From positions 1-64,000 of the forward strand of contig NZ_LMDC01000031.1 in assembly GCF_001425705.1 (NCBI RefSeq): DNA of 64,000 nucleotides, given 5' to 3'. Below, piece by piece: positions 1 through 64,000 of this stretch. Within the stretch, counting starts at the first letter, position 1. The number at the start of each line of letters is the position of its first letter. The notes beneath the pieces are model-generated. The model made no database searches. It was not told the DNA's origin and saw only the letters and a list, made by a program, of their open reading frames with translations. The DNA is from Pelomonas sp. Root1217 (GTDB lineage Bacteria; Pseudomonadota; Gammaproteobacteria; Burkholderiales; Burkholderiaceae_C). Both the position numbers and the translations under genes were made by a program.

Positions 1-219
1 GGTGTAGTGCTCGACGCTGACGCGGATGACGCCGGGCAGCGGCGAGCTCAGCGTCACGGTGAGCGTGGGGCCCTGCAGCGTGTCGCCGCGGTGCTTGATA
101 GGGCGGGTCGTGGCGAGCACGACCAAGCGGTCTTCGTGGACTTCGATCGCGTAGGCCTCGGCCGCGTAATGCGCGGCCACGCCCGGCTGATGCATCCACT
201 GTCCGTCAGTGAACTTCAT
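1..219 (-). CDS. yicI: Alpha-xylosidase (GH31), N-terminal part
   Basis: The first 73 codons of a leftward gene that runs off the window edge. The visible protein starts MKFTDGQWMHQPGVAAHY and ends in a PGVIRVSVEHYT segment, which matches the N-terminal beta-sandwich of YicI-type glycoside hydrolase family 31 alpha-xylosidases. Family members remove alpha-1,6-xylose from xyloglucan side chains (isoprimeverose release), usually in the cytoplasm; no signal peptide is seen here. The catalytic domain lies outside the window. An AAGGA ribosome site sits upstream of the ATG. Two FadR-like operators lie within 90 nt upstream, and the gene is divergent from the galactose cluster. Xylosidase plus GH35 galactosidase suggests a shared xyloglucan-type substrate; that link is inference. 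Confidence 0.85.
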   Translation of the reverse strand, partial: MKFTDGQWMHQPGVAAHYAAEAYAIEVHEDRLVVLATTRPIKHRGDTLQGPTLTVTLSSPLPGVIRVSVEHYT

Positions 220-261
220 GCTTCTTGATTCCTTGTTTGTCTCTGACCGGCCGACATTTCA

Positions 262-308
262 TTTGGTCAGACCGAATTTGAGCACACAACATACCCGGTC
301 TTACCAAA
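262..308 (-). promoter_or_regulatory. Paired FadR/GntR-type operators upstream of the alpha-xylosidase gene
   Basis: Two copies of a 13-bp motif face each other. TTTGGTCAGACCG is at 262-274 (plus strand) and TTTGGTAAGACCG is at 308-296 (minus strand), matching at 12 of 13 positions. The first extends to a 17-bp palindrome (261-277) with one mismatch. The form TGGTCnGACC is typical of operators bound by the FadR (FCD) subfamily of GntR repressors. The pair lies about 45-90 nt upstream of the alpha-xylosidase start, where a repressor would block the promoter. No GntR gene is in the window, so the regulator is unknown. Confidence 0.5.
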
Positions 309-445
309 CAAGCAGACAAACAAGACGCAAGGCGAAACACAGCCGAAAAACGGTCGCTGGCCCGCCTTCAGTGCAGATCTCACGAAAACCGCTTCATGGA
401 GTCGTTTCGGCACCGGTACCGCATCGTTCCATGCCCGCAATGCAT

Positions 446-480
446 AGGGTTAACCCTTGTCGAAGCCGTGTAAACCCTAA
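446..480 (+). promoter_or_regulatory. Palindrome and half-site upstream of the 32-aa ORF
   Basis: The perfect palindrome AGGGTTAACCCT (446-457) is followed 14 nt later by a related half-site, TAAACCCTAA (471-480). The block ends 35 nt before the start of the small ORF, a suitable place for a regulator or promoter. I do not recognise the cognate factor. Confidence 0.3.
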
Positions 481-515
481 GATGCAAGCCGTCAACAACG
501 AAGAAAGGGAAACAA

Positions 516-614
516 ATGGAACTGCTGATCGTGACCTTGGTGCTGGCGACGCTGGCCATCGTGGGCCAACTGGGCGACGCCGTGAGCGGCCAGTACAACA
601 GCAAGCGCGGCTGA
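516..614 (+). CDS. Small membrane peptide, 32 aa
   Basis: An unrecognised 32-residue ORF, MELLIVTLVLATLAIVGQL followed by a polar tail (residues 20-32) ending in NSKRG. Residues 3-19 form one hydrophobic helix, so the product is probably a single-pass inner-membrane peptide with a short basic C-terminus. Support for expression: a strong AGAAAGGG ribosome site 5-12 nt before the ATG, a rho-independent terminator 46 nt after the stop, and its own intergenic space. A perfect 12-bp palindrome (AGGGTTAACCCT, 446-457) lies upstream. No function can be assigned; it resembles in size other stand-alone membrane microproteins. Confidence 0.55.
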   Translation: MELLIVTLVLATLAIVGQLGDAVSGQYNSKRG

Positions 615-659
615 AGCCGCACAGAAAACGGGCATGCGCACAGCGTGCCAAACAACTCA

Positions 660-688
660 AGGGCTGCTTCTGCAGCCCTTTTGCTTTT
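660..688 (+). terminator. Rho-independent terminator after the 32-aa ORF
   Basis: An 8-bp stem, AGGGCTGC with GCAGCCCT, closes a TTCT loop and is followed by TTTTGCTTTT. This is a textbook intrinsic terminator on the plus strand. It isolates the small ORF from dgoD. Confidence 0.85.
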
Positions 689-703
689 GGCGCCCATCCA
701 CCA

Positions 704-718
704 ATACGAAATCCGTAT
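704..718 (+). promoter_or_regulatory. LysR-type box upstream of dgoD
   Basis: ATAC-N7-GTAT (704-718) is a perfect T-N11-A palindrome, the standard recognition site of LysR-type regulators. It ends 80 nt before dgoD. A LysR gene closes this same cluster (11268-12218), so it is the obvious candidate to bind here. Downstream, ATCGATATTTC (734-744) nearly repeats ATCGATATTCC upstream of the lactonase gene (5889-5899), which could be a second shared element. Confidence 0.5.
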
Positions 719-798
719 AGCCACTGGCAAAGAATCGATATTTCAGAACTAGCAGCCCCTCCTAAGCTTCCGGCCGTTCCTGCACCAGTCATGGCCCC

Positions 799-1947
799 AT
801 GCGAATCACCAAGCTGACGACCTACCGCCTCGCCCCGCGGTGGATGTTCCTGAAGATCGATACCGATGCCGGCATCAGCGGCTGGGGCGAGCCCGTCATC
901 GAAGGCAAGGCGCGCAGCGTCGAAGCCGCCGTGCACGAGTTTGAGCCCTATCTGATCGGGCAAGACGCATCCCGCATCAACGACCTCTGGCAGGTCATGT
1001 ACCGCGGCGGTTTCTACCGCGGCGGCGCCATCCTGATGAGCGCCATCGCTGGCATCGACCAGGCGCTGTGGGACATCAAGGGCAAGGCCCTGGGTGCTCC
1101 GGTGCATCAGCTGCTCGGCGGCCTGGTGCGCGACAAGATGAAAGTCTATTCCTGGGTCGGCGGTGACCGCCCGGCCGACGTCATCCGCGACATCAAGCGG
1201 CTGCGCGAAGGTGGCTTCGACACCTTCAAGATGAACGGCTCCGAGGAGATGGGCCTTATCGACAGCGCCCGCAAGGTGGACGAGGCCGTGGCCCGCATCG
1301 CCGAGATCCGCGAAGCCTTCGGCCACGACATCGAGTTCGGCATCGACTTCCACGGCCGCATCGGCGCGCCGATGGCCAAGGTCATGCTAAAGGCGCTGGA
1401 GCCCTACCGGCCGCTGTTCGTCGAAGAGCCCGTGCTGGCCGAGCAGGACGAAACCTACGCCCGCCTGGCTGAGCACACCGCCATTCCGTTGGCGGCCGGC
1501 GAACGCATGTATTCGCGCTTCGAGTTCAAGCGCGTCTTCCAGGCCGGCGGCCTGTCCATCGTGCAGCCGGATCTTTCTCACGCCGGCGGCATCACCGAGT
1601 GCCAGAAGATCGCAGCGATGGCCGAGGCCTATGACGTGGCCTTCGCGCCGCATTGCCCCCTGGGGCCCATTGCGCTGGCCGCCTGCCTGCACGTCGACTT
1701 CGTGTCGCACAACGCGGTGCTGCAGGAACAGAGCATGGGCATCCACTACAACCAGGGTGGCGAGCTGCTCGACTACGTGCTGAACAAGGAAGACTTCCAC
1801 ATCGAGAACGGCTACATGAAGCCGTTGACCAAGCCCGGCCTGGGCGTGGTGGTCGATGAGGAAAAGGTCATCGAGGCCAGCAAGACGGCGCCCGACTGGC
1901 GCAACCCGCTGTGGCGCCATGCGGACGGGAGCGTCGCCGAATGGTGA
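799..1947 (+). CDS. dgoD: D-galactonate dehydratase
   Basis: Converts D-galactonate to 2-dehydro-3-deoxy-D-galactonate in the cytoplasm, a step of the De Ley-Doudoroff galactose pathway. The 382-residue length equals that of E. coli DgoD. Enolase-superfamily (mandelate racemase branch) active-site residues fall at the E. coli positions: metal ligands D183 (in GIDFHG), E209 (FVEEP) and E235 (LAAGE), with catalytic H185 and H285 (AFAPH). An N-terminal capping domain (about 1-115) precedes the TIM barrel. It is the first gene of the rightward cluster and overlaps the dgoK start. Assignment is secure; some relatives act on other sugar acids, but the dgoK-dgoA context fixes galactonate. Confidence 0.95.
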
Positions 1948-2840
1948 TGGACGGCGGCCGCCTCATCGCGCTGGACTGGGGCAGCACGCGGCTGCGTGCC
2001 TTCCTGCTGGGCGCCGACGGTACCGTGCTGGCGACGCGCCAATCCGAGCAGGGCGCCTCGACGCTGGCCGGCGCAGATGCTTTTGCCCAGGCGCTGGCCG
2101 CCGTGACGGATGGCTGGCCCGAGCTGCAGATGCTCGCCTGCGGCATGGTCGGCAGCCAGCATGGCTGGCGCGAAGCGCCCTATGCGCCCTGCCCGGCCGA
2201 CGCCGCCGCGCTGGCTCGCCAAGCCTTGCAGGTCGATGCCAGGTTCTGGATCGTGCCCGGCCTGATGCATGACGGCGCCCAACCAGATGTCATGCGCGGC
2301 GAAGAAACCCAGATTGTGGGTGCCTTCGCCTTGCATCCCGAGCTGGCCGAACAGGCCTGCCTGGTGCTGCCAGGCACGCATTCGAAGTGGGCGCGCGTCA
2401 AGGCGGGCCGGGTGACGGGATTTGCAACCCACATGACGGGCGAGCTCTACGCGCTGCTGCGCCAACATTCCGTGCTCGCCCGCTTGATGCCTGCGGACGG
2501 CAGTTCAGCGCCCTCCTCCCAGGCCTTCCTGGCTGGCGTGGACGCAGCGCGCAAGGACGGGGCCCTGAGCCACCAGCTTTTTGCCGTGCGCACGCTGGGT
2601 CTCTTCAAGCGCCTGGCCGCCGAGCAGTTGCCCGACTACCTCTCCGGCCTGCTGATCGGTCACGAGATCGCCAACGAACTGAAGGCCGCCACACCCGAGC
2701 GCCTGGCCCTCATCGGCGACCCGGCGCTGTGCGCGCGATATGCGCTCGCCCTCGGCCGTTTCGGCATGGACGAGCCACTGCAACTCGACAACACCGCGCC
2801 CGCCGGCCTCTGGCGGCTGGCGCAAACCATGGGGCTTTGA
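1941..2840 (+). CDS. dgoK: 2-dehydro-3-deoxygalactonokinase
   Basis: Phosphorylates 2-dehydro-3-deoxy-D-galactonate at C6 with ATP, giving the substrate of DgoA. The 299-residue protein starts [20 protein letters not shown], whose DWGSTRLR loop is the phosphate-binding segment of the DgoK family (ASKHA kinase fold). [10 protein letters not shown] in mid-protein is the second family signature. The start is a choice between 1941, which has GGGAG at a good 8-nt distance, and the ATG at 1947, which makes a TGATG junction with dgoD. Either way the two genes are translationally coupled. dgoA follows after 1 nt. Confidence 0.93.
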
Positions 2841-2841
2841 C

Positions 2842-3459
2842 ATGCTCGACCAGGCACTGCAACAACTCCCCCTCGTCGCCATCCTGCGCGGCGTCAAGCC
2901 CGACGAAGTCGAGGCCGTCGCCGACACGCTCTATCTCGAAGGCTTCCGCGTCATCGAGGTGCCTCTGAACTCGCCCCAGGCGCTGGACTCCATCGCCCGC
3001 CTCGCACGCCGGCTGCCCGACGATGCGCTGATCGGCGCCGGCACCGTACTCAGCGCCGACGCCGTGCGTGACGTGCAGATCGCCGGCGGCCGCCTCATCG
3101 TCATGCCGCATGCCGACGTCGCCGTCATCCGCGTGGCCAAGGCGCGCGGCATGGCTTGCATTCCCGGCGCGGCCACGCCGACCGAAGCCTTTGCGGCCCT
3201 GCAAGCCGGCGCCGACGCGCTCAAGCTCTTTCCGGCCGAACTGGTCACGCCGCCGGTGCTCAAGGCGATGCGCGCCGTGCTGCCGCGCGAGCTGAGCCTG
3301 CTGCCGGTGGGCGGCATCACACCCGAGACGATGGCCCCGTACCGGCAAGCGGGCGCCGCCGGCTTCGGACTGGGCTCGGCGCTCTACAGCCCAGGCCAGA
3401 CGGCGTCCGACGTGGCACCGCGGGCACGAGCTTTCGTGCAGGCCTGGCGCGCGCTCTGA
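2842..3459 (+). CDS. dgoA: 2-dehydro-3-deoxy-6-phosphogalactonate aldolase
   Basis: Class I aldolase cleaving 2-dehydro-3-deoxy-6-phospho-D-galactonate to pyruvate and glyceraldehyde-3-phosphate, ending the galactose pathway. At 205 residues it has the usual DgoA length and is the single-domain form, separate from the dehydratase. The Schiff-base lysine is K128 in ADALKLFPAE and the general acid/base is E39 in VIEVPLNSP. The phosphate site appears as GGITPE. The ATG one base after the dgoK stop was chosen because the family sequence begins there. A second KDPG-aldolase family gene (eda, 20303-20926) serves the glucose route. Confidence 0.94.
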   Translation: MLDQALQQLPLVAILRGVKPDEVEAVADTLYLEGFRVIEVPLNSPQALDSIARLARRLPDDALIGAGTVLSADAVRDVQIAGGRLIVMPHADVAVIRVAKARGMACIPGAATPTEAFAALQAGADALKLFPAELVTPPVLKAMRAVLPRELSLLPVGGITPETMAPYRQAGAAGFGLGSALYSPGQTASDVAPRARAFVQAWRAL

Positions 3460-3491
3460 CGCGCGGCAAAAACAACGACACCGGAGACTCC

Positions 3492-5885
3492 ATGAACCGC
3501 ATGCTCACGCTGTGCGCAGGCGTGGCGCTGCTCGCTCTTGGCCAGGCCAGTGCCGACACGCTGCTCAAGCTCGATGCCCGCGCCGCCGCGCCGGCGCCGA
3601 CAACCGGCCACCTGCAACTCGGCACGGCGCGCTCGCCCCAGGGCCAGACGCTGGACGTCAACAGCCAGTACCTGCTGCGCGACGGCAAGCCCTGGCTGCC
3701 GGTCATGGGCGAGTACCACTACAGCCGCGCACCCGCCGCGCAATGGGATGCCCAGCTGCGGCTGATGAAGGCCGCCGGCATCGACATCGTGGCGAGCTAT
3801 GTGTTCTGGAACCATCACCAGGAGCAGCCCGGCGCCTTCAACTGGAAGGGCAACCACGACCTGCGCCGCTTCGTGCAGCTGGCCCAGGCCGCCGGGCTGC
3901 AGGTCGTCGTCCGGTTAGGCCCCTGGGCGCACGGCGAGGCCCGCTACGGCGGCATTCCCGATTGGGTCGTCGACAAGATGCCCACGCGTGCCAACGACCC
4001 CGAGTACATGGGCCACGTCGAGCGCCTGTACGCCGAGATCGGCGCGCAGCTCAAGGGCCTGCTGTGGAAGGACGGCGGTCCGGTCGTCGGCGTGCAGCTG
4101 GAGAACGAATACAACATCCGCGGCCCTGGCAAGGGCGAGGACCACATCAGCGCACTAAAGAAGCTCGCGCTGAAGGCCGGCATGGATGTGCCGCTGTACA
4201 CCGTCACAGGCTGGGACGGCACCGTCTACCCGTCCGGCGAGGTCACGCCGGTCTTTGGCGGCTATCCGGACGAGCCCTGGGCCACCAGCACCCGGGAGCT
4301 GCCGCCCAAGGAGACGCACGCCTTCCGCTTCAACACCCGCGTCAGCGGCGATCTTGGCGCACAGACCCGGTCGCACGCCCCTGGCACCGCCGAGACCGAC
4401 AAGGACAAGGTGCCCTTCCTCGGCGCGGAATACGGCCCCGGCCTGCCGGCCATGTACCGCCGCCGCACGCTGGTGTCGCCCGACGACATCGCGGCCATGC
4501 TGCCGGTGCAGCTGGGCTCCGGCGTCAACCTGTTCGGCTACTACATGTTCCACGGCGGCCGCAATCCAGTCGGCGTGGGTGGCACCGGACTGGAGGAAAG
4601 CACGCTCAGCGGCGGCTACAACGACACGCCGCGCATCAGCTACGACTTCCAGGCGCCGCTGGGGCCTGACGGCCAGCAGCGCCCGGTGCTGACCAAGCTG
4701 CGCCCCTTCCACTACTTCCTGCGCGAACACGGCGCCACGCTGGCGACGATGACGGTGCGCCAGCCCGAGCACTCGCCGACCAGCCCGGCCGACCTGCAGA
4801 CGCCGCGCTGGTCCGTGCGAAGCAAGGGCGACGCCGGCTTCCTGTTCTTCAACAACCATGTGCGCCAGTACGCCATGCCGGCGCAGGTCGGCGTGCGCTT
4901 CGAGGTACAGCTGCCGGGTGGCACGGTGACGCTGCCGAGCACGCCGGTCGACATTCCCGACGGCGCCTATTTCATCTGGCCCATCAACCTCGAGCTCGAC
5001 GGCGTGATGCTGCGCCACGCGACGGCCCAACCGGTCACACGCGTCGACGCGGGCGCCCAGGGCATCGTCCATGTGTTCGCAACGACGGCCGGCATCCCCG
5101 CCGAATTCGCGCTGCCCGATGGCATCAGGACACTGAAGCCGGACACGAACCAGCTGCAGCGCATCGGCAGCCGCGACGGTCGCGCCGTCAGCGTGCTGCT
5201 GCTGGCGCCGGAGCAGGTGGAGCAGTTGAACGTGCTGGAGATTGCCGGGCAGCGCCGGCTCGTTTTCAGCGAGCAGCAGGCCTGGGTGGCGGACGGCAAG
5301 CTGCAACTGCGCGGCATCGGCCCGCAGCCGCTACGCGCCGCCGTCTTCCCTACCCTGCCCGGGCCGCGTGCGGTCGGCCTGAAGGTCGGTCAGGACGGCC
5401 TGCTGCAACGCCTGGAGCTGGCGGGCGACAACGCCCAGCCGACGCTGCAGATCAGCCCGACCCGCCCGGCCCGGGCCGTGCCACCCGTGTTGAAGGGTGG
5501 CCTGGCCAAGGCGGCCGTGCAGCCCATCCCCGAGGCATTTGCAGCGGCGGCGACCTGGTCGCTGAAGCTGCCCCAGCCGCTGGCGCCGAACGCGGAGGAC
5601 GTGCTGCTGGAACTGGACTTCGTCGGCGACATCGGCCGCGTCTTCGCCGGCAGCCGGATGCTGGACGACTGGTACTACAACGGCCAGCGCTGGCAGATCG
5701 GCCTGCGCCAGTTCGCGCTGCAGCCGGGTGCCGAATTGCAGCTCAGCGTGCTGCCGCTGCGCGGCGACGCGCCGGTCTACATCGACGCCGCCCATCGGCC
5801 CGCCTTCGCCGCCGGCCAGACGCAGGTCGCCGAATTGCGCGGCGCCCGGCTGTTGACGGTCAGGCGTGCAGCGATCGCGCCCTGA
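3492..5885 (+). CDS. Secreted beta-galactosidase, GH35
   Basis: Hydrolyses terminal beta-galactosyl residues, feeding galactose into the pathway encoded around it. The 797-residue protein has a signal peptide (about residues 1-21, cleavage near ASA-D), so it acts in the periplasm or outside the cell. The GH35 TIM barrel spans roughly 55-390. YVFWNHHQEQPG and LGPWAHGEARYGG are family blocks, E206 in QLENEY is the predicted acid/base, and E313 in LGAEYGPG the nucleophile. The C-terminal 400 residues are beta-rich accessory domains. A GGAG site at 3483-3486 supports the start. Substrate could be lactose-like, galactan-derived or xyloglucan-derived; the neighbouring alpha-xylosidase favours the last. 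Confidence 0.9.
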   Translation: MNRMLTLCAGVALLALGQASADTLLKLDARAAAPAPTTGHLQLGTARSPQGQTLDVNSQYLLRDGKPWLPVMGEYHYSRAPAAQWDAQLRLMKAAGIDIVASYVFWNHHQEQPGAFNWKGNHDLRRFVQLAQAAGLQVVVRLGPWAHGEARYGGIPDWVVDKMPTRANDPEYMGHVERLYAEIGAQLKGLLWKDGGPVVGVQLENEYNIRGPGKGEDHISALKKLALKAGMDVPLYTVTGWDGTVYPSGEVTPVFGGYPDEPWATSTRELPPKETHAFRFNTRVSGDLGAQTRSHAPGTAETDKDKVPFLGAEYGPGLPAMYRRRTLVSPDDIAAMLPVQLGSGVNLFGYYMFHGGRNPVGVGGTGLEESTLSGGYNDTPRISYDFQAPLGPDGQQRPVLTKLRPFHYFLREHGATLATMTVRQPEHSPTSPADLQTPRWSVRSKGDAGFLFFNNHVRQYAMPAQVGVRFEVQLPGGTVTLPSTPVDIPDGAYFIWPINLELDGVMLRHATAQPVTRVDAGAQGIVHVFATTAGIPAEFALPDGIRTLKPDTNQLQRIGSRDGRAVSVLLLAPEQVEQLNVLEIAGQRRLVFSEQQAWVADGKLQLRGIGPQPLRAAVFPTLPGPRAVGLKVGQDGLLQRLELAGDNAQPTLQISPTRPARAVPPVLKGGLAKAAVQPIPEAFAAAATWSLKLPQPLAPNAEDVLLELDFVGDIGRVFAGSRMLDDWYYNGQRWQIGLRQFALQPGAELQLSVLPLRGDAPVYIDAAHRPAFAAGQTQVAELRGARLLTVRRAAIAP

Positions 5886-5887
5886 GC

Positions 5888-5968
5888 GATCGATATTCCG
5901 AATCTGGATAGTTAAGCCCGGACATTCGATTTGTGTTGAATGGAACCGCTCCGTAACCTGGACTTCTG
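5888..5968 (+). promoter_or_regulatory. Probable internal promoter/operator region before the lactonase gene
   Basis: This 81-nt gap breaks the otherwise tight cluster. It begins with GATCGATATTCCGAATCTGG, which shares its first 11 bases (ATCGATATTyC) with the dgoD upstream region and contains the palindrome ATTCCGAAT. This points to a second regulated start for the lactonase-transporter half. The match is short, so this is tentative. Confidence 0.35.
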
Positions 5969-6874
5969 ATGACATTGAACGGCGACCTTGAACTGACCTT
6001 GCCACAGGGCGCCCTTCTTGGTGAGGGCCTGCTCTGGCATGGCGGCCGCTGGTGGTGGACGGACATCGAGGCGGCGACCCTGTTTGCCTGGCAGCCGGGC
6101 GCGGCGGGACCGCTGTCATGTCGTCTGCCGGATCGCCTGGGCAGCTTCGCCCACTGCCGCTCGGGCCGCGTGTTGCTGGGCCTGGCCAAGCGCCTGGCTC
6201 TCGCGACGCTGAGCGACAACCTGGACCTTGGCCAGTTGCAGACTGCTGCCCCTGTCGACGCCGCCGAGCCGCGCACGCGCATCAACGACGGGCGCACCGA
6301 CCGGCGCGGCAACTTCGTCTTCGGCACGATGAACGAGGCCCAGGAGCGCCGGCCCAAGTCCACGATCGCCAGCTTCTACCAATACTCCATGGCCCACGGC
6401 CTGCGCCGCCTGGCCTTGCCGGCGGTGGCGATTGCCAACAGCGTCTGCTTCAGCCTGGACGGCCGCACGATGTACTTCTGCGACACGCTCTCCCAGCGCA
6501 TCCAGCAGTGCGCTTACGACGCCGAAACCGCCCAGGTCGACAACGTCCGCCTGTTCACGGCGATGGACCAGGACGACGCCTGGCCCGATGGCTCGGTCGT
6601 CGATGCCGAGGGCTGCCTGTGGAACGCCCAATGGGGCGCCGGCCGGGTAGCACGCTACGACCCCGAGGGCCGGCTGATGGGCGTGTTGTGCGCCCCGGCC
6701 GCTCACACCAGTTGCCCCGCCATCGGCGGTGAGGGCATGGACCAGCTGATGCTCACCACCGCCCGCACGGAACTGAGCCGCGACGCTCTCGCCGCCCAGC
6801 CGCTGTCCGGCAGCCTGTTCGGCTTGCGCCTGCCCACGGCGCTGGGTGTGCCTGACGCCCTGTTTGAAGACTGA
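5969..6874 (+). CDS. SMP-30/gluconolactonase family sugar lactonase (probable galactonolactonase)
   Basis: Opens the aldonolactone produced by the sugar dehydrogenase, giving galactonate for DgoD. The 301-residue protein is a six-bladed beta-propeller of the SMP-30/regucalcin family. All four metal ligands are visible: E19 (LGEGLLW), N106 (RINDGRTD), N157 (AIANSV) and D207 (WPDGS). RINDGR and the DGSVVDAEGCLW stretch are family signatures. No signal peptide, so it is cytoplasmic. Lactone specificity (galactono, arabino, xylono) cannot be read from sequence; galactono is inferred from the dgo genes. Relatives in Burkholderiales arabinose and xylose clusters are very close. Confidence 0.88.
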   Translation: MTLNGDLELTLPQGALLGEGLLWHGGRWWWTDIEAATLFAWQPGAAGPLSCRLPDRLGSFAHCRSGRVLLGLAKRLALATLSDNLDLGQLQTAAPVDAAEPRTRINDGRTDRRGNFVFGTMNEAQERRPKSTIASFYQYSMAHGLRRLALPAVAIANSVCFSLDGRTMYFCDTLSQRIQQCAYDAETAQVDNVRLFTAMDQDDAWPDGSVVDAEGCLWNAQWGAGRVARYDPEGRLMGVLCAPAAHTSCPAIGGEGMDQLMLTTARTELSRDALAAQPLSGSLFGLRLPTALGVPDALFED

Positions 6875-6894
6875 TAGAAGACTAGGAGACAACG

Positions 6895-7875
6895 ATGAAG
6901 ATGCAACGACGCGCCGCACTGGCCCTGGCCCTGCTGGCCACCCCCTTTGCGCTGCAGGCGGCCGAACCGGTCAAGATCGGCTTCCTCGTCAAGCAGGCCG
7001 AGGAACCCTGGTTCCAGGACGAATGGCGCTACGCCGAGCAGGCCGCCAAGGACAAGGGCTTCACCCTCGTGAAGATCGGCATCCCCAACGGCGAAAAGAT
7101 GATGGCTGCCATCGACAACCTTGCGGCGCAGAAGGCCGTCGGCTTCGTCATCTGCGCACCCGACGTGAAGCTCGGCGTGGCCGTCAACCGCGCCGCCAAG
7201 CGCCACAACCTCAAGGTCATGTCGGTGGACGATCAACTCGTCGACGGCGCCGGCAAGCCCATCGCCGACATCCCCCACATGGGCATCTCGGGCTACGAGA
7301 TCGGCAAGCAGGTCGGCCAGGGGCTGCTGGCCGAGATGAAGGCACGCGGCTGGAAGCTGGACGAGGTGGGCGTGCTGCGCGTGGCCTTCGACCAGTTGCC
7401 CACGGCGCGCGACCGCACCATGGGCGCGGTGGATGCGTTGAAGGCTGCCGGCGTGCCGGCCGCCAACGTGGTCGACGCGCCCCAGGCCAAGACCGACACG
7501 GAGAGCGCCTTCAACGCCGCCAACATCGCCTTCACGAAGAACGCCAAGTTCAAGCGCTGGGTCGCCTTCGGCCTGAACGACGAAGCGGCCCTGGGCGCGG
7601 TGCGCGCCGCGGAAGGCCGTGGCATCAAGCAGGACGCGATGCTGGCCATCGGCATCGGCGGCAGCCAGACGGCGCTCAACGAGTTCACCAAGCCGACGCC
7701 GACGGCCTTCTACGGCACGGTGCTGATCAGCCCGAAACGCCACGGTTACGAAACCGCCGTCGCCATTTATGAGTGGGCCACGGCCGGGAAGACGCCACCA
7801 CCAGTCACGTTAACCAGCGGCACGCTGATGACACGCCAGAACCAGGCCGAGCTTCGGAAGCAGATGGGGCTGTGA
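6895..7875 (+). CDS. araF: ABC sugar transporter, periplasmic binding protein (AraF-like)
   Basis: Captures a free pentose or hexose in the periplasm for import by the following ABC proteins. The 326-residue protein has a signal peptide (1-22, ALQA-AEP) and a periplasmic-binding-protein type 1 fold. It follows the L-arabinose-binding protein closely, including KIGFLVKQAEEPWFQDEW near the N-terminus and GIGGSQTALNEF in the second lobe. E. coli AraF binds arabinose, galactose and fucose; here the dgo context argues for galactose. An AGGAG ribosome site precedes the ATG. A long inverted repeat follows the stop, which could stabilise the 5' araF message and allow more binding protein than ATPase. 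Confidence 0.9.
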   Translation: MKMQRRAALALALLATPFALQAAEPVKIGFLVKQAEEPWFQDEWRYAEQAAKDKGFTLVKIGIPNGEKMMAAIDNLAAQKAVGFVICAPDVKLGVAVNRAAKRHNLKVMSVDDQLVDGAGKPIADIPHMGISGYEIGKQVGQGLLAEMKARGWKLDEVGVLRVAFDQLPTARDRTMGAVDALKAAGVPAANVVDAPQAKTDTESAFNAANIAFTKNAKFKRWVAFGLNDEAALGAVRAAEGRGIKQDAMLAIGIGGSQTALNEFTKPTPTAFYGTVLISPKRHGYETAVAIYEWATAGKTPPPVTLTSGTLMTRQNQAELRKQMGL

Positions 7876-7907
7876 CCATGAAGCAAGCCTTTTTGCACGA
7901 GGCCGCG

Positions 7908-7994
7908 AACACAGCCACAGAGGCACGGAGACACAGAGGAAAGCTGTCCGTCTCAGTGCTGTTCTCTGTGCCTCTGTGTCTCTGTGGCTGTGTT
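7908..7994. repeat. Long dispersed inverted repeat, copy 1
   Basis: Two 34-nt arms (7908-7941 and 7961-7994) pair with only about five mismatches around a 19-nt loop. The arms are built from purine-rich CACAGAGGCACGGAGACA-type units on one side and the complement on the other. The same sequence recurs at 56881-56953. It lies between araF and araG and ends 22 nt before the araG start. It has no good T-run, so it is a REP/BIME-like element rather than a terminator. Confidence 0.8.
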
Positions 7995-8016
7995 GTTCCA
8001 CGGTTTGGCGTCTGAC

Positions 8017-9528
8017 ATGTCTTCCTTGCAGTTCGACAACATCAGCAAGCACTTCCCCGGCGTCAAGGCGCTGAACGGCGTGAGCTTCGAGGCGCGGGCG
8101 GGCCAGGTGATGGGCCTGCTGGGCGAGAACGGCGCGGGCAAGAGCACGTTGCTGAAGATCCTCGGCGGCCAGTACAAGCCCGACGGCGGCCGGCTGCTGA
8201 TTGACGATCAGGAGCGCCACTTCACGTCGGCCGGCGACGCCATCGCCGCCGGCGTGGCCATCATCCACCAAGAGCTGCAGTACGTGGCCGAGCTGACGGT
8301 GGCCGAGAACGTGTTGCTCGGCCGCCTGCCGACACGCCTGGGCCTCGTCGACCACAAGGCCGCACGCCGGCTGGTGGCCGAGCAGCTGGCGGCCATCGGC
8401 GTGGACCTGGACCCGGCCTCGCGCCTGTCGGACCTGTCCATCGCCCAGCGCCAGATGGTTGAGATCTGCAAGGCCGTCATGCAGGACGCCAAGGTCATCG
8501 CCTTCGACGAGCCCACCAGCAGCCTGTCGCACCGCGAGACCGAGATCCTGTTCCGACTGGTGAAGCGGCTGCGCGCTGAAGGCCGCACGCTGATCTACAT
8601 CTCGCACCGTCTCGAGGAGCTGTACGAGCTGTGCGACGCCTGCACCATCTTCCGCGACGGCCGCAAGATCGTCACGCACGAGGTCATGGCCGAGGTGCCG
8701 CGAGAGCGCCTGATCGCCGACATGGTGGGCCGCGAGCTGCAGGACATCTACGACTACCGCAGCCGCCAGCAGGGCCCGATGCGGCTTGAAGCGCGCGGCC
8801 TGCAAAGCGACCGGCTGCCCACGCCACTGAGCTTTGCGATGCGCGGCGGTGAGGTGCTGGGCTTTTTCGGCCTGGTCGGCGCCGGCCGCAGCGAGCTGAT
8901 GCGCCTGCTTTACGGCGCCGACGCGCGCCGCGGCGGCGAGGTGCTGCTCGACGGCAAGCCGGTGCGTACCCACAGCCCGGCGGACGCCATCGCCGCGGGC
9001 ATCGTCCTCTGCCCCGAGGACCGCAAGGAACAGGGCATCCTGGCGCACAGCTCGGTCGCCGAGAACATCAACATCAGCTGCCGCCGCCACGGCCTGGCGG
9101 GCGGTGTCTTCCTGCGCCACGGCAAGGAGGCGCAGCGCGCTGACGACTTCATCAAGAAGCTGCGCATCAAGACGCCCAGCCGCGAGCAGGAGATCCGCCT
9201 GCTGTCCGGCGGCAACCAGCAGAAAGTCATCCTCGCGCGCTGGCTGGCCGAACCGGGGCTCAAGGTGCTCATCCTCGACGAGCCGACCCGCGGCATCGAC
9301 GTGGGCGCCAAGAACGAGATCTACAAGATCATCCACGACGTGGCGGCCTCGGGCTGCTGCGTCATCGTCATCTCCAGCGAGCTGCCCGAAGTGCTGGGCA
9401 TCACCGACCGCCTCATCGTCATGCGCGACGGCCGCATCAGCGGCGAACTGGATCGCGCCAACGCCAGCGAGACCGCCGCACTTGCCCTGGCCTTGCCTGA
9501 CGGAGCGCCCGCCGCACCACTGCATTGA
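8017..9528 (+). CDS. araG: ABC sugar transporter, ATP-binding protein (AraG-like)
   Basis: Energises sugar import with AraF and AraH. The 503-residue protein has two fused ABC domains, as in all carbohydrate-uptake type 2 ATPases. Domain 1 has Walker [10 protein letters not shown] at 36-44 and [12 protein letters not shown] as Walker B. Domain 2 has a degenerate Walker A (GLVGAGRSE), the signature LLSGGNQQK and [12 protein letters not shown]. This asymmetry is normal for the family. The ATG at 8017 was chosen because homology begins there; an in-frame GTG at 7984 lies inside the inverted repeat. No good Shine-Dalgarno is visible, so the repeat may influence initiation. Confidence 0.92.
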
Positions 9529-9530
9529 TC

Positions 9531-10511
9531 ATGAACACGACCACTCTCACGCCCCGCCCTGCCATGTCCTCGACGTCCCGCGCCCTGCTCAAGGAACACA
9601 GCATGACGCTGGGCTACGGCCTGCTCTTCGTCGTGCTGGCCTTCACCGTCGAGAACTTCTTCTCCAGCGCCAACATCGTCGGCCTGCTGCTGTCGGTCGC
9701 CCAGATCGGCATGGTGGCCTGCACCATGATGCTGTGCCTGGCCTCGCGGGACTTCGATCTCTCGGTGGGCTCCACCATCGCCTTCGCCGGCGTGCTCGGC
9801 GCCATGGTGCTGGAGCGCACCGGCAGCGTCGGCCTGGCCATCGGCAGCGGGCTGCTGGCCGGCGCGCTGATCGGCGCGGGCAATGGCGTGCTCATCGCCT
9901 ATCTGCGTGTCAACGCGCTGATTGCCACGCTGGCCACCATGCTGATGGTGCGGGGCCTGGCCTTCATCGCGTCCAAGGGCCAGGCCGTGGGCATCGCCGA
10001 CGAAGGCTTCATCAGCTTCGGCGACACGAGCTTCCTGAGCCTGCCACTGCCGATCTGGATGACGGGCTTCAGCTTCCTCATCTTCGGCGTGCTGCTCAAT
10101 CACACGGTGTTCGGCCGCAACACGCTGGCCATCGGCGGCAACCCCGAGGCGGCGCGCCTGGCGGGTGTGCGCGTGGAACGGCTGCGCGTGTGGATCTTCC
10201 TGCTGCAGGGCGTCGTCACGGCGCTGGCGGGCCTGATCCTGTCGGCGCGCATCACCAGCGGCCAGCCCAACGCGGCGACGGGCTTCGAGCTGGACGTCAT
10301 CTCGGCCTGCGTGCTGGGCGGCGTGTCGCTGCAGGGCGGCAAGGCGCGCATCTTCGGCGTCGTCATCGGCGTGCTCATCATGGGCACGGTCGAGAACGTC
10401 ATGAACCTGCTCAACGTCGACGCGTTCTATCAGTACCTTGTGCGTGGCCTCATCCTGCTGGCCGCCGTCCTTCTCGACCAACTGAAGACCCGAGGCGAAC
10501 GCCGTGGCTGA
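9531..10511 (+). CDS. araH: ABC sugar transporter, permease (AraH-like)
   Basis: Inner-membrane channel of the sugar importer. The 326-residue protein has about nine hydrophobic segments and the family signature GGVSLQGGKARIFGVVIGVL near the C-terminus, together with the NPEAARLAGV cytoplasmic loop that contacts the ATPase. It closely resembles L-arabinose permease AraH. The ATG at 9531 follows the araG stop by 2 nt; a TTG at 9525 overlapping the stop is the alternative. The end overlaps the next gene by 8 nt, indicating one transcript. Confidence 0.9.
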   Translation: MNTTTLTPRPAMSSTSRALLKEHSMTLGYGLLFVVLAFTVENFFSSANIVGLLLSVAQIGMVACTMMLCLASRDFDLSVGSTIAFAGVLGAMVLERTGSVGLAIGSGLLAGALIGAGNGVLIAYLRVNALIATLATMLMVRGLAFIASKGQAVGIADEGFISFGDTSFLSLPLPIWMTGFSFLIFGVLLNHTVFGRNTLAIGGNPEAARLAGVRVERLRVWIFLLQGVVTALAGLILSARITSGQPNAATGFELDVISACVLGGVSLQGGKARIFGVVIGVLIMGTVENVMNLLNVDAFYQYLVRGLILLAAVLLDQLKTRGERRG

Positions 10512-11271
10512 TCGATTGAAAGGCAAGGTCGCGCTGGTGACCGGTTCCACCCAGGGCATCGGCAAGGCCATCGCCCGACTCTTTGTCGCCGAGGGTGCCA
10601 AGGTCATCCTCAACGGGCTGGCAGCCGACGAGGCGCTGGGCGCGGCGTTGGTGCAGGAGCTGGGCGATGACAACGCCATGTTCGTCGCCACCGACATCGC
10701 CGATGAAGCCGCCGTGCGCGCCATGGCCGCCCGCGGCGCCGAGCGCTTCGGCACGATCAATGTGCTCATCAACAACGCCGGCATGGACGTCTTCGCCGAG
10801 CCGCTGGCAATGACGACGGCCCAATGGCAACGCTGCTTCGCCGTCGACCTCGACGGCGCGATGCACTGCAGCCGTGCCGTGCTGCCCGGCATGCTGGAGA
10901 GCGGCGGCGGCAGCATCGTCAACGTCGCCTCGGTGCACGGCCACCGCATCATCCCCAACGCCTTCCCCTATCCCGTCGCCAAGCACGCACTGATCGGCAT
11001 GACCAAGGCGCTAGGCATCCAATACGCCGCGCACAACATCCGCGTCAACTCCATTTCGCCGGGGCTGATCCTGTCCGAGCGTGTCGTCGAGTGGCTGGCC
11101 AACTCACCCGAGGACGCCAAACGGCAGGTCGAGCTGCTGCCGCCCAAGCGCATCGGCGAGCCCATCGAGGTTGCCTACACTGCGCTCTTTCTCGCCAGCG
11201 ATGAAGCCCGCTTCATCAACGCGACCGACATCCTCATCGATGGGGGCCGGTCGCAGCTCTATCACGAATGA
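10504..11271 (+). CDS. SDR-family sugar 1-dehydrogenase (probable galactose dehydrogenase)
   Basis: A 255-residue classical short-chain dehydrogenase, probably oxidising galactose (or arabinose) to the 1,4- or 1,5-lactone that the SMP-30 lactonase opens. The Rossmann glycine motif is TGSTQGIG (13-20), NNAG is at 90-93, and the catalytic triad is S143, Y156 and K160 (YPVAK). The GTG start overlaps araH by 8 nt. No other aldose dehydrogenase is present in the cluster, and without one the pathway has no entry step. SDR substrate ranges are hard to read from sequence, so the galactose assignment is inference from context. Confidence 0.75.
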   Translation: MADRLKGKVALVTGSTQGIGKAIARLFVAEGAKVILNGLAADEALGAALVQELGDDNAMFVATDIADEAAVRAMAARGAERFGTINVLINNAGMDVFAEPLAMTTAQWQRCFAVDLDGAMHCSRAVLPGMLESGGGSIVNVASVHGHRIIPNAFPYPVAKHALIGMTKALGIQYAAHNIRVNSISPGLILSERVVEWLANSPEDAKRQVELLPPKRIGEPIEVAYTALFLASDEARFINATDILIDGGRSQLYHE

Positions 11272-12218
11272 CTGACCCGCGCTCGGATCGCTTTGTCCGC
11301 TCCCACCTGAAGACCCGCCAGCTCGTGCTGCTGGTGGAGCTCGGTCGGCACGGCTCGATCCTGCATGCCGCGCAGGCCGCCAACTTGACGCAGCCGGCCG
11401 CATCCAAGCTGCTGGCCGACCTTGAGCATGCTTTGGGCGTCAAGCTCTTCGAGCGCCTGCCACGCGGTGTGGCGCCGACCTGGTATGGCGAGGTCATGAT
11501 CCGGCGCGCCGGCGCGGCCCTGGCCGAGCTGGACGCGGGCCATCAGGAGCTCATGGAACTGCTGTCGGGCCTGTCGGGCCGCGTGGCGGTCGGTTCCGTG
11601 CTGACGCCCTCGACGACGCTGCTGCCGGCCGCCATCACGCAGCTCAAGGCCCGCCAGCCGCGGGTGCATGTCGCGATCTCGGTGGACACGAGCAAGCTGC
11701 TCATCCAGCACCTGCAGAACGGTGAACTCGACCTCGTCATCGGCCGCGTGCTGGACAGCGAGTCTGCCGCCCAGCTCAGCTTCGAACCGCTGACCGACGA
11801 GCCGCATTGCCTGGTCGTGCGCGCCGGCCACCCGTTGTCCGAGCGTCGCGACCTCAGCCTGGCCGAGCTGGCCCGCCAGAGCTGGATCCTGCCGCCTGGC
11901 GGCAGCATCCTGCGCGACCGCCTGACCGCGCTGTTCCTGTCCGCCGGGCTGGACCAGCCCCAGCAGACCGTCGAGACCCTGTCCCTGCCCGTCATCACCA
12001 GTCTGCTGAGCCAGTCCGACATGCTGTCGGCCCTGCCGGAAGAGCTGGTCAAACCCTATCTGGAGGCGGGTCTGCTGGTGGTGCTGAACTTCGACCTCGG
12101 CCTGCGCATGGACGCCTATGGCATCGTCACCCGGCGCGGCCATCAGCTGTCGCCAGGCGCGGAACTCATGCTGAACTGCCTGCGCGAGGAAGCCACGCGG
12201 CGCGGCCTGCACACCTGA
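11268..12218 (+). CDS. LysR-type regulator of the sugar cluster (GbpR-like)
   Basis: A 316-residue LysR-type transcriptional regulator: winged helix-turn-helix at about 15-75 (LTQPAASKLLADLEHALG is the recognition region) and an effector-binding domain at about 100-305. It resembles GbpR, which controls galactose/arabinose-binding-protein genes in other proteobacteria. Its ATGA start overlaps the dehydrogenase stop, so it is co-transcribed with the genes it probably controls. An ATAC-N7-GTAT box upstream of dgoD is a likely target. The effector may be a sugar or pathway intermediate; this is not visible in sequence. Confidence 0.85.
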   Translation: MTDPRSDRFVRSHLKTRQLVLLVELGRHGSILHAAQAANLTQPAASKLLADLEHALGVKLFERLPRGVAPTWYGEVMIRRAGAALAELDAGHQELMELLSGLSGRVAVGSVLTPSTTLLPAAITQLKARQPRVHVAISVDTSKLLIQHLQNGELDLVIGRVLDSESAAQLSFEPLTDEPHCLVVRAGHPLSERRDLSLAELARQSWILPPGGSILRDRLTALFLSAGLDQPQQTVETLSLPVITSLLSQSDMLSALPEELVKPYLEAGLLVVLNFDLGLRMDAYGIVTRRGHQLSPGAELMLNCLREEATRRGLHT

Positions 12219-12267
12219 CGCGGCAGCGGCTATCCTGCCCAGCCGGACACTCAGGGAGCCCAGCATC

Positions 12268-13686
12268 GTGACCTTCTCCTGCGACGTCGCCATCATCGGC
12301 GCCGGCACTGCCGGCATGGCCGCCTACCGCGCCGCGCGCGCCCACACCGACCGGGTGCTGCTGATCGAGGCCGCCCACTACGGCACCACCTGCGCCCGTG
12401 TCGGCTGCATGCCCAGCAAGCTGCTGATCGCCGCGGCCGAAGCAGCCCAGGCGGTGCGCGAGGCGCATCGCTTTGGCGTGCAGGCCGAGGCGCCGCGCAT
12501 CGACGGCCGGGCAGTCATGCAGCGGGTGCGAGACGAGCGCGATCGTTTCGTCGGTTTCGTGCTTGAGACGGTGCACGGCTGGCCCGAATCCACCCGGCTG
12601 TTCGGCCGGGCGCGCTTCCTTGCCCCGGGCGTGCTGGACGTTGCTGGCCAGCGTGTCGAGGCCCGAACCGTCGTCATCGCGACCGGCTCGCGGCCCTTCG
12701 TACCGGCCGGCTGGCGCGAACGGCTGGGAGCCAGGCTGATCGTCAATGACGATGTCTTCGATTGGGTCGACCTGCCGAAGTCGATCGCTGTCGTCGGCGC
12801 CGGTGTCATCGGCCTGGAGCTGGCCCTGGCCCTGCACAAGCTCGGTGTGCGCGTGCGCCTGTTCGCTCGCGGTGACCGCGTCGGGCCGCTGACCGATCCC
12901 GAACTGCAGCCGCTGGCCCAGAAGCTGTTCGCCGAAGACCTGCCATTGACGTTGAGCGCCACGCTGGACCCGACGCTGGATGGCGATCAGGTGCTCGTCG
13001 GCGGCGAGCGCTTCGAGGCCTTGCTCTGCACGGCCGGGCGCCAGGCCAATCTCGACGACCTGGGGCTGGAGACGCTGAACCTGCCGCGCGACGTCGAAGG
13101 CCACCCGCTGATCGACCGCCACACCAGCCAGTGGGGCGGCATGCCGGTGTTCATCGCCGGTGACGTCACCAACGACCGGCCGCTGCTGCACGAAGCGTCG
13201 GACGCCGGCCGCATCGCCGGCGACAACGCGGCGCGCTGGCCCGATGTGCACAGTCGCCCACGCCGTGCACCGCTGGCGATCGTGTTCAGCGAGCCGCAGA
13301 TCGCCATTGCGGGGGCGAGTCACTCGGAGCTGCTCGCCACCGGCCGCGACTTTGACGTCGGCCGCGTCAGCTTTGCCGACCAGGGCCGCAGCCGCGTCAT
13401 GCTCGTCAACCGTGGCGGCCTGCACGTCTATGCCGAGCGTGGCACGGGCCGGCTGCTGGGCGCCGAGATGATCGGCCCGGCCGCGGAGCACCTCGGCCAT
13501 CTGCTGGCCTGGAGCGTGCAGCGCGGCGACACGGTGCAGCAGATGCTGGACTGCCCCTTCTATCACCCGGTTGTGGAGGAGGGCCTGCGCACGGCGCTGC
13601 GCCAGCTGCACAGCGACCTGCACCTGCTGGCGCCGCCCATAGAGAACTGCATGGACTGCGATACCGAGGCTGAAGCTGGGGCCTGA
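12268..13686 (+). CDS. Dihydrolipoyl dehydrogenase-like flavoprotein disulfide reductase
   Basis: A 472-residue FAD- and NAD-binding pyridine nucleotide-disulfide oxidoreductase. FAD motif GAGTAGMAA is at 11-19, redox cysteines are C42 and C47 (CARVGC), the NAD motif is VGAGVIGLELA, and the C-terminal dimer domain carries the active-site base H433 in HPVVEE. This is the layout of dihydrolipoyl dehydrogenase. However, no 2-oxoacid dehydrogenase genes are adjacent, and the C-terminus carries an extra CMDC pair, so its electron partner may be another thiol or quinone. GTG start with CAGGGAG upstream. Confidence 0.8.
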   Translation: MTFSCDVAIIGAGTAGMAAYRAARAHTDRVLLIEAAHYGTTCARVGCMPSKLLIAAAEAAQAVREAHRFGVQAEAPRIDGRAVMQRVRDERDRFVGFVLETVHGWPESTRLFGRARFLAPGVLDVAGQRVEARTVVIATGSRPFVPAGWRERLGARLIVNDDVFDWVDLPKSIAVVGAGVIGLELALALHKLGVRVRLFARGDRVGPLTDPELQPLAQKLFAEDLPLTLSATLDPTLDGDQVLVGGERFEALLCTAGRQANLDDLGLETLNLPRDVEGHPLIDRHTSQWGGMPVFIAGDVTNDRPLLHEASDAGRIAGDNAARWPDVHSRPRRAPLAIVFSEPQIAIAGASHSELLATGRDFDVGRVSFADQGRSRVMLVNRGGLHVYAERGTGRLLGAEMIGPAAEHLGHLLAWSVQRGDTVQQMLDCPFYHPVVEEGLRTALRQLHSDLHLLAPPIENCMDCDTEAEAGA

Positions 13687-13763
13687 GTGCCATCCGCTTG
13701 ATCGATCTCAAGCCGCGCGGCAGTCGGCGGCGCGACATTGAAGGCATCCTTCAGGAGATCGGC

Positions 13764-14531
13764 ATGGACAGGCTCAAGAACAAGGTGGCCGTTGTCACGG
13801 GCGGTGCGATGGGCATTGGCGAGGCGATCTGCCGGCTGATGGCTGCCGAGGGCGCCAGGGTGGCCGTCACCGACCTCGATGACGAACGCGGCGAGGCGGT
13901 AGCGGTAGCGATACTTGCGCGCGGTGGCCAGGCCGCCTACTGGCATCTCGATGTCAGCGACGAGGCCCAGGTCAGGCGCGTATTCGCCGAGGTGGGGCAG
14001 CGCTTCGGGCCGATCACGGTGCTCGTCAACAACGCCGGCATCGCCGGGCCCAACAAGCCTACGCACGAGCTAAGCGTGCTCGAGTTCGAGCAGGTGCTGG
14101 CCGTCAATGTGCGCGGCGTCTTCCTCGGCACCAAGCATGTCATCGCGCAGATGCGCGAGGCGGGTGGCGGCAGCATCGTCAACCTGTCCAGCATCTATGG
14201 CCTTGTCAGCGCGCCGGACGTGCCGCCCTACCACGCCAGCAAGGGTGCCGTGCGCATGATGACCAAAACCGACGCCCTGCTCTACGCGGCCGACGGCATC
14301 CGCGTCAACAGCGTCCATCCCGGCTTCATCTGGACGCCCATGGTCGAGGGTTTCTTGAAGACGCAGCCCGACCCGGTCGCGGCCAGGGCCGGCACGGCCG
14401 CCCTGCATCCGCTGGGCCACATGGGCGAGGCCGACGACATCGGCTGGGCCTGTGTCTACCTGGCCAGCGCGGAAAGCAAGTTCGTCACCGGCAGCGAACT
14501 GGTCGTGGACGGCGGCTACACCTGCCGCTGA
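13764..14531 (+). CDS. NAD-dependent SDR oxidoreductase
   Basis: A 255-residue classical short-chain dehydrogenase similar to cyclopentanol and 3-alpha/20-beta-hydroxysteroid dehydrogenases. It has TGGAMGIG (12-19), an acidic end of beta-2 (VTDLDD) that favours NAD over NADP, NNAG (89-92), serines 142-143, and YHASK (Y156, K160). An AGGAG site lies 7 nt before the ATG; an in-frame ATG 66 nt upstream is less likely. Substrate unknown: probably a secondary alcohol or hydroxysteroid-like compound. It is not coupled to its neighbours. Confidence 0.8.
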   Translation: MDRLKNKVAVVTGGAMGIGEAICRLMAAEGARVAVTDLDDERGEAVAVAILARGGQAAYWHLDVSDEAQVRRVFAEVGQRFGPITVLVNNAGIAGPNKPTHELSVLEFEQVLAVNVRGVFLGTKHVIAQMREAGGGSIVNLSSIYGLVSAPDVPPYHASKGAVRMMTKTDALLYAADGIRVNSVHPGFIWTPMVEGFLKTQPDPVAARAGTAALHPLGHMGEADDIGWACVYLASAESKFVTGSELVVDGGYTCR

Positions 14532-14558
14532 GTGCCACCCGTTGCCACGTGCGAGTCA

Positions 14559-14581
14559 CAATGCGGGCCAACACCGCATTG
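14559..14581 (+). repeat. Perfect 8-bp hairpin before xthA
   Basis: CAATGCGG and CCGCATTG pair perfectly around a 7-nt loop. The hairpin ends 10 nt before the xthA start codon, so it may affect ribosome access or be an operator. No T-run follows, so it is not a simple terminator. Confidence 0.4.
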
Positions 14582-14591
14582 AGACCCCGCG

Positions 14592-15362
14592 ATGAAGAAG
14601 TTCGCCACCTGGAACGTCAACTCACTCGCCGTCCGCCTGCCCCAGGTGCTGGACTGGCTTGCTGCCCACCCCGTCGATGCCTTGGTGTTGCAGGAGACCA
14701 AGCTCACCGATGACAAATTCCCCACCATGGAAATCGGCGAGGCTGGCTATCAGGTGCAGTGGTTTGGTCAGAAGACCTACAACGGCGTCGCGCTGATCAG
14801 CCGGGAAACGGCCACCGATGTGGTCAAGAACATCACCGGCTTTGCCGACGAGCAGGCCAGGGTCATCGCCGGCACCGTGGGTGGTGTGCGCGTCATCGGC
14901 GGCTACTTCCCGAACGGCCAGGCGCCGGACAGCGACAAGTTCACCTACAAGATGAACTGGCTGACCGGCCTGCGCGGCTGGCTGGTCGAACAAATGAAGC
15001 AGCACCCCGAACTGGTGCTGATGGGCGACTTCAACATCGCCCCCGAGGACCGTGACGTCTACGACCCCATCGCCTGGGCTGGCCAGATCCACTGCACGCC
15101 GCAGGAGCGCGAGCACTTCCAGCAGCTCATTGGGCTGGGGCTGACCGATGCCTTCCGGCTTTTCGAGCAGCCGCCCAAGAGCTGGAGCTGGTGGGACTAC
15201 CGCAACCTGGCCTTCCGCAAGAACCAGGGCCTGCGCATCGACCACATCCTCGTCAGCGCGGCATTGAAGCCCCGCGTGACGGCCTGCGAGATCGACAAAC
15301 TGCCGCGCAAGAACGAGCGGCCGAGCGACCATGCGCCGGTCATCGTCACCCTCGACGACTGA
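14592..15362 (+). CDS. xthA: Exodeoxyribonuclease III
   Basis: Repairs abasic sites and trims 3' ends in base excision repair. At 256 residues it is a complete member of the exonuclease III (EEP nuclease) family. Visible catalytic blocks are ATWNVNSLAVR (N7), LVLQETKL (E34), the GDFNIAPEDRDVYDP loop with the Asp/Asn pair, LRIDHILVS, and the C-terminal PSDHAPV with the catalytic histidine. Transcribed alone; the next gene is convergent. Confidence 0.95.
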   Translation: MKKFATWNVNSLAVRLPQVLDWLAAHPVDALVLQETKLTDDKFPTMEIGEAGYQVQWFGQKTYNGVALISRETATDVVKNITGFADEQARVIAGTVGGVRVIGGYFPNGQAPDSDKFTYKMNWLTGLRGWLVEQMKQHPELVLMGDFNIAPEDRDVYDPIAWAGQIHCTPQEREHFQQLIGLGLTDAFRLFEQPPKSWSWWDYRNLAFRKNQGLRIDHILVSAALKPRVTACEIDKLPRKNERPSDHAPVIVTLDD

Positions 15363-15389
15363 CCGCGGGTAGCGCGCGGGCGACGCGGG

Positions 15390-15602
15390 CTACTTCTTTG
15401 CCAGGACCCAGGCCACCAGCGCATTGGCGTGTCCGTGGCCCATCTCGTGCTCGGCCTTCAACAGGTTGACCAGCTCCATGTGCTTCAACGGCCCGGCCCG
15501 GGTGATGACCTGTTCCCAGTGCGCGATGGGCTGGCCGTATTTCTTCTCGATGGAGGGGAAATAGGAGGCGGGGCCCTTGACCTTGTTGTCTTGCGTTGCC
15601 AT
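15390..15602 (-). CDS. DUF4287 domain protein
   Basis: A 70-residue cytoplasmic protein matching the DUF4287 family: GPASYFPSIEKKYGQP, HWEQVI, then LVNLLKAEHEMGHGHANALV. Family proteins are small helical domains of unknown function, sometimes fused to DUF5655. The start at 15602 follows AAGGG; longer in-frame readings upstream lack family similarity. It is convergent with xthA and divergent from the next SDR gene, with about 118 nt between the divergent starts. Confidence 0.8.
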   Translation of the reverse strand: MATQDNKVKGPASYFPSIEKKYGQPIAHWEQVITRAGPLKHMELVNLLKAEHEMGHGHANALVAWVLAKK

Positions 15603-15720
15603 ATCGATACCCTTCAAGTTTGACTGACGCCCGGCGATCGGCATCTGCTGCATGACGAATCGGAGCAGCGAGTTTCGACAAACCGCGAATCGCAAACCGG
15701 GCATTTCAAAGGCGAGTGAC

Positions 15721-16629
15721 ATGCACAACAGGCATCTGGCAGGCAAGGTGGCCCTGGTGGCCGGCGCCACGCGCGGCGCCGGCCGTGGCATCGCGGTGGC
15801 CCTGGGCGAGGCCGGAGCGACGGTCTATTGCACCGGGCGCAGCACGCAGGCGGCCCGCTCGGAGATGGATCGACCCGAAACCATCGAGGAGACGGCAGCT
15901 CTCGTCGATGCTGCGGGCGGCCGTGGCATCGCGGTAAAGGTCGATCATCTGGTGGCCAACGAAGTGCGCGATCTGGTCGCTCGTATCGAACGTGAACAGG
16001 GGGCACTGCACGTTCTGGTCAACGACATCTTCGGCGCGAGCAAGATCGAATGGGGCAAGACCGTCTGGGAGTCTGATCTCGAATTCGGCCTGCAAAGCCT
16101 GCGCCTGGCCATCGACACTCATGCCATCACCAGCCACTTCGCGATCCCGCTGCTGCTGAAGGCGCCGGGCGGCCTGGTGGTGGAGATCAATGACGGCACC
16201 GAGGAATACAACGGCACGCGCTACCGCAATTCCTTCTTCTACGACCTTGCCAAGGCGGCCGTGCTGCGCATGGGTTTTGCGCTCGGGCATGAACTGAAGT
16301 CGCATGGCGCGACCGGGCTGTCACTGACGCCAGGCTGGCTGCGCTCCGAGGCCATGCTGGAGGCGTTTGGTGTGCGGGAGGACAACTGGCGCGACGCCAT
16401 CGCTCGCGTGCCGGGCTTCGCGATTGCCGAAAGCCCGGCCTTCGTCGGGCGGGCCGTCGTGGCGCTCGCGACCGACCCTGATGTCACGCGCTGGAACGGC
16501 CAGTCGCTGTCCAGTGGGCAACTGGCCCGCATCTACGGCTTCACCGACCTGGACGGCAGCCAGCCCGACGCCTGGCGTCACATGCTCGACAGCGAGGCGG
16601 GCGACATTGACGTGGCGGCCTATCGTTAG
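15721..16629 (+). CDS. SDR family oxidoreductase
   Basis: A 302-residue short-chain dehydrogenase with the variant glycine motif AGATRGAGRGIA (residues 14-25), a GRST segment after beta-2 that suggests NADP use, and YDLAK as the Tyr-x3-Lys pair. An insertion before the active site and a longer C-terminal region set it apart from the classical 250-residue type. Similar proteins are annotated only as SDR oxidoreductases. The last 4 nt overlap the convergent acetyltransferase-like gene. Physiological substrate unknown. Confidence 0.8.
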   Translation: MHNRHLAGKVALVAGATRGAGRGIAVALGEAGATVYCTGRSTQAARSEMDRPETIEETAALVDAAGGRGIAVKVDHLVANEVRDLVARIEREQGALHVLVNDIFGASKIEWGKTVWESDLEFGLQSLRLAIDTHAITSHFAIPLLLKAPGGLVVEINDGTEEYNGTRYRNSFFYDLAKAAVLRMGFALGHELKSHGATGLSLTPGWLRSEAMLEAFGVREDNWRDAIARVPGFAIAESPAFVGRAVVALATDPDVTRWNGQSLSSGQLARIYGFTDLDGSQPDAWRHMLDSEAGDIDVAAYR

Positions 16630-17273
16630 ATCGCGTCGAGATTTGCCCGGAAGCGTTCGAAGAAACGCCCCACGTGCACGCCGTCGCACAGTGCATGGTG
16701 CACATCGACGGCGACCGGCATCAGCAGCCGGCCGTTCGTCTCGGTGAAGCGGCCGAAGGCCACCTTGGGCCGGTCGTCGCCCTGACCGCGTGCGTGGGTG
16801 AACGCAGTGAAACCCAGCCAGGGCAGCGCGGTCATGTGGACGAGCGTTTCCTCGCGCACGTCGCCGGGCTCATCGGCGGCGAAGAGGTCGCCGCTGGCAC
16901 GGCGCACGCGCTCGATGCCCGGCCTGGCGCGGGCGGCAAAGCTGGCGAGCGAAGGTTCGCGGGGCAGCGTCAGGAAGCCAAAGCTGCCGTCGTCGCGCAG
17001 CACCGTCGTGCTGGCATGGATGACGCTGAACTCGCGCACGCCACGGCCCTCGTCAGTCAGGGTCTGGCGCATCGCGTCGATGCCGTTGGCGGCCTCGAGC
17101 GCGGCGTGGTGGTAGGCCAGCCAAGGCGTGGCGCCGTGAGCAGCGGCGCGCTCGCGCAGGCCGGTCACATCCACCGGCGCGGTGATGCTGAAGGCCGGCT
17201 GGGCCATGGTACGGAAATGCGCCAGCGCGGCGCGGCGCGGCCAGGCGTCGAGAGGGATGTCACGGTCTTGCAT
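16626..17273 (-). CDS. Chloramphenicol acetyltransferase-like protein
   Basis: A 215-residue protein of the CAT fold. The C-terminal VHHALCDGVHVGRFFE contains the family catalytic motif HHxxxDG with catalytic His at 193 and structural Asp at 197. PREPSLASFAARARPGIERVR in mid-protein is also CAT-like (family block). Classical CATs acetylate chloramphenicol as trimers. Chromosomal homologues such as this, in a metabolic neighbourhood with no mobile element, often have unknown acyl acceptors, so resistance should not be assumed. Confidence 0.75.
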   Translation of the reverse strand: MQDRDIPLDAWPRRAALAHFRTMAQPAFSITAPVDVTGLRERAAAHGATPWLAYHHAALEAANGIDAMRQTLTDEGRGVREFSVIHASTTVLRDDGSFGFLTLPREPSLASFAARARPGIERVRRASGDLFAADEPGDVREETLVHMTALPWLGFTAFTHARGQGDDRPKVAFGRFTETNGRLLMPVAVDVHHALCDGVHVGRFFERFRANLDAI

Positions 17274-17315
17274 ACGGACCGCATGCTCGCACGAAGGCCA
17301 TGGGTGAACGTGGAC

Positions 17316-17351
17316 AAAAAAGGAGCCCGGTCTGCCGAAGCAGGCGGGCTC
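17316..17351 (-). terminator. Rho-independent terminator, leftward
   Basis: Read on the minus strand, GAGCCCG pairs with CGGGCTC, enclosing a second CTGC-GCAG stem, and is followed by CTTTTTTG. A strong intrinsic terminator 25 nt after the stop of the RpoA-CTD-like gene. It ends that transcript before the CAT-like gene. Confidence 0.88.
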
Positions 17352-17376
17352 GAAGGAGTTGAAGGGTGGTTGCGCG

Positions 17377-17730
17377 TCAGCCGCTCAGCTCGCCGCCTTG
17401 CATCGGCCGCACGCCGAAGTCATAGAGGGCCCGCTGCAGTTCCTCTGCGCGATCCTCGCCAAGGTCGGCAAAGAGGCGGCTGTTGGGCGTGCTGCGGATC
17501 TGGCCGATCTGGTTGTAGCCCAGCGTCTTGGCGCACGCCAGGGTGCGCGACGTCAGCGGCAGGCACTCGAGCGGCGCCTGGTCGGCGAGGCTCAAAAGCC
17601 GGGCATAGGTTTCGGGAGAGATGGACACGTTGCCTGCACTGGCGGGCGCCGGATCGGAATGCAGGGGCTTGGAGGGACTGGCCGCAAGCGCGGAGCTCGG
17701 AGTATGGAGCTGGTCGCTATGGCAGTTCAT
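17377..17730 (-). CDS. RNA polymerase alpha-CTD-like small protein
   Basis: A 117-residue protein with a disordered, Ser/Pro/Ala-rich N-terminus (1-38) and a compact helical C-terminus (about 40-112). In that part, PLECLPLTSRTLACAKTLGY, IGQIRST, then LGEDRAEELQRALYDFGVRP follow the helix-hairpin-helix pattern of the RNA polymerase alpha C-terminal domain (LSVRALNCL...IGDL...LGKKSLTEIK...L). It may bind DNA or a transcription factor, as a free alpha-CTD mimic. It lies downstream of a LuxR gene, a lux box and an 18-codon ORF, all on the same strand, and has its own terminator. Function is inference. Confidence 0.6.
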   Translation of the reverse strand: MNCHSDQLHTPSSALAASPSKPLHSDPAPASAGNVSISPETYARLLSLADQAPLECLPLTSRTLACAKTLGYNQIGQIRSTPNSRLFADLGEDRAEELQRALYDFGVRPMQGGELSG

Positions 17731-17766
17731 CGTCCCGATGCATCCTGTCCGGCGCGGGTGTTTCGG

Positions 17767-17823
17767 TCAGCCACCAAAGCGTGGAACACCGAGGATTTCG
17801 AGAAGCAGGTCGATGATTAACAT
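17767..17823 (-). CDS. Putative 18-aa peptide between luxR and the alpha-CTD-like gene
   Basis: A short ORF, MLIIDLLLEILGVPRFGG, with GGAG 7-10 nt before its ATG, 36 nt ahead of the alpha-CTD-like gene and 69 nt after a lux box. Leu/Ile-rich residues 2-11 would make an amphipathic helix with acidic residues at 5 and 9. It could be a leader peptide coupling translation of the next gene or a small bioactive peptide. Short ORFs arise by chance, so this needs expression evidence. Confidence 0.35.
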   Translation of the reverse strand: MLIIDLLLEILGVPRFGG

Positions 17824-17892
17824 GGGGGGCTCCGATCGGGGAAAGGCAGAAAGTCGCTGAGCCGGACTTTCCTTGTTTTCACCCCCCTAGGA

Positions 17893-17912
17893 ACCTGGCA
17901 AGTCTGCTAGGT
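17893..17912 (-). promoter_or_regulatory. lux box 1
   Basis: ACCTGGCAAGTCTGCTAGGT is a 20-bp inverted repeat (7 of 8 outer positions paired) with the canonical CT-N12-AG spacing of LuxR-family binding sites. It lies 9 nt after the luxR stop and 69 nt upstream of the 18-codon ORF. That position suits LuxR activation of the downstream leftward genes. It matches lux box 2 at 17 of 20 positions. Confidence 0.7.
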
Positions 17913-17920
17913 TGCGCTCG

Positions 17921-18649
17921 TCAAAGAATGCCGGCGGCCACGCACTTGAGCACGGCTTGGTGCTTGGACGTCACCTCCAGCTTGCGCATCGCATTGCCGA
18001 GATGGAAGTTTGCCGTCTTCTCGCTCATGCCCAGGATGACACTGACTTCCCACGCGGTCTTGCCCTGGGCCGTCCAGCTCAGGACATCCAGCTCGCGCTT
18101 GGTCAGCTTGGGCAGGTCGCCCTTGCTGAGCTTGGGACCCAGCAATCGGTCCGCGGCGGTCAGCGCGTGCGCTGCGAGAAGTTGCAACCCGGCAACCATT
18201 TGCATCAATTGCGCACCGGAGCCGGGAAGCTTTTCGTCCCGATCCACGCCGAGAACGAAGTGCTTGTCTCCTGGCAGATGCAGCTTGACCGCGATGCCGG
18301 TCTGGTAGCCGAAAGGCGCCTGCATTTCCCAAAGCTCGCCGACGCCCGCCGCCACGTAGGTGGCCTGGTCATAGACGACAGGCACCGTGTGCGTCATCAA
18401 ATGGCCCACCACCGGGTCCCGCAGGGCATCGTTGCGGTCTTTCGCCGCTTCCAGATAGCCTGCGGGCGTGTTGCCGTAGGTGGTGATCTTCATGGTGTCG
18501 TCTTTCAGGACGCCACGCATCAGCATGCCCGAGATGATCGGAAAGCCCATGGCATCCGCCGTCTTGACAAGACGGCGCTCGAAGCCCTCGAAGTCTTCGC
18601 TGAGACCGACATCAATCAGCTGCTGATAGTTGATTTCGGGCTTGCCCAT
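17921..18649 (-). CDS. LuxR-family quorum-sensing regulator (solo)
   Basis: A 242-residue regulator with an N-terminal autoinducer-binding domain (about 18-165) and a GerE/LuxR helix-turn-helix at 182-242 (LTKRELDVLSW, then KTANFHLGNAMRKL). Acyl-homoserine-lactone pocket residues are largely kept: Y58 (usually Trp), Y65, D78-P79 of the DPV motif. No luxI synthase is within the window, so it is a solo or has a distant partner. The ATG at 18649 was taken as the start; TTG at 18658 is the alternative and lies inside lux box 2. That box directly abuts the ATG, suggesting self-regulation. Confidence 0.85.
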   Translation of the reverse strand: MGKPEINYQQLIDVGLSEDFEGFERRLVKTADAMGFPIISGMLMRGVLKDDTMKITTYGNTPAGYLEAAKDRNDALRDPVVGHLMTHTVPVVYDQATYVAAGVGELWEMQAPFGYQTGIAVKLHLPGDKHFVLGVDRDEKLPGSGAQLMQMVAGLQLLAAHALTAADRLLGPKLSKGDLPKLTKRELDVLSWTAQGKTAWEVSVILGMSEKTANFHLGNAMRKLEVTSKHQAVLKCVAAGIL

Positions 18650-18669
18650 ACCTGCCAAGTCTGCCAGCT
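18650..18669. promoter_or_regulatory. lux box 2, abutting the luxR start codon
   Basis: ACCTGCCAAGTCTGCCAGCT has the CT-N12-AG form and matches lux box 1 at 17 of 20 positions. It occupies the 20 bases immediately before the luxR ATG, where bound LuxR would block its own expression. It is also 67 nt upstream of the divergent gene at 18737, so it could activate that gene. Confidence 0.65.
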
Positions 18670-18736
18670 TGTTCCCCGCTGGCCCTGACCAGAGACTGCC
18701 CTCCCGTTCGAATCACACGACACAGAGGAGCCGTCC

Positions 18737-19153
18737 ATGTCAACCCTGATCCAGTTGCCCGAAGGCAGCGTCTGCTGGCCGGTGGCCGCACTGTCCAGCG
18801 CCGCCCAGGATGTCCGCCACGCCCGGACCCAGGTGCACCGCGCGCGCCGCGACGAGCACCGCATCAGCGGCTCGACGCGTTGGGAGCGTTGTTATGCCGA
18901 TGCCTGCGCCTGGGTGGAATGGGACTGGGTCGAGATCACCGAGGGCACCATCGCGCAGGCCGATCCGCTCAATGTGCGCTCCAACGTGTTGCTGCTGGAC
19001 GCCCGCGGCCGCCCGCTGCTGTCGTCGCGCCGCCGCGCGACGCTGGCCACGCTGGTGTATCTGCTGCCCTGGCAGGGGCCGGTGCTGGACACGCTGAGGA
19101 TGGACCCGTCTTCGCGCCGCGCCGTCGTGGTCGATCAACGCCTGGCTGCCTGA
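18737..19153 (+). CDS. Hypothetical protein, 138 aa
   Basis: Not recognised. A soluble protein with no signal peptide or membrane segment. It has an Arg-rich middle (about residues 28-52), an acidic Trp-containing stretch (WVEWDWVEIT), and a C-terminal part with VLLLDARGRPLLSSRRRA followed by a hydrophobic LATLVYLLPW. AGAGGAG lies 6 nt before the ATG, a strong ribosome site. It is divergent from the LuxR gene with lux box 2 in the shared 87-nt gap, so quorum control is possible. The thioesterase gene follows after 68 nt. Confidence 0.65.
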   Translation: MSTLIQLPEGSVCWPVAALSSAAQDVRHARTQVHRARRDEHRISGSTRWERCYADACAWVEWDWVEITEGTIAQADPLNVRSNVLLLDARGRPLLSSRRRATLATLVYLLPWQGPVLDTLRMDPSSRRAVVVDQRLAA

Positions 19154-19221
19154 ACCCGGGTGACAGCGCGGGGCACTGCCTTTGCGCAGAATCAGCGGCT
19201 TCTTTGCTTGAAGCCGTTGCC

Positions 19222-19764
19222 ATGAGTTCTTCCGCCCCCGACGACATCCTCGCGCAGTGGCAAGCCGACGAGGCCGCGGCGCGCACGCGCCAGCAACAGG
19301 AGCCCGGCTTGGCATCACGCGCCTTGCTGGCCGGCAAGACCGGCCTGCAGCAGATGCAGGCCCTGCTGGACGGCGAATGCCCGCCCGCACCCATCAGCCG
19401 AACGATGGACTTCCTGTTGGTCTCGGTGGCTGATGGCGAGGCCGTCTTCCAGGGCCGCCCCCAGTTCAAGCACTACAACCCGCTGGGAGGCGTGCATGGC
19501 GGCTGGTTCGCGACGCTGCTGGACTCGGCGCTGGGCTGCGCTGTGCACACCATCCTGCCCGTCGGGCGGGGCTACACGACGCTGGAGTTCAAGGTCAACC
19601 TGGTGCGCGGCCTGAACGACAAGGTGCCGCTCGTGCGCGCCATTGGCCACGTGGTGCACCGCGGCCGCCAGGTGACGACGGCCGAAGCCGAACTGGTCGG
19701 CCATGACGGCAAGCTGTACGCGCATGCCAGCACCACCTGCCTGCTGTTCGATATTCCCGGCTAG
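19222..19764 (+). CDS. PaaI-family hotdog thioesterase
   Basis: A 180-residue hotdog-fold protein of the PaaI/YigI thioesterase group, which hydrolyses acyl- or aryl-CoA thioesters. Family features: HYNPLGGVHGGWFATLLDSA, where the HGG turn and following Asp/Ser are the active-site region, and GYTTLEFKVNLVRGL, then GRQVTTAEAEL. It has an extra 50-residue helical N-terminus. Cytoplasmic. It overlaps the convergent MOSC gene by 4 nt. The physiological thioester is unknown. Confidence 0.82.
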   Translation: MSSSAPDDILAQWQADEAAARTRQQQEPGLASRALLAGKTGLQQMQALLDGECPPAPISRTMDFLLVSVADGEAVFQGRPQFKHYNPLGGVHGGWFATLLDSALGCAVHTILPVGRGYTTLEFKVNLVRGLNDKVPLVRAIGHVVHRGRQVTTAEAELVGHDGKLYAHASTTCLLFDIPG

Positions 19765-20306
19765 ACGCGTTCGAGCCTGGCGTGCGGCGCCGGTGGCAGC
19801 CGCACCGCAATCACGTCGCCCGGCTTCACGACACCGCCGGCCAGCACGACGCTCATGACGCCGGCCTTGCGCACGATCTCGCCATCGGCATCGCGGTCGA
19901 CGACGGCCTTCAGGAGGCCGGCCTCGAAGTTCTCAATCTGCGGGCAGGGGTTGCGCAGGCCGGTCACGCGCAGCACGACCTCCGCGCCGATGCGCAACTC
20001 CGTATCGCGAGGCAGGGCCAGCAGGTCGATGCCGCGCGTCGTCAGGTTCTCGCCCATCTGGCCCGGCTGCACGCCAAAGCCGCGCGCGGCCAGTTCGTCG
20101 AAGAGCTCGCCCTGGATCAGGTGGACCTGTCGCAGGTTGGGCTGGCTCGGGTCGACGGCCACGCGCGAGCGGTGCTTGACCGTCACACCGCAGTGGGCGT
20201 CGCCTTCGACGCCCTGCCCTGTGACGACACGCAGTTCGTCTCTCGCGAACTTGGAAAAGCTGTGCGTTGCGCTGGACCAAACGGCTGCAACGACCGCTGT
20301 CGTCAT
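19761..20306 (-). CDS. MOSC domain protein
   Basis: A 181-residue stand-alone MOSC domain, the C-terminal fold of molybdenum cofactor sulfurases and YiiM-type enzymes. Seen: LRVVTGQGVEGDAH at the N-terminus, HLIQGELFDEL, QMGENLTTRGIDLLALPRDTE, and the conserved cysteine in GLRNPCPQIENF, the likely sulfur/metal ligand. Relatives bind Mo cofactor and reduce N-hydroxylated compounds. Its ATGA start overlaps the eda stop, so it is translated with eda, an unusual partnership. Confidence 0.85.
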   Translation of the reverse strand: MTTAVVAAVWSSATHSFSKFARDELRVVTGQGVEGDAHCGVTVKHRSRVAVDPSQPNLRQVHLIQGELFDELAARGFGVQPGQMGENLTTRGIDLLALPRDTELRIGAEVVLRVTGLRNPCPQIENFEAGLLKAVVDRDADGEIVRKAGVMSVVLAGGVVKPGDVIAVRLPPAPHARLERV

Positions 20307-20926
20307 GCGCGCAGCGCCGCAGCTTCCGAAGCCAGCTTGGTGATACGCGCCCAGTCCTTGGCGTCGACCGCGTCCTGCGGCGTCAGCCAGGAGCCGCCGC
20401 AGACCTTGACGTTGGGCAACGTCAGGAACTGCGGCGCCGTCTCCAGCGAGATGCCGCCGGTCGGGCAGAAAGCCACGTCCGGGAAGGGGCCGGCCAGCGA
20501 CTTCAGCAGGTTGACGCCACCGACAGCGACGGCCGGGAAGAGCTTGAGGAAGCCGAAGCCAGCCGCATTGGCCTGCATGACCTCGGAGGCCGTCGACACA
20601 CCGGGCAGCAGCGGCAGGCCCTGGGCCTGGCAGGCGGCGGCCAATGCGTCGGTGTAGCCGGGACTGACGCCGAACTGGCAGCCGGCGCTCTTCGCATTCG
20701 CTACGTCGATGGGATTGCGCAGCGTGCCAGCGCCGACGATGGCACCAGGCACCTTGGCCATGGCTTCCATGGCCCGCAAGGCGACGGGGGTGCGCAGCGT
20801 CACCTCAAGCACGCGCACACCGCCGGCCACCAGGGCTTCGGCCAGCGGCACGGCATCTTCCAGGCGTTGGATGACGATGACGGGGATGACAGGGCCGTGG
20901 CTGGCCAGGCTGGGTGTGTCGATCAT
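20303..20926 (-). CDS. eda: KDPG aldolase (2-dehydro-3-deoxy-phosphogluconate aldolase)
   Basis: Cleaves 2-dehydro-3-deoxy-6-phosphogluconate to pyruvate and glyceraldehyde-3-phosphate, the second step of the Entner-Doudoroff pathway. The 207-residue class I aldolase shows VLEVTLRTP with the catalytic Glu, VGAGTL, GFLKLFPA with the Schiff-base Lys, and FCPTGGIS for phosphate. It lies 167 nt downstream of edd on the same strand. It is distinct from DgoA: the LEVTLRT form is glucose-type and VIEVPLNS is galactose-type. Confidence 0.94.
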   Translation of the reverse strand: MIDTPSLASHGPVIPVIVIQRLEDAVPLAEALVAGGVRVLEVTLRTPVALRAMEAMAKVPGAIVGAGTLRNPIDVANAKSAGCQFGVSPGYTDALAAACQAQGLPLLPGVSTASEVMQANAAGFGFLKLFPAVAVGGVNLLKSLAGPFPDVAFCPTGGISLETAPQFLTLPNVKVCGGSWLTPQDAVDAKDWARITKLASEAAALRA

Positions 20927-20966
20927 TTCAGTTCTCCATGAGACCGGGTATTCGGGCCGAGCGCTG

Positions 20967-21040
20967 GGCCGCTCCCGAGCCGGCCCGCTTGGCGAAGCTT
21001 TCGGCTCAATGCCGGAAGCTTTGGCGTCCCCTCGGGGGAC
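20967..21040. repeat. Three consecutive hairpins between edd and eda
   Basis: The 167-nt edd-eda gap holds GGGCCG/CGGCCC (from 20967), an 11-nt inverted repeat AAGCTTTCGGC/GCCGGAAGCTT (20995-21005 and 21011-21021, one mismatch), and the palindrome GTCCCCTCGGGGGAC (21026-21040). No T-run follows on either strand. This looks like a REP-type or processing element that could set the edd:eda mRNA ratio. Confidence 0.55.
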
Positions 21041-21093
21041 CGATCAGGTTGGCGCGCGTTCAGCGCCGCAAGACTGGGCGAGGAGCCTCACTC

Positions 21094-22923
21094 TCACAAC
21101 CAGGTGCAGGCGCCCTCTTCGGCGCTCAGGACATTGCGGCGCAGGCCGGCGAAGAGTTCGCGGCCCAGGCCGTGGGCGTTGACGTCGGCCTCATCCGGGT
21201 CGAGCGTCGCCACCTCGCGCGTCGCCCATTCGGCCTCGTCGACCAGGGCGGCCAGCGTGCCGGTCTGCGCGCAAACGCGCACGACGTCGCCATCACGCAG
21301 CTTGGCCAGCGGCCCACCGGCCAGGGCCTCGGGGCTGACGTGGATGGCCGCGGGCACCTTGCCGGAGGCCCCGCTCATGCGGCCGTCGGTGACCAGCGCC
21401 ACCTTGAATCCCTTGCCCTGCAGCACGGCCAGCGGCGGCGTCAGCTTGTGCAGCTCGGGCATGCCATTGGCGTGCGGGCCCTGGAAGCGCACGACGACGA
21501 TGACGTCGCGCTCCAGCTCGCCGTTCTTGAACGCGTTCAGCATGGCTTCCTGCGTCGTGAAGATGCGGCAAGGCGCCTCCACGGTGTGGCGATCTTCGGG
21601 CACGGCCGAGACCTTGATGACGGCGCGGCCGAGGTTGCCGGCCAGCAGCTTGAGGCCACCGGTGGCGCTGAAAGGCGCGGCGGCCGTGCGCACGACACCG
21701 TCGTCGCCACTGGCGGCCGGCAGCGGCTCGCGCACCACCTCGCCGCTCTGGCCCACCGCCCGCGGCACGAAGGCATAGGGGCGCAGGCTGTCGCCGGCGA
21801 CTGAGATGACGTCCTCGTGCATCAGGCCGGCGTCCATCAGCTCACGGATGACGAAGCCCGGGCCGCCGGCGGCCTGGAACTGGTTCACGTCTGCACTGCC
21901 ATTGGGGTAGACGCGCGACAGCAAGGGCACGACGGCGGACAGGTCGGAGAAGTCCGTCCAGTCGATCAGGATGCCGGCCGAACGGGCGACGGCGACCCAG
22001 TGGATCAGGTGGTTGGTCGAGCCGCCGGTGGCGAGCAATGCCGCCATCGCGTTGACGATGCAGCGCTCGTCGACGAGGTGGCCGATGGGTTTGGCGGCCC
22101 GGCCCGCCACGCGGCCGCTGATGTTGATCGCCGTGGCGACCGCCTCGCGCGTCAGCGCCGTGCGCAGGTCGTCATGCGGGTGCACGAAGGCGCTGCCCGG
22201 CGTGTGCAGGCCCATGGCCTCCAGCAGCATCTGGTTGCTGTTGGCGGTGCCGTAGAAGGTGCAGGTGCCGGCGCCGTGATAGGCCGCCTGCTCGCTCTTC
22301 AGCAACTCGTCGCGGCCGACCTTGCCCTGGGCGTAGAGCTCGCGCACCTTGGCCTTGTCGCTGTTGGAGATGCCCGAGCTCATCGGCCCGGCCGGCACGA
22401 AGACGCAGGGCAGATGGCCGAAGTGCAGTGCGCCGATCAACAGGCCCGGCACGATCTTGTCGCAAATGCCCAGCAGGAGGGCCGCGTCGAAGACGTCGTG
22501 CGTCAGCGCGATGGCCGTGCCCATCGCGATGGTGTCACGCGAGAACAGGCTCAGCTCCATGCCAGGCAGGCCTTGCGTCACGCCATCGCACATGGCCGGT
22601 ACGCCGCCCGCCACCTGCACGGTGGCGCCCAGGCGATGCGCCTCCGCGCGGATCTGTTCCGGATAGCCCTCGTAGGGCTGATGCGCCGACAGCATGTCGT
22701 TGTAGGCCGTGACGATCCCGAGGTGGGGGGCTTTCTCGGCGACGATGCGCAGCTTGTCGTTTGACGGCATGGCCGCCACTGCGTGGGCGACGTTGGCGCA
22801 GCCCATGCGCTCGAAACCGCGCTGGCGCCCGCCGAGCTTGGCGATGCGGGCGAGGTAGTCGCCACGCAGCTTGGCGCTGCGTTCGCGGATGCGGTCTGTA
22901 ACTTGACTAAGTGTGTTGTGCAT
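21094..22923 (-). CDS. edd: 6-phosphogluconate dehydratase
   Basis: Dehydrates 6-phosphogluconate to KDPG, the first committed Entner-Doudoroff step. The 609-residue protein is full length for the IlvD/Edd family and binds a [4Fe-4S] cluster. Cysteine-bearing blocks are [25 protein letters not shown] and [26 protein letters not shown] and [20 protein letters not shown] are further family blocks. eda follows. A GTAA-N5-TTAC palindrome lies 44 nt upstream, compatible with an RpiR/HexR repressor, the usual regulator of edd in proteobacteria. Confidence 0.95.
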
Positions 22924-22966
22924 GCGGGTCTCCTGCGGCTCTCGTAACCGGCCCTTGGGGATTTAG

Positions 22967-22979
22967 GTAACCATATTAC
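22967..22979. promoter_or_regulatory. HexR-like palindrome upstream of edd
   Basis: GTAACCATATTAC contains GTAA and TTAC arms spaced by 5 nt, the same geometry as HexR operators (core GTAA-N5-TTAC). It lies in the 127-nt divergent region between edd and the ChaC-like gene. No hexR gene is in the window. Confidence 0.45.
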
Positions 22980-23050
22980 TTGCCTCGAGGGCTGCGCGGG
23001 TTACGGGCTGGGTACCTGAGAAACGTCGTGCAACTCTCTGGCATGACAAG

Positions 23051-23683
23051 ATGGAGGCGATGGCGTCACAGGCAATCCATATTCCCCATGGCCCGGCGCG
23101 CAGCGCCCATCTGTTGCAGCGCACGACCGCCGAATGGCGCGCCAGCGGCGAAGACCTGCTGCTGTTTGCCTATGGCTCGTTGATCTGGCGGCCCGAGTTC
23201 GAGTATGCCGACGCCCTACCGGCGCGGGTGTTGGGCTTTCACCGCGTGCTTCGCATGCGTTCGCGCGTGAACCGCGGCTCGCCCCAGGAGCCGGGCCTGG
23301 TGCTGGCGTTGATCTCGGGAGGCAGTTGCCGTGGCTTGGTCTACCGCATCCCGCGCACCGTGGGTGAAGAGGTGTTACCACGGCTATGGGAACGCGAGAT
23401 GCCTAATGGCGTCTATGAGCCGCGCTGGCTGAACTGCGACACCGCTGCGGGGCGGCTGCGCGCCCTGGCGTTCACGCTGTCGCGCCAGAGTCCCAACTGG
23501 ACCGGGCCACTGCATGAGCCGGAGCTGTTGCACATCTTTCAACACGCCAGCGGCCGCTACGGCACGACGCTGGACTATCTGCTGCGCACCGTTCAGGGTT
23601 TGCGCGAGCATGGGATCCGCGACGCGGAACTGGAGCGCCAGGCCCACTTGGCGGCACAACACGGGCTATGCGCCCCGCTTTGA
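23051..23683 (+). CDS. ChaC-like gamma-glutamylcyclotransferase
   Basis: A 210-residue ChaC-family enzyme, predicted to degrade glutathione to 5-oxoproline and Cys-Gly. The substrate-binding loop is LFAYGSLIWRP (residues 38-48), and the catalytic Glu sits in LWEREMPNGVYEPRW. VLGFHRVLRMRS and GRLRALAFT are further family blocks. The ATG at 23051 gives 210 residues; 23060 is an alternative. It is divergent from edd and its stop directly abuts the stop of the convergent next gene. Confidence 0.85.
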   Translation: MEAMASQAIHIPHGPARSAHLLQRTTAEWRASGEDLLLFAYGSLIWRPEFEYADALPARVLGFHRVLRMRSRVNRGSPQEPGLVLALISGGSCRGLVYRIPRTVGEEVLPRLWEREMPNGVYEPRWLNCDTAAGRLRALAFTLSRQSPNWTGPLHEPELLHIFQHASGRYGTTLDYLLRTVQGLREHGIRDAELERQAHLAAQHGLCAPL

Positions 23684-24292
23684 TCAGCCCCGGAGCCGCG
23701 CGAGGTCTTCCTCAGTGTCGACGTCGACATGCACGCCCGGGTCGTCGACGGGAATGGGTTGCGCCGCATAGCGCGCCACGATGCGCCTTGCGCCCTCATC
23801 GCCCTGCAGGGCCACCAACTCCGAGTAGAGCTCGGTGCCAAAGCCGACCGGATGGCCCTGGATGCCGCGGTACTGGGCGTAGCAGACGGGGTAGCGCTCC
23901 AACCCCTCAGCCACGGCCATGATGGTGGTCGGCTGTACGAGCGGCATGTCGGCCGGCAGGATGAGCCAGCCGTCGGCATCACCCGTGGCGCTGACGCCGG
24001 CGACGATGGAATGCCCCATGCCGATGGGCTGAGGCCGGCCGTGGCTATCGCGCTCAGGCAGCGTCACGACGTCGCGCGCCGCGATGAGCTTGTGCACGGC
24101 CGGCGCCAGGGCTGCCGTCGTCACAACGACAACCGGAAGCTGCGTCGCGATGGCATGGCGCAAGGTGCGCGCCAGCAAGGTATCTCCACCGGGCGTTCCC
24201 GCCAGGTGCTGTTCCAGCTTGTGGCCCGAGCCGCGGAAGCGCGAGCCGCGACCCGCGGCCAGCACAACGACGACGGGGCGTCGCTTTGTCAT
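23684..24292 (-). CDS. MobA/MocA-like nucleotidyltransferase
   Basis: A 202-residue nucleotidyltransferase of the molybdenum cofactor cytidylyl/guanylyltransferase group. VVLAAGRGSRFRGSGHKL is the nucleotide loop, LILPADMPLV the metal-binding Asp block, and QGHPVGFG the acceptor-site motif typical of MocA (CTP:molybdopterin cytidylyltransferase). This cofactor equips xanthine-oxidase-family enzymes, none of which is in the window. Base specificity (CTP or GTP) cannot be settled here, though GHPVGF favours CTP. Confidence 0.78.
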   Translation of the reverse strand: MTKRRPVVVVLAAGRGSRFRGSGHKLEQHLAGTPGGDTLLARTLRHAIATQLPVVVVTTAALAPAVHKLIAARDVVTLPERDSHGRPQPIGMGHSIVAGVSATGDADGWLILPADMPLVQPTTIMAVAEGLERYPVCYAQYRGIQGHPVGFGTELYSELVALQGDEGARRIVARYAAQPIPVDDPGVHVDVDTEEDLARLRG

Positions 24293-24426
24293 TTGCTATT
24301 CGTCCTTCAAAACCCACTGACCTAGCGCCGGTCTGAGCCGTTTGCTGCAGTGCCACAAGCATGCCGAGTGAGGCTTCGCTTGAAACTGGGGCGTTCACTT
24401 AAGGGAAGGTCTGCATACTTCGGGTC

Positions 24427-25062
24427 ATGAGCAAGTTGAGCGACTTCCGAAAGAGCTACGAACTAGGGGAACTGGACGAGGCGCAAGCCGCGGATGGACC
24501 GCTGGCGCTCTTCAACCGCTGGATGGATGAGGCTATCGCTCACGATGTGTCCGAGCCGACCGCGATGACGGTGGCCACCGTTGGCGCCAACCACCGGCCA
24601 TCGACCCGCGTCGTGCTGCTCAAGGGCTGCGATGCACGCGGCATGGTCTGGTTCACGAATTACGAAAGCCGCAAAGGTGAAGAGTTAGCAGGCAACCCTT
24701 ACGCGGCCTTGCAATTCCACTGGGTGGAGATGGAACGCGTCGTGCGCATTGAGGGGCGTGTCGAGAAGACGTCGGCGCAGGAATCGGACGACTACTTCAA
24801 GAGCCGGCCCCTGGATTCCCGCCTGGGGGCCTGGGCTTCACCACAGAGCCGGGTCATCAGTTCACGTGCTGTGCTGGTGGCCAATGCAGCCAAGGCGGCC
24901 GTCAAGCACGGCCTGAATCCTGGTCGGCCGCCGCACTGGGGCGGCTACCGGCTGGTGCCAGATCGTTACGAGTTCTGGCAGGGCCGCCGTTCGCGGCTGC
25001 ACGACCGGCTGGTCTTCAGCCTGGATGCCGACCGCTGGGTGCGCGAACGGCTGGCGCCCTAA
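24427..25062 (+). CDS. pdxH: Pyridoxamine 5'-phosphate oxidase
   Basis: FMN-dependent oxidase making pyridoxal 5'-phosphate from PNP or PMP. The 211-residue protein covers the whole family: [20 protein letters not shown] (FMN/substrate site), [28 protein letters not shown], and the C-terminal [20 protein letters not shown], which is the diagnostic PdxH C-terminal motif. Monocistronic. Its last 4 nt overlap the convergent DUF3299 gene. Confidence 0.95.
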
Positions 25063-25544
25063 TTGACGGCGCTGCCGTCCTCGACGCGGTAGTACAGGCC
25101 GTAAGGGTCGTCGTTCAGCACGGCCAGCACGCCTTCAACGATGACAGGCTCCAGCGTGTAGCGAACCGGCTTCTTGGTTCGCACCTCGACCAGGCCTTCG
25201 GGGCCGGCCGGTACGCAAAAGGAGCAGGTCGTCGGCACCGAGGACAACAGGAAGTGCTGCTGCTTGTCGCCCGCCTCCAGCGGCATCATGAAGCCCTGCA
25301 CCTTGACGGTCTTGCGGTCCAGCGCCTGCACGGCTGCCGGGAAGGTCGGCACGATCTTCTTTTTCTCGGCTTTCGCGGTGACCTGGGACAGCAAATGCCA
25401 GGACACGATGTCGGCGCGCTCCTCTAGCGGCTTGAAGGGGCTGCGTGGGTCGTGATAGCCAGGCCCCTGCCCCATGCCCGGCGGCGTTTGGGCGAACGCC
25501 GCAGCAGCGGCAAGACAGACGGCGAGAAGGGACTTGAACTTCAT
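25059..25544 (-). CDS. DUF3299 periplasmic protein
   Basis: A 161-residue exported protein: signal peptide 1-18 ([17 protein letters not shown]), then a DUF3299 domain. [20 protein letters not shown] and [20 protein letters not shown] are the family core, with a CSFC cysteine pair that could bind metal or form a disulfide. It follows an FtsX-type permease and an ABC ATPase. The same trio occurs in Pseudomonas aeruginosa (PA4064-PA4066) within a zinc-starvation (Zur) operon, so a metal-related envelope role is possible. No Zur box was seen here. Confidence 0.75.
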
Positions 25545-25564
25545 GATGGCGGGATTGTCGGGGT

Positions 25565-26752
25565 TCAGCGCGGAGCTTGCAGCAGGGTTGTGACATCCAG
25601 CCGGTAGGCCCGCCATGCGGGCCAGGCAGCGGCCAGCAGCGCCAGGGCGCCGGCAAGCAGCGGCACCAGCCATTCGGCTTCGCTCATGCCGAGCTGGCCG
25701 AGGCGAAGCGACTGTCGCTCGGCGAGCAGACGTTCCAGCAGGGCGACGAGGCCATGCCCAGCCGCCAGTCCAAGCACCGCTGCGAGGCCAGCGAGCAGCA
25801 AGGCCTCCAGCGCGATCAGGGCGGCGACGCGCGAGGCCGGCGCGCCCAGCATGCGCAGCATCGCAAGATCGCCTTGTCGGGCACGCACGGCATGCAGCAA
25901 CGCCACCCAGACCGACAGCCCCGCCGCGGCGAGCAGCACGATGCCAAAGCCCCGCAGCACTTCGGTGCCGGCACCCACTAGGCGCATCAATCGGGCTGTT
26001 TCCAGCGCCGGCGCGGCGGATTGCAGGCCGTTCTGCGCATTGACCCATCGCGGCAGCACGACGGCTGCGAGCGGGCTGCGGTAGCGCACCAGGGCCAGCG
26101 TGATCTCCTTCTTGCCATCGTCCTCAGGCGTCGAAGCGGCGTGGTCTTCGTGCACCTCCCACACCGAAGCGAGATCGGTCAGCACGAGGCGGTCCAGCAC
26201 GCTGCCGGATTCAGCCAACACACCGACAACCTCGAACTGGTGATCGCCGTGCGCCCCCCCACCTTCGGCCAGGCCATGGCTGCCGGCAAAGCGGTCACCT
26301 AACTTGAGCCCGCTGGTGCGCGCAACCTCGGCACCAAGGACGGCTTGCATGGGCTTGGCCCATAACGCGCCCTGCCCCAGCTTGGCGCCGTACAGGTCAA
26401 GATAGTCCGGCGTCGTGCCGGCAATGCGGTAGCCGCGAAATGAGTCGCCCAGCGACAGCGGCACAGCCTGGGCGACGAGGGGCTGCTGCTTCAACAGCTC
26501 CAGCGTCGCCAACGGGATATTGCCGGTCGGCGCATCGAAGTGGAAGACACCGGCCAGCATGATCTGCATGGGGCTGCCCTTGGCGCCGACGACGAGGTCG
26601 ATGCTGGCGAGGTCGCGCTTCAGCCCCGCCTCGACCTGGGCACTGGCGCGCAGCACGAAGGTCACGGCGGCGAGGCCGAGCGTCAGCAGCAGCAGGTTCA
26701 GCGCTGTCGTCAACGGGCTGGACCACAGGTATCGCCACGCGAGGCGGATCAC
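25565..26752 (-). CDS. FtsX/MacB-type ABC transporter permease
   Basis: A 395-residue permease with the MacB/FtsX layout: one N-terminal membrane helix (18-37), a large periplasmic domain (about 40-265), then three C-terminal helices (LLAAAGLSVWVALLHAV, IALEALLLAGLAAVLGLAAG and LVPLLAGALALLAAAWPAW). A His-rich loop (GGGAHGDHQFEV, then HEDHAAST) lies in the periplasmic part and might bind metal. The ATGA start overlaps the ATPase stop. Such pairs usually drive mechanical or lipoprotein-related export rather than solute uptake; the substrate is unknown. Confidence 0.82.
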   Translation of the reverse strand: MIRLAWRYLWSSPLTTALNLLLLTLGLAAVTFVLRASAQVEAGLKRDLASIDLVVGAKGSPMQIMLAGVFHFDAPTGNIPLATLELLKQQPLVAQAVPLSLGDSFRGYRIAGTTPDYLDLYGAKLGQGALWAKPMQAVLGAEVARTSGLKLGDRFAGSHGLAEGGGAHGDHQFEVVGVLAESGSVLDRLVLTDLASVWEVHEDHAASTPEDDGKKEITLALVRYRSPLAAVVLPRWVNAQNGLQSAAPALETARLMRLVGAGTEVLRGFGIVLLAAAGLSVWVALLHAVRARQGDLAMLRMLGAPASRVAALIALEALLLAGLAAVLGLAAGHGLVALLERLLAERQSLRLGQLGMSEAEWLVPLLAGALALLAAAWPAWRAYRLDVTTLLQAPR

Positions 26753-27390
26753 AAGACCACCTCGCTGACGTCATCCCGCTCTGCAAGCGCTTCGACGACA
26801 CGCGCGTCATGGCTGGCGATGACCAGCGTGCAGCCCTCGCGCTCGGCCGCGTCAAGGAGCAGGGCCAGCATGTGCAGCGTGTGCTCGTCGTCCAGGCTGG
26901 CACTGGGCTCATCCGCCAGCAGCAGGCGCGGACGGCGCATCAGCGCGCGCGCCAGCGCCACGCGCTGGGCCTGGCCAACGCTGAGCTGGTGCGGCCGGCG
27001 ATTCGCCAGGTCGGCAATGTCCAGCGCCTCCATCAGCTCGGCCGCGCGCGCCGGGTCGGCGCCCCGCCCCGCGGCCAGCGCCGGCAGCGCCAGGTTCTCG
27101 GCCACCGTCAGTGCCTCGCTCAAGTGCAGGCGCTGGGGTACCACGCCCAATGTCGCACCGCGCCAGGCGTCCAGCGCGTGCGGGCTCAGCGTCTGCAGCT
27201 CGGTTTGCGCAACGTTCAGTTCACCCTCTTGCACGCGCAGCAAGCCAGCCAGCAAGGCCAGCAGCGTGGACTTGCCCGATCCAGAGGCGCCACGCAGCAG
27301 CAGATGCCGGCCCGCGGCGAGCGCGAAGTCGGCATAGGCGATCTCGGCGCCGCCGGCGTAGCGATGGCGCAGGCCGCTCCAGGCCAGCAT
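26749..27390 (-). CDS. LolD/MacB-type ABC transporter ATPase
   Basis: A 213-residue single-domain ATPase. Walker A GASGSGKST is at 34-42, the signature is LSVGQAQRVALARAL, Walker B is LLLADEPSASLD, and the switch His is in VIASHD. It is the partner of the following FtsX-type permease. Its ATG overlaps the msrA stop by one base (TGATG), and its own stop overlaps the permease start, so the three genes are translationally coupled. Confidence 0.87.
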   Translation of the reverse strand: MLAWSGLRHRYAGGAEIAYADFALAAGRHLLLRGASGSGKSTLLALLAGLLRVQEGELNVAQTELQTLSPHALDAWRGATLGVVPQRLHLSEALTVAENLALPALAAGRGADPARAAELMEALDIADLANRRPHQLSVGQAQRVALARALMRRPRLLLADEPSASLDDEHTLHMLALLLDAAEREGCTLVIASHDARVVEALAERDDVSEVVL

Positions 27391-27926
27391 CACTTGACCA
27401 GCCGCTTGAAGCTGGCCAGGAACTTCTCCACCTTGCCGGCGACGACGAAGGCGCAATAGCCCTGCTCCGGGTTGCGGGCGTAGTAGTGCTGGTGATAGGC
27501 CTCGGCTGGGTGGTAGTTGGTCTCGGGCAGCAGCTCGGTGACGACGCGGCCGGCGTGGTGGTCGTCGGCTTCCTTGATGACTTCGGCCGCGAGCTGGCGC
27601 TGGGCCTCGGTATGCCAGTAGATGCCCGAGCGGTATTGCGTGCCGACGTCGGCGCCCTGGCGGTTCAGCGTCGTCGGGTCGTGGATGGTGAAGAACACCT
27701 CCAGCAGTTCGCGCAGCGAGACCTCTGCCGGGTCGAAGTCGATGCGCACGACCTCGGCATAGCCGGTGTCGCCGCCGCAGACAGCCTCGTAGGTCGGCTT
27801 GGGTCCCTGGCCATTGCTGTAGCCGTTCTCGACGTGGTGGACGCCGCGCACGCGCTCGTAGACGGCCTCCAGGCACCAGAAGCAGCCGCCGGCCAGGGTG
27901 ATGCGTTCAAGATTCGGGTTGGACAT
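27390..27926 (-). CDS. msrA: Peptide methionine sulfoxide reductase A
   Basis: Reduces methionine-S-sulfoxide in proteins. The 178-residue enzyme has the catalytic cysteine C15 in GGCFWCLE, and conserved blocks GYSNG, YEAVCGGDTGYAEVV, FFTIHDPTTLNRQGADVGTQYRS and the C-terminal Cys-containing QGYCAF as likely resolving residue. The ATG at 27926 was chosen because homology begins there. It sits 10 nt after DUF748 and overlaps the ABC ATPase, tying oxidative protein repair to an envelope gene string. Confidence 0.95.
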   Translation of the reverse strand: MSNPNLERITLAGGCFWCLEAVYERVRGVHHVENGYSNGQGPKPTYEAVCGGDTGYAEVVRIDFDPAEVSLRELLEVFFTIHDPTTLNRQGADVGTQYRSGIYWHTEAQRQLAAEVIKEADDHHAGRVVTELLPETNYHPAEAYHQHYYARNPEQGYCAFVVAGKVEKFLASFKRLVK

Positions 27927-27936
27927 GGAATGACCT

Positions 27937-30900
27937 TCAATGGGCGCCGAGGGACATCTCGACATGGGGGCGCCAAGTCTCGTCACAAGCCGTGTCGCAG
28001 AGCTTGGGGGCAGCGAGGAAGACGCGCGCATTCGGCGCGCCACGGGCCAGCAACGCATCGCGCACGGCGGTGGCGCGGGCCACAGCGAGCAGGCGCAGCG
28101 ATTCGTCGTCGATGGCGTAGCTGCCCAGCAGCAGGCCACGCATCTGCTCGGCCGGCAGGTCCTTGGCCAGGCCGAGCAGGTTCTTGGGCTTGTTGGGCAG
28201 TTTGCTGGCTTCGTACAGACGCTTGAGTGCGGCGTCCGGCGCTGAATTGCCGATGGAGGCATTCTCAGCTTTGAGTGCAGCTGCCAGGCGCTGCTCACGC
28301 AGGGCCTGGCCCTCGGCGGCGATGCCGGCCCAGCCCGTCAGCGTCAACTGCACGCCGGGCTTGTCGATCAGCAGCCTGGCCACGCGGTCGAGCTTGGTCG
28401 GGTCGCCCAGCTCGGTGCCACCGGGCGCGAAGGCGATCCGGGCCTCTTCGGGTGCGTCGCTGCCGCTGAAAAGGGCAAAGGGCGAGGTCAGCGCCTTGCC
28501 GATGAGGTTGAGCACGAGCTTCCAGACCAGGCCGCCGACGCTGAACTCGGGGTCGTTCAGCGAGCCGCTGATCGGCAGGTTGACGTCGATGACGCCGTTG
28601 CCGTCCTTGAGCAGCGCGACGGCGAAGCGCACCGGCAGCGACGTGGCATCGGGGCTGTCCACGCGCTCGCCGAAGGTCAACTGGTTCAGGATGATCTGGT
28701 TGCTGGCGACAAGCTGGCCACCCGGCTCGACCTTGTAGCGCAGCTTGGTGGACAGCTTGCCACGCTCGATGGCGTAGCCGGCGTATTTGGCGGCGTAGGG
28801 CGACAGCGGCACCAGCTCGATGTCGGTCGCATTGGCGGCAATGTCCATGGCCAGCGGCGCGCCCGGCTTGAGCTGGCCGTCGATCTCCAGCAAGCCGGTG
28901 CCCGCGACCTTGCCCTTCAGCGTCAGCGGCGCCATCGCGCTGCTTGTGGACGAGAAGGCGCCCAGCGAGCCCTGCAGCTCGGTGAGGCGGGCGCTGTAAT
29001 TGGGGCGCACGAAGCGGTCGTTGAAATCGACGACGCCGCGGTTGACGCGGATGCGTTCGGCGGCGAACTCCGGCTGGGCTGCCGACGCGGCTGATGCGGG
29101 TGCGGCGGCCGCTTCGGTCGGGCCGATGTCGCGCAGATTCAAGCGGCCCTGGTCGTTGACTATGAGGCGGGCGTAGGCGTCCTCGAGCAGCGCGTCCTTC
29201 ACGGCCAGACGTGGCGGCGCGCCCGGCGCCAGGGCGAGCTTGAGGCCGTCGAGCTGAAGGGCCTGCCAGCTCAGCAGGTCTTCACCGACAACGCGCTGGC
29301 CGTCGACGACACGGGTCTGCAACAGCGCCAGCGGCCCGACGCGCACGTCGCCGCCCACATTGGCTGCCCAGGCGCCGCCAGCCTGCTGTGCAGTGACTTC
29401 GGCCTTCAACCCCAGCTCGGCGCGCTGTAGGTGCAGGCCCCAGGCCGGGTCGAGGTAGGCGTTGAGCAGATGTAGAGGCAGGGCCTTGGCCTGCAGGTTG
29501 CCGCTGGCCGACAGCGGCGCCAGGCCAATGCGGCCGCTCCATTGCAGGCTGCCGGCGCTGGCGGCGATGGGCTGATCATTCGCGCCGAGGGCGGCGAGTT
29601 GGGTGGTGATCTGCGCCTGCAGGGGCGCTGTGGCGGGCCAGCTCAGCGCGCCCAGCTGCAGGCGCAGCGGCTCGGCGGTCAATGCCACGGGCGTGACGCC
29701 TGCGGGCACGGCGGCGTCCTGCCAGCGAAGCGCGCCGCGCTCGACCGTCAGGCCAGCAAGCTGCACCTTCCAGGCCGGGCCGGCGGCGGACGCGGCGCTG
29801 TCAGGCGGCAGCAGGTCGGCGATGTTCAGGCGGCCACCCTGCTCGCGGGCAAGCTGTGCGCGCGGCGCGTCCAGCGCCAGCGTGCCAAGGGTGATGATGT
29901 GCGTGGCGGGCTCGATGCTGGCCTTGTCGAGCTGGGCCGAGGCCAGCGTCACCAGCCGTGGCGCGCCGGGCAGACTCAGGCGAGCGTCGCTGATGCGCAG
30001 TTCGGCCAGGGTCAGCTGGGCACGGTCGGCGGCTCCTTCGGCCAGCGGGTTCTGGACGGCGAGGCCAGCCTTGGTGGAGAGACCGGCGGCCAGCCGCGCG
30101 CCGCCCGGCAGAGGCAGCCAGGCGGCCAGCCTCTCGACGGCAAGGCCATTCAGCTCCGCATCAGCCTGCAGCAGTTCAGGCGTCAGCGTGGCCCGGGCCG
30201 TCAGCGTGGCCTGGTCCAGGCGCAGGCTGGCGTCTAACTGGGCGGGCGACTTCAAGGGCCAGGCGGCTGCGCCGAGCTTGATCTGGATGGCCTCCAGCGC
30301 CAGGTCCTTGTTGAGGGTGAAACGACCCTCCTTGACTTCCAACCCGGCAAGGCTGAACTGCCAGGGGACCGCAGTTGGCGACGACACACCGCCAGACCCT
30401 GCCGGCAGCGGACGCAGCCAGGCATTGGGCGACTCCAGCAGGATGGCACCGAAGCCCAGCTGGCGACGCAGCGGTTGCACATCAGCGAGCGGCAGGCTCA
30501 ACCGCTTGAGCCCGAGCAGGGCCTGGCCGTCAGGCTGGGTCAGGGCCAGTTCGTGCAGTTGGATGAGGCCGCTGAACTTGACCCCGGGCGTCTGCTTGGG
30601 GCGCTCGGCAAAGTCCACCGCCACGTCGACGTCGAGCCTGCCGCCGGTCAGTCGGATGGGCGCGCTGGCAGGCACATAGGCGGCCAGCGGTGCGAGATCC
30701 AGCCCGGCAAATTTGAAGGACAAACGAGCACTGACGTCGTCGTCAAAGGGCAGCGCCTCGGCGCGGCTGTCGAAGGCGACGCCGTCGAGCTTGCCGTTCA
30801 GCTGGGGTTGCACCTTGACCTTGACGTCGGCCGGCAGCGTCGACATGAAAGGCAGGGCCAGGTGCAGGCCCGCCAGCTCGTGCTGGCGTTGCACCGGGCG

Positions 30901-31434
30901 GTCGTCGAAGAGGATGCGGCCGTCGGCCAGCTCGATGTTGTAGACGGCGAACTCGGGGTCGGGCTCCTCGGGCACGCCAGGCTTGGCGGCAAAGCGCTGG
31001 ATCAGGTCGTCGATGTCATAGCGGCCCTCGGCCACGCGGGCGAGGCGCAGTTCGGGCTTGGTCAAGGCCACGGATTCGATGACGGCACGGCCGCGCAGCA
31101 GAGAGCGCAGCGACAGGGCAGCGTCCAATTTCTGCAGCTTGAACACCGGTGGCTGCCCGGCGTCGGCGCCGGCAATACTCAGCCCTTCAATGACCAGGGC
31201 CAGACGCCAGGGCTGGAAGCTGGCCTCCTCGATGGTGACCTGCCGGCCCATGGCCTCGGTGGCCAGGGCCGCGCCGCGGCCGATGACCCAGCCCGGCAAG
31301 GCCAGCGTCACGATCAGCAGCAGCAAGGTGACCAGGGCCGACAAGGCGGCCAGAGTCCAGAGGGCGATGCGGGTGGGGGAGCGGGAAGGTAGCGTCACGG
31401 CAGGCGCATTATTGATGTCGGCGATGATGCCCAC
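27937..31434 (-). CDS. DUF748 / AsmA-like envelope protein
   Basis: A large protein of about 1,165 residues: short cytoplasmic N-terminus, one membrane helix (about 25-50, LWTLAALSALVTLLLLIVTL), then a long periplasmic region of repeated beta-rich AsmA-like modules. The DUF748 block near 830-1,010 includes VDFNDRFVRPNYSARLTELQ. The C-terminus (FAPGGTELGDPTKLDRVARL) resembles a degenerate OmpA-like segment. Family members are thought to bridge the inner and outer membranes, probably in lipid transport. The GTG at 31434 overlaps the divergent ydcF-like start; GTG at 31398 is an alternative. Confidence 0.85.
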   Translation of the reverse strand: MGIIADINNAPAVTLPSRSPTRIALWTLAALSALVTLLLLIVTLALPGWVIGRGAALATEAMGRQVTIEEASFQPWRLALVIEGLSIAGADAGQPPVFKLQKLDAALSLRSLLRGRAVIESVALTKPELRLARVAEGRYDIDDLIQRFAAKPGVPEEPDPEFAVYNIELADGRILFDDRPVQRQHELAGLHLALPFMSTLPADVKVKVQPQLNGKLDGVAFDSRAEALPFDDDVSARLSFKFAGLDLAPLAAYVPASAPIRLTGGRLDVDVAVDFAERPKQTPGVKFSGLIQLHELALTQPDGQALLGLKRLSLPLADVQPLRRQLGFGAILLESPNAWLRPLPAGSGGVSSPTAVPWQFSLAGLEVKEGRFTLNKDLALEAIQIKLGAAAWPLKSPAQLDASLRLDQATLTARATLTPELLQADAELNGLAVERLAAWLPLPGGARLAAGLSTKAGLAVQNPLAEGAADRAQLTLAELRISDARLSLPGAPRLVTLASAQLDKASIEPATHIITLGTLALDAPRAQLAREQGGRLNIADLLPPDSAASAAGPAWKVQLAGLTVERGALRWQDAAVPAGVTPVALTAEPLRLQLGALSWPATAPLQAQITTQLAALGANDQPIAASAGSLQWSGRIGLAPLSASGNLQAKALPLHLLNAYLDPAWGLHLQRAELGLKAEVTAQQAGGAWAANVGGDVRVGPLALLQTRVVDGQRVVGEDLLSWQALQLDGLKLALAPGAPPRLAVKDALLEDAYARLIVNDQGRLNLRDIGPTEAAAAPASAASAAQPEFAAERIRVNRGVVDFNDRFVRPNYSARLTELQGSLGAFSSTSSAMAPLTLKGKVAGTGLLEIDGQLKPGAPLAMDIAANATDIELVPLSPYAAKYAGYAIERGKLSTKLRYKVEPGGQLVASNQIILNQLTFGERVDSPDATSLPVRFAVALLKDGNGVIDVNLPISGSLNDPEFSVGGLVWKLVLNLIGKALTSPFALFSGSDAPEEARIAFAPGGTELGDPTKLDRVARLLIDKPGVQLTLTGWAGIAAEGQALREQRLAAALKAENASIGNSAPDAALKRLYEASKLPNKPKNLLGLAKDLPAEQMRGLLLGSYAIDDESLRLLAVARATAVRDALLARGAPNARVFLAAPKLCDTACDETWRPHVEMSLGAH

Positions 31435-32227
31435 GGTGAGCCTTGCCCTCGACTATCCCGGCTTCAAGACCCTGCTGCTTGCAGCCGCCCTGCCCCCCGT
31501 GCCGATGCTGCTGCTGGCGGCCTGGGGCGGCTGGAGGCTCCGTCGCGGGCGGCGCCTTGGCGCCCTGTTACTGGGCTTGGCGCTGGCGGGTATCTGGCTA
31601 TCGGCCACCGAGGCGGCGGGCGAGCTGTTGAGCCGGGCCGCGGGTCAGCCTGCGGTTCTAAGGCCCGGCCAGGTCGATGCGCTGCGTGGCCGCTCCGATG
31701 GCGCAGTGCTCGTGCTGGGCGGTGGGGTGAAGCGCCATGCGCCGGAATTCGGCGCCGGTGCGCCGGCCCGCTTCACCGCCGAACGGCTGGCCTATGGCGT
31801 CTGGGTTGCCCGCCGCAGCGGCTGGCCGCTGGCCTTTTCAGGCGGCATTGGCTGGACGGCGACCGAACTGCGCCAGCCCGAGGCCGACATCATTGCCCGG
31901 GTGGCGGCCGAGGACTATGGCTTGCCGTTGCGTTGGGCAGAAGCCCACTCACGTGACACACGGGAGAACGCCGCCCATACCTTGCCCCTGCTGGCGAAGG
32001 CGGGCGTGAAGCAGGTCGTGCTGGTCACACATGAGGCGCACATGCGTCGTGCGCTGCGCGCCTTCGAAGCCGAGGCCGCGCCACTGGGTATCCATCTGCT
32101 GCCTGCTCCCGTGGGCCTGCAGGACGATGCCCTGAGCAGCTTTGACGACTGGTGCCCCTCGGTCGAGGGTTTTGCGCGCGTGCGCTACGTCCTCTACGAG
32201 ACCCTTGCCTGGTGGGCTGGACGCTGA
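31424..32227 (+). CDS. YdcF family (DUF218) membrane protein
   Basis: A 267-residue inner-membrane protein with two N-terminal helices (about 14-33 and 41-57) and a DUF218 domain. VLVLGGGVKRH, then LAFSGGIGWTATELRQPEADI, SRDTRENAAHTLPLL and VVLVTHEAHMRRA are the family motifs. E. coli relatives YdcF, SanA and ElyC affect envelope integrity and peptidoglycan or lipid-carrier use. Start at 31424 or 31427. It is divergent from DUF748, with start regions that overlap. Confidence 0.83.
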   Translation: MMPTVSLALDYPGFKTLLLAAALPPVPMLLLAAWGGWRLRRGRRLGALLLGLALAGIWLSATEAAGELLSRAAGQPAVLRPGQVDALRGRSDGAVLVLGGGVKRHAPEFGAGAPARFTAERLAYGVWVARRSGWPLAFSGGIGWTATELRQPEADIIARVAAEDYGLPLRWAEAHSRDTRENAAHTLPLLAKAGVKQVVLVTHEAHMRRALRAFEAEAAPLGIHLLPAPVGLQDDALSSFDDWCPSVEGFARVRYVLYETLAWWAGR

Positions 32228-32234
32228 AATAGAA

Positions 32235-32264
32235 ACCCCGCCGGGCTTGAAGGCCGGGCGGGGT
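32235..32264 (-). terminator. GC-rich hairpin, likely ubiD terminator
   Basis: A 12-nt inverted repeat (ACCCCGCCGGGC with GCCGGGCGGGGT, one mismatch) closes a 6-nt loop. On the minus strand it is followed by TTTCTATTTC, so it most likely ends leftward transcripts from ubiD, 115 nt away. It also lies directly after the ydcF-like stop and may act in both directions. Confidence 0.5.
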
Positions 32265-32378
32265 GGGTGGCTATGCCACCTTGGGGCTCCACGGCGATTT
32301 GCCGAAGGGCTCCTGGCGCGCAAGGGATTGCGCCAGAGGTTGTGCCTCAAAAGGCATCTCAACAGTAGGCGAGCACGC

Positions 32379-33917
32379 TCAGGGCTTCAAGAAGAGTTGC
32401 CCGAATAGCGCCTCGGCGCGCTTTGTGACCTCGGGTGGCAGACTGATGCCGCGACCCCATTCGCGGCTGGTTTCGCCAGGCCATTTGTTGGTCGCGTCCA
32501 GGCCCATCTTGCCGCCCAGGCCGCTGACCGGCGAGGCGAAATCGAGATAGTCGATGGGCGTGTTGTCGACCAGCGTGGTGTCGCGCACCGGGTCCATGCG
32601 GGTCGTGATGGCCCAGATCACTTCCTGCCAGTTGCGCGTGTCGATGTCGTCGTCGACCACGACGATGAACTTGGTGTACATGAACTGGCGCAGGAAGCTC
32701 CAGATGCCGAACATCAGCCGCTTGGCGTGGCCGGGGTAGGCCTTCTTGATCGACACGACGGCCATGCGATAGCTGCAGCCCTCCGGCGGCAGATAGAAGT
32801 CGACGATCTCGGGAAATTGCTTCTGCAGGATGGGCACGAAGACCTCGTTGAGCGCGACGCCCAATATGGCCGGCTCGTCCGGCGGCTTGCCGGTGTAGGT
32901 CGAGTGGTAGATCGGGTTCTTGCGCTGGGTCAGGCGAGAGATCTCGAAGACGGGAAACCAGTCCTGCTCGTTGTAGTAGCCCGTGTGGTCGCCGAACGGA
33001 CCTTCCAGCGCGTGCAGGTAGCCGCCCTTCTCCTTCAACGGCACGCCGTGCTCGCTGACGCCAGCGAAACCAGCAAGGGCGGGCAGGATATGGCCCTCCA
33101 GGACGATCTCGGCCGATGCCGGCGCCTGCAGCGGTTGGCTCTTGCCCACACCGGTGTTGACCAGCTCGGTCCGCGAGCCGCGCAGCAGGCCGGCGAACTG
33201 GTATTCGGACAGTGAATCCGGCACCGGAGTGACGGCTCCCAGGATGGTGGCCGGGTCCGCACCCAGGGCGACGGCGATGGGAAACGGCTCGCCCGGGTAG
33301 GCCAGGGCATGGTCGCGGAAATCCAATGCACCACCGCGGTGCGCCAGCCAACGCATGATGACCTGGCGGGGCGAAATCAGCTGCTGGCGGTAGATGCCGA
33401 GGTTCTGGCGGGTGCGCGTCGGGCCCCGGGTGATGACCAGACCCCACGTGATCAGGGGGGCTGCGTCGTCCGGCCAGCAGGTCTGGATGGGCAGGCGGCC
33501 CAGGTCGATGTCGCTGCCTTCGAACACCTCCTCCTGGCAAGGCGCGCGGCGCCGCAAGGCGGGCTTCATGTCCCACAACGCCTTGGCCATTTGCAGCAGC
33601 TTGCCGGCATCCTTCAAGCCCTTGGGTGGGTCAGGCTCCTTGAGGCTGGCGAGCACCCGGCCGACATCCCGCAAATCAGCCAGAGAGTCAGCGCCCATGC
33701 CGAGTGCGACGCGACGCGTTGTCCCGAAAAGATTGGTCAAGGCGGGGGTGGAAAACCCGGCCGGCGTCTCGAACAGCAAGGCCGGTCCACCGGCCCGCAA
33801 GACGCGGTCGCTGAGGGCTGTCATCTCCAGCACTGGTGAGACTTTTTCACGCACGCGCTTGAGCTCTCCAAGCCTTTCCAGGCCGGCCATGAAGTCCCTC
33901 AAGTCGCTGTATTTCAT
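32379..33917 (-). CDS. ubiD: 4-hydroxy-3-polyprenylbenzoate decarboxylase
   Basis: Prenylated-FMN-dependent decarboxylase of ubiquinone synthesis. The 512-residue protein matches UbiD through its length: [20 protein letters not shown] at the start, [20 protein letters not shown], the [20 protein letters not shown] block with catalytic Glu/Asp region, and [19 protein letters not shown]. The ATG at 33917 is preferred to TTG at 33923. Its partner flavin prenyltransferase UbiX is not in the window. It is divergent from the transglycosylase gene. Confidence 0.95.
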
Positions 33918-33950
33918 AACCAAAAGTAGTTTTGAATCGATGAAACAACC

Positions 33951-33978
33951 TTGACTGGTTATCTTCGACCCTTAAAAT
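33951..33978 (+). promoter_or_regulatory. Sigma-70 promoter for the transglycosylase gene
   Basis: TTGACT (33951-33956), a 16-bp spacer and TAAAAT (33973-33978) match the housekeeping consensus at 5 of 6 positions in each hexamer. It points toward the gene at 34138, with a leader of about 150 nt. One of the few clear sigma-70 promoters in the window. Confidence 0.65.
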
Positions 33979-34137
33979 TCGTCGCTTCGGGTTTTTACTG
34001 AAGCCCAACCGGCCAGGTCCTCCGGGCACGCAGATGCCACAGACCCAAGCATTCGGCCGGGAAATTATCACCGTCGCCCCACCCAGACCGCTTCGCATCG
34101 AAGGCAGCCTGAGGCGGGTTGCGGCACAAGGAGTCGA

Positions 34138-34989
34138 ATGACGACACGTCAAGACCTGTTCAGCCTGGCTCGCCACACGCGGGATTCGGCGTCGCTGTTC
34201 GTCAAGGACATCGGCAACGGCCTGCTGGTGGTCAGCCACAACACACTGGCCCTGCTCGGGCTGGCCGTGGTGTCGGTGCTGCTGGTGTTCACGAGCCAGG
34301 CGGGCCTGCGCGAGAAGGTGGAGTTCGCCACCCTTGGCTGGCTGAATGCCCGCCACGAAGCGCGTGCCGAGGCCGAGGGCAACACCCTGATGGCGTCGGC
34401 CGAGCCCGACGCCATTGCGCGCGCCACCGCCACCGACCCCCGCGAACTGAGCCGCCAGCAAGCGGCCGTCGCCCACTGGCTGGCGCGCCGCTACAGCGTG
34501 GCACCCGAGCCCATCAGCCGCCTGGTGCAGGAAGCCTGGGCCGTGGGCCAGCGCGCCAAGGTCGAACCGACGCTGATCCTGGCCATCATGGCCATCGAGT
34601 CGCGCTTCAACCCGTTCGCACAGAGCGCGGTAGGCGCCCAGGGCCTGATGCAGGTCATGACCCGCGTTCACGACGACAAGTACGAAGCCTTCGGCGGCAC
34701 GCTGGCGGCCTTCGATCCGGTCACCAATCTGCGCGTGGGCGTGCAGGTGCTGAAGGAATGCATCCAGCGCGCCGGTGGCCTGGAGGAAGGCCTGCGCTAC
34801 TACGTCGGCGCGGCCAATCTGGCCGAGGACACAGGCTATGCAGGCCGCGTGCTGGCCGAGCACGACCTGCTGAAGGCGGTCGCGGCCGGCCGCACGGTAC
34901 CGACCATGACGACCGTCCGCCCGCTGCTGCGCGAAGCGGCGTCTGCCCCCTCGACGGGCGACTCCGCCCAGGTGGCTCTGCTGCGCTGA
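34138..34989 (+). CDS. Membrane-anchored lytic transglycosylase (SLT domain)
   Basis: Cleaves peptidoglycan glycan strands in the periplasm. The 283-residue protein has a membrane anchor (about 34-52) and an SLT/goose-lysozyme-like domain (about 135-260). Catalytic Glu is E154 in IMAIESRFNPFAQSAVGAQG, followed by LMQVM and the C-terminal YYVGAAN, the signatures of family 1 transglycosylases. An AAGGAG ribosome site precedes the ATG. Transcribed from a sigma-70-like promoter at 33951. It lies just upstream of the glyA riboswitch. Confidence 0.88.
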   Translation: MTTRQDLFSLARHTRDSASLFVKDIGNGLLVVSHNTLALLGLAVVSVLLVFTSQAGLREKVEFATLGWLNARHEARAEAEGNTLMASAEPDAIARATATDPRELSRQQAAVAHWLARRYSVAPEPISRLVQEAWAVGQRAKVEPTLILAIMAIESRFNPFAQSAVGAQGLMQVMTRVHDDKYEAFGGTLAAFDPVTNLRVGVQVLKECIQRAGGLEEGLRYYVGAANLAEDTGYAGRVLAEHDLLKAVAAGRTVPTMTTVRPLLREAASAPSTGDSAQVALLR

Positions 34990-35015
34990 AGCGCCGCTGG
35001 CATACACTGGGCATT

Positions 35016-35158
35016 CACGCGACTGGCGATCAGGGTCACAAGCTGACCCGAGGTGGGACACCACCGGGGAGCGTGAGGCGGCTGTCCTCTGTCGACATGG
35101 CAACCGCTATCAGCCGTTCGCCTGGGCAGCCTTGGCCTCACGCTCGCTCGTGAGCGCC
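35016..35158 (+). ncRNA. ZTP (pfl-motif) riboswitch upstream of glyA
   Basis: The 5' leader of glyA carries the ZTP aptamer hallmarks in order: GCGACTGGCG (35019-35028), stem GGTGG/CCACC (35052-35065) running into CCGGGGAGCG, and the 3' element CCGTTCGCCTGGGC (35114-35127). It senses Z nucleotides (ZMP/ZTP), which accumulate when 10-formyl-tetrahydrofolate is short. GAGCGTGAGGC (35069-35079) is exactly complementary to GCCTCACGCTC (35135-35145). The latter can instead fold into a CTCACG/CGTGAG hairpin, giving a likely switching mechanism. Aptamer identity is well supported; the switching model is inference. Confidence 0.88.
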
Positions 35159-35192
35159 GGGGATTCACCGCCTGACCTTCGGAAACACCAGC

Positions 35193-36446
35193 ATGTTTGA
35201 CCGCAACACCTCCACCCTCGCCTTGGTCGACCCCGAACTCTGGACCGCCGTCCAGAACGAGAACCGCCGCCAGGAAGACCACATCGAGCTGATCGCCAGC
35301 GAGAACTACACCTCGCCGGCCGTCATGCAGGCCCAGGGGAGCCAGCTGACCAACAAATACGCCGAGGGCTACCCCGGCAAGCGCTACTACGGTGGCTGCG
35401 AGTATGTCGACGTCGTCGAGCAACTCGCCATCGATCGCCTGAAGCAGCTCTTCGGCGCCGAATTCGCCAACGTGCAGCCCAACTCCGGCTCGCAGGCCAA
35501 CCAAGGCGCCTTCTTCGCGCTGCTGCAGCCTGGCGACACCATCATGGGCATGAGCCTGGCCGAAGGCGGCCACCTGACCCACGGCATGGCGCTGAACATG
35601 AGCGGCAAGTGGTTCAACGTCATCAGCTACGGCCTGGACGCGAACGAAGCCATCGACTACGACGCCATGGAAGCCCTGGCCCGTGAGAAGAAGCCCAAGC
35701 TCATCATCGCTGGCGCCTCGGCCTACTCGCTGCGCATCGACTTCGAGCGCTTCGGCAAGATCGCCAAGGAGATCGGTGCCTACTTCATGGTCGACATGGC
35801 GCACTACGCCGGCCTGATCGCCGCGGGCGTCTATCCCAATCCCCTGCCCCATGCCGACGTGGTCACGTCCACCACGCACAAGAGCCTGCGCGGCCCGCGC
35901 GGCGGCATCATCCTGACGAACGACGAGGCGATCGCCAAGAAGATCAACTCGGCCATCTTCCCCGGCATCCAGGGCGGCCCGCTGATGCACGTCATCGCCG
36001 GCAAGGCCGTGGCCTTCAAGGAAGCGCTGACGCCCGAGTTCAAGGCCTACCAGGAGCAGGTCGTCAAGAACGCCAAGGTGCTCGCCGACACGCTGATCGA
36101 GCGCGGCCTGCGCATCGTTTCCGGCGGCACCGAGAGCCACGTCATGCTGGTGGACCTGCGCCCCAAGAACCTGACCGGCAAGGAAGCCGAGGCCATCCTG
36201 GGCGCCGCCCACATGACCTGCAACAAGAACGGCATCCCGAACGATCCGCAGAAGCCCATGATCACCAGCGGCATCCGCCTGGGTACGCCGGCCATGACGA
36301 CGCGCGGCTTCAAGGAGGAACAGGTGCGCGCCACCGCCCACCTGATCGCCGACGTGCTGGACAAGCCGCATGACGAGGCCAACCTGGCCGCCGTGCGGGA
36401 GAAGGTCGCCGCGCTGACTTCGGCCTTCCCCGTCTACCGCGGCTGA
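35193..36446 (+). CDS. glyA: Serine hydroxymethyltransferase
   Basis: PLP enzyme converting serine and tetrahydrofolate to glycine and 5,10-methylene-tetrahydrofolate, the main source of one-carbon units. The 417-residue protein is full length. The PLP lysine is about K230 in [45 protein letters not shown] and [18 protein letters not shown] are family blocks. A ZTP riboswitch in the leader should raise expression during folate stress. nrdR follows after 11 nt, a conserved pairing in betaproteobacteria. Confidence 0.96.
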
Positions 36447-36457
36447 ACCAGACCCCG

Positions 36458-36901
36458 ATGCGCTGCCCGTTCTGCTCTCACACCGAAACCCAGGTCGCCG
36501 AGACCCGGGAGTCGGATGAGGGCGACGTCGTCCGGCGCCGGCGCCGCTGCCTGTCCTGCGACAAACGCTTCACGACCTATGAGCGGGCTGACATCGCCAT
36601 GCCCTCGGTCGTCAAGAAGGACGGGCGGCGCGCCGATTTCGACGCCGCCAAGCTGCGTGCCTCCATGCAGTTGGCCCTGCGCAAGCGGCCGGTCAGCGTC
36701 GAGCAGATCGACGCGGCCATCAACCGCATCGAGGAAAAGCTGCTCGCCAGCGGCGCCCGCGAACTCGCGTCCACGCGGCTGGGCGAGTTGGTCATGCGCG
36801 AGCTCAAGCGCATCGACAAGGTCGCCTACGTGCGCTTTGCGTCGGTGTACCGCAGCTTCGAGGACGTCGACGAGTTCCGGCAGCTGATCCGCGAGATCTG
36901 A
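36458..36901 (+). CDS. nrdR: Transcriptional repressor NrdR
   Basis: Represses ribonucleotide reductase genes in response to dATP/ATP. The 147-residue protein has a zinc ribbon (C3, C6, C31, C34: MRCPFCSH and [10 protein letters not shown]) and an ATP-cone domain (about 49-139, [16 protein letters not shown]). It is probably co-transcribed with glyA, linking one-carbon and deoxynucleotide supply. The 156 nt after it contain a short C-run/G-run hairpin and no gene. Confidence 0.96.
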
Positions 36902-37057
36902 TACCGGGTTGACCCTACCCCCCGTCAGGGGGAGATAAGGGGGAGATGAGGGGATGCGGCACCTGCCATCCCTCTTCGTTCCGCCTTTGGGGTGAAAGAC
37001 GCGGTGAGCCCCGCTTCCTAGAGTTCGTTCCATCAGCAACGAACCGAGGGAAGCACC

Positions 37058-37606
37058 ATGAACCGCACCGCCAGCACCCGTCGCAGCAACCGTGGTTTCA
37101 CGTTGGTGGAACTCTGCGCCAGCGTCGGCATCTGCGCCGCGCTGCTCGGCCAGGCCGTGCCGGCCATGGGCACGCTGCGCCAGCAACAACAACTGCGCAC
37201 CAGCGCGGACGCCCTGGCCAGCGACCTGCGTCTCGCACGCAGCGAGGCCGCCCGCTTGAGCGATTCGGTCTTCTTCCGCATCAGCGGCAAGGGCGCCAAC
37301 GCCTGCTACGTGATGTACATCGGCACCAAGGACGACTGCGACTGCGCCGGCGGCAAGGCCGTCTGCAAGAAGCCGAGCAGCCAGGTCATCAAGACCGAAT
37401 GGCTGCCGACGACCCAGCCCGTGCGCCTGAGCAGCAATGCCGAGACGCTGCAATTCCAGCATCGCCAGGGTCTCGTCACGCAGACTGGCAGCATCGACCT
37501 CAGCCTGAACGGCGGCACGACCATCCGCCAGGTCATAGCTATCACCGGCCGTGCGCGCAGTTGCTACGTCGGCACCAAAATCAGCGGCATGGCCAAGTGC
37601 GCCTGA
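37058..37606 (+). CDS. fimT: Type IV pilus minor pilin, FimT/GspH family
   Basis: A 182-residue prepilin. The leader ends at G13, with RG|FTLVE and Glu at +5 (E18), the site for PilD cleavage and methylation. A hydrophobic N-terminal helix and the DLRLARSEAARLSDSVFF block of the GspH/FimT family follow. Four cysteines cluster at CDCAGGKAVC and CY...C near the end. FimT-type proteins are minor pilins that in several bacteria bind DNA during natural transformation. It starts the minor-pilin series but is separated by 110 nt from the next gene. Confidence 0.85.
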   Translation: MNRTASTRRSNRGFTLVELCASVGICAALLGQAVPAMGTLRQQQQLRTSADALASDLRLARSEAARLSDSVFFRISGKGANACYVMYIGTKDDCDCAGGKAVCKKPSSQVIKTEWLPTTQPVRLSSNAETLQFQHRQGLVTQTGSIDLSLNGGTTIRQVIAITGRARSCYVGTKISGMAKCA

Positions 37607-37716
37607 CCGCCTCATAGAGCCCCTCATTCATGGTGGATGCCGACCAGCGGCGCAACTCAGCGGACGAGCGGCTGGAGTGTTACTGATCGTTGTGACGTAC
37701 TGCCGAAAATTCGGGC

Positions 37717-38187
37717 ATGCGCAAATGCCTCCGCCCGGGCCGCCAAGGCTTCTCCCTGATAGAGCTCATGGTTGCGCTGACCATCGCCGGCATCCTGGCC
37801 GCGATCGCCTACCCCGCCTACACCTCGCACCTCCTGCGTGGTCGTCGCGCTGATGCCATCTCCGCGCTCACCGCCATCATGCAGGCGCAGGAACGTTTCC
37901 GCGGCAATCAAAACAAGTACGCGTCTTCAGCGACCACCCTGGTGCCGGAAATCGCGCAGATCGCACCGCTATATGACATCAGGATCTCCGCCGGCAGCAA
38001 TGGCGACTTCGATATTGGCTATATCGTCACCGCCACGCCGGTTGCGGGAAGCAAGCAGGCCGCCGACGTGACGTGCAAGGCCTTGGTGGTGGAACTGAGA
38101 GGCGCAACGCCGTTTTATTCCGCGACCGGCGACCCTAGCAACAGTGGGACGGACAGCGATACGTCCGCCCAATGCTGGCCTCGATAG
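37717..38187 (+). CDS. pilE: PilE-like type IV pilin
   Basis: A 156-residue prepilin of the PilE class. Cleavage at G11 (RQG|FSLIE, E16), then LMVALTIAGILAAIAYPAYTSHLLRGRRADAI, the typical ComP/PilE helix. A C-terminal disulfide loop can form between C in DVTCKALV and SAQCWPR. In other proteobacteria a pilE-type gene ends the minor-pilin operon as a core subunit; here it is second. The major pilin could be elsewhere. The next gene begins 2 nt after its stop. Confidence 0.85.
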   Translation: MRKCLRPGRQGFSLIELMVALTIAGILAAIAYPAYTSHLLRGRRADAISALTAIMQAQERFRGNQNKYASSATTLVPEIAQIAPLYDIRISAGSNGDFDIGYIVTATPVAGSKQAADVTCKALVVELRGATPFYSATGDPSNSGTDSDTSAQCWPR

Positions 38188-38189
38188 TC

Positions 38190-38828
38190 ATGAAAAAACA
38201 CGTTCATGCCCTGAAGGCTCGATTAGCCGGCTTGACGCTGATCGAAGTATTGGTCGGCGTCGCCGTGCTGGGTGTGATCTTGGCGGTGGCTGCGCCTTCA
38301 ATGGCAGATCTGCTCGAGAAACGCCGCGTGATTGCCGCGGCCGAGGAAGTGGCAGGCATCTTGAATTACGCCAAGGCGGAAACGAATGCGACCAATTCGT
38401 GGCTCATCGTGAAATTTGGCCCTCCTGCTTCCAGCATGAGCTGTGCCCTGGTCGCAACCACAGGCCCCGCAAACAATTGCCGCTGCTGGAAACCAGTCAA
38501 CGAAGTGTGCCCGGGCGCTCAGAAGCCCTTGCGCCTGTTTCAGTTGCCCTTGACTCATGTGAAATTTGAGGCGAGCGCCAAAAGTTGGGGCGGACCAGGG
38601 GCACCAAGCAATGCCATCCGCTTCGCGCGAGATCAGATGACCATTGCCGCGGAGAAGTTCAGTGTGGAAGTGGTCGGTACGGGAAAGGGCTACACGCTGC
38701 GCGTCGAAGTGAATGACGCAGGTCGTGTCAAGGTTTGTGCGCCGGCTGTCCCAAAGCAAGGGGCAACGAAGTTTAGCAAGATGAGTGGGTACGGAGAATG
38801 CAGCCCAATACCAGCACCCGCACCCTGA
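38190..38828 (+). CDS. Minor pilin, FimU/GspH family
   Basis: A 212-residue prepilin cut at G14 (RLAG|LTLIE, E19), followed by a hydrophobic helix and the AAAEEVAGILNYAKAETNATN block of GspH/FimU proteins. A CRCWKPVNEVC segment offers disulfides. The ATG at 38190, right after the pilE stop, is preferred to one at 38172 inside pilE. FimU-type subunits belong to the priming complex at the pilus tip. It overlaps pilW by 31 nt. Confidence 0.8.
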   Translation: MKKHVHALKARLAGLTLIEVLVGVAVLGVILAVAAPSMADLLEKRRVIAAAEEVAGILNYAKAETNATNSWLIVKFGPPASSMSCALVATTGPANNCRCWKPVNEVCPGAQKPLRLFQLPLTHVKFEASAKSWGGPGAPSNAIRFARDQMTIAAEKFSVEVVGTGKGYTLRVEVNDAGRVKVCAPAVPKQGATKFSKMSGYGECSPIPAPAP

Positions 38829-39544
38829 GTGCGACGCCCGGCAAGGCTCAACGAGGTATTGGCCTGGTTGAGTTGATGGTTGGCATCACGGTCGGTCTGA
38901 TCGTCACTGCCGGCGCGGCCATGGTCGCAACCCGGCAGATCAATGAGCACCGGCGCCTGATGCTGGAGGTCCAGATGCAGCAGGATCTGCGCATCGCCGC
39001 GGATCTGCTGCAGCAGGACCTGCGTCGGGCCGGTTATCGCGGCCTGCCGGCCAACAGTGTCTGGGAACCCGAGCGCGACGCGGGCGCCACCCCCGCCAAG
39101 GAGGCATCGTCCAGCCCTTATGCAGCGGCCTCCGCAAGCGCAGGGGGTGAGCAACTTCTCTATCAATACGCGAGAAACGACGCCAGCGGTGCGCTCAACA
39201 CGAGCAACGTGCTGAAGAGCAACGAGCATTTTGGTGTGCGATGGAAGAAGAGCAACAAGTCGCTTGAAATCCAGCTCGGCCAGGACAACTGGCAGCCCAT
39301 CACGGACCCGGATGCAGTGCAGATCGAAAATTTCGTCGCGAACGTGGTGACGCAGCAGGTGTCGCTCGCCGACCTCTGCGATCCCACCTCGGCCTGTGTG
39401 GCAGCGGGAACCTGCCCCATGCAGGGCGTGAGGCGCGTCGATTTCACGATCAAGGCGGTTTCCAAGTCCGACCCCACCGTCAAGCGAACCTTACAGGTCA
39501 GCGAGAAGCTGCGTTCCGATGAAATCAGCGGGGCCTGCCAATGA
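38798..39544 (+). CDS. pilW: Type IV pilus assembly protein PilW
   Basis: A 248-residue minor pilin of the PilW/GspJ group. Prepilin site RG|IGLVE with E25, helix through residue 45, then MQQDLRIAADLLQQDLRRAGYRG, the hallmark of PilW. Cysteines near the C-terminus (DLCDPTSACVAAGTCPM) probably form a disulfide-bonded loop. GGAGA precedes the ATG, which lies inside the previous gene. The ATGA end overlaps pilX. Confidence 0.87.
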   Translation: MQPNTSTRTLSATPGKAQRGIGLVELMVGITVGLIVTAGAAMVATRQINEHRRLMLEVQMQQDLRIAADLLQQDLRRAGYRGLPANSVWEPERDAGATPAKEASSSPYAAASASAGGEQLLYQYARNDASGALNTSNVLKSNEHFGVRWKKSNKSLEIQLGQDNWQPITDPDAVQIENFVANVVTQQVSLADLCDPTSACVAAGTCPMQGVRRVDFTIKAVSKSDPTVKRTLQVSEKLRSDEISGACQ

Positions 39545-40863
39545 AGCGCTCTTTCATGTCCCGAGAGCAGCGCCAGCGAGGCGCAGCCACACTGGTCGTG
39601 GTCATGGTGCTATTCCTTGTCATGGCTTTGCTGGCTGCCTATGCCAACCGCAGCCTGATGTTCGAACAGCGCATTTCTGGCAGCTATTACCGCGCCAGCA
39701 TGGCCCAGGAACTGGCGGAAGGTGGCGTGGAATGGACGCTGGCCATGTTGAATGGCGCCGCGCTTGACGACGATTGCAAGCCGGTCGCCACGGGCGGCAC
39801 GCGCTTCGTCGACAAATACCTCAACGTTTCGGCCGCGGACCGCGCCACGACAAGCAAGGTCACAACTGCCCTTCCCGGCCTCGCTGTCGATTGCTCGGCC
39901 ACCGGTGCTGGCCTGGTTTGCCGCTGCCCCGCGGCCAATGCGCGAACCACCCAACCCGGCACGGCCGTCAATGGTGAGCTGGTCCCGAGTTTTGGTCTCG
40001 CCCTGGGCACCAACACGCATTACGGCAGTTTCCAGGTGATCGGCTACGGCTGCACGGACAGCAGCGTCGACAACTGCGTGTTCGGTGACCAGGAAGCGCG
40101 CAGCCAGAAGGCCGCGGCCATGTCGTTGCAGAAGGTCTCGATCGGCTTTGTCGGCGCCGTCCCGTCGTCGCCAGCTGCGCCGTTGACGGTCAAGGGCGTG
40201 CTGACCACCTTGGGCGCCGGCGGCCTGGGCCTGCACAACACCGACCCGCGCTCCGCCGGCCTGTTGGTCGTGTCCGGCGGCGGTGCGCCGGCACTGAATG
40301 AGGACCGCTTGGACAGCGTGCCCGGCACGCCATCCAGTCAAGCGCGGGTTTTCGATGACGTCTATCTCCACAGCCTCGGGAACAACACGCAGGACAACAC
40401 CAAGTTCTTCCGCAACTTCATGGGCATGGCGCCCAGCCGCTACCGGAACCACCCGGCGGCTTACGAGGTCGCCTGCGCTGGCGGCAGCTGCGGGACGCAG
40501 CTTCTGGCTGCCTACGACGCCGGCCAGCGCATCCTGATCGTGCGCGGAGCGATGGCGGTCGATTCGAATGTCACCCTGGGCACGGTGGCTGCACCGGTGC
40601 TGATCGTCGTGGAGGGCGACGTGGACATTGCCGGGCCCATGCAGTTGAACGGCATGCTGGTGGTTCTTGGCGACCTGCGCTGGGCCAACGGTGGCGGCGG
40701 CGGGGTGTCGCAGGTCACCGGCATGGTGGTCGTGCAAGGCGACATGGTTGCCGACGGACGCATGGACATCGTCTACCGACAGTCCGTTGCAAGCGAACTG
40801 CGCAACCGCGTCGGCAGCTACGCGCGCGTGTCGGGCGGCTGGATCGACGAGGACACGAAATGA
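39541..40863 (+). CDS. pilX: Type IV pilus assembly protein PilX
   Basis: A 440-residue PilX/GspK-like minor pilin. RG|AATLVVVMVLFLVMALL starts the helix and, as usual for PilX/GspK, no Glu is present at +5. The YYRASMAQELAEGGVEWTLAML block is PilX-specific. It is longer than typical PilX (about 200 residues), with a C-terminal beta-rich part (about 300-430) containing LIVVEGDVDIAGPMQLNGML and MVVVQGDMVADGRMD, which read like short beta-helix repeats. It could replace some functions of the absent PilY1; that is speculation. Confidence 0.82.
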   Translation: MKRSFMSREQRQRGAATLVVVMVLFLVMALLAAYANRSLMFEQRISGSYYRASMAQELAEGGVEWTLAMLNGAALDDDCKPVATGGTRFVDKYLNVSAADRATTSKVTTALPGLAVDCSATGAGLVCRCPAANARTTQPGTAVNGELVPSFGLALGTNTHYGSFQVIGYGCTDSSVDNCVFGDQEARSQKAAAMSLQKVSIGFVGAVPSSPAAPLTVKGVLTTLGAGGLGLHNTDPRSAGLLVVSGGGAPALNEDRLDSVPGTPSSQARVFDDVYLHSLGNNTQDNTKFFRNFMGMAPSRYRNHPAAYEVACAGGSCGTQLLAAYDAGQRILIVRGAMAVDSNVTLGTVAAPVLIVVEGDVDIAGPMQLNGMLVVLGDLRWANGGGGGVSQVTGMVVVQGDMVADGRMDIVYRQSVASELRNRVGSYARVSGGWIDEDTK

Positions 40864-42188
40864 TCGAGTCCACCATGGCCATGCCCCTTGCTTCCCGACT
40901 TGCCCGCCGCGCCTCGCGGCGCCAGCGCGGCGTCACGCTGATCGAAGCCCTGGTGGCGCTGCTGGTGATGTCCTTCGGCATGCTCGCCCTCGTGGGCCTG
41001 ATGAGCAACCTGCGCCGCGGCGCGGACTTGGCCAAGCAGCGCAGCGAAGCCATGCGCATTGCCCGAGCAGAATTGGCCAACTTGAGGGATTTCTCGGTGC
41101 TGACCAGCGCAGGAGCGCCGGCGGGTGCCAAGGCCTATGCAGGTATCACCAATCAGGCTGCGGCGACGCCGGTGACGCCGGTCGATGCCAACACCACCTA
41201 TAACGTGCAACGCTTCGTCAGTGCAGTGCCAGGCGGGCCAGCCGTTCAGGTCCGTGTCAGCGTGACCTGGAACGACCGTGCCGGAGACCCACAGTTCATC
41301 AATCTGGACACGGTCATCGCTGGCGTCGATCCGCTGTTCAGCGCCGCGCTCGGCTTCGCGCCCCCGGCGGGACCCATCACCCAGCCTTCGGCCCGCAGTC
41401 CGCTCATCCCGGCGGGGGCCAAGCAGCTGGACGGCAAGATCAGCGCCTTCTATCCAGACCGCTCCAGCAATGTGATCTGGGTCTTCAACAACATCACCGG
41501 CGTCATCACGGGCGTCTGCATCAATGCGGCCGGCACCCTTCAGTCGGCCCTCACCGCTGCCGATGTCGAGGCTTGCAAGAACGGCACCCGGGCTGGCTAT
41601 CTCTTGAGTGGCGTCATTCGCTTCTCCAACACCAACCCGCCCAACCCGACGGCGCCCGGTGGCACGGCCATTCCTCTGGGTCTGGGCATCGTCGACGGAA
41701 GCTACGCTCTACCCCGCCTGAATGCGCAAGGCGCGCCGGTGATGAATGGCGGCAGCATGGTGCTGGACACTTTCACCGCGACGGCGCCGACCTTCGACTG
41801 TTTCGAGGATTCGCCCAGCGCATCACCGAGCGCCCAGCCTTTTGTCACCTACAACTGCATCGTCTACCCCGATACCACGACAAAGATCTGGTCAGGCAAG
41901 CTGGAGCTGACGCGTATCAGCCTAGGCACAACCGCTGCTGAATACCGCGTCTGCCGCTATAGCGCCGACTACAACGGCAATGGCAGCATCTATACGTCTG
42001 ATTGGAAAGCGCTGGAGAACGAAGAGCATCCGGCGGTCTATGGCCGAGTCACCGGCTCTTTGGTGCGCCAGAACTTCCTGGTCGTCCGCGGCGATCTCGA
42101 CTGCCCGACAGCGCCAGCGGTAGACCCGAACAACAGCGTGTTCGCCGATTACTCGACCGTTCAGTCGCAGCCGACGCCCGGCCCGTAG
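40860..42188 (+). CDS. pilV: Type IV pilus modification protein PilV
   Basis: A 442-residue minor pilin of the PilV/GspI family. Prepilin site QRG|VTLIE with E29, then ALVALLVMSFGMLALVGL, a strong PilV signature. The C-terminal region is long (typical PilV is 150-200 residues), with many Thr/Pro/Asn stretches and paired cysteines, probably an exposed adhesive or structural domain. It overlaps pilX by 4 nt and ends the minor-pilin operon; ribD follows after 44 nt. Confidence 0.83.
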   Translation: MIESTMAMPLASRLARRASRRQRGVTLIEALVALLVMSFGMLALVGLMSNLRRGADLAKQRSEAMRIARAELANLRDFSVLTSAGAPAGAKAYAGITNQAAATPVTPVDANTTYNVQRFVSAVPGGPAVQVRVSVTWNDRAGDPQFINLDTVIAGVDPLFSAALGFAPPAGPITQPSARSPLIPAGAKQLDGKISAFYPDRSSNVIWVFNNITGVITGVCINAAGTLQSALTAADVEACKNGTRAGYLLSGVIRFSNTNPPNPTAPGGTAIPLGLGIVDGSYALPRLNAQGAPVMNGGSMVLDTFTATAPTFDCFEDSPSASPSAQPFVTYNCIVYPDTTTKIWSGKLELTRISLGTTAAEYRVCRYSADYNGNGSIYTSDWKALENEEHPAVYGRVTGSLVRQNFLVVRGDLDCPTAPAVDPNNSVFADYSTVQSQPTPGP

Positions 42189-42232
42189 TGCTGGCCGCAG
42201 CGGGAGGCGTTGGCCAGACCTAGACTTCCCGC

Positions 42233-43264
42233 ATGAATTCGCCCGCAATGACGGCGGCGCTGCTGCGAGCGCTTTCCCTGGCCGAGCAGGCCATCGGCTT
42301 GACCGACCCCAACCCCCGCGTCGGCTGCGTCATCCTGGCTGCCGACGGCCGGGAACTCGGCGCGGGCCACACCCAGCCGGCTGGACAGGCCCATGCCGAA
42401 GTGATGGCGCTGCGCGATGCGGCCGCGCGTGGCCACGACGTGCGCGGCGCGACCGCCGTCGTCACCCTCGAGCCCTGCTCGCACCATGGCCGCACGCCGC
42501 CCTGCTGCGATGCGTTGATTGCCGCCGGCATCGCGCGCGTCGTGGCTGCCGTCAAGGACCCCAACCCACAAGTCGCCGGCCAGGGCCTTGCGCGCCTGAA
42601 GGCTGCCGGCCTGCTAGTTGAACTGGCGGACGCGGCCGTCGCCGAGGCGGCCAGCGAACTCAATATCGGCTTCTTCTCGCGCATGCAGCGCGGCCGGCCC
42701 TTCGTACGCCTGAAGTCGGCCGTCTCGCTCGACGGTCGCACCGCCCTGCCCGATGGCCGCAGCCAATGGATCACCGGCGAGGCCGCCCGCACCGACGGCC
42801 ATGCCTGGCGCAAGCGCGCCGGCGCCGTGCTGACCGGCATTGGCACCGTGCTGGCCGACGACCCCCGCCTCGACGTCCGCCTGGTGCCGACAGCTCGTCA
42901 GCCGCTGCGCATCGTGCTGGACCCGCAAGGCCGCATGCCGGGCAGCGCCCGCATCCTGCAGCCCCCCGGTGAAGCCCGCGTCATCGGTCCCGGGCGAGCC
43001 GATCTGGCCGTTCTCCTGACCGAACTCGGCGCCCAAGGCATCAATGAGCTGCACGTCGAAGCCGGGCCGACGCTTTCCGGGGCTTTCCTCGATGCCGGCC
43101 TGGTCGACGAGCTGCTGATCTACCAGGCGCCCGTGCTGATTGGCGACGGCCGCCCGCTCGCGGCACTGAGCCCGCTGGCAGAACTCGGCGACGCGCGTCG
43201 CTGGCGCCTCGTCGAAGCCACACCCGTCGGCCCGGATCTGCGCCTGCGGCTGCGCCCCAGGTAA
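42233..43264 (+). CDS. ribD: Bifunctional riboflavin deaminase/reductase
   Basis: Carries out the second and third steps of riboflavin synthesis (pyrimidine deamination, then NADPH reduction of the ribosyl side chain). The 343-residue protein has the deaminase domain at about 1-145, with zinc motif HAEVMAL and PCSHHGRTPPC, and the reductase domain at about 150-343 (RPFVRLKSAVSLDGRTALPDG, INELHVEAGPTLSGAFL). It is first in a ribD-ribBX-ribH-nusB series. Confidence 0.94.
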   Translation: MNSPAMTAALLRALSLAEQAIGLTDPNPRVGCVILAADGRELGAGHTQPAGQAHAEVMALRDAAARGHDVRGATAVVTLEPCSHHGRTPPCCDALIAAGIARVVAAVKDPNPQVAGQGLARLKAAGLLVELADAAVAEAASELNIGFFSRMQRGRPFVRLKSAVSLDGRTALPDGRSQWITGEAARTDGHAWRKRAGAVLTGIGTVLADDPRLDVRLVPTARQPLRIVLDPQGRMPGSARILQPPGEARVIGPGRADLAVLLTELGAQGINELHVEAGPTLSGAFLDAGLVDELLIYQAPVLIGDGRPLAALSPLAELGDARRWRLVEATPVGPDLRLRLRPR

Positions 43265-43313
43265 CGCCCCACGCGGCACCAGCCGCCAGGGTCGCCACCT
43301 ACAATCGCCGGCT

Positions 43314-44411
43314 ATGCCCATCTCCCCCATTCCCGAGCTGGTGGCCGAGCTGGCTGCTGGCCGCATGGTCATCCTCGTCGACGAGGAAGACCGCGAGAAC
43401 GAAGGCGATCTCGTACTGGCGGCCGACCTGGTCACGCCCGAGGCGATCAACTTCATGGCTCGCTTCGGCCGCGGGCTGATCTGCCTGACCCTGCCCCGCG
43501 AGCATTGCGAGCGCCTGCAGCTGCCGCCGATGACGCGGCGCAACGGCACCCAGCACGGCACCGCCTTCACGGTGTCCATCGAAGCTGCGACCGGTGTCAC
43601 GACCGGCATCTCCGCCGCTGACCGTGCCCGCACCGTGCAGGCGGCTGTCGCGGCGAACGCCAAAGCCAGCGACCTCGTGCAACCCGGCCACGTCTTTCCG
43701 TTGCAGGCCCATGATGGTGGCGTGCTCATGCGCGCCGGCCATACCGAGGCTGGTTGCGACCTGGCACGCATGGCCGGCCTGTCGTCCACCTCCGTGATTT
43801 GCGAGATCATGAAGGACGACGGCACCATGGCCCGCCTGCCCGATCTCGAGATCTTTGCCGCCGAGCATGGCCTGAAGATCGGCACCATCGCCGACCTCAT
43901 CGAATACCGCAGCCGCCATGAAAGCCTGATCCAGCGTGTCACCGAGCGCCGCCTGAACACGGCGCAGGGCGAGTTCGACTGCCAGGTCTTCACCGACCGC
44001 ACGGGCGGCACCCACCTGGCGCTCAGCCACGGCCAGTGGACGCCCGACAGCGAGGTTCTGGTGCGCGTGCACGAACCGCTGTCGGTCATGGACCTGCTGG
44101 AAGCCGGCCCCTGCGGCCACTCCTGGGGCCTGCCGGCCGCGCTGGCCGCCGTCAAGGCCAGCCTGGGCGGCGTGGTCGTGCTGCTGAATTGCGGTGAGGA
44201 CGCCGCTGGCGTGCTGGCCCGCGTGCAGGCCTGCGAGCCGGCCCCCGCCACCAAGGGCGCGATGGACCTGCGCACCTATGGCGTCGGCGCCCAGATCCTG
44301 AAGGCCCTGGGTGTGCACCGCATGCGCCTGCTGGGCAGCCCGCGCCGCATGCCGAGCATGACCGGCTATGGTCTCGAAGTGACCGGCTTCACCGCTCCCC
44401 CCAACTGCTGA
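43314..44411 (+). CDS. ribBX: RibBX: DHBP synthase fused to an inactive GTP cyclohydrolase II-like domain
   Basis: The N-terminal 200 residues are an intact 3,4-dihydroxy-2-butanone-4-phosphate synthase ([20 protein letters not shown], the GHTEAG motif, metal-binding acidic loop), making the four-carbon unit of riboflavin. The C-terminal half (about 205-365) keeps the GCHII fold ([20 protein letters not shown]) but lacks the zinc-binding Cys motif: where family enzymes have ECLTGD...RCDCG, this has [18 protein letters not shown]. This is the RibBX variant common in proteobacteria. A separate ribA is therefore needed and is not in the window. Confidence 0.92.
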
Positions 44412-44427
44412 ACCCCAAAGGCCCGCG

Positions 44428-44901
44428 ATGCAAGATTCCGAACAAGGCCTGCCCAGCTTCGAGGGCGCCCTCGATGGCAGCGAGCTGACCATCGCCATCG
44501 TCCAGGCGCGCTTCAACGACGCGATCACCTCGAGCCTGGCCAGCGCCTGCCTGGCCGAGCTGTCGGTGCTGGGTGTACCGACCGAGGCCATCCGACACGT
44601 CACCGTGCCCGGCGCGCTGGAAGTGCCGCTGGCGCTGCAGGCCCTGGCCGAAAGCAATGACTTCGACGCGCTGATCGCCCTGGGCTGCATCATCCGCGGC
44701 GAGACCTACCACTTCGAGCTGGTGGCCAACGAGAGCGGCGCGGCCGTGACCCGCGTCGGCCTGGACCATGGCATCCCGATCGCCAACGCCATCCTGACCG
44801 TCGAAAACGAAGCCCAGGCCTGGGCCCGCGCCGAACCCAAGGGCCGCGACGCTGCACGCGTTGCCGTCGAAATGGCCAATCTGCTGAAAGAGATCGAGTG
44901 A
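44428..44901 (+). CDS. ribH: 6,7-dimethyl-8-ribityllumazine synthase
   Basis: Condenses the RibD product with the RibB product to form lumazine. The 157-residue protein has [46 protein letters not shown] (catalytic His in the RGETYHF segment) and [10 protein letters not shown]. It overlaps nusB by 4 nt (GTGA). Riboflavin synthase (ribE/ribC), the next enzyme, is missing from this cluster. Confidence 0.95.
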
Positions 44902-45392
44902 ACGCCCCCACCCCAAAGACCGCCACGAAGACGGCCAACAAACCTGGCGTCAAGCGCGCTCCTGCCAAGTCCGCCCGTCGCCGTTCGCGCGAGGCCGCCG
45001 TGCAGGGCCTCTACCAATGGCTGCTGACCGGCGACGACGTGGGCGCCATCACGGCCCTGGGCCGCGAGCAGGAAGGCTATGCCAAGCTCGACGTGAAGCA
45101 CTACGACGCGCTGCTGGGCGGCTGCATCCACGAGGCGGCCGACCTCGACGCCATCCTGTCCCGCCACGTCGACCGCAAGACCACCGAGCTCTCGCCCATC
45201 GAGCACGCCATCCTGATGATCGGCGCCTACGAGCTCAAGCATTGCGTCGACATCCCCTACCGCGTGGCCATCAACGAGGCGGTCGAGCTGGCCAAGTCCT
45301 TCGGCGGCACCGACGGCCACAAGTATGTGAACGGCGTGCTGGACCGCGCGGCTGGCGACTTGCGCCCCGTCGAGGTCGCAGCCAAGCGTTGA
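44898..45392 (+). CDS. nusB: Transcription antitermination factor NusB
   Basis: RNA-binding protein that, with NusE (S10), promotes antitermination on rRNA operons. The 164-residue protein has a basic N-terminus ([17 protein letters not shown]) and the C-terminal [30 protein letters not shown] typical of the family. GTG start within ribH. The ribH-nusB pair is nearly universal in proteobacteria. Confidence 0.95.
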
Positions 45393-45402
45393 CGACGAAC
45401 TG

Positions 45403-46581
45403 ATGAAACTGGCCGCGCGGCTCGACCGCATCGAGCCCTTCTATGTGATGGAGCTGGCCAAGGCCGCGGCCCGGGTCGCGGCCGGCCCTTTGTGCGACCC
45501 GGCCGAGGGCGGCCGGCGCATGATCCGCCTCAATGTCGGCGAGCCCGATTTCGGCGCCGCGCCCGCGGTCCGTGAAGCCGTGGCCCGCGTGGCCCAGGGC
45601 CCCACACCCTACACCGATGCCCTCGGTCTGCCCGCATTGCGTGAGGCCATCTCGCGCTGGTACGGCCAGCGCTTTGGCCTCGCCGTCGCACCCGAACGCA
45701 TTGCCATCACGGCCGGCGCGTCGGCCGGCCTGCAACTCGCCTGCCTCGCCCTCTTCGAGCGGGGCGACGAAGTGCTGATGCCCGATCCCTGCTACCCCTG
45801 CAATCGCCACTTCGTGACGGCTGCGGACGCCACGCCGCGGTTGCTGCCGACCGGCGCCGCGGAGCGCTTCCAGCTCGGTGCGCAGCAGGTGCGCGACGCA
45901 TGGACACCGGCGACCCGGGGCGTGCTGCTGGCCTCGCCGAGCAACCCGACCGGCACCTCCATTGCGCCCGAGGTGCTGGCCGACATTGCCGGCTTCGTGC
46001 GTGAGCGCGGTGGCGTCACGGTGGTTGACGAGATCTACCTGCCGCTCAGCTACGAAGAGCACTTCGGCCACAGCGCGCTTTCGCCGGGCGAGGACATCAT
46101 CTCGGTCAACAGCTTTTCCAAGTACTTCGGCATGACGGGCTGGCGCCTGGGTTGGCTGGTACTACCGCCCGCCCTCGTGCCGGCGATCGAACGGCTGGCG
46201 CAGAACCTCTATATCTGCCCATCGACGCTGTCGCAGATGGCGGCATTGGCGGCCTTCGAGCCCGAGTCCATCGCGGAGTTTGAGCGCCGCCGCGCAGTTT
46301 TGAAGCAGCGCCGTGACTACATCGTGCCCGCGCTCAACGGCCTGGGCTTGAATGTGCCGGTGCCCCCGGACGGCGCCTTCTACGCCTGGATGGACATCAG
46401 CCGCCACCACGCCGACAGCTGGACCTTCGCCCACGAACTGCTGCAAAGCGCCCAGGTGGCGTTGACACCGGGCCGCGACTTCGGCCTGACCGATCCGCAG
46501 CGCTGGATGCGCCTGTCCTTTGCATCGTCGATGGAAGACCTGCAGGAAGCTGTTGCCCGCCTGCGCGGAGTCCTCGCATGA
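45403..46581 (+). CDS. Class I/II PLP-dependent aminotransferase
   Basis: A 392-residue fold-type I aminotransferase. LNVGEPDF, ASAGLQLACLALFERGDEVL, SPSNPTGT, VVDEIYLPLSY (Asp and Tyr contacting PLP) and SFSKYFGMTGWRLGW with the Schiff-base Lys are all present, along with the substrate carboxylate-binding Arg in WMRLSFA. It resembles aspartate/alanine or aromatic aminotransferases; the exact amino acid cannot be read. It lies 10 nt after nusB and overlaps ybgC by 4 nt. Confidence 0.88.
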   Translation: MKLAARLDRIEPFYVMELAKAAARVAAGPLCDPAEGGRRMIRLNVGEPDFGAAPAVREAVARVAQGPTPYTDALGLPALREAISRWYGQRFGLAVAPERIAITAGASAGLQLACLALFERGDEVLMPDPCYPCNRHFVTAADATPRLLPTGAAERFQLGAQQVRDAWTPATRGVLLASPSNPTGTSIAPEVLADIAGFVRERGGVTVVDEIYLPLSYEEHFGHSALSPGEDIISVNSFSKYFGMTGWRLGWLVLPPALVPAIERLAQNLYICPSTLSQMAALAAFEPESIAEFERRRAVLKQRRDYIVPALNGLGLNVPVPPDGAFYAWMDISRHHADSWTFAHELLQSAQVALTPGRDFGLTDPQRWMRLSFASSMEDLQEAVARLRGVLA

Positions 46582-46973
46582 ACTTCCAGTTTCCCGTTCG
46601 CGTCTACTGGGAAGACACCGACGCCGGCGGCATCGTCTTCTATGCCAACTACCTGAAGTTCTTCGAGCGTGCCCGCACCGAGTGGCTGAGAGCGGCGGGC
46701 GTCGAGCAGCACCAGTTGCGCGAGGACACCGGCGTCATGTTTGTCGTCGCCGCCACCAGCCTGCGCTATGCCGCGCCGGCCAGGCTCGATGACCTGCTGA
46801 CCATCACCGTCGAGCCTCAACCCGCCGGCCGCGCCAGCCTCGTCGTGCGCCAGCGCGCGCTGCGTGGCGACACACTGTTGTGCGAAGGCGAGATCCGCAT
46901 CGGCTGCGTGCGCGCCGAAGACCTGAAACCCCAACGCCTGCCCGACTCGGTCGTGGCAGCGATCACCGCATGA
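46578..46973 (+). CDS. ybgC: Tol-Pal-associated acyl-CoA thioesterase
   Basis: Hotdog-fold thioesterase that begins the tol operon and is linked to phospholipid metabolism at the inner membrane. The 131-residue protein has YWEDTDAGGIVFYANYLKFF, with the catalytic Asp at about 15, and ERARTEWLRAAGV. Overlaps tolQ by 4 nt (ATGA). Confidence 0.93.
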   Translation: MNFQFPVRVYWEDTDAGGIVFYANYLKFFERARTEWLRAAGVEQHQLREDTGVMFVVAATSLRYAAPARLDDLLTITVEPQPAGRASLVVRQRALRGDTLLCEGEIRIGCVRAEDLKPQRLPDSVVAAITA

Positions 46974-47644
46974 ACCAAGACCTGTCCATCGTTTCCCTGA
47001 TCCTGCATGCCAGCTTCGCGGTGCAGCTCGTCATCGCGGGCCTGCTGCTCGTGTCGCTGGCGAGCTGGAGCGTCATCTTCGGCAAGCTGATCGGCCTGGG
47101 CCAGATCAAGCGACGCAACGATGCCTTCGAGGCCGAATTCTGGAGCGGCAAGAACCTCAACGACCTCTACCAGTCGGTCGGCAACCGCGCGGACGCCGCA
47201 CCGCTGGAACGCATCTTCGCGTCAGGCATGCGCGAGTTCCTGAAGCTGCGCGAGAAGCGCGTGACCGACGCCGGCGCCTTGCTCGACGCCGCCCGCCGCG
47301 CGATGCGCGCGAGCTTCCAGCGCGAGCTGGACGCGATGGAACACAACCTGTCCTTCCTCGCCTCGGTGGGCTCGGTGTCGCCTTACGTGGGCCTGTTCGG
47401 CACCATCTGGGGAATCATGCACGCCTTCGTCGGCCTGTCGAACCTGACCCAGGTGACGCTGGCCACCGTCGCGCCCGGCATCGCCGAGGCGCTGGTGGCG
47501 ACGGCCATCGGCTTGTTTGCCGCCATTCCGGCCGTGCTGGCCTACAACCGCTTCGCGCGCCAGATCGACCGCAGCGCGATCACGCTGGAGACCTTCATCG
47601 AGGAGTTCTCCAACATCCTGCAACGCAACGCGACCCAGCACTGA
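46970..47644 (+). CDS. tolQ: Tol-Pal system protein TolQ
   Basis: Inner-membrane proton-channel subunit that with TolR energises TolA for outer-membrane constriction at division. The 224-residue MotA/TolQ/ExbB protein has three membrane helices: about 15-38, then the pair at about 130-150 and 165-190. LASVGSVSPYVGLFGTIWGIMH and APGIAEALVATAIGLFAAIPA are the pore-forming signature. TGATG junction with tolR. Confidence 0.95.
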   Translation: MNQDLSIVSLILHASFAVQLVIAGLLLVSLASWSVIFGKLIGLGQIKRRNDAFEAEFWSGKNLNDLYQSVGNRADAAPLERIFASGMREFLKLREKRVTDAGALLDAARRAMRASFQRELDAMEHNLSFLASVGSVSPYVGLFGTIWGIMHAFVGLSNLTQVTLATVAPGIAEALVATAIGLFAAIPAVLAYNRFARQIDRSAITLETFIEEFSNILQRNATQH

Positions 47645-48081
47645 TGGCTGCCATCTCCTCCCGTGGCGGGCGCCGGCGGCGCACGATGAACGAGATCAAC
47701 ATGGTCCCCTTCATCGACGTGATGCTGGTGCTGCTCATCATCTTCATGGTCAGCGCGCCGCTGATCACGACAGGCCTCGTCGACCTGCCCAGCGTGGGCA
47801 AGAGCCGCCAGCAGCCCGAGCATGTCATCCAGATCATCGTCGGCACCGACGAGAAGCTGAAGATCAAGGTCGATCAGCTCGAGCCCGAATCGATTCCCGC
47901 CAACCGCCTGGCCGAGCGCGTCAAGAAGGCGCAGGGCAAGGATGCGACCAGCCCCGTCGTCATCTCGGCAGACAAGAACGTCAAGTACGAGGCCGTCGTG
48001 CAGGTCATGGACACGCTGCAGCGCGCCGGCATCCAGCGCGTGGGCCTTGCCGTGAAGAGCGGCGCCCCCTCCTCCAAGTGA
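47644..48081 (+). CDS. tolR: Tol-Pal system protein TolR
   Basis: Partner of TolQ. The 145-residue ExbD/TolR protein has one membrane helix (about 22-42) with the proton-carrying Asp in FIDVMLVLLIIFMV, then a periplasmic domain. NEINMVPFIDVML is the family block. It starts on the last base of tolQ, and tolA begins 1 nt after its stop. Confidence 0.95.
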   Translation: MAAISSRGGRRRRTMNEINMVPFIDVMLVLLIIFMVSAPLITTGLVDLPSVGKSRQQPEHVIQIIVGTDEKLKIKVDQLEPESIPANRLAERVKKAQGKDATSPVVISADKNVKYEAVVQVMDTLQRAGIQRVGLAVKSGAPSSK

Positions 48082-48082
48082 G

Positions 48083-48946
48083 ATGACGAGCGCGACCTTA
48101 CGTCCTCCCGAGGCCGCGGGCTTCGGTCGCGGCATGACGCTGGCGTTGATCGCCCATGGCCTGCTGATCCTGGCCCTCAGCTATGGCCTGAACTGGCACA
48201 GCGACGCCTCGCCCGCTTTCGAGGCCGAGCTGTGGTCGGCCGTGCCCCAGGTGGCCGCGCCACGCGAGGAAGCGCCGCCGGAGCCCGAACCCGAAGCGCC
48301 CAAGCCCGACACCCGCGCACAACAGCGGGCTGCCGAAGAAGCCGCCGCCGAGCAGCGCGAGGCCGAGATCGCCATCGCCAAGGAGAAGAAGCGCAAGGAA
48401 GAGAAGGCCCGCGACGAGGCCGCCAAGGTCGAGCGCGAAAAAGCCGCCCAGGAGAAGCTGGCCAAGGACAAGCTCGCCAAAGAGAAAGCGGACAAGGAAG
48501 AGCAGGACCGCAAGAAGGCCAAGGACGCCAAGGCGGCCAAGGATGCAAAAGAGGCGAAGGACACCAAGGAGGCCGATGCCCGCCGCGAAGCGCTGCGCCA
48601 GGAAAACCTGCGCCGCATCCAGGGCATGGCCGGCGGCACGCCGGGCTCCACCGGCGCCGCAGCCCAGAACTCGGCGCCGTCAGCGGGCTACGCCGGCCGC
48701 ATCAAGGGCAAGATCCGCCCACTCATCATCTACCCGGACGATGGCGTCGCGAACCCGACCGCCGAGGTGCAGGTGACGCTGGGGCCCGACGGCCGCATTC
48801 TCGGCAGCAAGGTGCTCAAGGCCAGCCCCGACCCCGACTGGGACCGCGCCGTGCTGCGCGCCATCGAGAAGGCCGAGACCCTGCCGCGGGATGTCGACGG
48901 GCGCGTGCCGCCGGTGCTGATCCTCACCTTCCGCCCGCGCGAATAG
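48083..48946 (+). CDS. tolA: Tol-Pal system protein TolA
   Basis: Spans the periplasm and links TolQR to Pal. The 287-residue protein has an N-terminal anchor (about 14-35, MTLALIAHGLLILALSYGL), a proline/glutamate segment, a long Ala/Lys/Glu/Asp coiled-coil stalk (about 75-180), and a C-terminal TonB-like domain (AGYAGRIKGKIRPLI, then TAEVQVTLGPDGRILGSKVL). It is the last tol gene here: the next gene is convergent, so tolB and pal are elsewhere. Confidence 0.93.
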   Translation: MTSATLRPPEAAGFGRGMTLALIAHGLLILALSYGLNWHSDASPAFEAELWSAVPQVAAPREEAPPEPEPEAPKPDTRAQQRAAEEAAAEQREAEIAIAKEKKRKEEKARDEAAKVEREKAAQEKLAKDKLAKEKADKEEQDRKKAKDAKAAKDAKEAKDTKEADARREALRQENLRRIQGMAGGTPGSTGAAAQNSAPSAGYAGRIKGKIRPLIIYPDDGVANPTAEVQVTLGPDGRILGSKVLKASPDPDWDRAVLRAIEKAETLPRDVDGRVPPVLILTFRPRE

Positions 48947-48962
48947 TGCGGGGCGCGGGGCG

Positions 48963-50243
48963 TCAAAGCTCCACGGAGATCGGCCGCCCGGGCAGCACCC
49001 GGCTCAGCTCATCGGCCAATGCCTGAAGGTCCATGGGCTTGCTGAGGTAGCCATCCATGCCTGCCTTCAGGCAGGCATTGCGCCGCAGATCCGTGTCGCC
49101 AGCAGTGGCGGCAATGATGGGGAAAGGCGGCAAATTGCCGACGCGCTGCAAGGACCTCAGATGCTCGCTGGCTTCCAATCCGTCCATGACCGGCATGTCC
49201 ACGTCCATCAGCACCATGTCGGGCGGCTCGTCACAGCAGGAGTCGAGCGCCTCGATCCCGTCACCGGCGACCACCACCTCGTAGCCCAAGGCCTCGAGCT
49301 GGCCCCGCGTGACGATCTGGTTCACGATGTTGTCGTCCACGACGAGGACACGGCGGCTCTCCTGGACGTAAAGCGGCGTGGGCGATGTCAGCCGCGACAG
49401 GGCCGTCGAAGTCCGGGTATCGACATGCGCGGTGAAGCGCTCCAGCTCCAGCGGGCTGAGCGGCAGCACCCGGATGTCGACCGAGCACTGGCGCCGAAAG
49501 CGCAGCGTCTCGGAGCCAGAAACCACGGCGAGCACCGTCCATAGGCCGGGCAAGGCCTGGGCGATCTGTTCGAGCTGAGCCAGTTCCTGGCCGCTGTGCT
49601 CCGCGACGATCATCAACATCGGTGCTGCAGTGGTGGATGTCGCCGCCGCGGCCTCCTCGAGCCGCTCAAACGACACCACGTGCCAGCCCAACAGCCGCAG
49701 TCTCGTCTCGACGGAGTCCAGCGCGCCGCGCAGAGGGCTGACCAGCCATGCCACCGAACCCGCGGCGTTCGGTGGGTGCTCGAACGCCACTTCCTCCCCG
49801 ACAACTTCGCCGCTCAGCGAGATAACCAGACCGTCAAGCCCGGCGTCGACGAACTGAACCGAGCCGGCGGTGGCCGGACAAGGCGCTTGCGCCCGCGCCA
49901 CCAGCCCATCGGACACATCGGCATCCTCGGCAACCAGCTGCAGGCGCTGCAGCACGGCCAGGACATCGGACGGGCAATTCGCCCCGGTGCCGGCGGCGTG
50001 GATGACGATGCTGCTTCGGCCAAACACTGGCGGCTCGACCACCGCGGTGAACATGACGAAACCCGACTCAAAGCAGTCGACGATGCCCAGCAATATCCGG
50101 TGAATACCGGCACGCAGGTAGGGCCCAGGATCGTGAAGCTCGAGGCGCGGCCCGTGGTAATCGAAGTAGGTGACAAGCCCCTTCCTTTTGGCGTAGGGCA
50201 GCACGTCGCGCGCGCTCTGGGTGAACAGCTCTGAAAACTCCAT
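48963..50243 (-). CDS. Response-regulator protein with degenerate kinase-like N-terminus
   Basis: A 426-residue protein. Its C-terminal REC domain (about 297-420) is intact: acidic pair in VLVVDDN, phospho-acceptor D347 in VLMDVDMPVMDG, and the SKP lysine at 402. A middle segment (about 175-290) looks like a second, degenerate receiver. The N-terminus (1-160) resembles the ATPase part of a hybrid kinase (SARDVLPYAKRKG...FDYHGP...RILLGIVDCFESG) but lacks clear N, G1 and G2 boxes and a phospho-accepting His. It is probably an orphan signalling protein from a collapsed BarA-like hybrid kinase, not an active kinase. Confidence 0.7.
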   Translation of the reverse strand: MEFSELFTQSARDVLPYAKRKGLVTYFDYHGPRLELHDPGPYLRAGIHRILLGIVDCFESGFVMFTAVVEPPVFGRSSIVIHAAGTGANCPSDVLAVLQRLQLVAEDADVSDGLVARAQAPCPATAGSVQFVDAGLDGLVISLSGEVVGEEVAFEHPPNAAGSVAWLVSPLRGALDSVETRLRLLGWHVVSFERLEEAAAATSTTAAPMLMIVAEHSGQELAQLEQIAQALPGLWTVLAVVSGSETLRFRRQCSVDIRVLPLSPLELERFTAHVDTRTSTALSRLTSPTPLYVQESRRVLVVDDNIVNQIVTRGQLEALGYEVVVAGDGIEALDSCCDEPPDMVLMDVDMPVMDGLEASEHLRSLQRVGNLPPFPIIAATAGDTDLRRNACLKAGMDGYLSKPMDLQALADELSRVLPGRPISVEL

Positions 50244-50338
50244 CGGCGGACTCTTGCTAACTGTCCGCGAGACTAGGGCAAACCCAGTTGTTAGATGGTT
50301 TCCAAATGTGGCCGCTGCTTACATGCAGATGCTTCGTG

Positions 50339-50839
50339 TCAAGGCGCGCCGCCAGCCACGGGCTTCAGCACCATGCGATCGACAGACCAGCGTCCCGCGC
50401 CCCACAGCGCGATCCCCAGGGCCAGCACGCCCCAAAGGATGTGCTGCGCCTCACCGGCGGCAGATAGATCCTCCGCTGGCAGCGAAAGCGCCGCCATCAG
50501 GTTGACGACGAAAAGGCTCACGCCGGCGAAGCGGCCTGCCAGGCCGAGCACCAGCAGCACCGGAACCACCAGCTCGCCCGCGGTGCCCATATAGGCCGCG
50601 AGCGCCGGCGGCAGCAGTGGCACCTGGTAGTAGTCGTTGAACAAGGCCAGCGTGGACGACCAGTCGTGCAGCTTGACCAGGCCCGACATGAAGAAGACCT
50701 TGGCCACGTAGAGCCGCGCCGCCAGCAGCGCAAGCGACTGTAGATGGCTGACCAGCGTATCCAGCGGCGCGGGCAGCCGGGTGGGTTGCAGGCCCGGGTC
50801 GGTGAAGGCGCGCAGCACAGTGGAGATCAGAGCTTTCAT
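50339..50839 (-). CDS. DoxX family membrane protein
   Basis: A 166-residue inner-membrane protein with four hydrophobic helices. LLAARLYVAKVFFMSGLVKL at the first helix and YMGTAGELVVPVLLVLGLAGRF are typical of DoxX. DoxX proteins commonly accompany bufferin genes, where they may link the system to the quinone pool or envelope redox state. It overlaps bufC by 4 nt, so it belongs to the operon. Confidence 0.85.
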   Translation of the reverse strand: MKALISTVLRAFTDPGLQPTRLPAPLDTLVSHLQSLALLAARLYVAKVFFMSGLVKLHDWSSTLALFNDYYQVPLLPPALAAYMGTAGELVVPVLLVLGLAGRFAGVSLFVVNLMAALSLPAEDLSAAGEAQHILWGVLALGIALWGAGRWSVDRMVLKPVAGGAP

Positions 50840-51534
50840 GGTGTCGTGGTCCGGTTCGGTGATGTAGCCCTGACTCCCTGCAGCCAGGCGTTGTGCAACG
50901 CGGCTTGCAGCCAGGCGGCGAAGTCGAAGTCGGTTTCACCGCCAGAACCTTTCACTGCGGCCAGCTCCAGCGCCTCGGCAAGATTCACGGCGTCGAGCAG
51001 GGCCCGGATGAAGACCGCATCGGCGGCCGACACGGGTTGCCATTTCCCGCGCCAACCGGCTCGCCAGACCACCACCGGCCCGTCGGACTGCGCCAGCACC
51101 GCCAGGCCAGGCCGCAATTGCAGCCAGAGCTTGTCGGGCGACGTGGTGCCGAGCAGGGCCAGCGAGTCGGCATCCAACGACGCGTCCTGCGCGCGTTCAG
51201 CCCGGTGCAGCGCCCAATCCAGGCGAGCGAGATCGGGCAAGCCCGAAGCCTCGCCAGCGCGCTCCAGCAGAAAGCCTTCGAGCGCCCCACCCCACTGCCC
51301 CAGGTCACCGCTCTCGGGCGGGTGGGCGCGCCAGAAGGTCCAGGCCAGCGACGCGAATTCTTCCTCGCCGAGCTCCTCGCGCAAGCGCACAAAGGGCACC
51401 GCCAGTGCCTGGGCCGACAGCGCCCGCAGGTTGTTGCGATAGGCCGCCAGGCCGCGCTCGCTGCCAGTCAGGCCGGGCGGCGCATCGCCGCGCCCCAGCA
51501 GCGCATCGACAAAGGCCTGCTGAGCGAGCTTCAT
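50836..51534 (-). CDS. bufC: BufC-like partner protein (DUF2063)
   Basis: A 232-residue DUF2063 protein, annotated in older databases as a putative DNA-binding domain. LAAYRNNLRALSAQALAVPF near the N-terminus (residues 29-48), then PPESGDLGQWG and FLLERA are family motifs. In bufferin and methanobactin systems this protein pairs with the DUF692 enzyme and presents the precursor leader. ATGA overlap with bufB. The partner role is known for the family and inferred here. Confidence 0.85.
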   Translation of the reverse strand: MKLAQQAFVDALLGRGDAPPGLTGSERGLAAYRNNLRALSAQALAVPFVRLREELGEEEFASLAWTFWRAHPPESGDLGQWGGALEGFLLERAGEASGLPDLARLDWALHRAERAQDASLDADSLALLGTTSPDKLWLQLRPGLAVLAQSDGPVVVWRAGWRGKWQPVSAADAVFIRALLDAVNLAEALELAAVKGSGGETDFDFAAWLQAALHNAWLQGVRATSPNRTTTP

Positions 51535-52385
51535 GGGTGCAGCTCCCTCGCCCGCTGGCCTTCAGCCAGCAGCACCGCCAGATCGGGCACGGCGGTGTCC
51601 CACTCGATCAGCGTCGGCAGCGGCCCCAGCCGCTGCAGCGTGTGTTCGTAGACACGCCAGACCTCGTCGCGCACGCGGCTGCCATGGTCATCGATGACGA
51701 GGCCGTCGTCCTGCTCGCAGTGGCCGGCCAAGTGGATCTCGCCGACGCTGCCGGGGCGGATCGCGTCAACCCACCGCATGGCTTCACCCGCCGCGTCGCC
51801 CGGCGCCAGGCCGGCATTGCGCGCATTGACGAACAGGTTGTTGACGTCCAGCAGCAGGCCGCAGCCGCTGCGTCGCGTCAGTTCGTTGAAGAACTCGGGC
51901 TCGGCCAGGGTGTCGCCGGCCCAGCCGACGTAGGCGCTGATGTTCTCGATCAGCATCGGCCGGCCCAGGCGCTCCTGGACCTGCTGGACATGGCTGACCG
52001 TCAGCGCGAGGGATTCGTCGGTGAAGGGGATGGGCAGCAGGTCGGCTGCATGCAGGCCCGAGCCCGAACTGGACATCACACGGGCAAAGCAGGCATGGTC
52101 GGACACCCAGCGCGGCTGCACGCGCCGTACGAGGCGAGCGAGCCGCTCCATGTGTGCATCGTCCAGCCCCGCCGCCGAGCCCAGGGCCAGGCCCACACCG
52201 TGCAGGCTGACGTCATAGGCCTCGCGGCCTGCTTCCAGCACGGCCAGCGTGATGCCGCCGTCGGCAAAGAAGTTCTCTGAATGGACCTCGATGAAGCCGA
52301 GTGCAGGGCGCTCGGCCAGCAAGGTCTCGTAGTGCGGCTGGCGCCAGCCAATGCCCACGCAGGGCGAGGCTGGCGCCGAGGTCAT
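51531..52385 (-). CDS. bufB: BufB-like DUF692 multinuclear iron oxidase (MNIO)
   Basis: A 284-residue TIM-barrel protein of the DUF692/MbnB family, iron enzymes that oxidatively modify cysteines in RiPP precursors. Metal-binding blocks are visible: GFIEVHSENF, DVSLHGVGLALG, VSDHACF, MLIENISAYV, LLLDVNNLFVNA, EIHLAGH and VIDDHG. With bufC and the DUF2282 precursor it forms a complete bufferin maturation set. The ATG at 52385 was chosen over TTG at 52394. It starts 13 nt after bufA. Confidence 0.9.
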   Translation of the reverse strand: MTSAPASPCVGIGWRQPHYETLLAERPALGFIEVHSENFFADGGITLAVLEAGREAYDVSLHGVGLALGSAAGLDDAHMERLARLVRRVQPRWVSDHACFARVMSSSGSGLHAADLLPIPFTDESLALTVSHVQQVQERLGRPMLIENISAYVGWAGDTLAEPEFFNELTRRSGCGLLLDVNNLFVNARNAGLAPGDAAGEAMRWVDAIRPGSVGEIHLAGHCEQDDGLVIDDHGSRVRDEVWRVYEHTLQRLGPLPTLIEWDTAVPDLAVLLAEGQRARELHP

Positions 52386-52398
52386 GACGGTCAAGCCC

Positions 52399-52662
52399 TC
52401 ACTTCTTGGCGGGCGCCTTGGTCGAGCCGCCTTCCTTCTCGCACGTGCCCTTGGCGACGTACTTCCATTCGTTCATGTCCTTGTCGGCCTTGGACTGGCC
52501 GGCGCAGGAGTGGCTGCCATTGGCGGTGGCGCAGTCGTTCTGGCCGGCCTTGGCGATGCCGTAGCACTTCTCCTTGGCGGTATCGGCGGCCTGGGCCTGG
52601 GCGACGATGCCCAGGGACAGGGCGGCGGCAAGAGCGGAGGACACGAGGGCTTGGTTCTTCAT
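52399..52662 (-). CDS. bufA: Bufferin-type RiPP precursor (DUF2282)
   Basis: An 87-residue precursor. The signal sequence (1-25, ending AQAQA) doubles as the leader. The core has four cysteines: C33 ([14 protein letters not shown]), C44, C53 (SHSCAGQ) and C74 (KGTCEKEGG), in the spacing of DUF2282 proteins. In characterised bufferins the central cysteines become thiooxazole-type heterocycles that bind copper in the periplasm. A Lys-rich tail follows. A candidate extracytoplasmic sigma promoter lies about 60-90 nt upstream. Confidence 0.9.
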
Positions 52663-52724
52663 GAGACAGGTCTCCAAACGGTTGGGGGGTAAAAGGCGGC
52701 CGATCATCCGGCGGCAAGAACGAA

Positions 52725-52750
52725 GTCGCAAGACACTGCCAAGTCCTTAC
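52725..52750 (-). promoter_or_regulatory. Candidate ECF sigma promoter for the bufferin operon
   Basis: On the minus strand, GTAAGG (52750-52745), a 16-bp spacer and CGAC (52728-52725) resemble the GTAACC-N16-CGAA promoters of SigF-type regulators that drive bufferin operons in Caulobacter. The implied transcript start is about 55 nt before bufA. The divergent sigma gene starts 12 nt beyond the -35 element. Confidence 0.45.
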
Positions 52751-52762
52751 ACTGCCGCCGCC

Positions 52763-53353
52763 ATGACCGCTCCAACCGCCTCAGCGGACTACTGCCGCCA
52801 GATCGAAGCCCTGCGCCCGCCGCTGCTGAAGTACGCGCGCCTGCAGCTGCGCAACCCCGCCTGGGCCGAGGATGCCGTCTCTGAAACCCTGCTCGCGGCG
52901 CTGGAGAAGCCCCAGGCCTTCGCGGGCAACAGCCAGCTCAAGACCTGGCTGGTCGGCATCCTCAAGCACAAGCTCGTCGACCAGATCCGCAAGAACAGCC
53001 GCGAGCTGTCCACCACCTGCAGCAGCGAGGACGGCGAGGACCTGGACGATCTGCTGTTTGCCAGCGACGGCCACTGGCGCGAGACCCAGCACGACTGGGG
53101 CAACCCCGAGGATTCGCTGCGCCAGGTCGACTTCATGAGGGTGCTGGAGGCCTGCGTCGAGAAGCTGCCGGGCCAGCAGGGGCGCCTGTTCATGATGCGG
53201 GAGTGGCTGGAGCTGGAATCGGACGAGATCTGTAAGGAACTGGCGATCACGCCGACGAACTTGTGGGTCATGCTGCACCGGGCCCGGCTGAGACTGCGGG
53301 ACTGCCTGCAGGCCGGCTGGTTCGGCGGCGCGACCGCTGGAGGGGCGACTTGA
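52763..53353 (+). CDS. ECF RNA polymerase sigma factor of the bufferin locus
   Basis: A 196-residue ECF sigma factor. Region 2 is at about 20-90 (LLKYARLQLRNPAWAEDAVSETLLAAL, LKTWLVGILKHKLVDQIRK) and region 4 at about 130-185 (KLPGQQGRLFMMREWLELES, then LWVMLHRARLRLRDCL). It has an acidic linker (SSEDGEDLDDLL). It is divergent from bufA and coupled to a zinc-finger anti-sigma (TTGA overlap), so it likely turns on the bufferin genes when the anti-sigma senses metal or redox stress. Confidence 0.9.
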   Translation: MTAPTASADYCRQIEALRPPLLKYARLQLRNPAWAEDAVSETLLAALEKPQAFAGNSQLKTWLVGILKHKLVDQIRKNSRELSTTCSSEDGEDLDDLLFASDGHWRETQHDWGNPEDSLRQVDFMRVLEACVEKLPGQQGRLFMMREWLELESDEICKELAITPTNLWVMLHRARLRLRDCLQAGWFGGATAGGAT

Positions 53354-53544
53354 TCAAGCTGAAGATCACCTGCCGGGAGGCCACGCAGATCACGCTCAAG
53401 GCGGAAGATCGCAGCATGCCGCTGACCGAGCGGCTGTCGCTGCGTCTGCACCACCGCATTTGCACCAACTGCCGGCGCTTTTATCGTCAGGTCGAGCTGA
53501 TGCGCCAGGCCAGCGCGCGCTGGCGGCACTACACCGAGGACTGA
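53350..53544 (+). CDS. Zinc-finger anti-sigma factor (zf-HC2)
   Basis: A 64-residue protein with no membrane helix. The ITCREATQITLKAEDR start, LTERLSLRLHHRICTNC and CRRFYRQVEL match short anti-sigma factors with the HX3CX2C zinc motif (HHRICTNC) plus an upstream Cys. Start is a TTG overlapping the sigma stop (TTGA), which implies translational coupling and 1:1 supply. It probably releases the sigma on loss of zinc, copper binding or thiol oxidation. Its stop abuts the convergent pcp stop. Confidence 0.82.
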   Translation: MIKLKITCREATQITLKAEDRSMPLTERLSLRLHHRICTNCRRFYRQVELMRQASARWRHYTED

Positions 53545-54198
53545 TCAGGCCACCGGTGCGCCCTCGTCGGGCAGGGCCGATGCCAGGGCTTCGTCGCCCT
53601 CCAGTGCAATCGCAATCGCCAGCTTGATGGCATCGATCTGAGCCGCCAGGCCCATGCTGGGCACTGTCGGCTGGGTGCGGGCCGCCTGCTCCGGCAGGGC
53701 CGGCACATGGATGAAGCCGCTCTTCACGCCAAGCCCGGCGAGCCGGTGCTGCAGTTCGAAAAACACCTGGTTGCAGACAAAGGCACCCGCCGTCAACGAC
53801 AGCCCCGCCGGGTGACCGGCCGCGCGCAGCCCGTTGCGAATCGCCTTGGCGGGCAGCGTCGAGAAATAGGCCGGCGGCGCGTCCGCCCGCACCGGCACAT
53901 CCTGCGGGCGCTCGCCGGCGTTGTCGGCGATGCGTGCATCGATGAGATTGACGGCCACGCGCTCAATGGAAATCTCGGCCCGGCCGCTGGCCAGGCCCAG
54001 TGCGATGACGAGTCCGGGCTTGTGCACGGACAGCGCTTCAGCCAAGGCTTTGGGAGCACCGCCAAAGGTCGTCGGCAGGCAACGTGCCTGCACCGTCGCG
54101 CCGGCAATGATCTGGCCATGCAGCGATCGGGCCACCTCCCAGGACGGATTGATGGCCTCGCCGCCAAAGGGCTCGAAACCCGTGAGCAGGATGTTCAT
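53545..54198 (-). CDS. pcp: Pyrrolidone-carboxylate peptidase
   Basis: Cysteine peptidase (C15) removing N-terminal pyroglutamate from peptides. The 217-residue protein has the complete catalytic triad: E79 in EISIERVAVN, C142 in GAFVCNQVFF and H164 in GFIHVPALPEQ. MNILLTGFEPFGGEAINPSW is the typical N-terminus; 7 upstream in-frame codons are excluded for that reason. Cytoplasmic, monocistronic. Confidence 0.95.
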   Translation of the reverse strand: MNILLTGFEPFGGEAINPSWEVARSLHGQIIAGATVQARCLPTTFGGAPKALAEALSVHKPGLVIALGLASGRAEISIERVAVNLIDARIADNAGERPQDVPVRADAPPAYFSTLPAKAIRNGLRAAGHPAGLSLTAGAFVCNQVFFELQHRLAGLGVKSGFIHVPALPEQAARTQPTVPSMGLAAQIDAIKLAIAIALEGDEALASALPDEGAPVA

Positions 54199-54336
54199 GG
54201 CTCCATTGTGTCGTTTCATGTCGAAGCCGGGCGGCGCCGGCGGCCCGCCGGTCTACGGCGTCAGCATGGCGTTTTTCGGGGCCAGCGCAAGCGCCGCAGC
54301 CCTCCATAATCATCGGCACACCCGCTGCCCCAGCCC

Positions 54337-56868
54337 ATGACCGACCCGTCACAGCCCCTGCCCTGGCCCCATGGCGATGCCGACTCACCCGCTGCGGCAG
54401 GCCCGGCCTCCGGTTTCCTCTGGCCCAGCCCGCCCTATGCCGCCTACCCCCAGCCGCAGGTCCAGCGCGGGCATGAGGCCTGCGAGATCCTGGGGCTGAA
54501 CAACAGCCGCAGCACGGGCCAGCTGTTGCAGCTCGATGCCAGCGACCGCATCGTGCAGATCAATGTGCCGCCAGCGCGCAACAGCATGCCGCTGAAGTTC
54601 AGCCAGTTCCGCGCCATCAAGCTGCTGCGTACGCTGGAGGTGCCGCCGCGCGATGCCGGCGACTTGAACTCCCCGCTCAGCGTCGACCAGCGCCCGCGCA
54701 CCGAGTTCCGCGTCGTCTTCACTGGCGGCGATGAGCTCAAGGGCGTGACCATCGGCCATCACCACGACAACCTGGGCCTGTTTCTCTTCCCGCCACTGGC
54801 CGAGGACGACGACTCCGTGCGCCGCGTCTTCGTGCCCCGCGAGGTACTGGCGAATTTCGAGATCGGCGAGCGCCTGGGCGACCTGCTGCTGAAGGACAAA
54901 CTCGTCACGCCCGAGCAGCTCAACGCCGCCGCTGTCGAGCAGAACGACCTGCGCCAGCGCCGCGTCGGCGACATCCTCGTCAACCAGCAGATCGTCACGG
55001 CCGAGCAACTGCTGCAGGCCATCGAGCAGCAGGCGCGCATGCCCATGGTGCGCATCGGCGAGGCGCTGCTGGCGCTGGAGCTGGTCACGGCCGAGCAGCT
55101 CGAGGTGGCACTGGTTCAGCAGCGTGATGACCGTTCCGTGCCGCTGGGCGAGCTGCTGGTGCGCAAGGGCGTCATCAACCGCGCGCAGTTGCAGTCGGCA
55201 CTGGCGCGCAAGATGGGCTATCCGGTCGTCGACGTCGAGAACTTCGCCATCGAGCCCGACGCCGTGCGCAAGCTGCCGCACGCAGTGGCCAAGCGCCTTG
55301 AGGTGCTGCCCCTGCTGCTGCGCGACGGCCGCCTGGTCGTGGCCATGGAAGACCCGACGCGGCGTGACGCCATCGAAGAGGTCGAATTCATCACCCAGCT
55401 CAAGGTCGTACCCACGCTGACCAAGCTCGGCACCCTGCAGTTCGCCATTCCGCTGGCTTTCGACCGCTATGGCGGCGAGGCCCTGCCGCGCGGCAGCGCC
55501 GTCGACCCCCTGCCCGACTTCCAGCCCGACTTCACGCTGGACAACTCCAACAAGCTCATCGAGAGCCTGGAGCGCGACAGCAGCGAGCGCAGCGCCAGGG
55601 AGGAGGAGTCGCCCATCGAGCAGAGCGACAACTCGCTCGTGCGCCTGATCAACTCGATGATCATCGAGGCGCACAACCAGGGCGTGTCCGACATCCACAT
55701 CGAGACCTACCCGGGCAAGGAAAAGCTCAAGATCCGTTTCCGCCGCGACGGCGTGCTGCAGCCTTACCTGGAGCTGCCCCCTACCTACCGCAACGCGATG
55801 ATCGCGCGCATCAAGATCATGTGCGACCTCGACATCTCCGAGCGCCGCAAGCCCCAGGACGGCAAGATCAATTTCGCCAAGTACTCGTCCCAGCACCGGC
55901 TGGAACTGCGAGTGGCGACCATCCCGACCAACAACGGCCTGGAAGACGTCGTCATGCGCCTGCTGGCCAGTAGCAGGCCCATGCCGCTGGACCGCATCGG
56001 CCTGTCACCCGCCAACCTCGCCGCCCTGCAAACCGCCGTCTCCCGTCCGTATGGCCTGGTGCTCTGCGTCGGCCCGACCGGCTCCGGCAAGACGACGACG
56101 CTGCATTCGGCGCTCAGCCACATCAACACCGCCGAGCGCAAGATCTGGACCGCAGAGGATCCCATCGAAATCACGCAGGCCGGCCTGCGCCAGGTGCAGG
56201 TGAACGCCAAGATCGACTGGACATTCGCCAAGGCCCTGCGCGCCTTCCTGCGCGCCGACCCGGACGTCATCATGGTCGGCGAAATCCGTGACCAGGAAAC
56301 CGCCGAGATCGCCGTCGAGGCCTCGCTGACCGGCCACCTGGTGCTGTCCACCCTGCACACCAACAGCGCGCCCGAGACCATCACGCGGCTGCTGGACATG
56401 GGCATGGACCCCTTCAACTTCGCCGACTCGCTGCTCGCCGTGCTGGCCCAGCGGCTGGTACGGCGCAGCTGCCCCAGCTGCCGCACCAGCGAACCCATGC
56501 TGGAGACCGAGCTGCAGGAACTGCTGGACGACTATCTGCACGTCTTCCCCGCCGAGGGACGGCCCAGCAAGCTCGCGCTGATGTCCGACTGGATCAAGTC
56601 CTACGGCCAGGGCGGCCGGCTGATGAAACACCACAGCGCGGGCTGCACGGCCTGCGGCGGCAGTGGTTACAAGGGGCGAGCAGGCCTGCATGAGCTGCTG
56701 ACTGTGTCCAAGGACATACGCCGCATGATCCAGACCGGGGCCCGCGCCGAGGAACTACATCACGCCGGCCTCGCCGAGGGCATGCGTTCGCTGCGCCAGG
56801 ACGGCATCATCAAGGTCTTGCAGGGCATCACGACCCTCGCCGAGGTTCACGCGACCAGCAACGCCTAA
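54337..56868 (+). CDS. GspE/PilB-type ATPase with MshEN domains, long form
   Basis: An 843-residue assembly ATPase. The N-terminal 190 residues are an uncharacterised domain (FRVVFTGGDELKGVTIGHHH block). Then come two MshEN-type c-di-GMP-binding repeats (about 185-390: GDLLLKDKLVTPEQL, GELLVRKGVINRAQL) and the ATPase (about 440-843). Walker A GPTGSGKT is at about 579, with AEDPIEIT, GEIRDQETAEIA and zinc cysteines CPSC and CTAC. It precedes a shorter paralogue. Possibly it powers the same MSHA pilus under different signalling, but its partner is unproven. Confidence 0.85.
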   Translation: MTDPSQPLPWPHGDADSPAAAGPASGFLWPSPPYAAYPQPQVQRGHEACEILGLNNSRSTGQLLQLDASDRIVQINVPPARNSMPLKFSQFRAIKLLRTLEVPPRDAGDLNSPLSVDQRPRTEFRVVFTGGDELKGVTIGHHHDNLGLFLFPPLAEDDDSVRRVFVPREVLANFEIGERLGDLLLKDKLVTPEQLNAAAVEQNDLRQRRVGDILVNQQIVTAEQLLQAIEQQARMPMVRIGEALLALELVTAEQLEVALVQQRDDRSVPLGELLVRKGVINRAQLQSALARKMGYPVVDVENFAIEPDAVRKLPHAVAKRLEVLPLLLRDGRLVVAMEDPTRRDAIEEVEFITQLKVVPTLTKLGTLQFAIPLAFDRYGGEALPRGSAVDPLPDFQPDFTLDNSNKLIESLERDSSERSAREEESPIEQSDNSLVRLINSMIIEAHNQGVSDIHIETYPGKEKLKIRFRRDGVLQPYLELPPTYRNAMIARIKIMCDLDISERRKPQDGKINFAKYSSQHRLELRVATIPTNNGLEDVVMRLLASSRPMPLDRIGLSPANLAALQTAVSRPYGLVLCVGPTGSGKTTTLHSALSHINTAERKIWTAEDPIEITQAGLRQVQVNAKIDWTFAKALRAFLRADPDVIMVGEIRDQETAEIAVEASLTGHLVLSTLHTNSAPETITRLLDMGMDPFNFADSLLAVLAQRLVRRSCPSCRTSEPMLETELQELLDDYLHVFPAEGRPSKLALMSDWIKSYGQGGRLMKHHSAGCTACGGSGYKGRAGLHELLTVSKDIRRMIQTGARAEELHHAGLAEGMRSLRQDGIIKVLQGITTLAEVHATSNA

Positions 56869-56880
56869 GCCCATTCAATG

Positions 56881-56953
56881 CAATCACAGAGGCACGGAGA
56901 CACAGAGATGAAGTCATGGGCTGCTTCTCCGTGCCTCTGTGCCTCAGTGGTTG
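56881..56953. repeat. Long dispersed inverted repeat, copy 2
   Basis: Two 27-nt arms (56881-56907 and 56927-56953) with about five mismatches. The left arm shares CACAGAGGCACGGAGACACA with copy 1 at 7908-7994. As in copy 1, it starts shortly after a stop codon and ends about 20 nt before the next start, between two co-directional genes. Confidence 0.8.
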
Positions 56954-56973
56954 CGTTTCTCTTCTGACCCGAC

Positions 56974-58710
56974 ATGGCCGAAACAATCGACACCGCTGCT
57001 GCTGCCGCCCCTCGCCCCAAACTGCGTCTCGGCGACGTCCTCGTCGAGCAGCAGCTGATCTCGGCCGAGCAGCTCGGCCAGGCGCTGGAACTGCAGCGGG
57101 CCACCGGCAAGAAGCTGGGTCGCATCCTCATCGAGGCCAACCTCATCACCGAGGAGGCCCTGGCCCATGTGCTGGCCCGCCAGCTGCGCGCGCCCTTCGT
57201 CAACCTCAAGACCTTCCCGCTCAAGACCGACCTGGTGCGCCTGCTGCCCGAGACGCCGGCGCGGCGCTTTCGCGCGCTGGTGCTGGAGGAGCGCGGGGAC
57301 ACCCTGCTGGTCGCCATGGCCGACCCGCTGGACCTGTTCGGTTTCGACGAGCTGGCCAAGATCCTGAAGCGCCGCCTGGCCATGGCCGTGGTGGCGGAAA
57401 GCCAGCTGCCGGCCGTCTTCGACAAGCATTACCGCCGCAGCGACGAGATCTCCGGCCTGGCCAAGGCGCTGGAGAAGGACATCGGTGACGCCGTCGACTT
57501 CGGCGCCCTGCAGGCCAGCGTCGGCCAGGAAGGCGCGCCGGTGGTGCGGCTGCTGCAGTCGGTGTTCGAGGACGCCACCCGCGCCGGCGCCTCCGACGTG
57601 CACATTGAGCCGCAGGAAGGCGAGCTGCTGATCCGCAACCGCGTCGACGGCCTGATGCAGACGCTCACGCAGGCCGACAAGCGCATCGCGCCGGCCCTCG
57701 CCCAGCGCCTGAAGCTGATGGCGGGCCTCGACATCTCCGAGAAGCGCCTGCCGCAGGACGGCCGCTTCACGCTGCGCCTCTCCGACCGCACGCTGGACGT
57801 GCGCCTGTCCACCATGCCCAGTCAGTACGGCGAATCCGTCGTCATGCGCCTGCTCGGCCAGGGCTCGGCCCTGCGCCGCCTGGGCGACATCGGCATGCCC
57901 GACGACATGCTCAAGCGCTTTCGCGAGCTGCTCGGGCGCGACTCCGGCATGCTGCTCGTCACCGGCCCGACCGGTTCCGGCAAGACCTCGACGCTCTATG
58001 CCGCGCTCGCCGAGCTGGACTCGGAGAAGCTCAAGATCATCACCGCCGAAGACCCCATCGAATACCGCCTACCGGGGCTGACCCAGGTGCAGGTCAACGA
58101 CAAGATCGAACTGGACTTCGCCAAGGTGCTGCGCGCCGCGCTGCGCCAGGACCCCGACGTGATCCTGGTGGGCGAAATGCGCGACGCCGAAACTGCCGAG
58201 ATCGGCCTGCGCGCCGCCATCACCGGCCACCTGCTGCTGTCCACGCTGCACACCAAGGACACGGTCTCCACGCCCTTTCGCCTGCTCGACATGGGCGCGC
58301 CGCCCTTCATGGTGGCCACCTCGTTGCAGGCCGTGCTGGCCCAGCGTCTGCTGCGGGGCGTGTGCAAGCATTGCGCCGAACCGCACCTGGCCACTCCGCA
58401 GGAACAGGCCTGGATCAACGAGGTGCTGACGATGAACGGCGAGGCGCCCGGCCCGGTGAAGAGCGTCGCCGGCCGCGGCTGCGCCGAATGCAACGGCACC
58501 GGCTACCAGGGCCGGCGCGGTATCTACGAGATGCTGGAGATGGACCCCGACATGGCCCTGGCCATCCAGAACAGCGATGCCGGCGCCTTCCTGACGGCCG
58601 CCCGCAAGTCGCTGCGCGGCAAGACGCTGGCCGACCGCAGCCTGGCGATGGTGCGCGAAAGCAAGACCTCACTGGCCGAGGCGGTGCGCATCAGCGTGGA
58701 TGCTGAATGA
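56974..58710 (+). CDS. mshE: MSHA pilus assembly ATPase MshE
   Basis: Hexameric extension ATPase of the MSHA pilus. The 578-residue protein has an N-terminal MshEN c-di-GMP-binding domain (about 15-160, LGDVLVEQQLISAEQLGQAL, GRILIEANLITEEALA). The ATPase follows: Walker A GPTGSGKT at about 331, AEDPIEYR, VGEMRDAETAEIG, and zinc cysteines CKHC and CAEC. MshE activity is stimulated by c-di-GMP in Vibrio. Its last 4 nt overlap mshG. Confidence 0.9.
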   Translation: MAETIDTAAAAAPRPKLRLGDVLVEQQLISAEQLGQALELQRATGKKLGRILIEANLITEEALAHVLARQLRAPFVNLKTFPLKTDLVRLLPETPARRFRALVLEERGDTLLVAMADPLDLFGFDELAKILKRRLAMAVVAESQLPAVFDKHYRRSDEISGLAKALEKDIGDAVDFGALQASVGQEGAPVVRLLQSVFEDATRAGASDVHIEPQEGELLIRNRVDGLMQTLTQADKRIAPALAQRLKLMAGLDISEKRLPQDGRFTLRLSDRTLDVRLSTMPSQYGESVVMRLLGQGSALRRLGDIGMPDDMLKRFRELLGRDSGMLLVTGPTGSGKTSTLYAALAELDSEKLKIITAEDPIEYRLPGLTQVQVNDKIELDFAKVLRAALRQDPDVILVGEMRDAETAEIGLRAAITGHLLLSTLHTKDTVSTPFRLLDMGAPPFMVATSLQAVLAQRLLRGVCKHCAEPHLATPQEQAWINEVLTMNGEAPGPVKSVAGRGCAECNGTGYQGRRGIYEMLEMDPDMALAIQNSDAGAFLTAARKSLRGKTLADRSLAMVRESKTSLAEAVRISVDAE

Positions 58711-59939
58711 GCAACTTTTCCTTCAAGGGCCGCAACGGCCGCGGTGAGCTGGTTGAGGGCATCGTCGATGCCATCAACAGCGACGCTGTGGCTGCCCAGC
58801 TGATGGCCGGCGGCGTCGTGCCCGTCAGCATCGAAGCCACTACAGAGGCCGTCAGCGTGGCCGGCGGCGGCAACTGGCTTGAGGCCCTGCTCGCCAAGCC
58901 CATCACGCAGGAGGATGCCCTGGTACTGACGCGCCAGATGTACACCCTGCAGAAGGCCGGCGTGCCCATCCTGCGCGCACTGGCCGGGTTGGAGGCGTCC
59001 ACCAGCCATCCGGGCATCATTGCCCTGCTCCAGGACGTGCGCGCCAGCCTGGACCAGGGCCGCGAACTGGGCACCGCCTTTGCGCGCCATCCGGCCGTGT
59101 TCAGCAGCTTCTATGTGGCCATGACGCGCGTCGGTGAATTGACGGGCAAGCTGACCGAGGTCTTCCAGCGCCTGGCCGAGCACCTGGAGTTCGAGCTCGA
59201 CATCCGTGCCCGCATCAAGCAGGCGCTGCGCTATCCCATCATGGTGATCGTCGCGATGGCCGTTGCGCTGATCGTCATCAACGTCTTCGTTCTACCGAAG
59301 TTCGCCGACGTCTTCTCTCACTTCAAGACCGAGCTGCCGCTGATGACGCGCATCCTGCTCGGCTTCTCGGGCTGGACGGTGAAGTGGTGGCCCCTGGTCG
59401 TGGCCGCCGGCATCGGCGCGGCCCTAGCCTGGCGCAACTGGATCGCAACGCCCGGTGGCCGCTACAGCTGGGACCGCTTCAAGCTGCGCCTGCCCATCGC
59501 CGGCAACATCGTGCTCAAGGCCACGCTGGCCCGCTTCGCGCGCAGCTTCGCGCTGGCCAGCAGCTCGGGCGTGCCCATCAGCCAGGCGCTGACAGTGGTC
59601 GCGCAGACCGTGGACAACGCCTACATCGGCGCCCGCATCGAGCAGATGCGCGACGGCGTCGAGCGCGGCGAAAGCATCTCGCGCTGCGCCACCGGCACCG
59701 GCGTCTTCACGCCCATCGTGCTGCAAATGATTGCGGTGGGTGAGGAGACGGGCGAGCTGGACACCCTGATGACCGAGATCGCGCAGATGTACGAGCGCGA
59801 GACCGATTTCGCCATCAAGGGTCTGTCCGCCGCCATCGAACCCATCCTGCTGAGCATCATCGGCGGCATGGTGCTGGTGCTGGCCCTGGGTGTCTTCCTG
59901 CCACTGTGGAACCTGGGACAGGCGGCCATGGGCCGCTGA
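58707..59939 (+). CDS. mshG: MSHA pilus platform protein MshG
   Basis: Inner-membrane platform of the pilus, homologous to PilC/GspF. The 410-residue protein has two GspF domains (about 70-195 and 270-395: TRQMYTLQKAGVPILRAL, ARFARSFALASSSGVPISQAL) and three membrane helices (about 172-193, 225-245 and 377-398). The duplicated GspF signature and close coupling to mshE fix the call. Confidence 0.92.
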   Translation: MSNFSFKGRNGRGELVEGIVDAINSDAVAAQLMAGGVVPVSIEATTEAVSVAGGGNWLEALLAKPITQEDALVLTRQMYTLQKAGVPILRALAGLEASTSHPGIIALLQDVRASLDQGRELGTAFARHPAVFSSFYVAMTRVGELTGKLTEVFQRLAEHLEFELDIRARIKQALRYPIMVIVAMAVALIVINVFVLPKFADVFSHFKTELPLMTRILLGFSGWTVKWWPLVVAAGIGAALAWRNWIATPGGRYSWDRFKLRLPIAGNIVLKATLARFARSFALASSSGVPISQALTVVAQTVDNAYIGARIEQMRDGVERGESISRCATGTGVFTPIVLQMIAVGEETGELDTLMTEIAQMYERETDFAIKGLSAAIEPILLSIIGGMVLVLALGVFLPLWNLGQAAMGR

Positions 59940-59959
59940 AGCGACGGTCAGGGCGTGAA

Positions 59960-59999
59960 GCCTGCAACGGTTTGCAGGCCGATGTGGACCCGTCATAAA
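59960..59999 (+). promoter_or_regulatory. Hairpin and putative promoter upstream of mshA
   Basis: In the 151-nt gap before mshA a perfect hairpin, GCCTGCAA/TTGCAGGC (59960-59979), lacks a T-run. TTTGCA (59971-59976), 17 bp and CATAAA (59994-59999) form a weak sigma-70-like promoter overlapping it. A separate strong promoter would make sense for a major pilin gene; the match is modest. Confidence 0.35.
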
Positions 60000-60090
60000 A
60001 CTCGTGCGCTATTCACTTCTCATCGCTGGGTCGCTGCCCGATAGTCCCGCCACCCCCGGACCACAGCGCCCAGAGCGCAGGAGACACCCC

Positions 60091-60468
60091 ATGAACAAGT
60101 CTGTGCAAGCTGGCTTCACCCTGATCGAACTGGTGATGGTCATCGTCATCCTCGGCGTGCTGTCGGCCGTCGCCCTGCCCAAGTTCGTCGCCGTCGATGA
60201 CGACGCCAAGCAGGCGGCAGTCAACGGTTTTGCCGGCGCGCTGAGCTCGGCCTCCGCCATCAACTACGCCGGTCGCAAGGCCAACATCAACAACGGCGTG
60301 GCCGTGACCAAGTGCTCCGACGTCGTCGCGATGCTGCAGAGCCCGCTGCCCACCGGGTTCTCGGTCACGACGGACAGCACCGCTGCCGCCAACATCACCG
60401 TGAGCACCTGCGTGCTGACCGGTCACACGAACAAGACGGCCACCTTCACCGTCACCGGCATCCTCTGA
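60091..60468 (+). CDS. mshA: MSHA major prepilin MshA
   Basis: A 125-residue prepilin with a short leader cut at G8 (QAG|FTLIE, E13), then LVMVIVILGVLSAVALPKFVAVDDDA, the MshA signature. Two cysteines (VTKCSDVV and STCVLTG) likely form the D-loop disulfide. AGGAG is 8 nt before the ATG. Preceded by a 151-nt gap and the only pilin in the cluster with strong translation signals, consistent with the major subunit. Confidence 0.9.
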   Translation: MNKSVQAGFTLIELVMVIVILGVLSAVALPKFVAVDDDAKQAAVNGFAGALSSASAINYAGRKANINNGVAVTKCSDVVAMLQSPLPTGFSVTTDSTAAANITVSTCVLTGHTNKTATFTVTGIL

Positions 60469-60472
60469 TTCC

Positions 60473-60997
60473 ATGACGCACGCCCCGCGCGCCGACGCGG
60501 GTTTGACGCGCCGGCAAGCCGGCTTCCCGAACCGGAGTACCGGTTTAGCGAACCGCGGCGACTGCCGCGGTTTCACGCTGATCGAGCTCATCCTCGTCAT
60601 CGTGATCACAGCCGCCCTGGCGGTGTTCGCCCTTCCCAAGGTGGTGGACACGACGCTGTGGCGGCTGCGTTCTTTTGGCGATGACTTCCAGGGCCGCCAC
60701 CAGGCCATGCTCCGGCTGGCCCTGCAGCAGCGCCGCCCCATCGTCGAGACCATCAGCAGCACCGGCGTGAGCTGGGCCTATGGCAATGGCAGCGGCACCA
60801 CCATCGCAACGCTGCCCTGCCCTGCGACCGAGAGCCCTTGCATCTCCTCCAGCGGCACAGTGACCTTCAACAGCGGCAACAGCGGTGCGACCACGACCAA
60901 CACGGGTGGCGCGCTGACCGTCACGGTTGCCTCCAGCAACTACAGCCAGGCCTTCCGCATCGAGGCGGATACGGGCCTGATCTACGCGACTCCTTGA
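60473..60997 (+). CDS. mshC: MSHA minor prepilin MshC, with palindromic insertion in its leader
   Basis: A 174-residue prepilin. The functional cleavage site is CRG|FTLIE (G33, E38), preceded by an unusually long, basic 33-residue leader. Within that leader RRQAGF (13-18) looks like an older cleavage context. The 16 codons after it are made of perfect DNA palindromes and recreate a GF at 33-34. The body (ALPKVVDTTLWRLRSFGDDF) matches the MshC/GspH group. It starts 4 nt after the mshA stop. Confidence 0.8.
   Translation: MTHAPRADAGLTRRQAGFPNRSTGLANRGDCRGFTLIELILVIVITAALAVFALPKVVDTTLWRLRSFGDDFQGRHQAMLRLALQQRRPIVETISSTGVSWAYGNGSGTTIATLPCPATESPCISSSGTVTFNSGNSGATTTNTGGALTVTVASSNYSQAFRIEADTGLIYATP
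60510..60572 (+). repeat. Three perfect tandem hairpins inside the mshC leader
   Basis: GCCGGC-AA-GCCGGC (60510-60523), AACCGG-AGTA-CCGGTT (60530-60545) and AACCGCGGC-GACT-GCCGCGGTT (60551-60572) are perfect inverted repeats within 63 nt. GGCTTC (60521-60526) and GGTTTC (60569-60574) form an imperfect direct repeat 48 nt apart, exactly 16 codons. This suggests in-frame insertion of a palindromic unit. Confidence 0.7.
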
Positions 60998-61007
60998 GGC
61001 TTGACCC

Positions 61008-61604
61008 ATGAGGCGCTCGGCTAGCATCCCGCGCATGCCGGCCCTGCCCCGTCGGCCGCGCCAGTGCGGCCTGAGCCTGATCGAACTCCTGCTCTTCATC
61101 GTCGTTGTCAGCATCGCGCTGGCCGCACTGCTGAAGGTTTTCGTCACGGCCACGACGGCGAGCGCCGATCCCATGATCCGCCGCCAGCAGCTGGCCATCG
61201 CCGAGTCGCTGCTGCGCGAGGTGGAGCTGATGAACTTCACCTGGTGCGATCCCGACGACGCCAATGTCGCGACGGCCACGTCGGCCACGGTGTCGCCAAC
61301 CGGGTGCGCAACGCTCGTCGAGAGTGGCGTTTCCGAGCCAGGCGAGACCCGCTACGGCACCACCCCGTTCGACAACGTCAACGATTACGCCGGCTTCTCG
61401 ATGGTTGGTATTCGCGACGTGACCAACACCGCCATCGCGGGCCTCAGCGGCTACAGCGCCTCGATCGCCGTCACCTCGGCCGCCCTGGATAACGTCGTGG
61501 CTGGCGAGGCGTTGAAGATCACCGTCACCGTCACTGCGCCCGACAGCAGCACGCTGACCTTGCAAGGCTGGCGCACCCGCTTTGCCCCGAATGATGCGAA
61601 CTGA
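61008..61604 (+). CDS. mshD: MSHA minor prepilin MshD
   Basis: A 198-residue prepilin, cut at G21 (RQCG|LSLIE, E26), then LLLFIVVVSIALAALLKVFVTATTASADP, the MshD signature (AxxDPMIRRQQLAIAESLLREVEL). Homologous to PilV/GspI. ATG at 61008; 61035 is possible but would shorten the leader to 12 residues. The 3' end overlaps mshO by 14 nt. Confidence 0.85.
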   Translation: MRRSASIPRMPALPRRPRQCGLSLIELLLFIVVVSIALAALLKVFVTATTASADPMIRRQQLAIAESLLREVELMNFTWCDPDDANVATATSATVSPTGCATLVESGVSEPGETRYGTTPFDNVNDYAGFSMVGIRDVTNTAIAGLSGYSASIAVTSAALDNVVAGEALKITVTVTAPDSSTLTLQGWRTRFAPNDAN

Positions 61605-62397
61605 ACGCACTCGTTCGCGCCAGCGAGGCTTCACGCTGATCGAGGCGGTGATGACCATCGTCCTCACCGGTATCGTCATCACCATTGTCTCGGTCTTCAT
61701 CGTGCCGGCGACGGATGCCTACTTCGCCAGCAACGACCGCGCCCAGCTCGGCGAACAGGCCGACACCGCGCTGCGCCGCATCTCACGCGACCTGTCCGGC
61801 GCCCTGCCCAACAGCGTGCGCGTGAAGGGCAACAGCCTGGAGCTCATCCCCGTCAGCGGAGCGGCGCGTTACGCCACCGCCGGCGCCGCTGCCTTGCAGT
61901 TCGGCGTCGCGCCCATCTCCAACTTCTCCATCGTCGGGCCGCCGCTCGCGATCAGCCATGCCAGCCAGAAGCTGGCCTGGTACAACCTCGGCGCCGACAC
62001 GCCGGACGCCGACGCCTACGCCGGCGACAACGTGCGCGTCTCCGGCAACGCCGCGGGCAATGCCGTCAACATCGGCGTCGCAGGTGCAGCGCTGTCCAAT
62101 GCGCTGCAGTCGCCGCCGTATCGCGTCTATGCCATCGAGCCACCCGTCAGCTACACCTGCAATATCGCCGCCGGCACCCTCACCCGCTACAGCGGCTATG
62201 CCGCGACAGCCAGCCAGGCCGACCCGCCGGCAGGCACCGCCGCCGTGCTGGCCCGCAACGTCACCGCCTGCAGCTTCAGCTACAGCACCGGCGCGGCGAC
62301 GGCCCGCTACGCCCTCGCCTCGCTGCAAATCTCGCTGACCCGCTACGGCGAGACGGTGTCCCTGTACCACACCGTCCACGTGGACAACCTGCCATGA
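61591..62397 (+). CDS. mshO: MSHA biogenesis protein MshO
   Basis: A 268-residue PilW/GspJ-like minor prepilin. QRG|FTLIE (G13, E18) leads to AVMTIVLTGIVITIVSVFI, then ADTALRRISRDLSGALPNSVRV, a strong MshO block. C-terminal cysteines (SYTCNIA and TACSFSY) likely pair. ATG at 61591 or 61594. ATGA overlap with mshP. Confidence 0.88.
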   Translation: MMRTERTRSRQRGFTLIEAVMTIVLTGIVITIVSVFIVPATDAYFASNDRAQLGEQADTALRRISRDLSGALPNSVRVKGNSLELIPVSGAARYATAGAAALQFGVAPISNFSIVGPPLAISHASQKLAWYNLGADTPDADAYAGDNVRVSGNAAGNAVNIGVAGAALSNALQSPPYRVYAIEPPVSYTCNIAAGTLTRYSGYAATASQADPPAGTAAVLARNVTACSFSYSTGAATARYALASLQISLTRYGETVSLYHTVHVDNLP

Positions 62398-62864
62398 GAA
62401 CGCAGCGCGGCTTCACGATGATGTCCATGCTCTTCATCCTCGTGGTGCTGGCCGCGCTGGGCGTGGCGCTGGCCTCGCTGAGCCAGCGTCAGCAGCTGGG
62501 CTCGGCCGGCGAACTGGCCTCAACCAAGGCCTACCAGGCCGCCCTGGCCGGGCTGGATTGGGGTAGCTACCAGGTCCTGCGCGGCGCCGCCCAGCCGGCC
62601 TGCTTCGCCACCAAGAGCATCGCCTTGCCCGACCAGCTGTCCGACTTCACCGTCACCGTCAGCTGCGCGCGCAATCCGGCCGCCGGCACGGTGGTCGACG
62701 GCGAGCAGCAGCTGGCCTTCTACGTCGTGCAGGCCACCGCCTGCAACATCGCGAGCGGCGGCGCCTGCCCCAACGGCAGTACCACCGAACCCACCTATGC
62801 CGAGCGCCAGCTCAGCCGTACCTTGTCGTACAAGACATGCACACCGCCCGCTGTCTCCTGCTGA
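62394..62864 (+). CDS. mshP: MSHA biogenesis protein MshP
   Basis: A 156-residue PilX/GspK-like minor prepilin. QRG|FTMMSMLFILVVLAALGVAL: very short leader (6 residues) and no Glu at +5, as expected for the GspK-like tip subunit. Residues 40-60 (ELASTKAYQAALAGLDWGSY) are the MshP core. Several cysteines lie in the second half (CFATK, CARN, CNIASGGAC, CTPPAVSC). mshQ begins inside its 3' end. Confidence 0.87.
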   Translation: MRTQRGFTMMSMLFILVVLAALGVALASLSQRQQLGSAGELASTKAYQAALAGLDWGSYQVLRGAAQPACFATKSIALPDQLSDFTVTVSCARNPAAGTVVDGEQQLAFYVVQATACNIASGGACPNGSTTEPTYAERQLSRTLSYKTCTPPAVSC

Positions 62865-64000
62865 TCGCCCTGGCCCTGCTGTGCGGCTTTGCGCAGGCCG
62901 CGTCCAGCTACACCTTTCGCAGCGACAGCTATGCGTGGGAGACGGCCGCCAACACCCTCGCTTGGGACCGCAGCTGTACCAGCTACCCAGGCGACGACGA
63001 CAAGGCCACCATCACCTTCACCGGCGGCTTCAAGTTCACCTTCGCCGGCACGGCCTACACCGCGGTGCGCGTGCTGACCAATGGCGGCCTGCAGTTCGGC
63101 ACCGACACCGGGTTCTTTCGCACCTACACCAACACCGCCTTGCCGGCCAGCACGGCCGACACGCAGAGTGGCTGCGCTGCGGCGGCCACGACCAACGTCA
63201 TCCTGGCCTACTGGACCGACCTCGACCCCAGCCGCGCCGGCAGCGGCGGCGTGACCTGGGAACAGAAGGGCACGGCGCCCAACCGTTATGTCGTCGTGTC
63301 CTGGAACGGTGTCTATCAGTACAACACCAGCACGCCCTACACCTTCCAGATCATCCTGTTTGAGAACGGCGAGTTCAAGTACCAGTACGGCAACGCCAAT
63401 GCGAGCGGCTCCAACGCCACCATCGGCGTGCAGGTCAGCAGCAGCGACACCACCCAGTACTCCTACAACAGCGGCTACAACGCCAACGGCAGCGCCATCC
63501 GCTGGTTCGTGCCCAACGGCACGCCGACGCGCCGCGCCGAGTACCGCTTCGACGAATGGAACTACAGCGGCCGCGTCGGCGAGGTCGCGGACAGCAGCGG
63601 CAACAGCAACAACGGGGTGCGCGTCGGCAACGCGGCCACATCGGCCACGGCCAAAGTCTGCCGCTCGCTCAGCATCCCGACCGACACGACGAGCGCCAGC
63701 CACGCAGTGGACACGCTGCTCGACGTCAACTCCGGCATCGGCGACAAGGGCGCCGTGACCTTCTGGTACGACGCCAGCACGGCCTGGAACAACTCGGCGG
63801 CCATGCTGCTGGACGCGACGACGTCGACGAGCAAGCCCTTTTTCCTCGTGCGCCAAAGCGACGGCTCCCTGCGCCTGACCATCACCGACAGCAACGGGCT
63901 CGTGGTGTCGACTGCCACGCCGGTGCAGTCCGTCGCCGCGAGCACGTGGAAGCACATCGGCGTCACCTGGAACCTGGCTGCCGGCACCAACCAGAGCACG
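62837..64000 (+). CDS. mshQ: MSHA biogenesis protein MshQ, N-terminal part
   Basis: An open frame of 388 codons running off the window. Signal peptide 1-22 (RCLLLIALALLCGFAQA), a beta-rich domain (about 24-240, with YVVVSWNGVYQYNTS and FQIILFENGEFKYQYG), then a LamG/concanavalin-like domain beginning near 243 (EYRFDEWNYSGRVGEVADSS, GAVTFWYDAST). This order and position after mshP match MshQ, a large exported protein suspected of acting at the pilus tip or surface as an adhesin. The start overlaps mshP by 28 nt. Its C-terminus lies outside the window. Confidence 0.85.
   Translation, partial: MHTARCLLLIALALLCGFAQAASSYTFRSDSYAWETAANTLAWDRSCTSYPGDDDKATITFTGGFKFTFAGTAYTAVRVLTNGGLQFGTDTGFFRTYTNTALPASTADTQSGCAAAATTNVILAYWTDLDPSRAGSGGVTWEQKGTAPNRYVVVSWNGVYQYNTSTPYTFQIILFENGEFKYQYGNANASGSNATIGVQVSSSDTTQYSYNSGYNANGSAIRWFVPNGTPTRRAEYRFDEWNYSGRVGEVADSSGNSNNGVRVGNAATSATAKVCRSLSIPTDTTSASHAVDTLLDVNSGIGDKGAVTFWYDASTAWNNSAAMLLDATTSTSKPFFLVRQSDGSLRLTITDSNGLVVSTATPVQSVAASTWKHIGVTWNLAAGTNQST

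Follow-up and report, generated by a model that had tools for sequence, protein, structure and literature searches.

In the textbook view, LuxR-family proteins are receptors of acyl-homoserine lactones (AHLs), and signalling by pheromones in the form of gene-encoded peptides belongs to Gram-positive bacteria. The locus described here, from Pelomonas sp. Root1217, raises the question of what a LuxR protein senses when its gene lies between two closely matching lux boxes, no luxI gene accompanies it, and the downstream box faces an open reading frame (ORF) of only 18 codons. The window analysed is a stretch of 64,000 nucleotides (contig NZ_LMDC01000031.1, positions 1 to 64,000). From comparison with related genomes, we infer that the locus is probably a peptide-pheromone quorum-sensing unit with a LuxR-family receptor, and that the window holds a leaderless member of this group.

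The locus and its two lux boxes

Table 1. Features of the luxR locus, in window coordinates
Feature	Position	Strand	Remarks
luxR-family receptor gene, 242 aa	17921..18649	-	ATG at 18649; autoinducer-binding and GerE DNA-binding domains
Downstream lux box (box 2), ACCTGGCAAGTCTGCTAGGT	17893-17912		3' of the luxR stop, facing the 18-codon ORF and the 117-aa gene
Upstream lux box (box 1), ACCTGCCAAGTCTGCCAGCT	18650-18669		In the gap that separates luxR from the divergent rsaM-like gene, directly at the luxR ATG
18-codon peptide gene, MLIIDLLLEILGVPRFGG (translation)	17767..17823	-	Proposed signal peptide
117-aa gene	17377..17730	-	Stand-alone helix-hairpin-helix domain; 83 aa if it starts at a possible GTG (17628)
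rsaM-family gene (DUF4902)	18737..19153	+	Divergent from luxR; PF16245, E 5.8e-7, over cut-off
PF00302 chloramphenicol acetyltransferase family gene	16626-17273	-	E 3.1e-19

The first-pass annotation of the window had described two 20-mers, one touching the luxR start codon and the other past its stop, facing the 18-codon ORF and a small gene. Both were found at the coordinates given and in that placement, with 17 of 20 positions in agreement (3 of 20 differ). The view that two such sites were improbable by chance was borne out, as 0.02 were expected in the window and none of 100 shuffles gave two, in a calculation that is partly circular because the pattern was built from the sites themselves. 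A degenerate pattern derived from both boxes, with up to 3 mismatches allowed, matched only these two sites within the window. Across the whole 6.65-Mb genome the same pattern matched the two boxes and one 3-mismatch site, and its backwards control also gave one match; the many equally good matches that had been named as grounds for rejecting the boxes were therefore not found at that stringency. A scan with a looser lux-box pattern, CTNNCANNTCTGNNAG with 2 mismatches, found 59 sites against 50 expected, and this pattern was dropped for lack of enrichment.

Conservation was examined in a sample of 20 Roseateles/Pelomonas genomes that included the window genome. An intact orthologous LuxR was present in 17 loci, the window among them, the other 16 proteins being 71-89% identical to the window LuxR. 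Both boxes were kept at all 17 loci. Information content per column was 1.71 bits for the downstream box (0.35 in its luxR-side flank) and 1.92 bits for the upstream box (0.79 in its flank). The 35 columns past the downstream box were also conserved (1.38 bits) and appear promoter-like. This phylogenetic footprint over 17 loci argues strongly for the boxes.

In these alignments the conserved downstream lux box precedes a conserved short peptide gene. The ORF had exactly 18 codons at 17/17 loci, its start, stop and C-terminal motif were conserved, and Gly12, Pro14 and Gly17 of the peptide were invariant. It was usually preceded by a CAGGAG-type Shine-Dalgarno sequence; in the window, a Shine-Dalgarno-like CGGAG lies just upstream. 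The in-frame pN/pS of the ORF was 0.69, compared with 0.83 and 1.79 in the shifted frames, the codons being too few for this difference to decide. The earlier interpretation was right about a compact circuit of LuxR and its pair of matching boxes, without luxI. Its treatment of the ORF as incidental was not upheld, given this conservation of length, start, stop and C-terminal motif.

The short peptide gene and its precursors across the family

The bacterial family was surveyed by searching 299 genomes, and the LuxR clade was found in 80 of them at E 1e-50. The rule used to call a peptide gene behind luxR was frozen before the hold-out genomes were drawn, yet it had been devised on most of the loci counted. 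By this rule a peptide was found behind 96 of 150 distinct clade LuxRs. The corresponding counts were 2 of 150 for regions on the reverse strand, 7 of 1500 for shuffles, 4 of 598 for stretches that follow other long ORFs, and 0 of 12 for LuxRs outside the clade. A relaxed rule, set post hoc, gave a peptide behind 119 of the 150 clade LuxRs against 8 of 150 reverse-strand regions. In the first hold-out genus, all 8 new genomes satisfied the frozen peptide rule and 6 had a box by rule. In the second, the frozen rule was satisfied in 2 of the 9 newly drawn genomes with the LuxR, and a double-glycine (GG) leader precursor was seen in all 9 once the Shine-Dalgarno requirement was dropped, again post hoc. 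As read from these genomes, the luxR-peptide order is found again and again in the bacterial family. A divergent rsaM homologue usually accompanies it, and lay by 113 of the 119 clade LuxRs with a peptide (tblastn). The peptide gene adjoins the receptor gene and is conserved with it, as is characteristic of peptide quorum-sensing systems. An order-level search of 399 genomes matched 13 at E 1e-40 or better, of which 2 belonged to the window's family; the other 11 gave no peptide by the frozen rule.

The final rule found no peptide behind 31 of the 150 clade LuxRs, and all of these were counted as misses. Twenty lay in loci with several clade luxRs, five (L061, L072, L075, L086 and L094) had a peptide that was visible by eye outside the rule, and the remaining six were L022, where luxR is cut by a contig end, L185, which is part of an array found whole in the genome of L181, and L095, L144, L148 and L156. 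An exporter gene was present downstream in 16 of the 31. A few of the 119 peptide picks were doubtful (for example L088), and in L091 and L112 the wrong ORF came first.

Several clade luxRs per locus were seen at L101, L117, L171, L179, L180, L181, L140, L133 and L025. The peptide gene was 3' of the last luxR in the row in the first six of these and 3' of the first in L140; in L133 the other luxRs were on the opposite strand, and L025 was without a peptide. The extra luxRs at such loci are possibly spare or eavesdropping receptors. Two separate short ORFs, both ending in FPRVGF, were seen behind the one LuxR of L083. The window genome itself carries a second clade LuxR (contig C28, approximately 247,045-247,750; L002, L033), with the peptide MSLWDVLAELLGLPYTGG, a downstream box-like palindrome and a divergent rsaM homologue.

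A lax box rule says little by itself: it was satisfied by 119 of the 150 clade LuxRs, but 264 of 598 controls and 536 of 1500 shuffles passed it too. A sharper clade consensus, CTGTAAGANNTGACAG, occurred exactly near 57 of the 150 clade LuxR stops and, with at most 1 mismatch, at 64 of the 74 loci with a GG-leader precursor. In these GG-leader loci the spacing was nearly constant, the peptide ATG lying at a median of 90 bp beyond the box (quartiles 87-93, range 31-99). Upstream boxes like that of the window were not general; by a palindrome rule, 58 of 145 clade loci had one in front of luxR.

The 119 peptides comprised 74 GG-leader precursors, mostly ending in xPxxxW, and 45 leaderless forms. 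Examples of the former are MQKAQSKSSESTNLHSAPQVLDLDVLEQVAGG followed by five copies of GPNGGW, and a precursor in which ...LLHLVSGG is followed by two copies of APKSTW. Between 2 and 5 core copies were present in 25 of the 74 GG-leader precursors, and the copies were identical within the precursor in 23 of these 25, which is what a processed signal would need. From locus to locus the PxxxW cores, of about 6 residues, were variable. None of the precursors tried (3 in one run, 5 in another) had a match above cut-off in NCBIfam or Pfam. Leaderless forms of 9-20 aa occurred, and those like the peptide of the window included MSLFDLLLEALGLPRNGG, MNAFKTSQTTPNIPRVGGW, MNPIAVIASQRDFPRTGGW and MICLPRVGW. 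A Rubrivivax locus has MSYSTNTSFPRGGWGAVLDWLFGA. A C-terminal xPxx motif was common to the leaderless and GG-leader forms.

An exporter gene (HlyD and/or a C39 ABC transporter) was found downstream on the same strand at 66 of the 74 GG-leader loci, compared with 0 of the 45 leaderless loci (window included), 36 of which had less than 2.5 kb of flank, although the HlyD gene starts at about 350 bp in the others. One representative of each exporter component was identified as Peptidase_C39 (PF03412, 8e-36) and HlyD_3 (PF13437, 1.6e-17), and PF00664 was also matched. On the receptor tree the leader state switches about 4 times, which leaves 3-4 independent transitions behind the association between leader and exporter; nearly all were in the expected direction, but they are too few for significance in a sign test (p 0.25). 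The window peptide carries no recognised secretion signal and has no exporter linked to it at the locus; one unlinked C39 transporter is present in the genome. In place of a leader the peptide has a hydrophobic N-terminal segment, MLIIDLLLEILG, and its C-terminal VPRFGG is taken as the putative counterpart of the xPxxGGW / xPxxxW core of its relatives. The conserved length, start, stop and C-terminal motif of the 18-codon ORF, together with the leader precursors and exporters found in the same position in relatives, make it likely that the ORF encodes the signal or a signal precursor.

The receptor and its candidate ligands

The window LuxR matched PF03472 (E 7.8e-12) and PF00196 (E 1e-18), both over cut-off, and is thus a LuxR-family protein of the quorum-sensing type. 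An AF2 model had a mean pLDDT of 91.6, and its best Foldseek matches were SdiA, LasR, RhlR and QscR; the predicted fold is that of an ordinary AHL-type LuxR. The pocket was compared at the positions of LasR W60, Y64, D73 and W88, read off an alignment with LasR; these are the residues that contact the AHL, the W60 tryptophan contacting its lactone. At these positions the window LuxR has Y, A, D and Y, only the Asp being kept, and the full set of AHL-contact residues was therefore not found in this sequence comparison with LasR. Among 55 clade sequences, the W60 position was Tyr or Phe in 51, the D73 position (Asp78) was Asp in all, and at the W88 position 43 had Trp and the other 12, among them the window LuxR, had Tyr.

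The remark in the first-pass annotation that no luxI was in view could be extended to the whole genome, where a profile search gave no PF00765 match; with no cognate luxI in its genome, the window LuxR is a LuxR solo. No PF00765 match was obtained in the 14 control genomes of that search, and the same model detected a strong LuxI in 8 of 56 genomes of the family. These 56 had been picked from 97 genomes with a clade LuxR, and those of the 56 without a strong LuxI gave no match (46) or a weak one (2). Weak PF00765 matches were also seen in 8 of the 20 same-genus genomes (L035-L042). These would be candidate LuxI synthases, but the 2 of the 8 proteins that were tested were exosortase-associated acyltransferases (TIGR03694, E <1e-72), and LuxI counts by Pfam alone can therefore mislead. 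When compared with plasmid records, the window LuxR gave 269 matches, all below 60% identity, and a GG-leader relative gave none at E 1e-30; this relative had 8 matches of 27-30% among phage records. PADLOC returned only a weak match to a CARF model, for LuxR.

One alternative is that the protein is an AHL-responsive solo. It would hear the AHLs of neighbours or, where a genome has an unlinked LuxI, as a few do, its own; the peptide would then be merely one of the regulated products, for example a small effector. The LuxR fold, the conserved Asp78 and the AHL receptors among the best structural matches are all in keeping with this, as are the strong LuxI genes in 8 of the 56 genomes and the rsaM-family neighbour, which in the available text of PMC10710839 is part of AHL circuits elsewhere. 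An eavesdropper needs no LuxI, and hence the absence of LuxI does not exclude such a solo. However, the equivalent of the LasR W60 tryptophan is replaced in 51 of the 55 clade sequences, the 8 genomes with a strong LuxI (best E of 2.5e-20 or lower) have it either on a different contig from the clade luxR or at a distance of over 150 kb, and identical repeated cores with an exporter beside the receptor are hard to explain on this basis. We consider an AHL solo unlikely. AHLs had been put forward as the ligands to test; the evidence favours instead the peptide encoded by the ORF, given the secretion-leader precursors and exporters that relatives carry in the same position.

Covariation between core and receptor was examined with a correction for identity, pocket columns being compared with 31 control columns of the DNA-binding domain (the pocket list being that of LasR). 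Pocket columns covaried more with each of the two core residues that come directly after the proline than 30 of the 31 controls did, the uncorrected pocket-versus-rest p values being 0.036 for the first and 0.012 for the second. For other parts of the core, controls were as high in 2 of 31 (residue before the proline), 6 of 31 (third residue after it) and 7 of 31 (whole core), and plain mutual information between core and receptor was not distinctive, 6-20 of 28 control columns doing as well. This covariation with the pocket is suggestive only, and might indicate that the mature peptide is bound by the receptor.

The secreted product might also be a toxin, since a GG leader with HlyD and a C39 ABC exporter is the arrangement of class II microcins as well. 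A microcin-like bacteriocin locus under LuxR control is nevertheless improbable, as the cores are about 6 residues long and identically repeated, and as leaderless forms of 9-20 aa exist; the microcin features, a GG-leader precursor and a C39 ABC exporter, are present in relatives and absent at the window locus. It is similarly improbable that the peptide works within the cell that makes it, whether as a translated leader or as a small intracellular modulator (of LuxR, for instance), a reading most plausible for the leaderless Roseateles form with its missing leader and linked exporter (0 of 45 leaderless loci, 36 with less than 2.5 kb of flank), but opposed by the secretion precursors and exporters of relatives at the same position and by the C-terminal xPxx motif common to both forms.

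The proposed circuit and its relation to known systems

For a secreted peptide signal, the following circuit can be proposed. The mature peptide, or a derivative, once back in the cytoplasm, would bind LuxR, and the complex would act at the conserved, putative lux-type boxes. Activation at the downstream box would yield more peptide, together with the alpha-CTD-like protein encoded behind it, and so close a positive loop. The upstream box abuts the luxR ATG and hence is not easily an activator site for luxR; it seems better placed for activation of the divergent rsaM-like gene and/or repression of luxR, and LuxR acting there would provide a brake. In the Roseateles short form, where the hydrophobic segment stands in place of leader and linked exporter, VPRFGG would be the signal part, and the peptide would presumably still be secreted.

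Several known systems share parts of this arrangement. Like the class C LuxR solos with non-AHL endogenous signals, the receptor has ligand-binding and GerE domains and no luxI partner; it differs in that the candidate signal is a gene-encoded peptide adjoining the receptor (PMC10134790, in the part available). Peptides are mentioned in that part of the paper only in peptide-transporter contexts and in a reference to PipR. PipR of Pseudomonas sp. GM79 is a LuxR homologue that does not respond to AHLs and needs a peptide ABC importer for its peptide-like signal (Ser-His-Ser), an imported compound that originates in plant material or protein hydrolysates; the gene is flanked by peptidases and the importer, with no propeptide in the extracts available (PMC4981722). 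The likeness lies in a LuxR homologue with a peptide-like signal; in the present case the candidate signal has its gene next to that of the receptor, and relatives carry exporters. Two adjacent genes, for a small propeptide and its receptor, also make up the Gram-positive RRNPP systems, in which the propeptide is paired with an intracellular receptor, as far as the text available of PMC10075063 goes. Receptor family, phylum and DNA site are different, the present system having a LuxR and lux boxes in Betaproteobacteria. In the streptococcal Rgg/SHP systems the signals are short hydrophobic peptides, some of which end in Gly-Gly. The layout of rsaM and luxR corresponds to the type 6 arrangement of a divergent rsaM-luxR solo, for which Pelomonas is among the genera listed (PMC10710839); boxes, a downstream peptide gene and exporters are not mentioned in section 4 of that paper.

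A search of the open-licence literature in PMC returned, among the matches listed, no LuxR receptor paired with a gene-encoded peptide. With a little less assurance than for the locus itself, we think it rather likely that a whole Gram-negative class is represented here, in which LuxR-family receptors read ribosomal, secreted xPxxxW / xPxxGG peptides instead of AHLs, receptor and pheromone diversify together, spare receptors stand in tandem arrays, and the Roseateles alpha-CTD mimic behind the same lux box is a new modulator. If so, the two textbook schemes would meet in one LuxR clade that has a peptide gene of its own along with export leader and exporter. For a clade of LuxR genes without luxI, the sequence of a candidate ligand could then be taken from the genome and the peptide made synthetically, and the question of LuxR solo ligands would become directly testable. 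Because core sequences vary from locus to locus and mostly repeat exactly within a precursor, short synthetic peptides and reporters in laboratory strains can serve to test specificity.

The gene that shares the upstream box with luxR, the divergent rsaM-family gene at 18737-19153, was omitted from the coordinates of the first-pass annotation. Its product matched PDB 4o2h (BCAM1869) at E 2.8e-7, and with a DUF4902 domain encoded beside luxR it belongs to the RsaM family; it is probably a modulator. A second conserved block, TGACCAGAGACTGC (+ strand), lies at window positions 18670-18736, between the upstream box and the rsaM-like gene, and is possibly the rsaM promoter.

Homologues of the 117-aa gene were found at all 17 same-genus orthologous loci and at none of the other 133 clade LuxR loci. 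The AF2 model had a pLDDT of 92-96 over residues 41-100. The top nine Foldseek matches were all RNA polymerase alpha, with a TMt of 0.79-0.85 for the isolated CTDs in the top five; the best E was 3.5e-3, none being below 1e-3, and other helix-hairpin-helix proteins (RAD51, Pol iota) ranked next. In a profile search the protein gave weak matches to the alpha subunit, below cut-off. The modelled protein is a stand-alone domain most like the RNA polymerase alpha-CTD, and its gene is possibly co-transcribed with the peptide gene. LuxR-type activators contact the alpha-CTD, and a stand-alone protein of this kind behind a lux box could therefore tune LuxR-dependent transcription, which we offer as a guess. 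The PF00302 gene adjoins the circuit in 13 of the 19 same-genus loci examined with 1.5-kb flanks.
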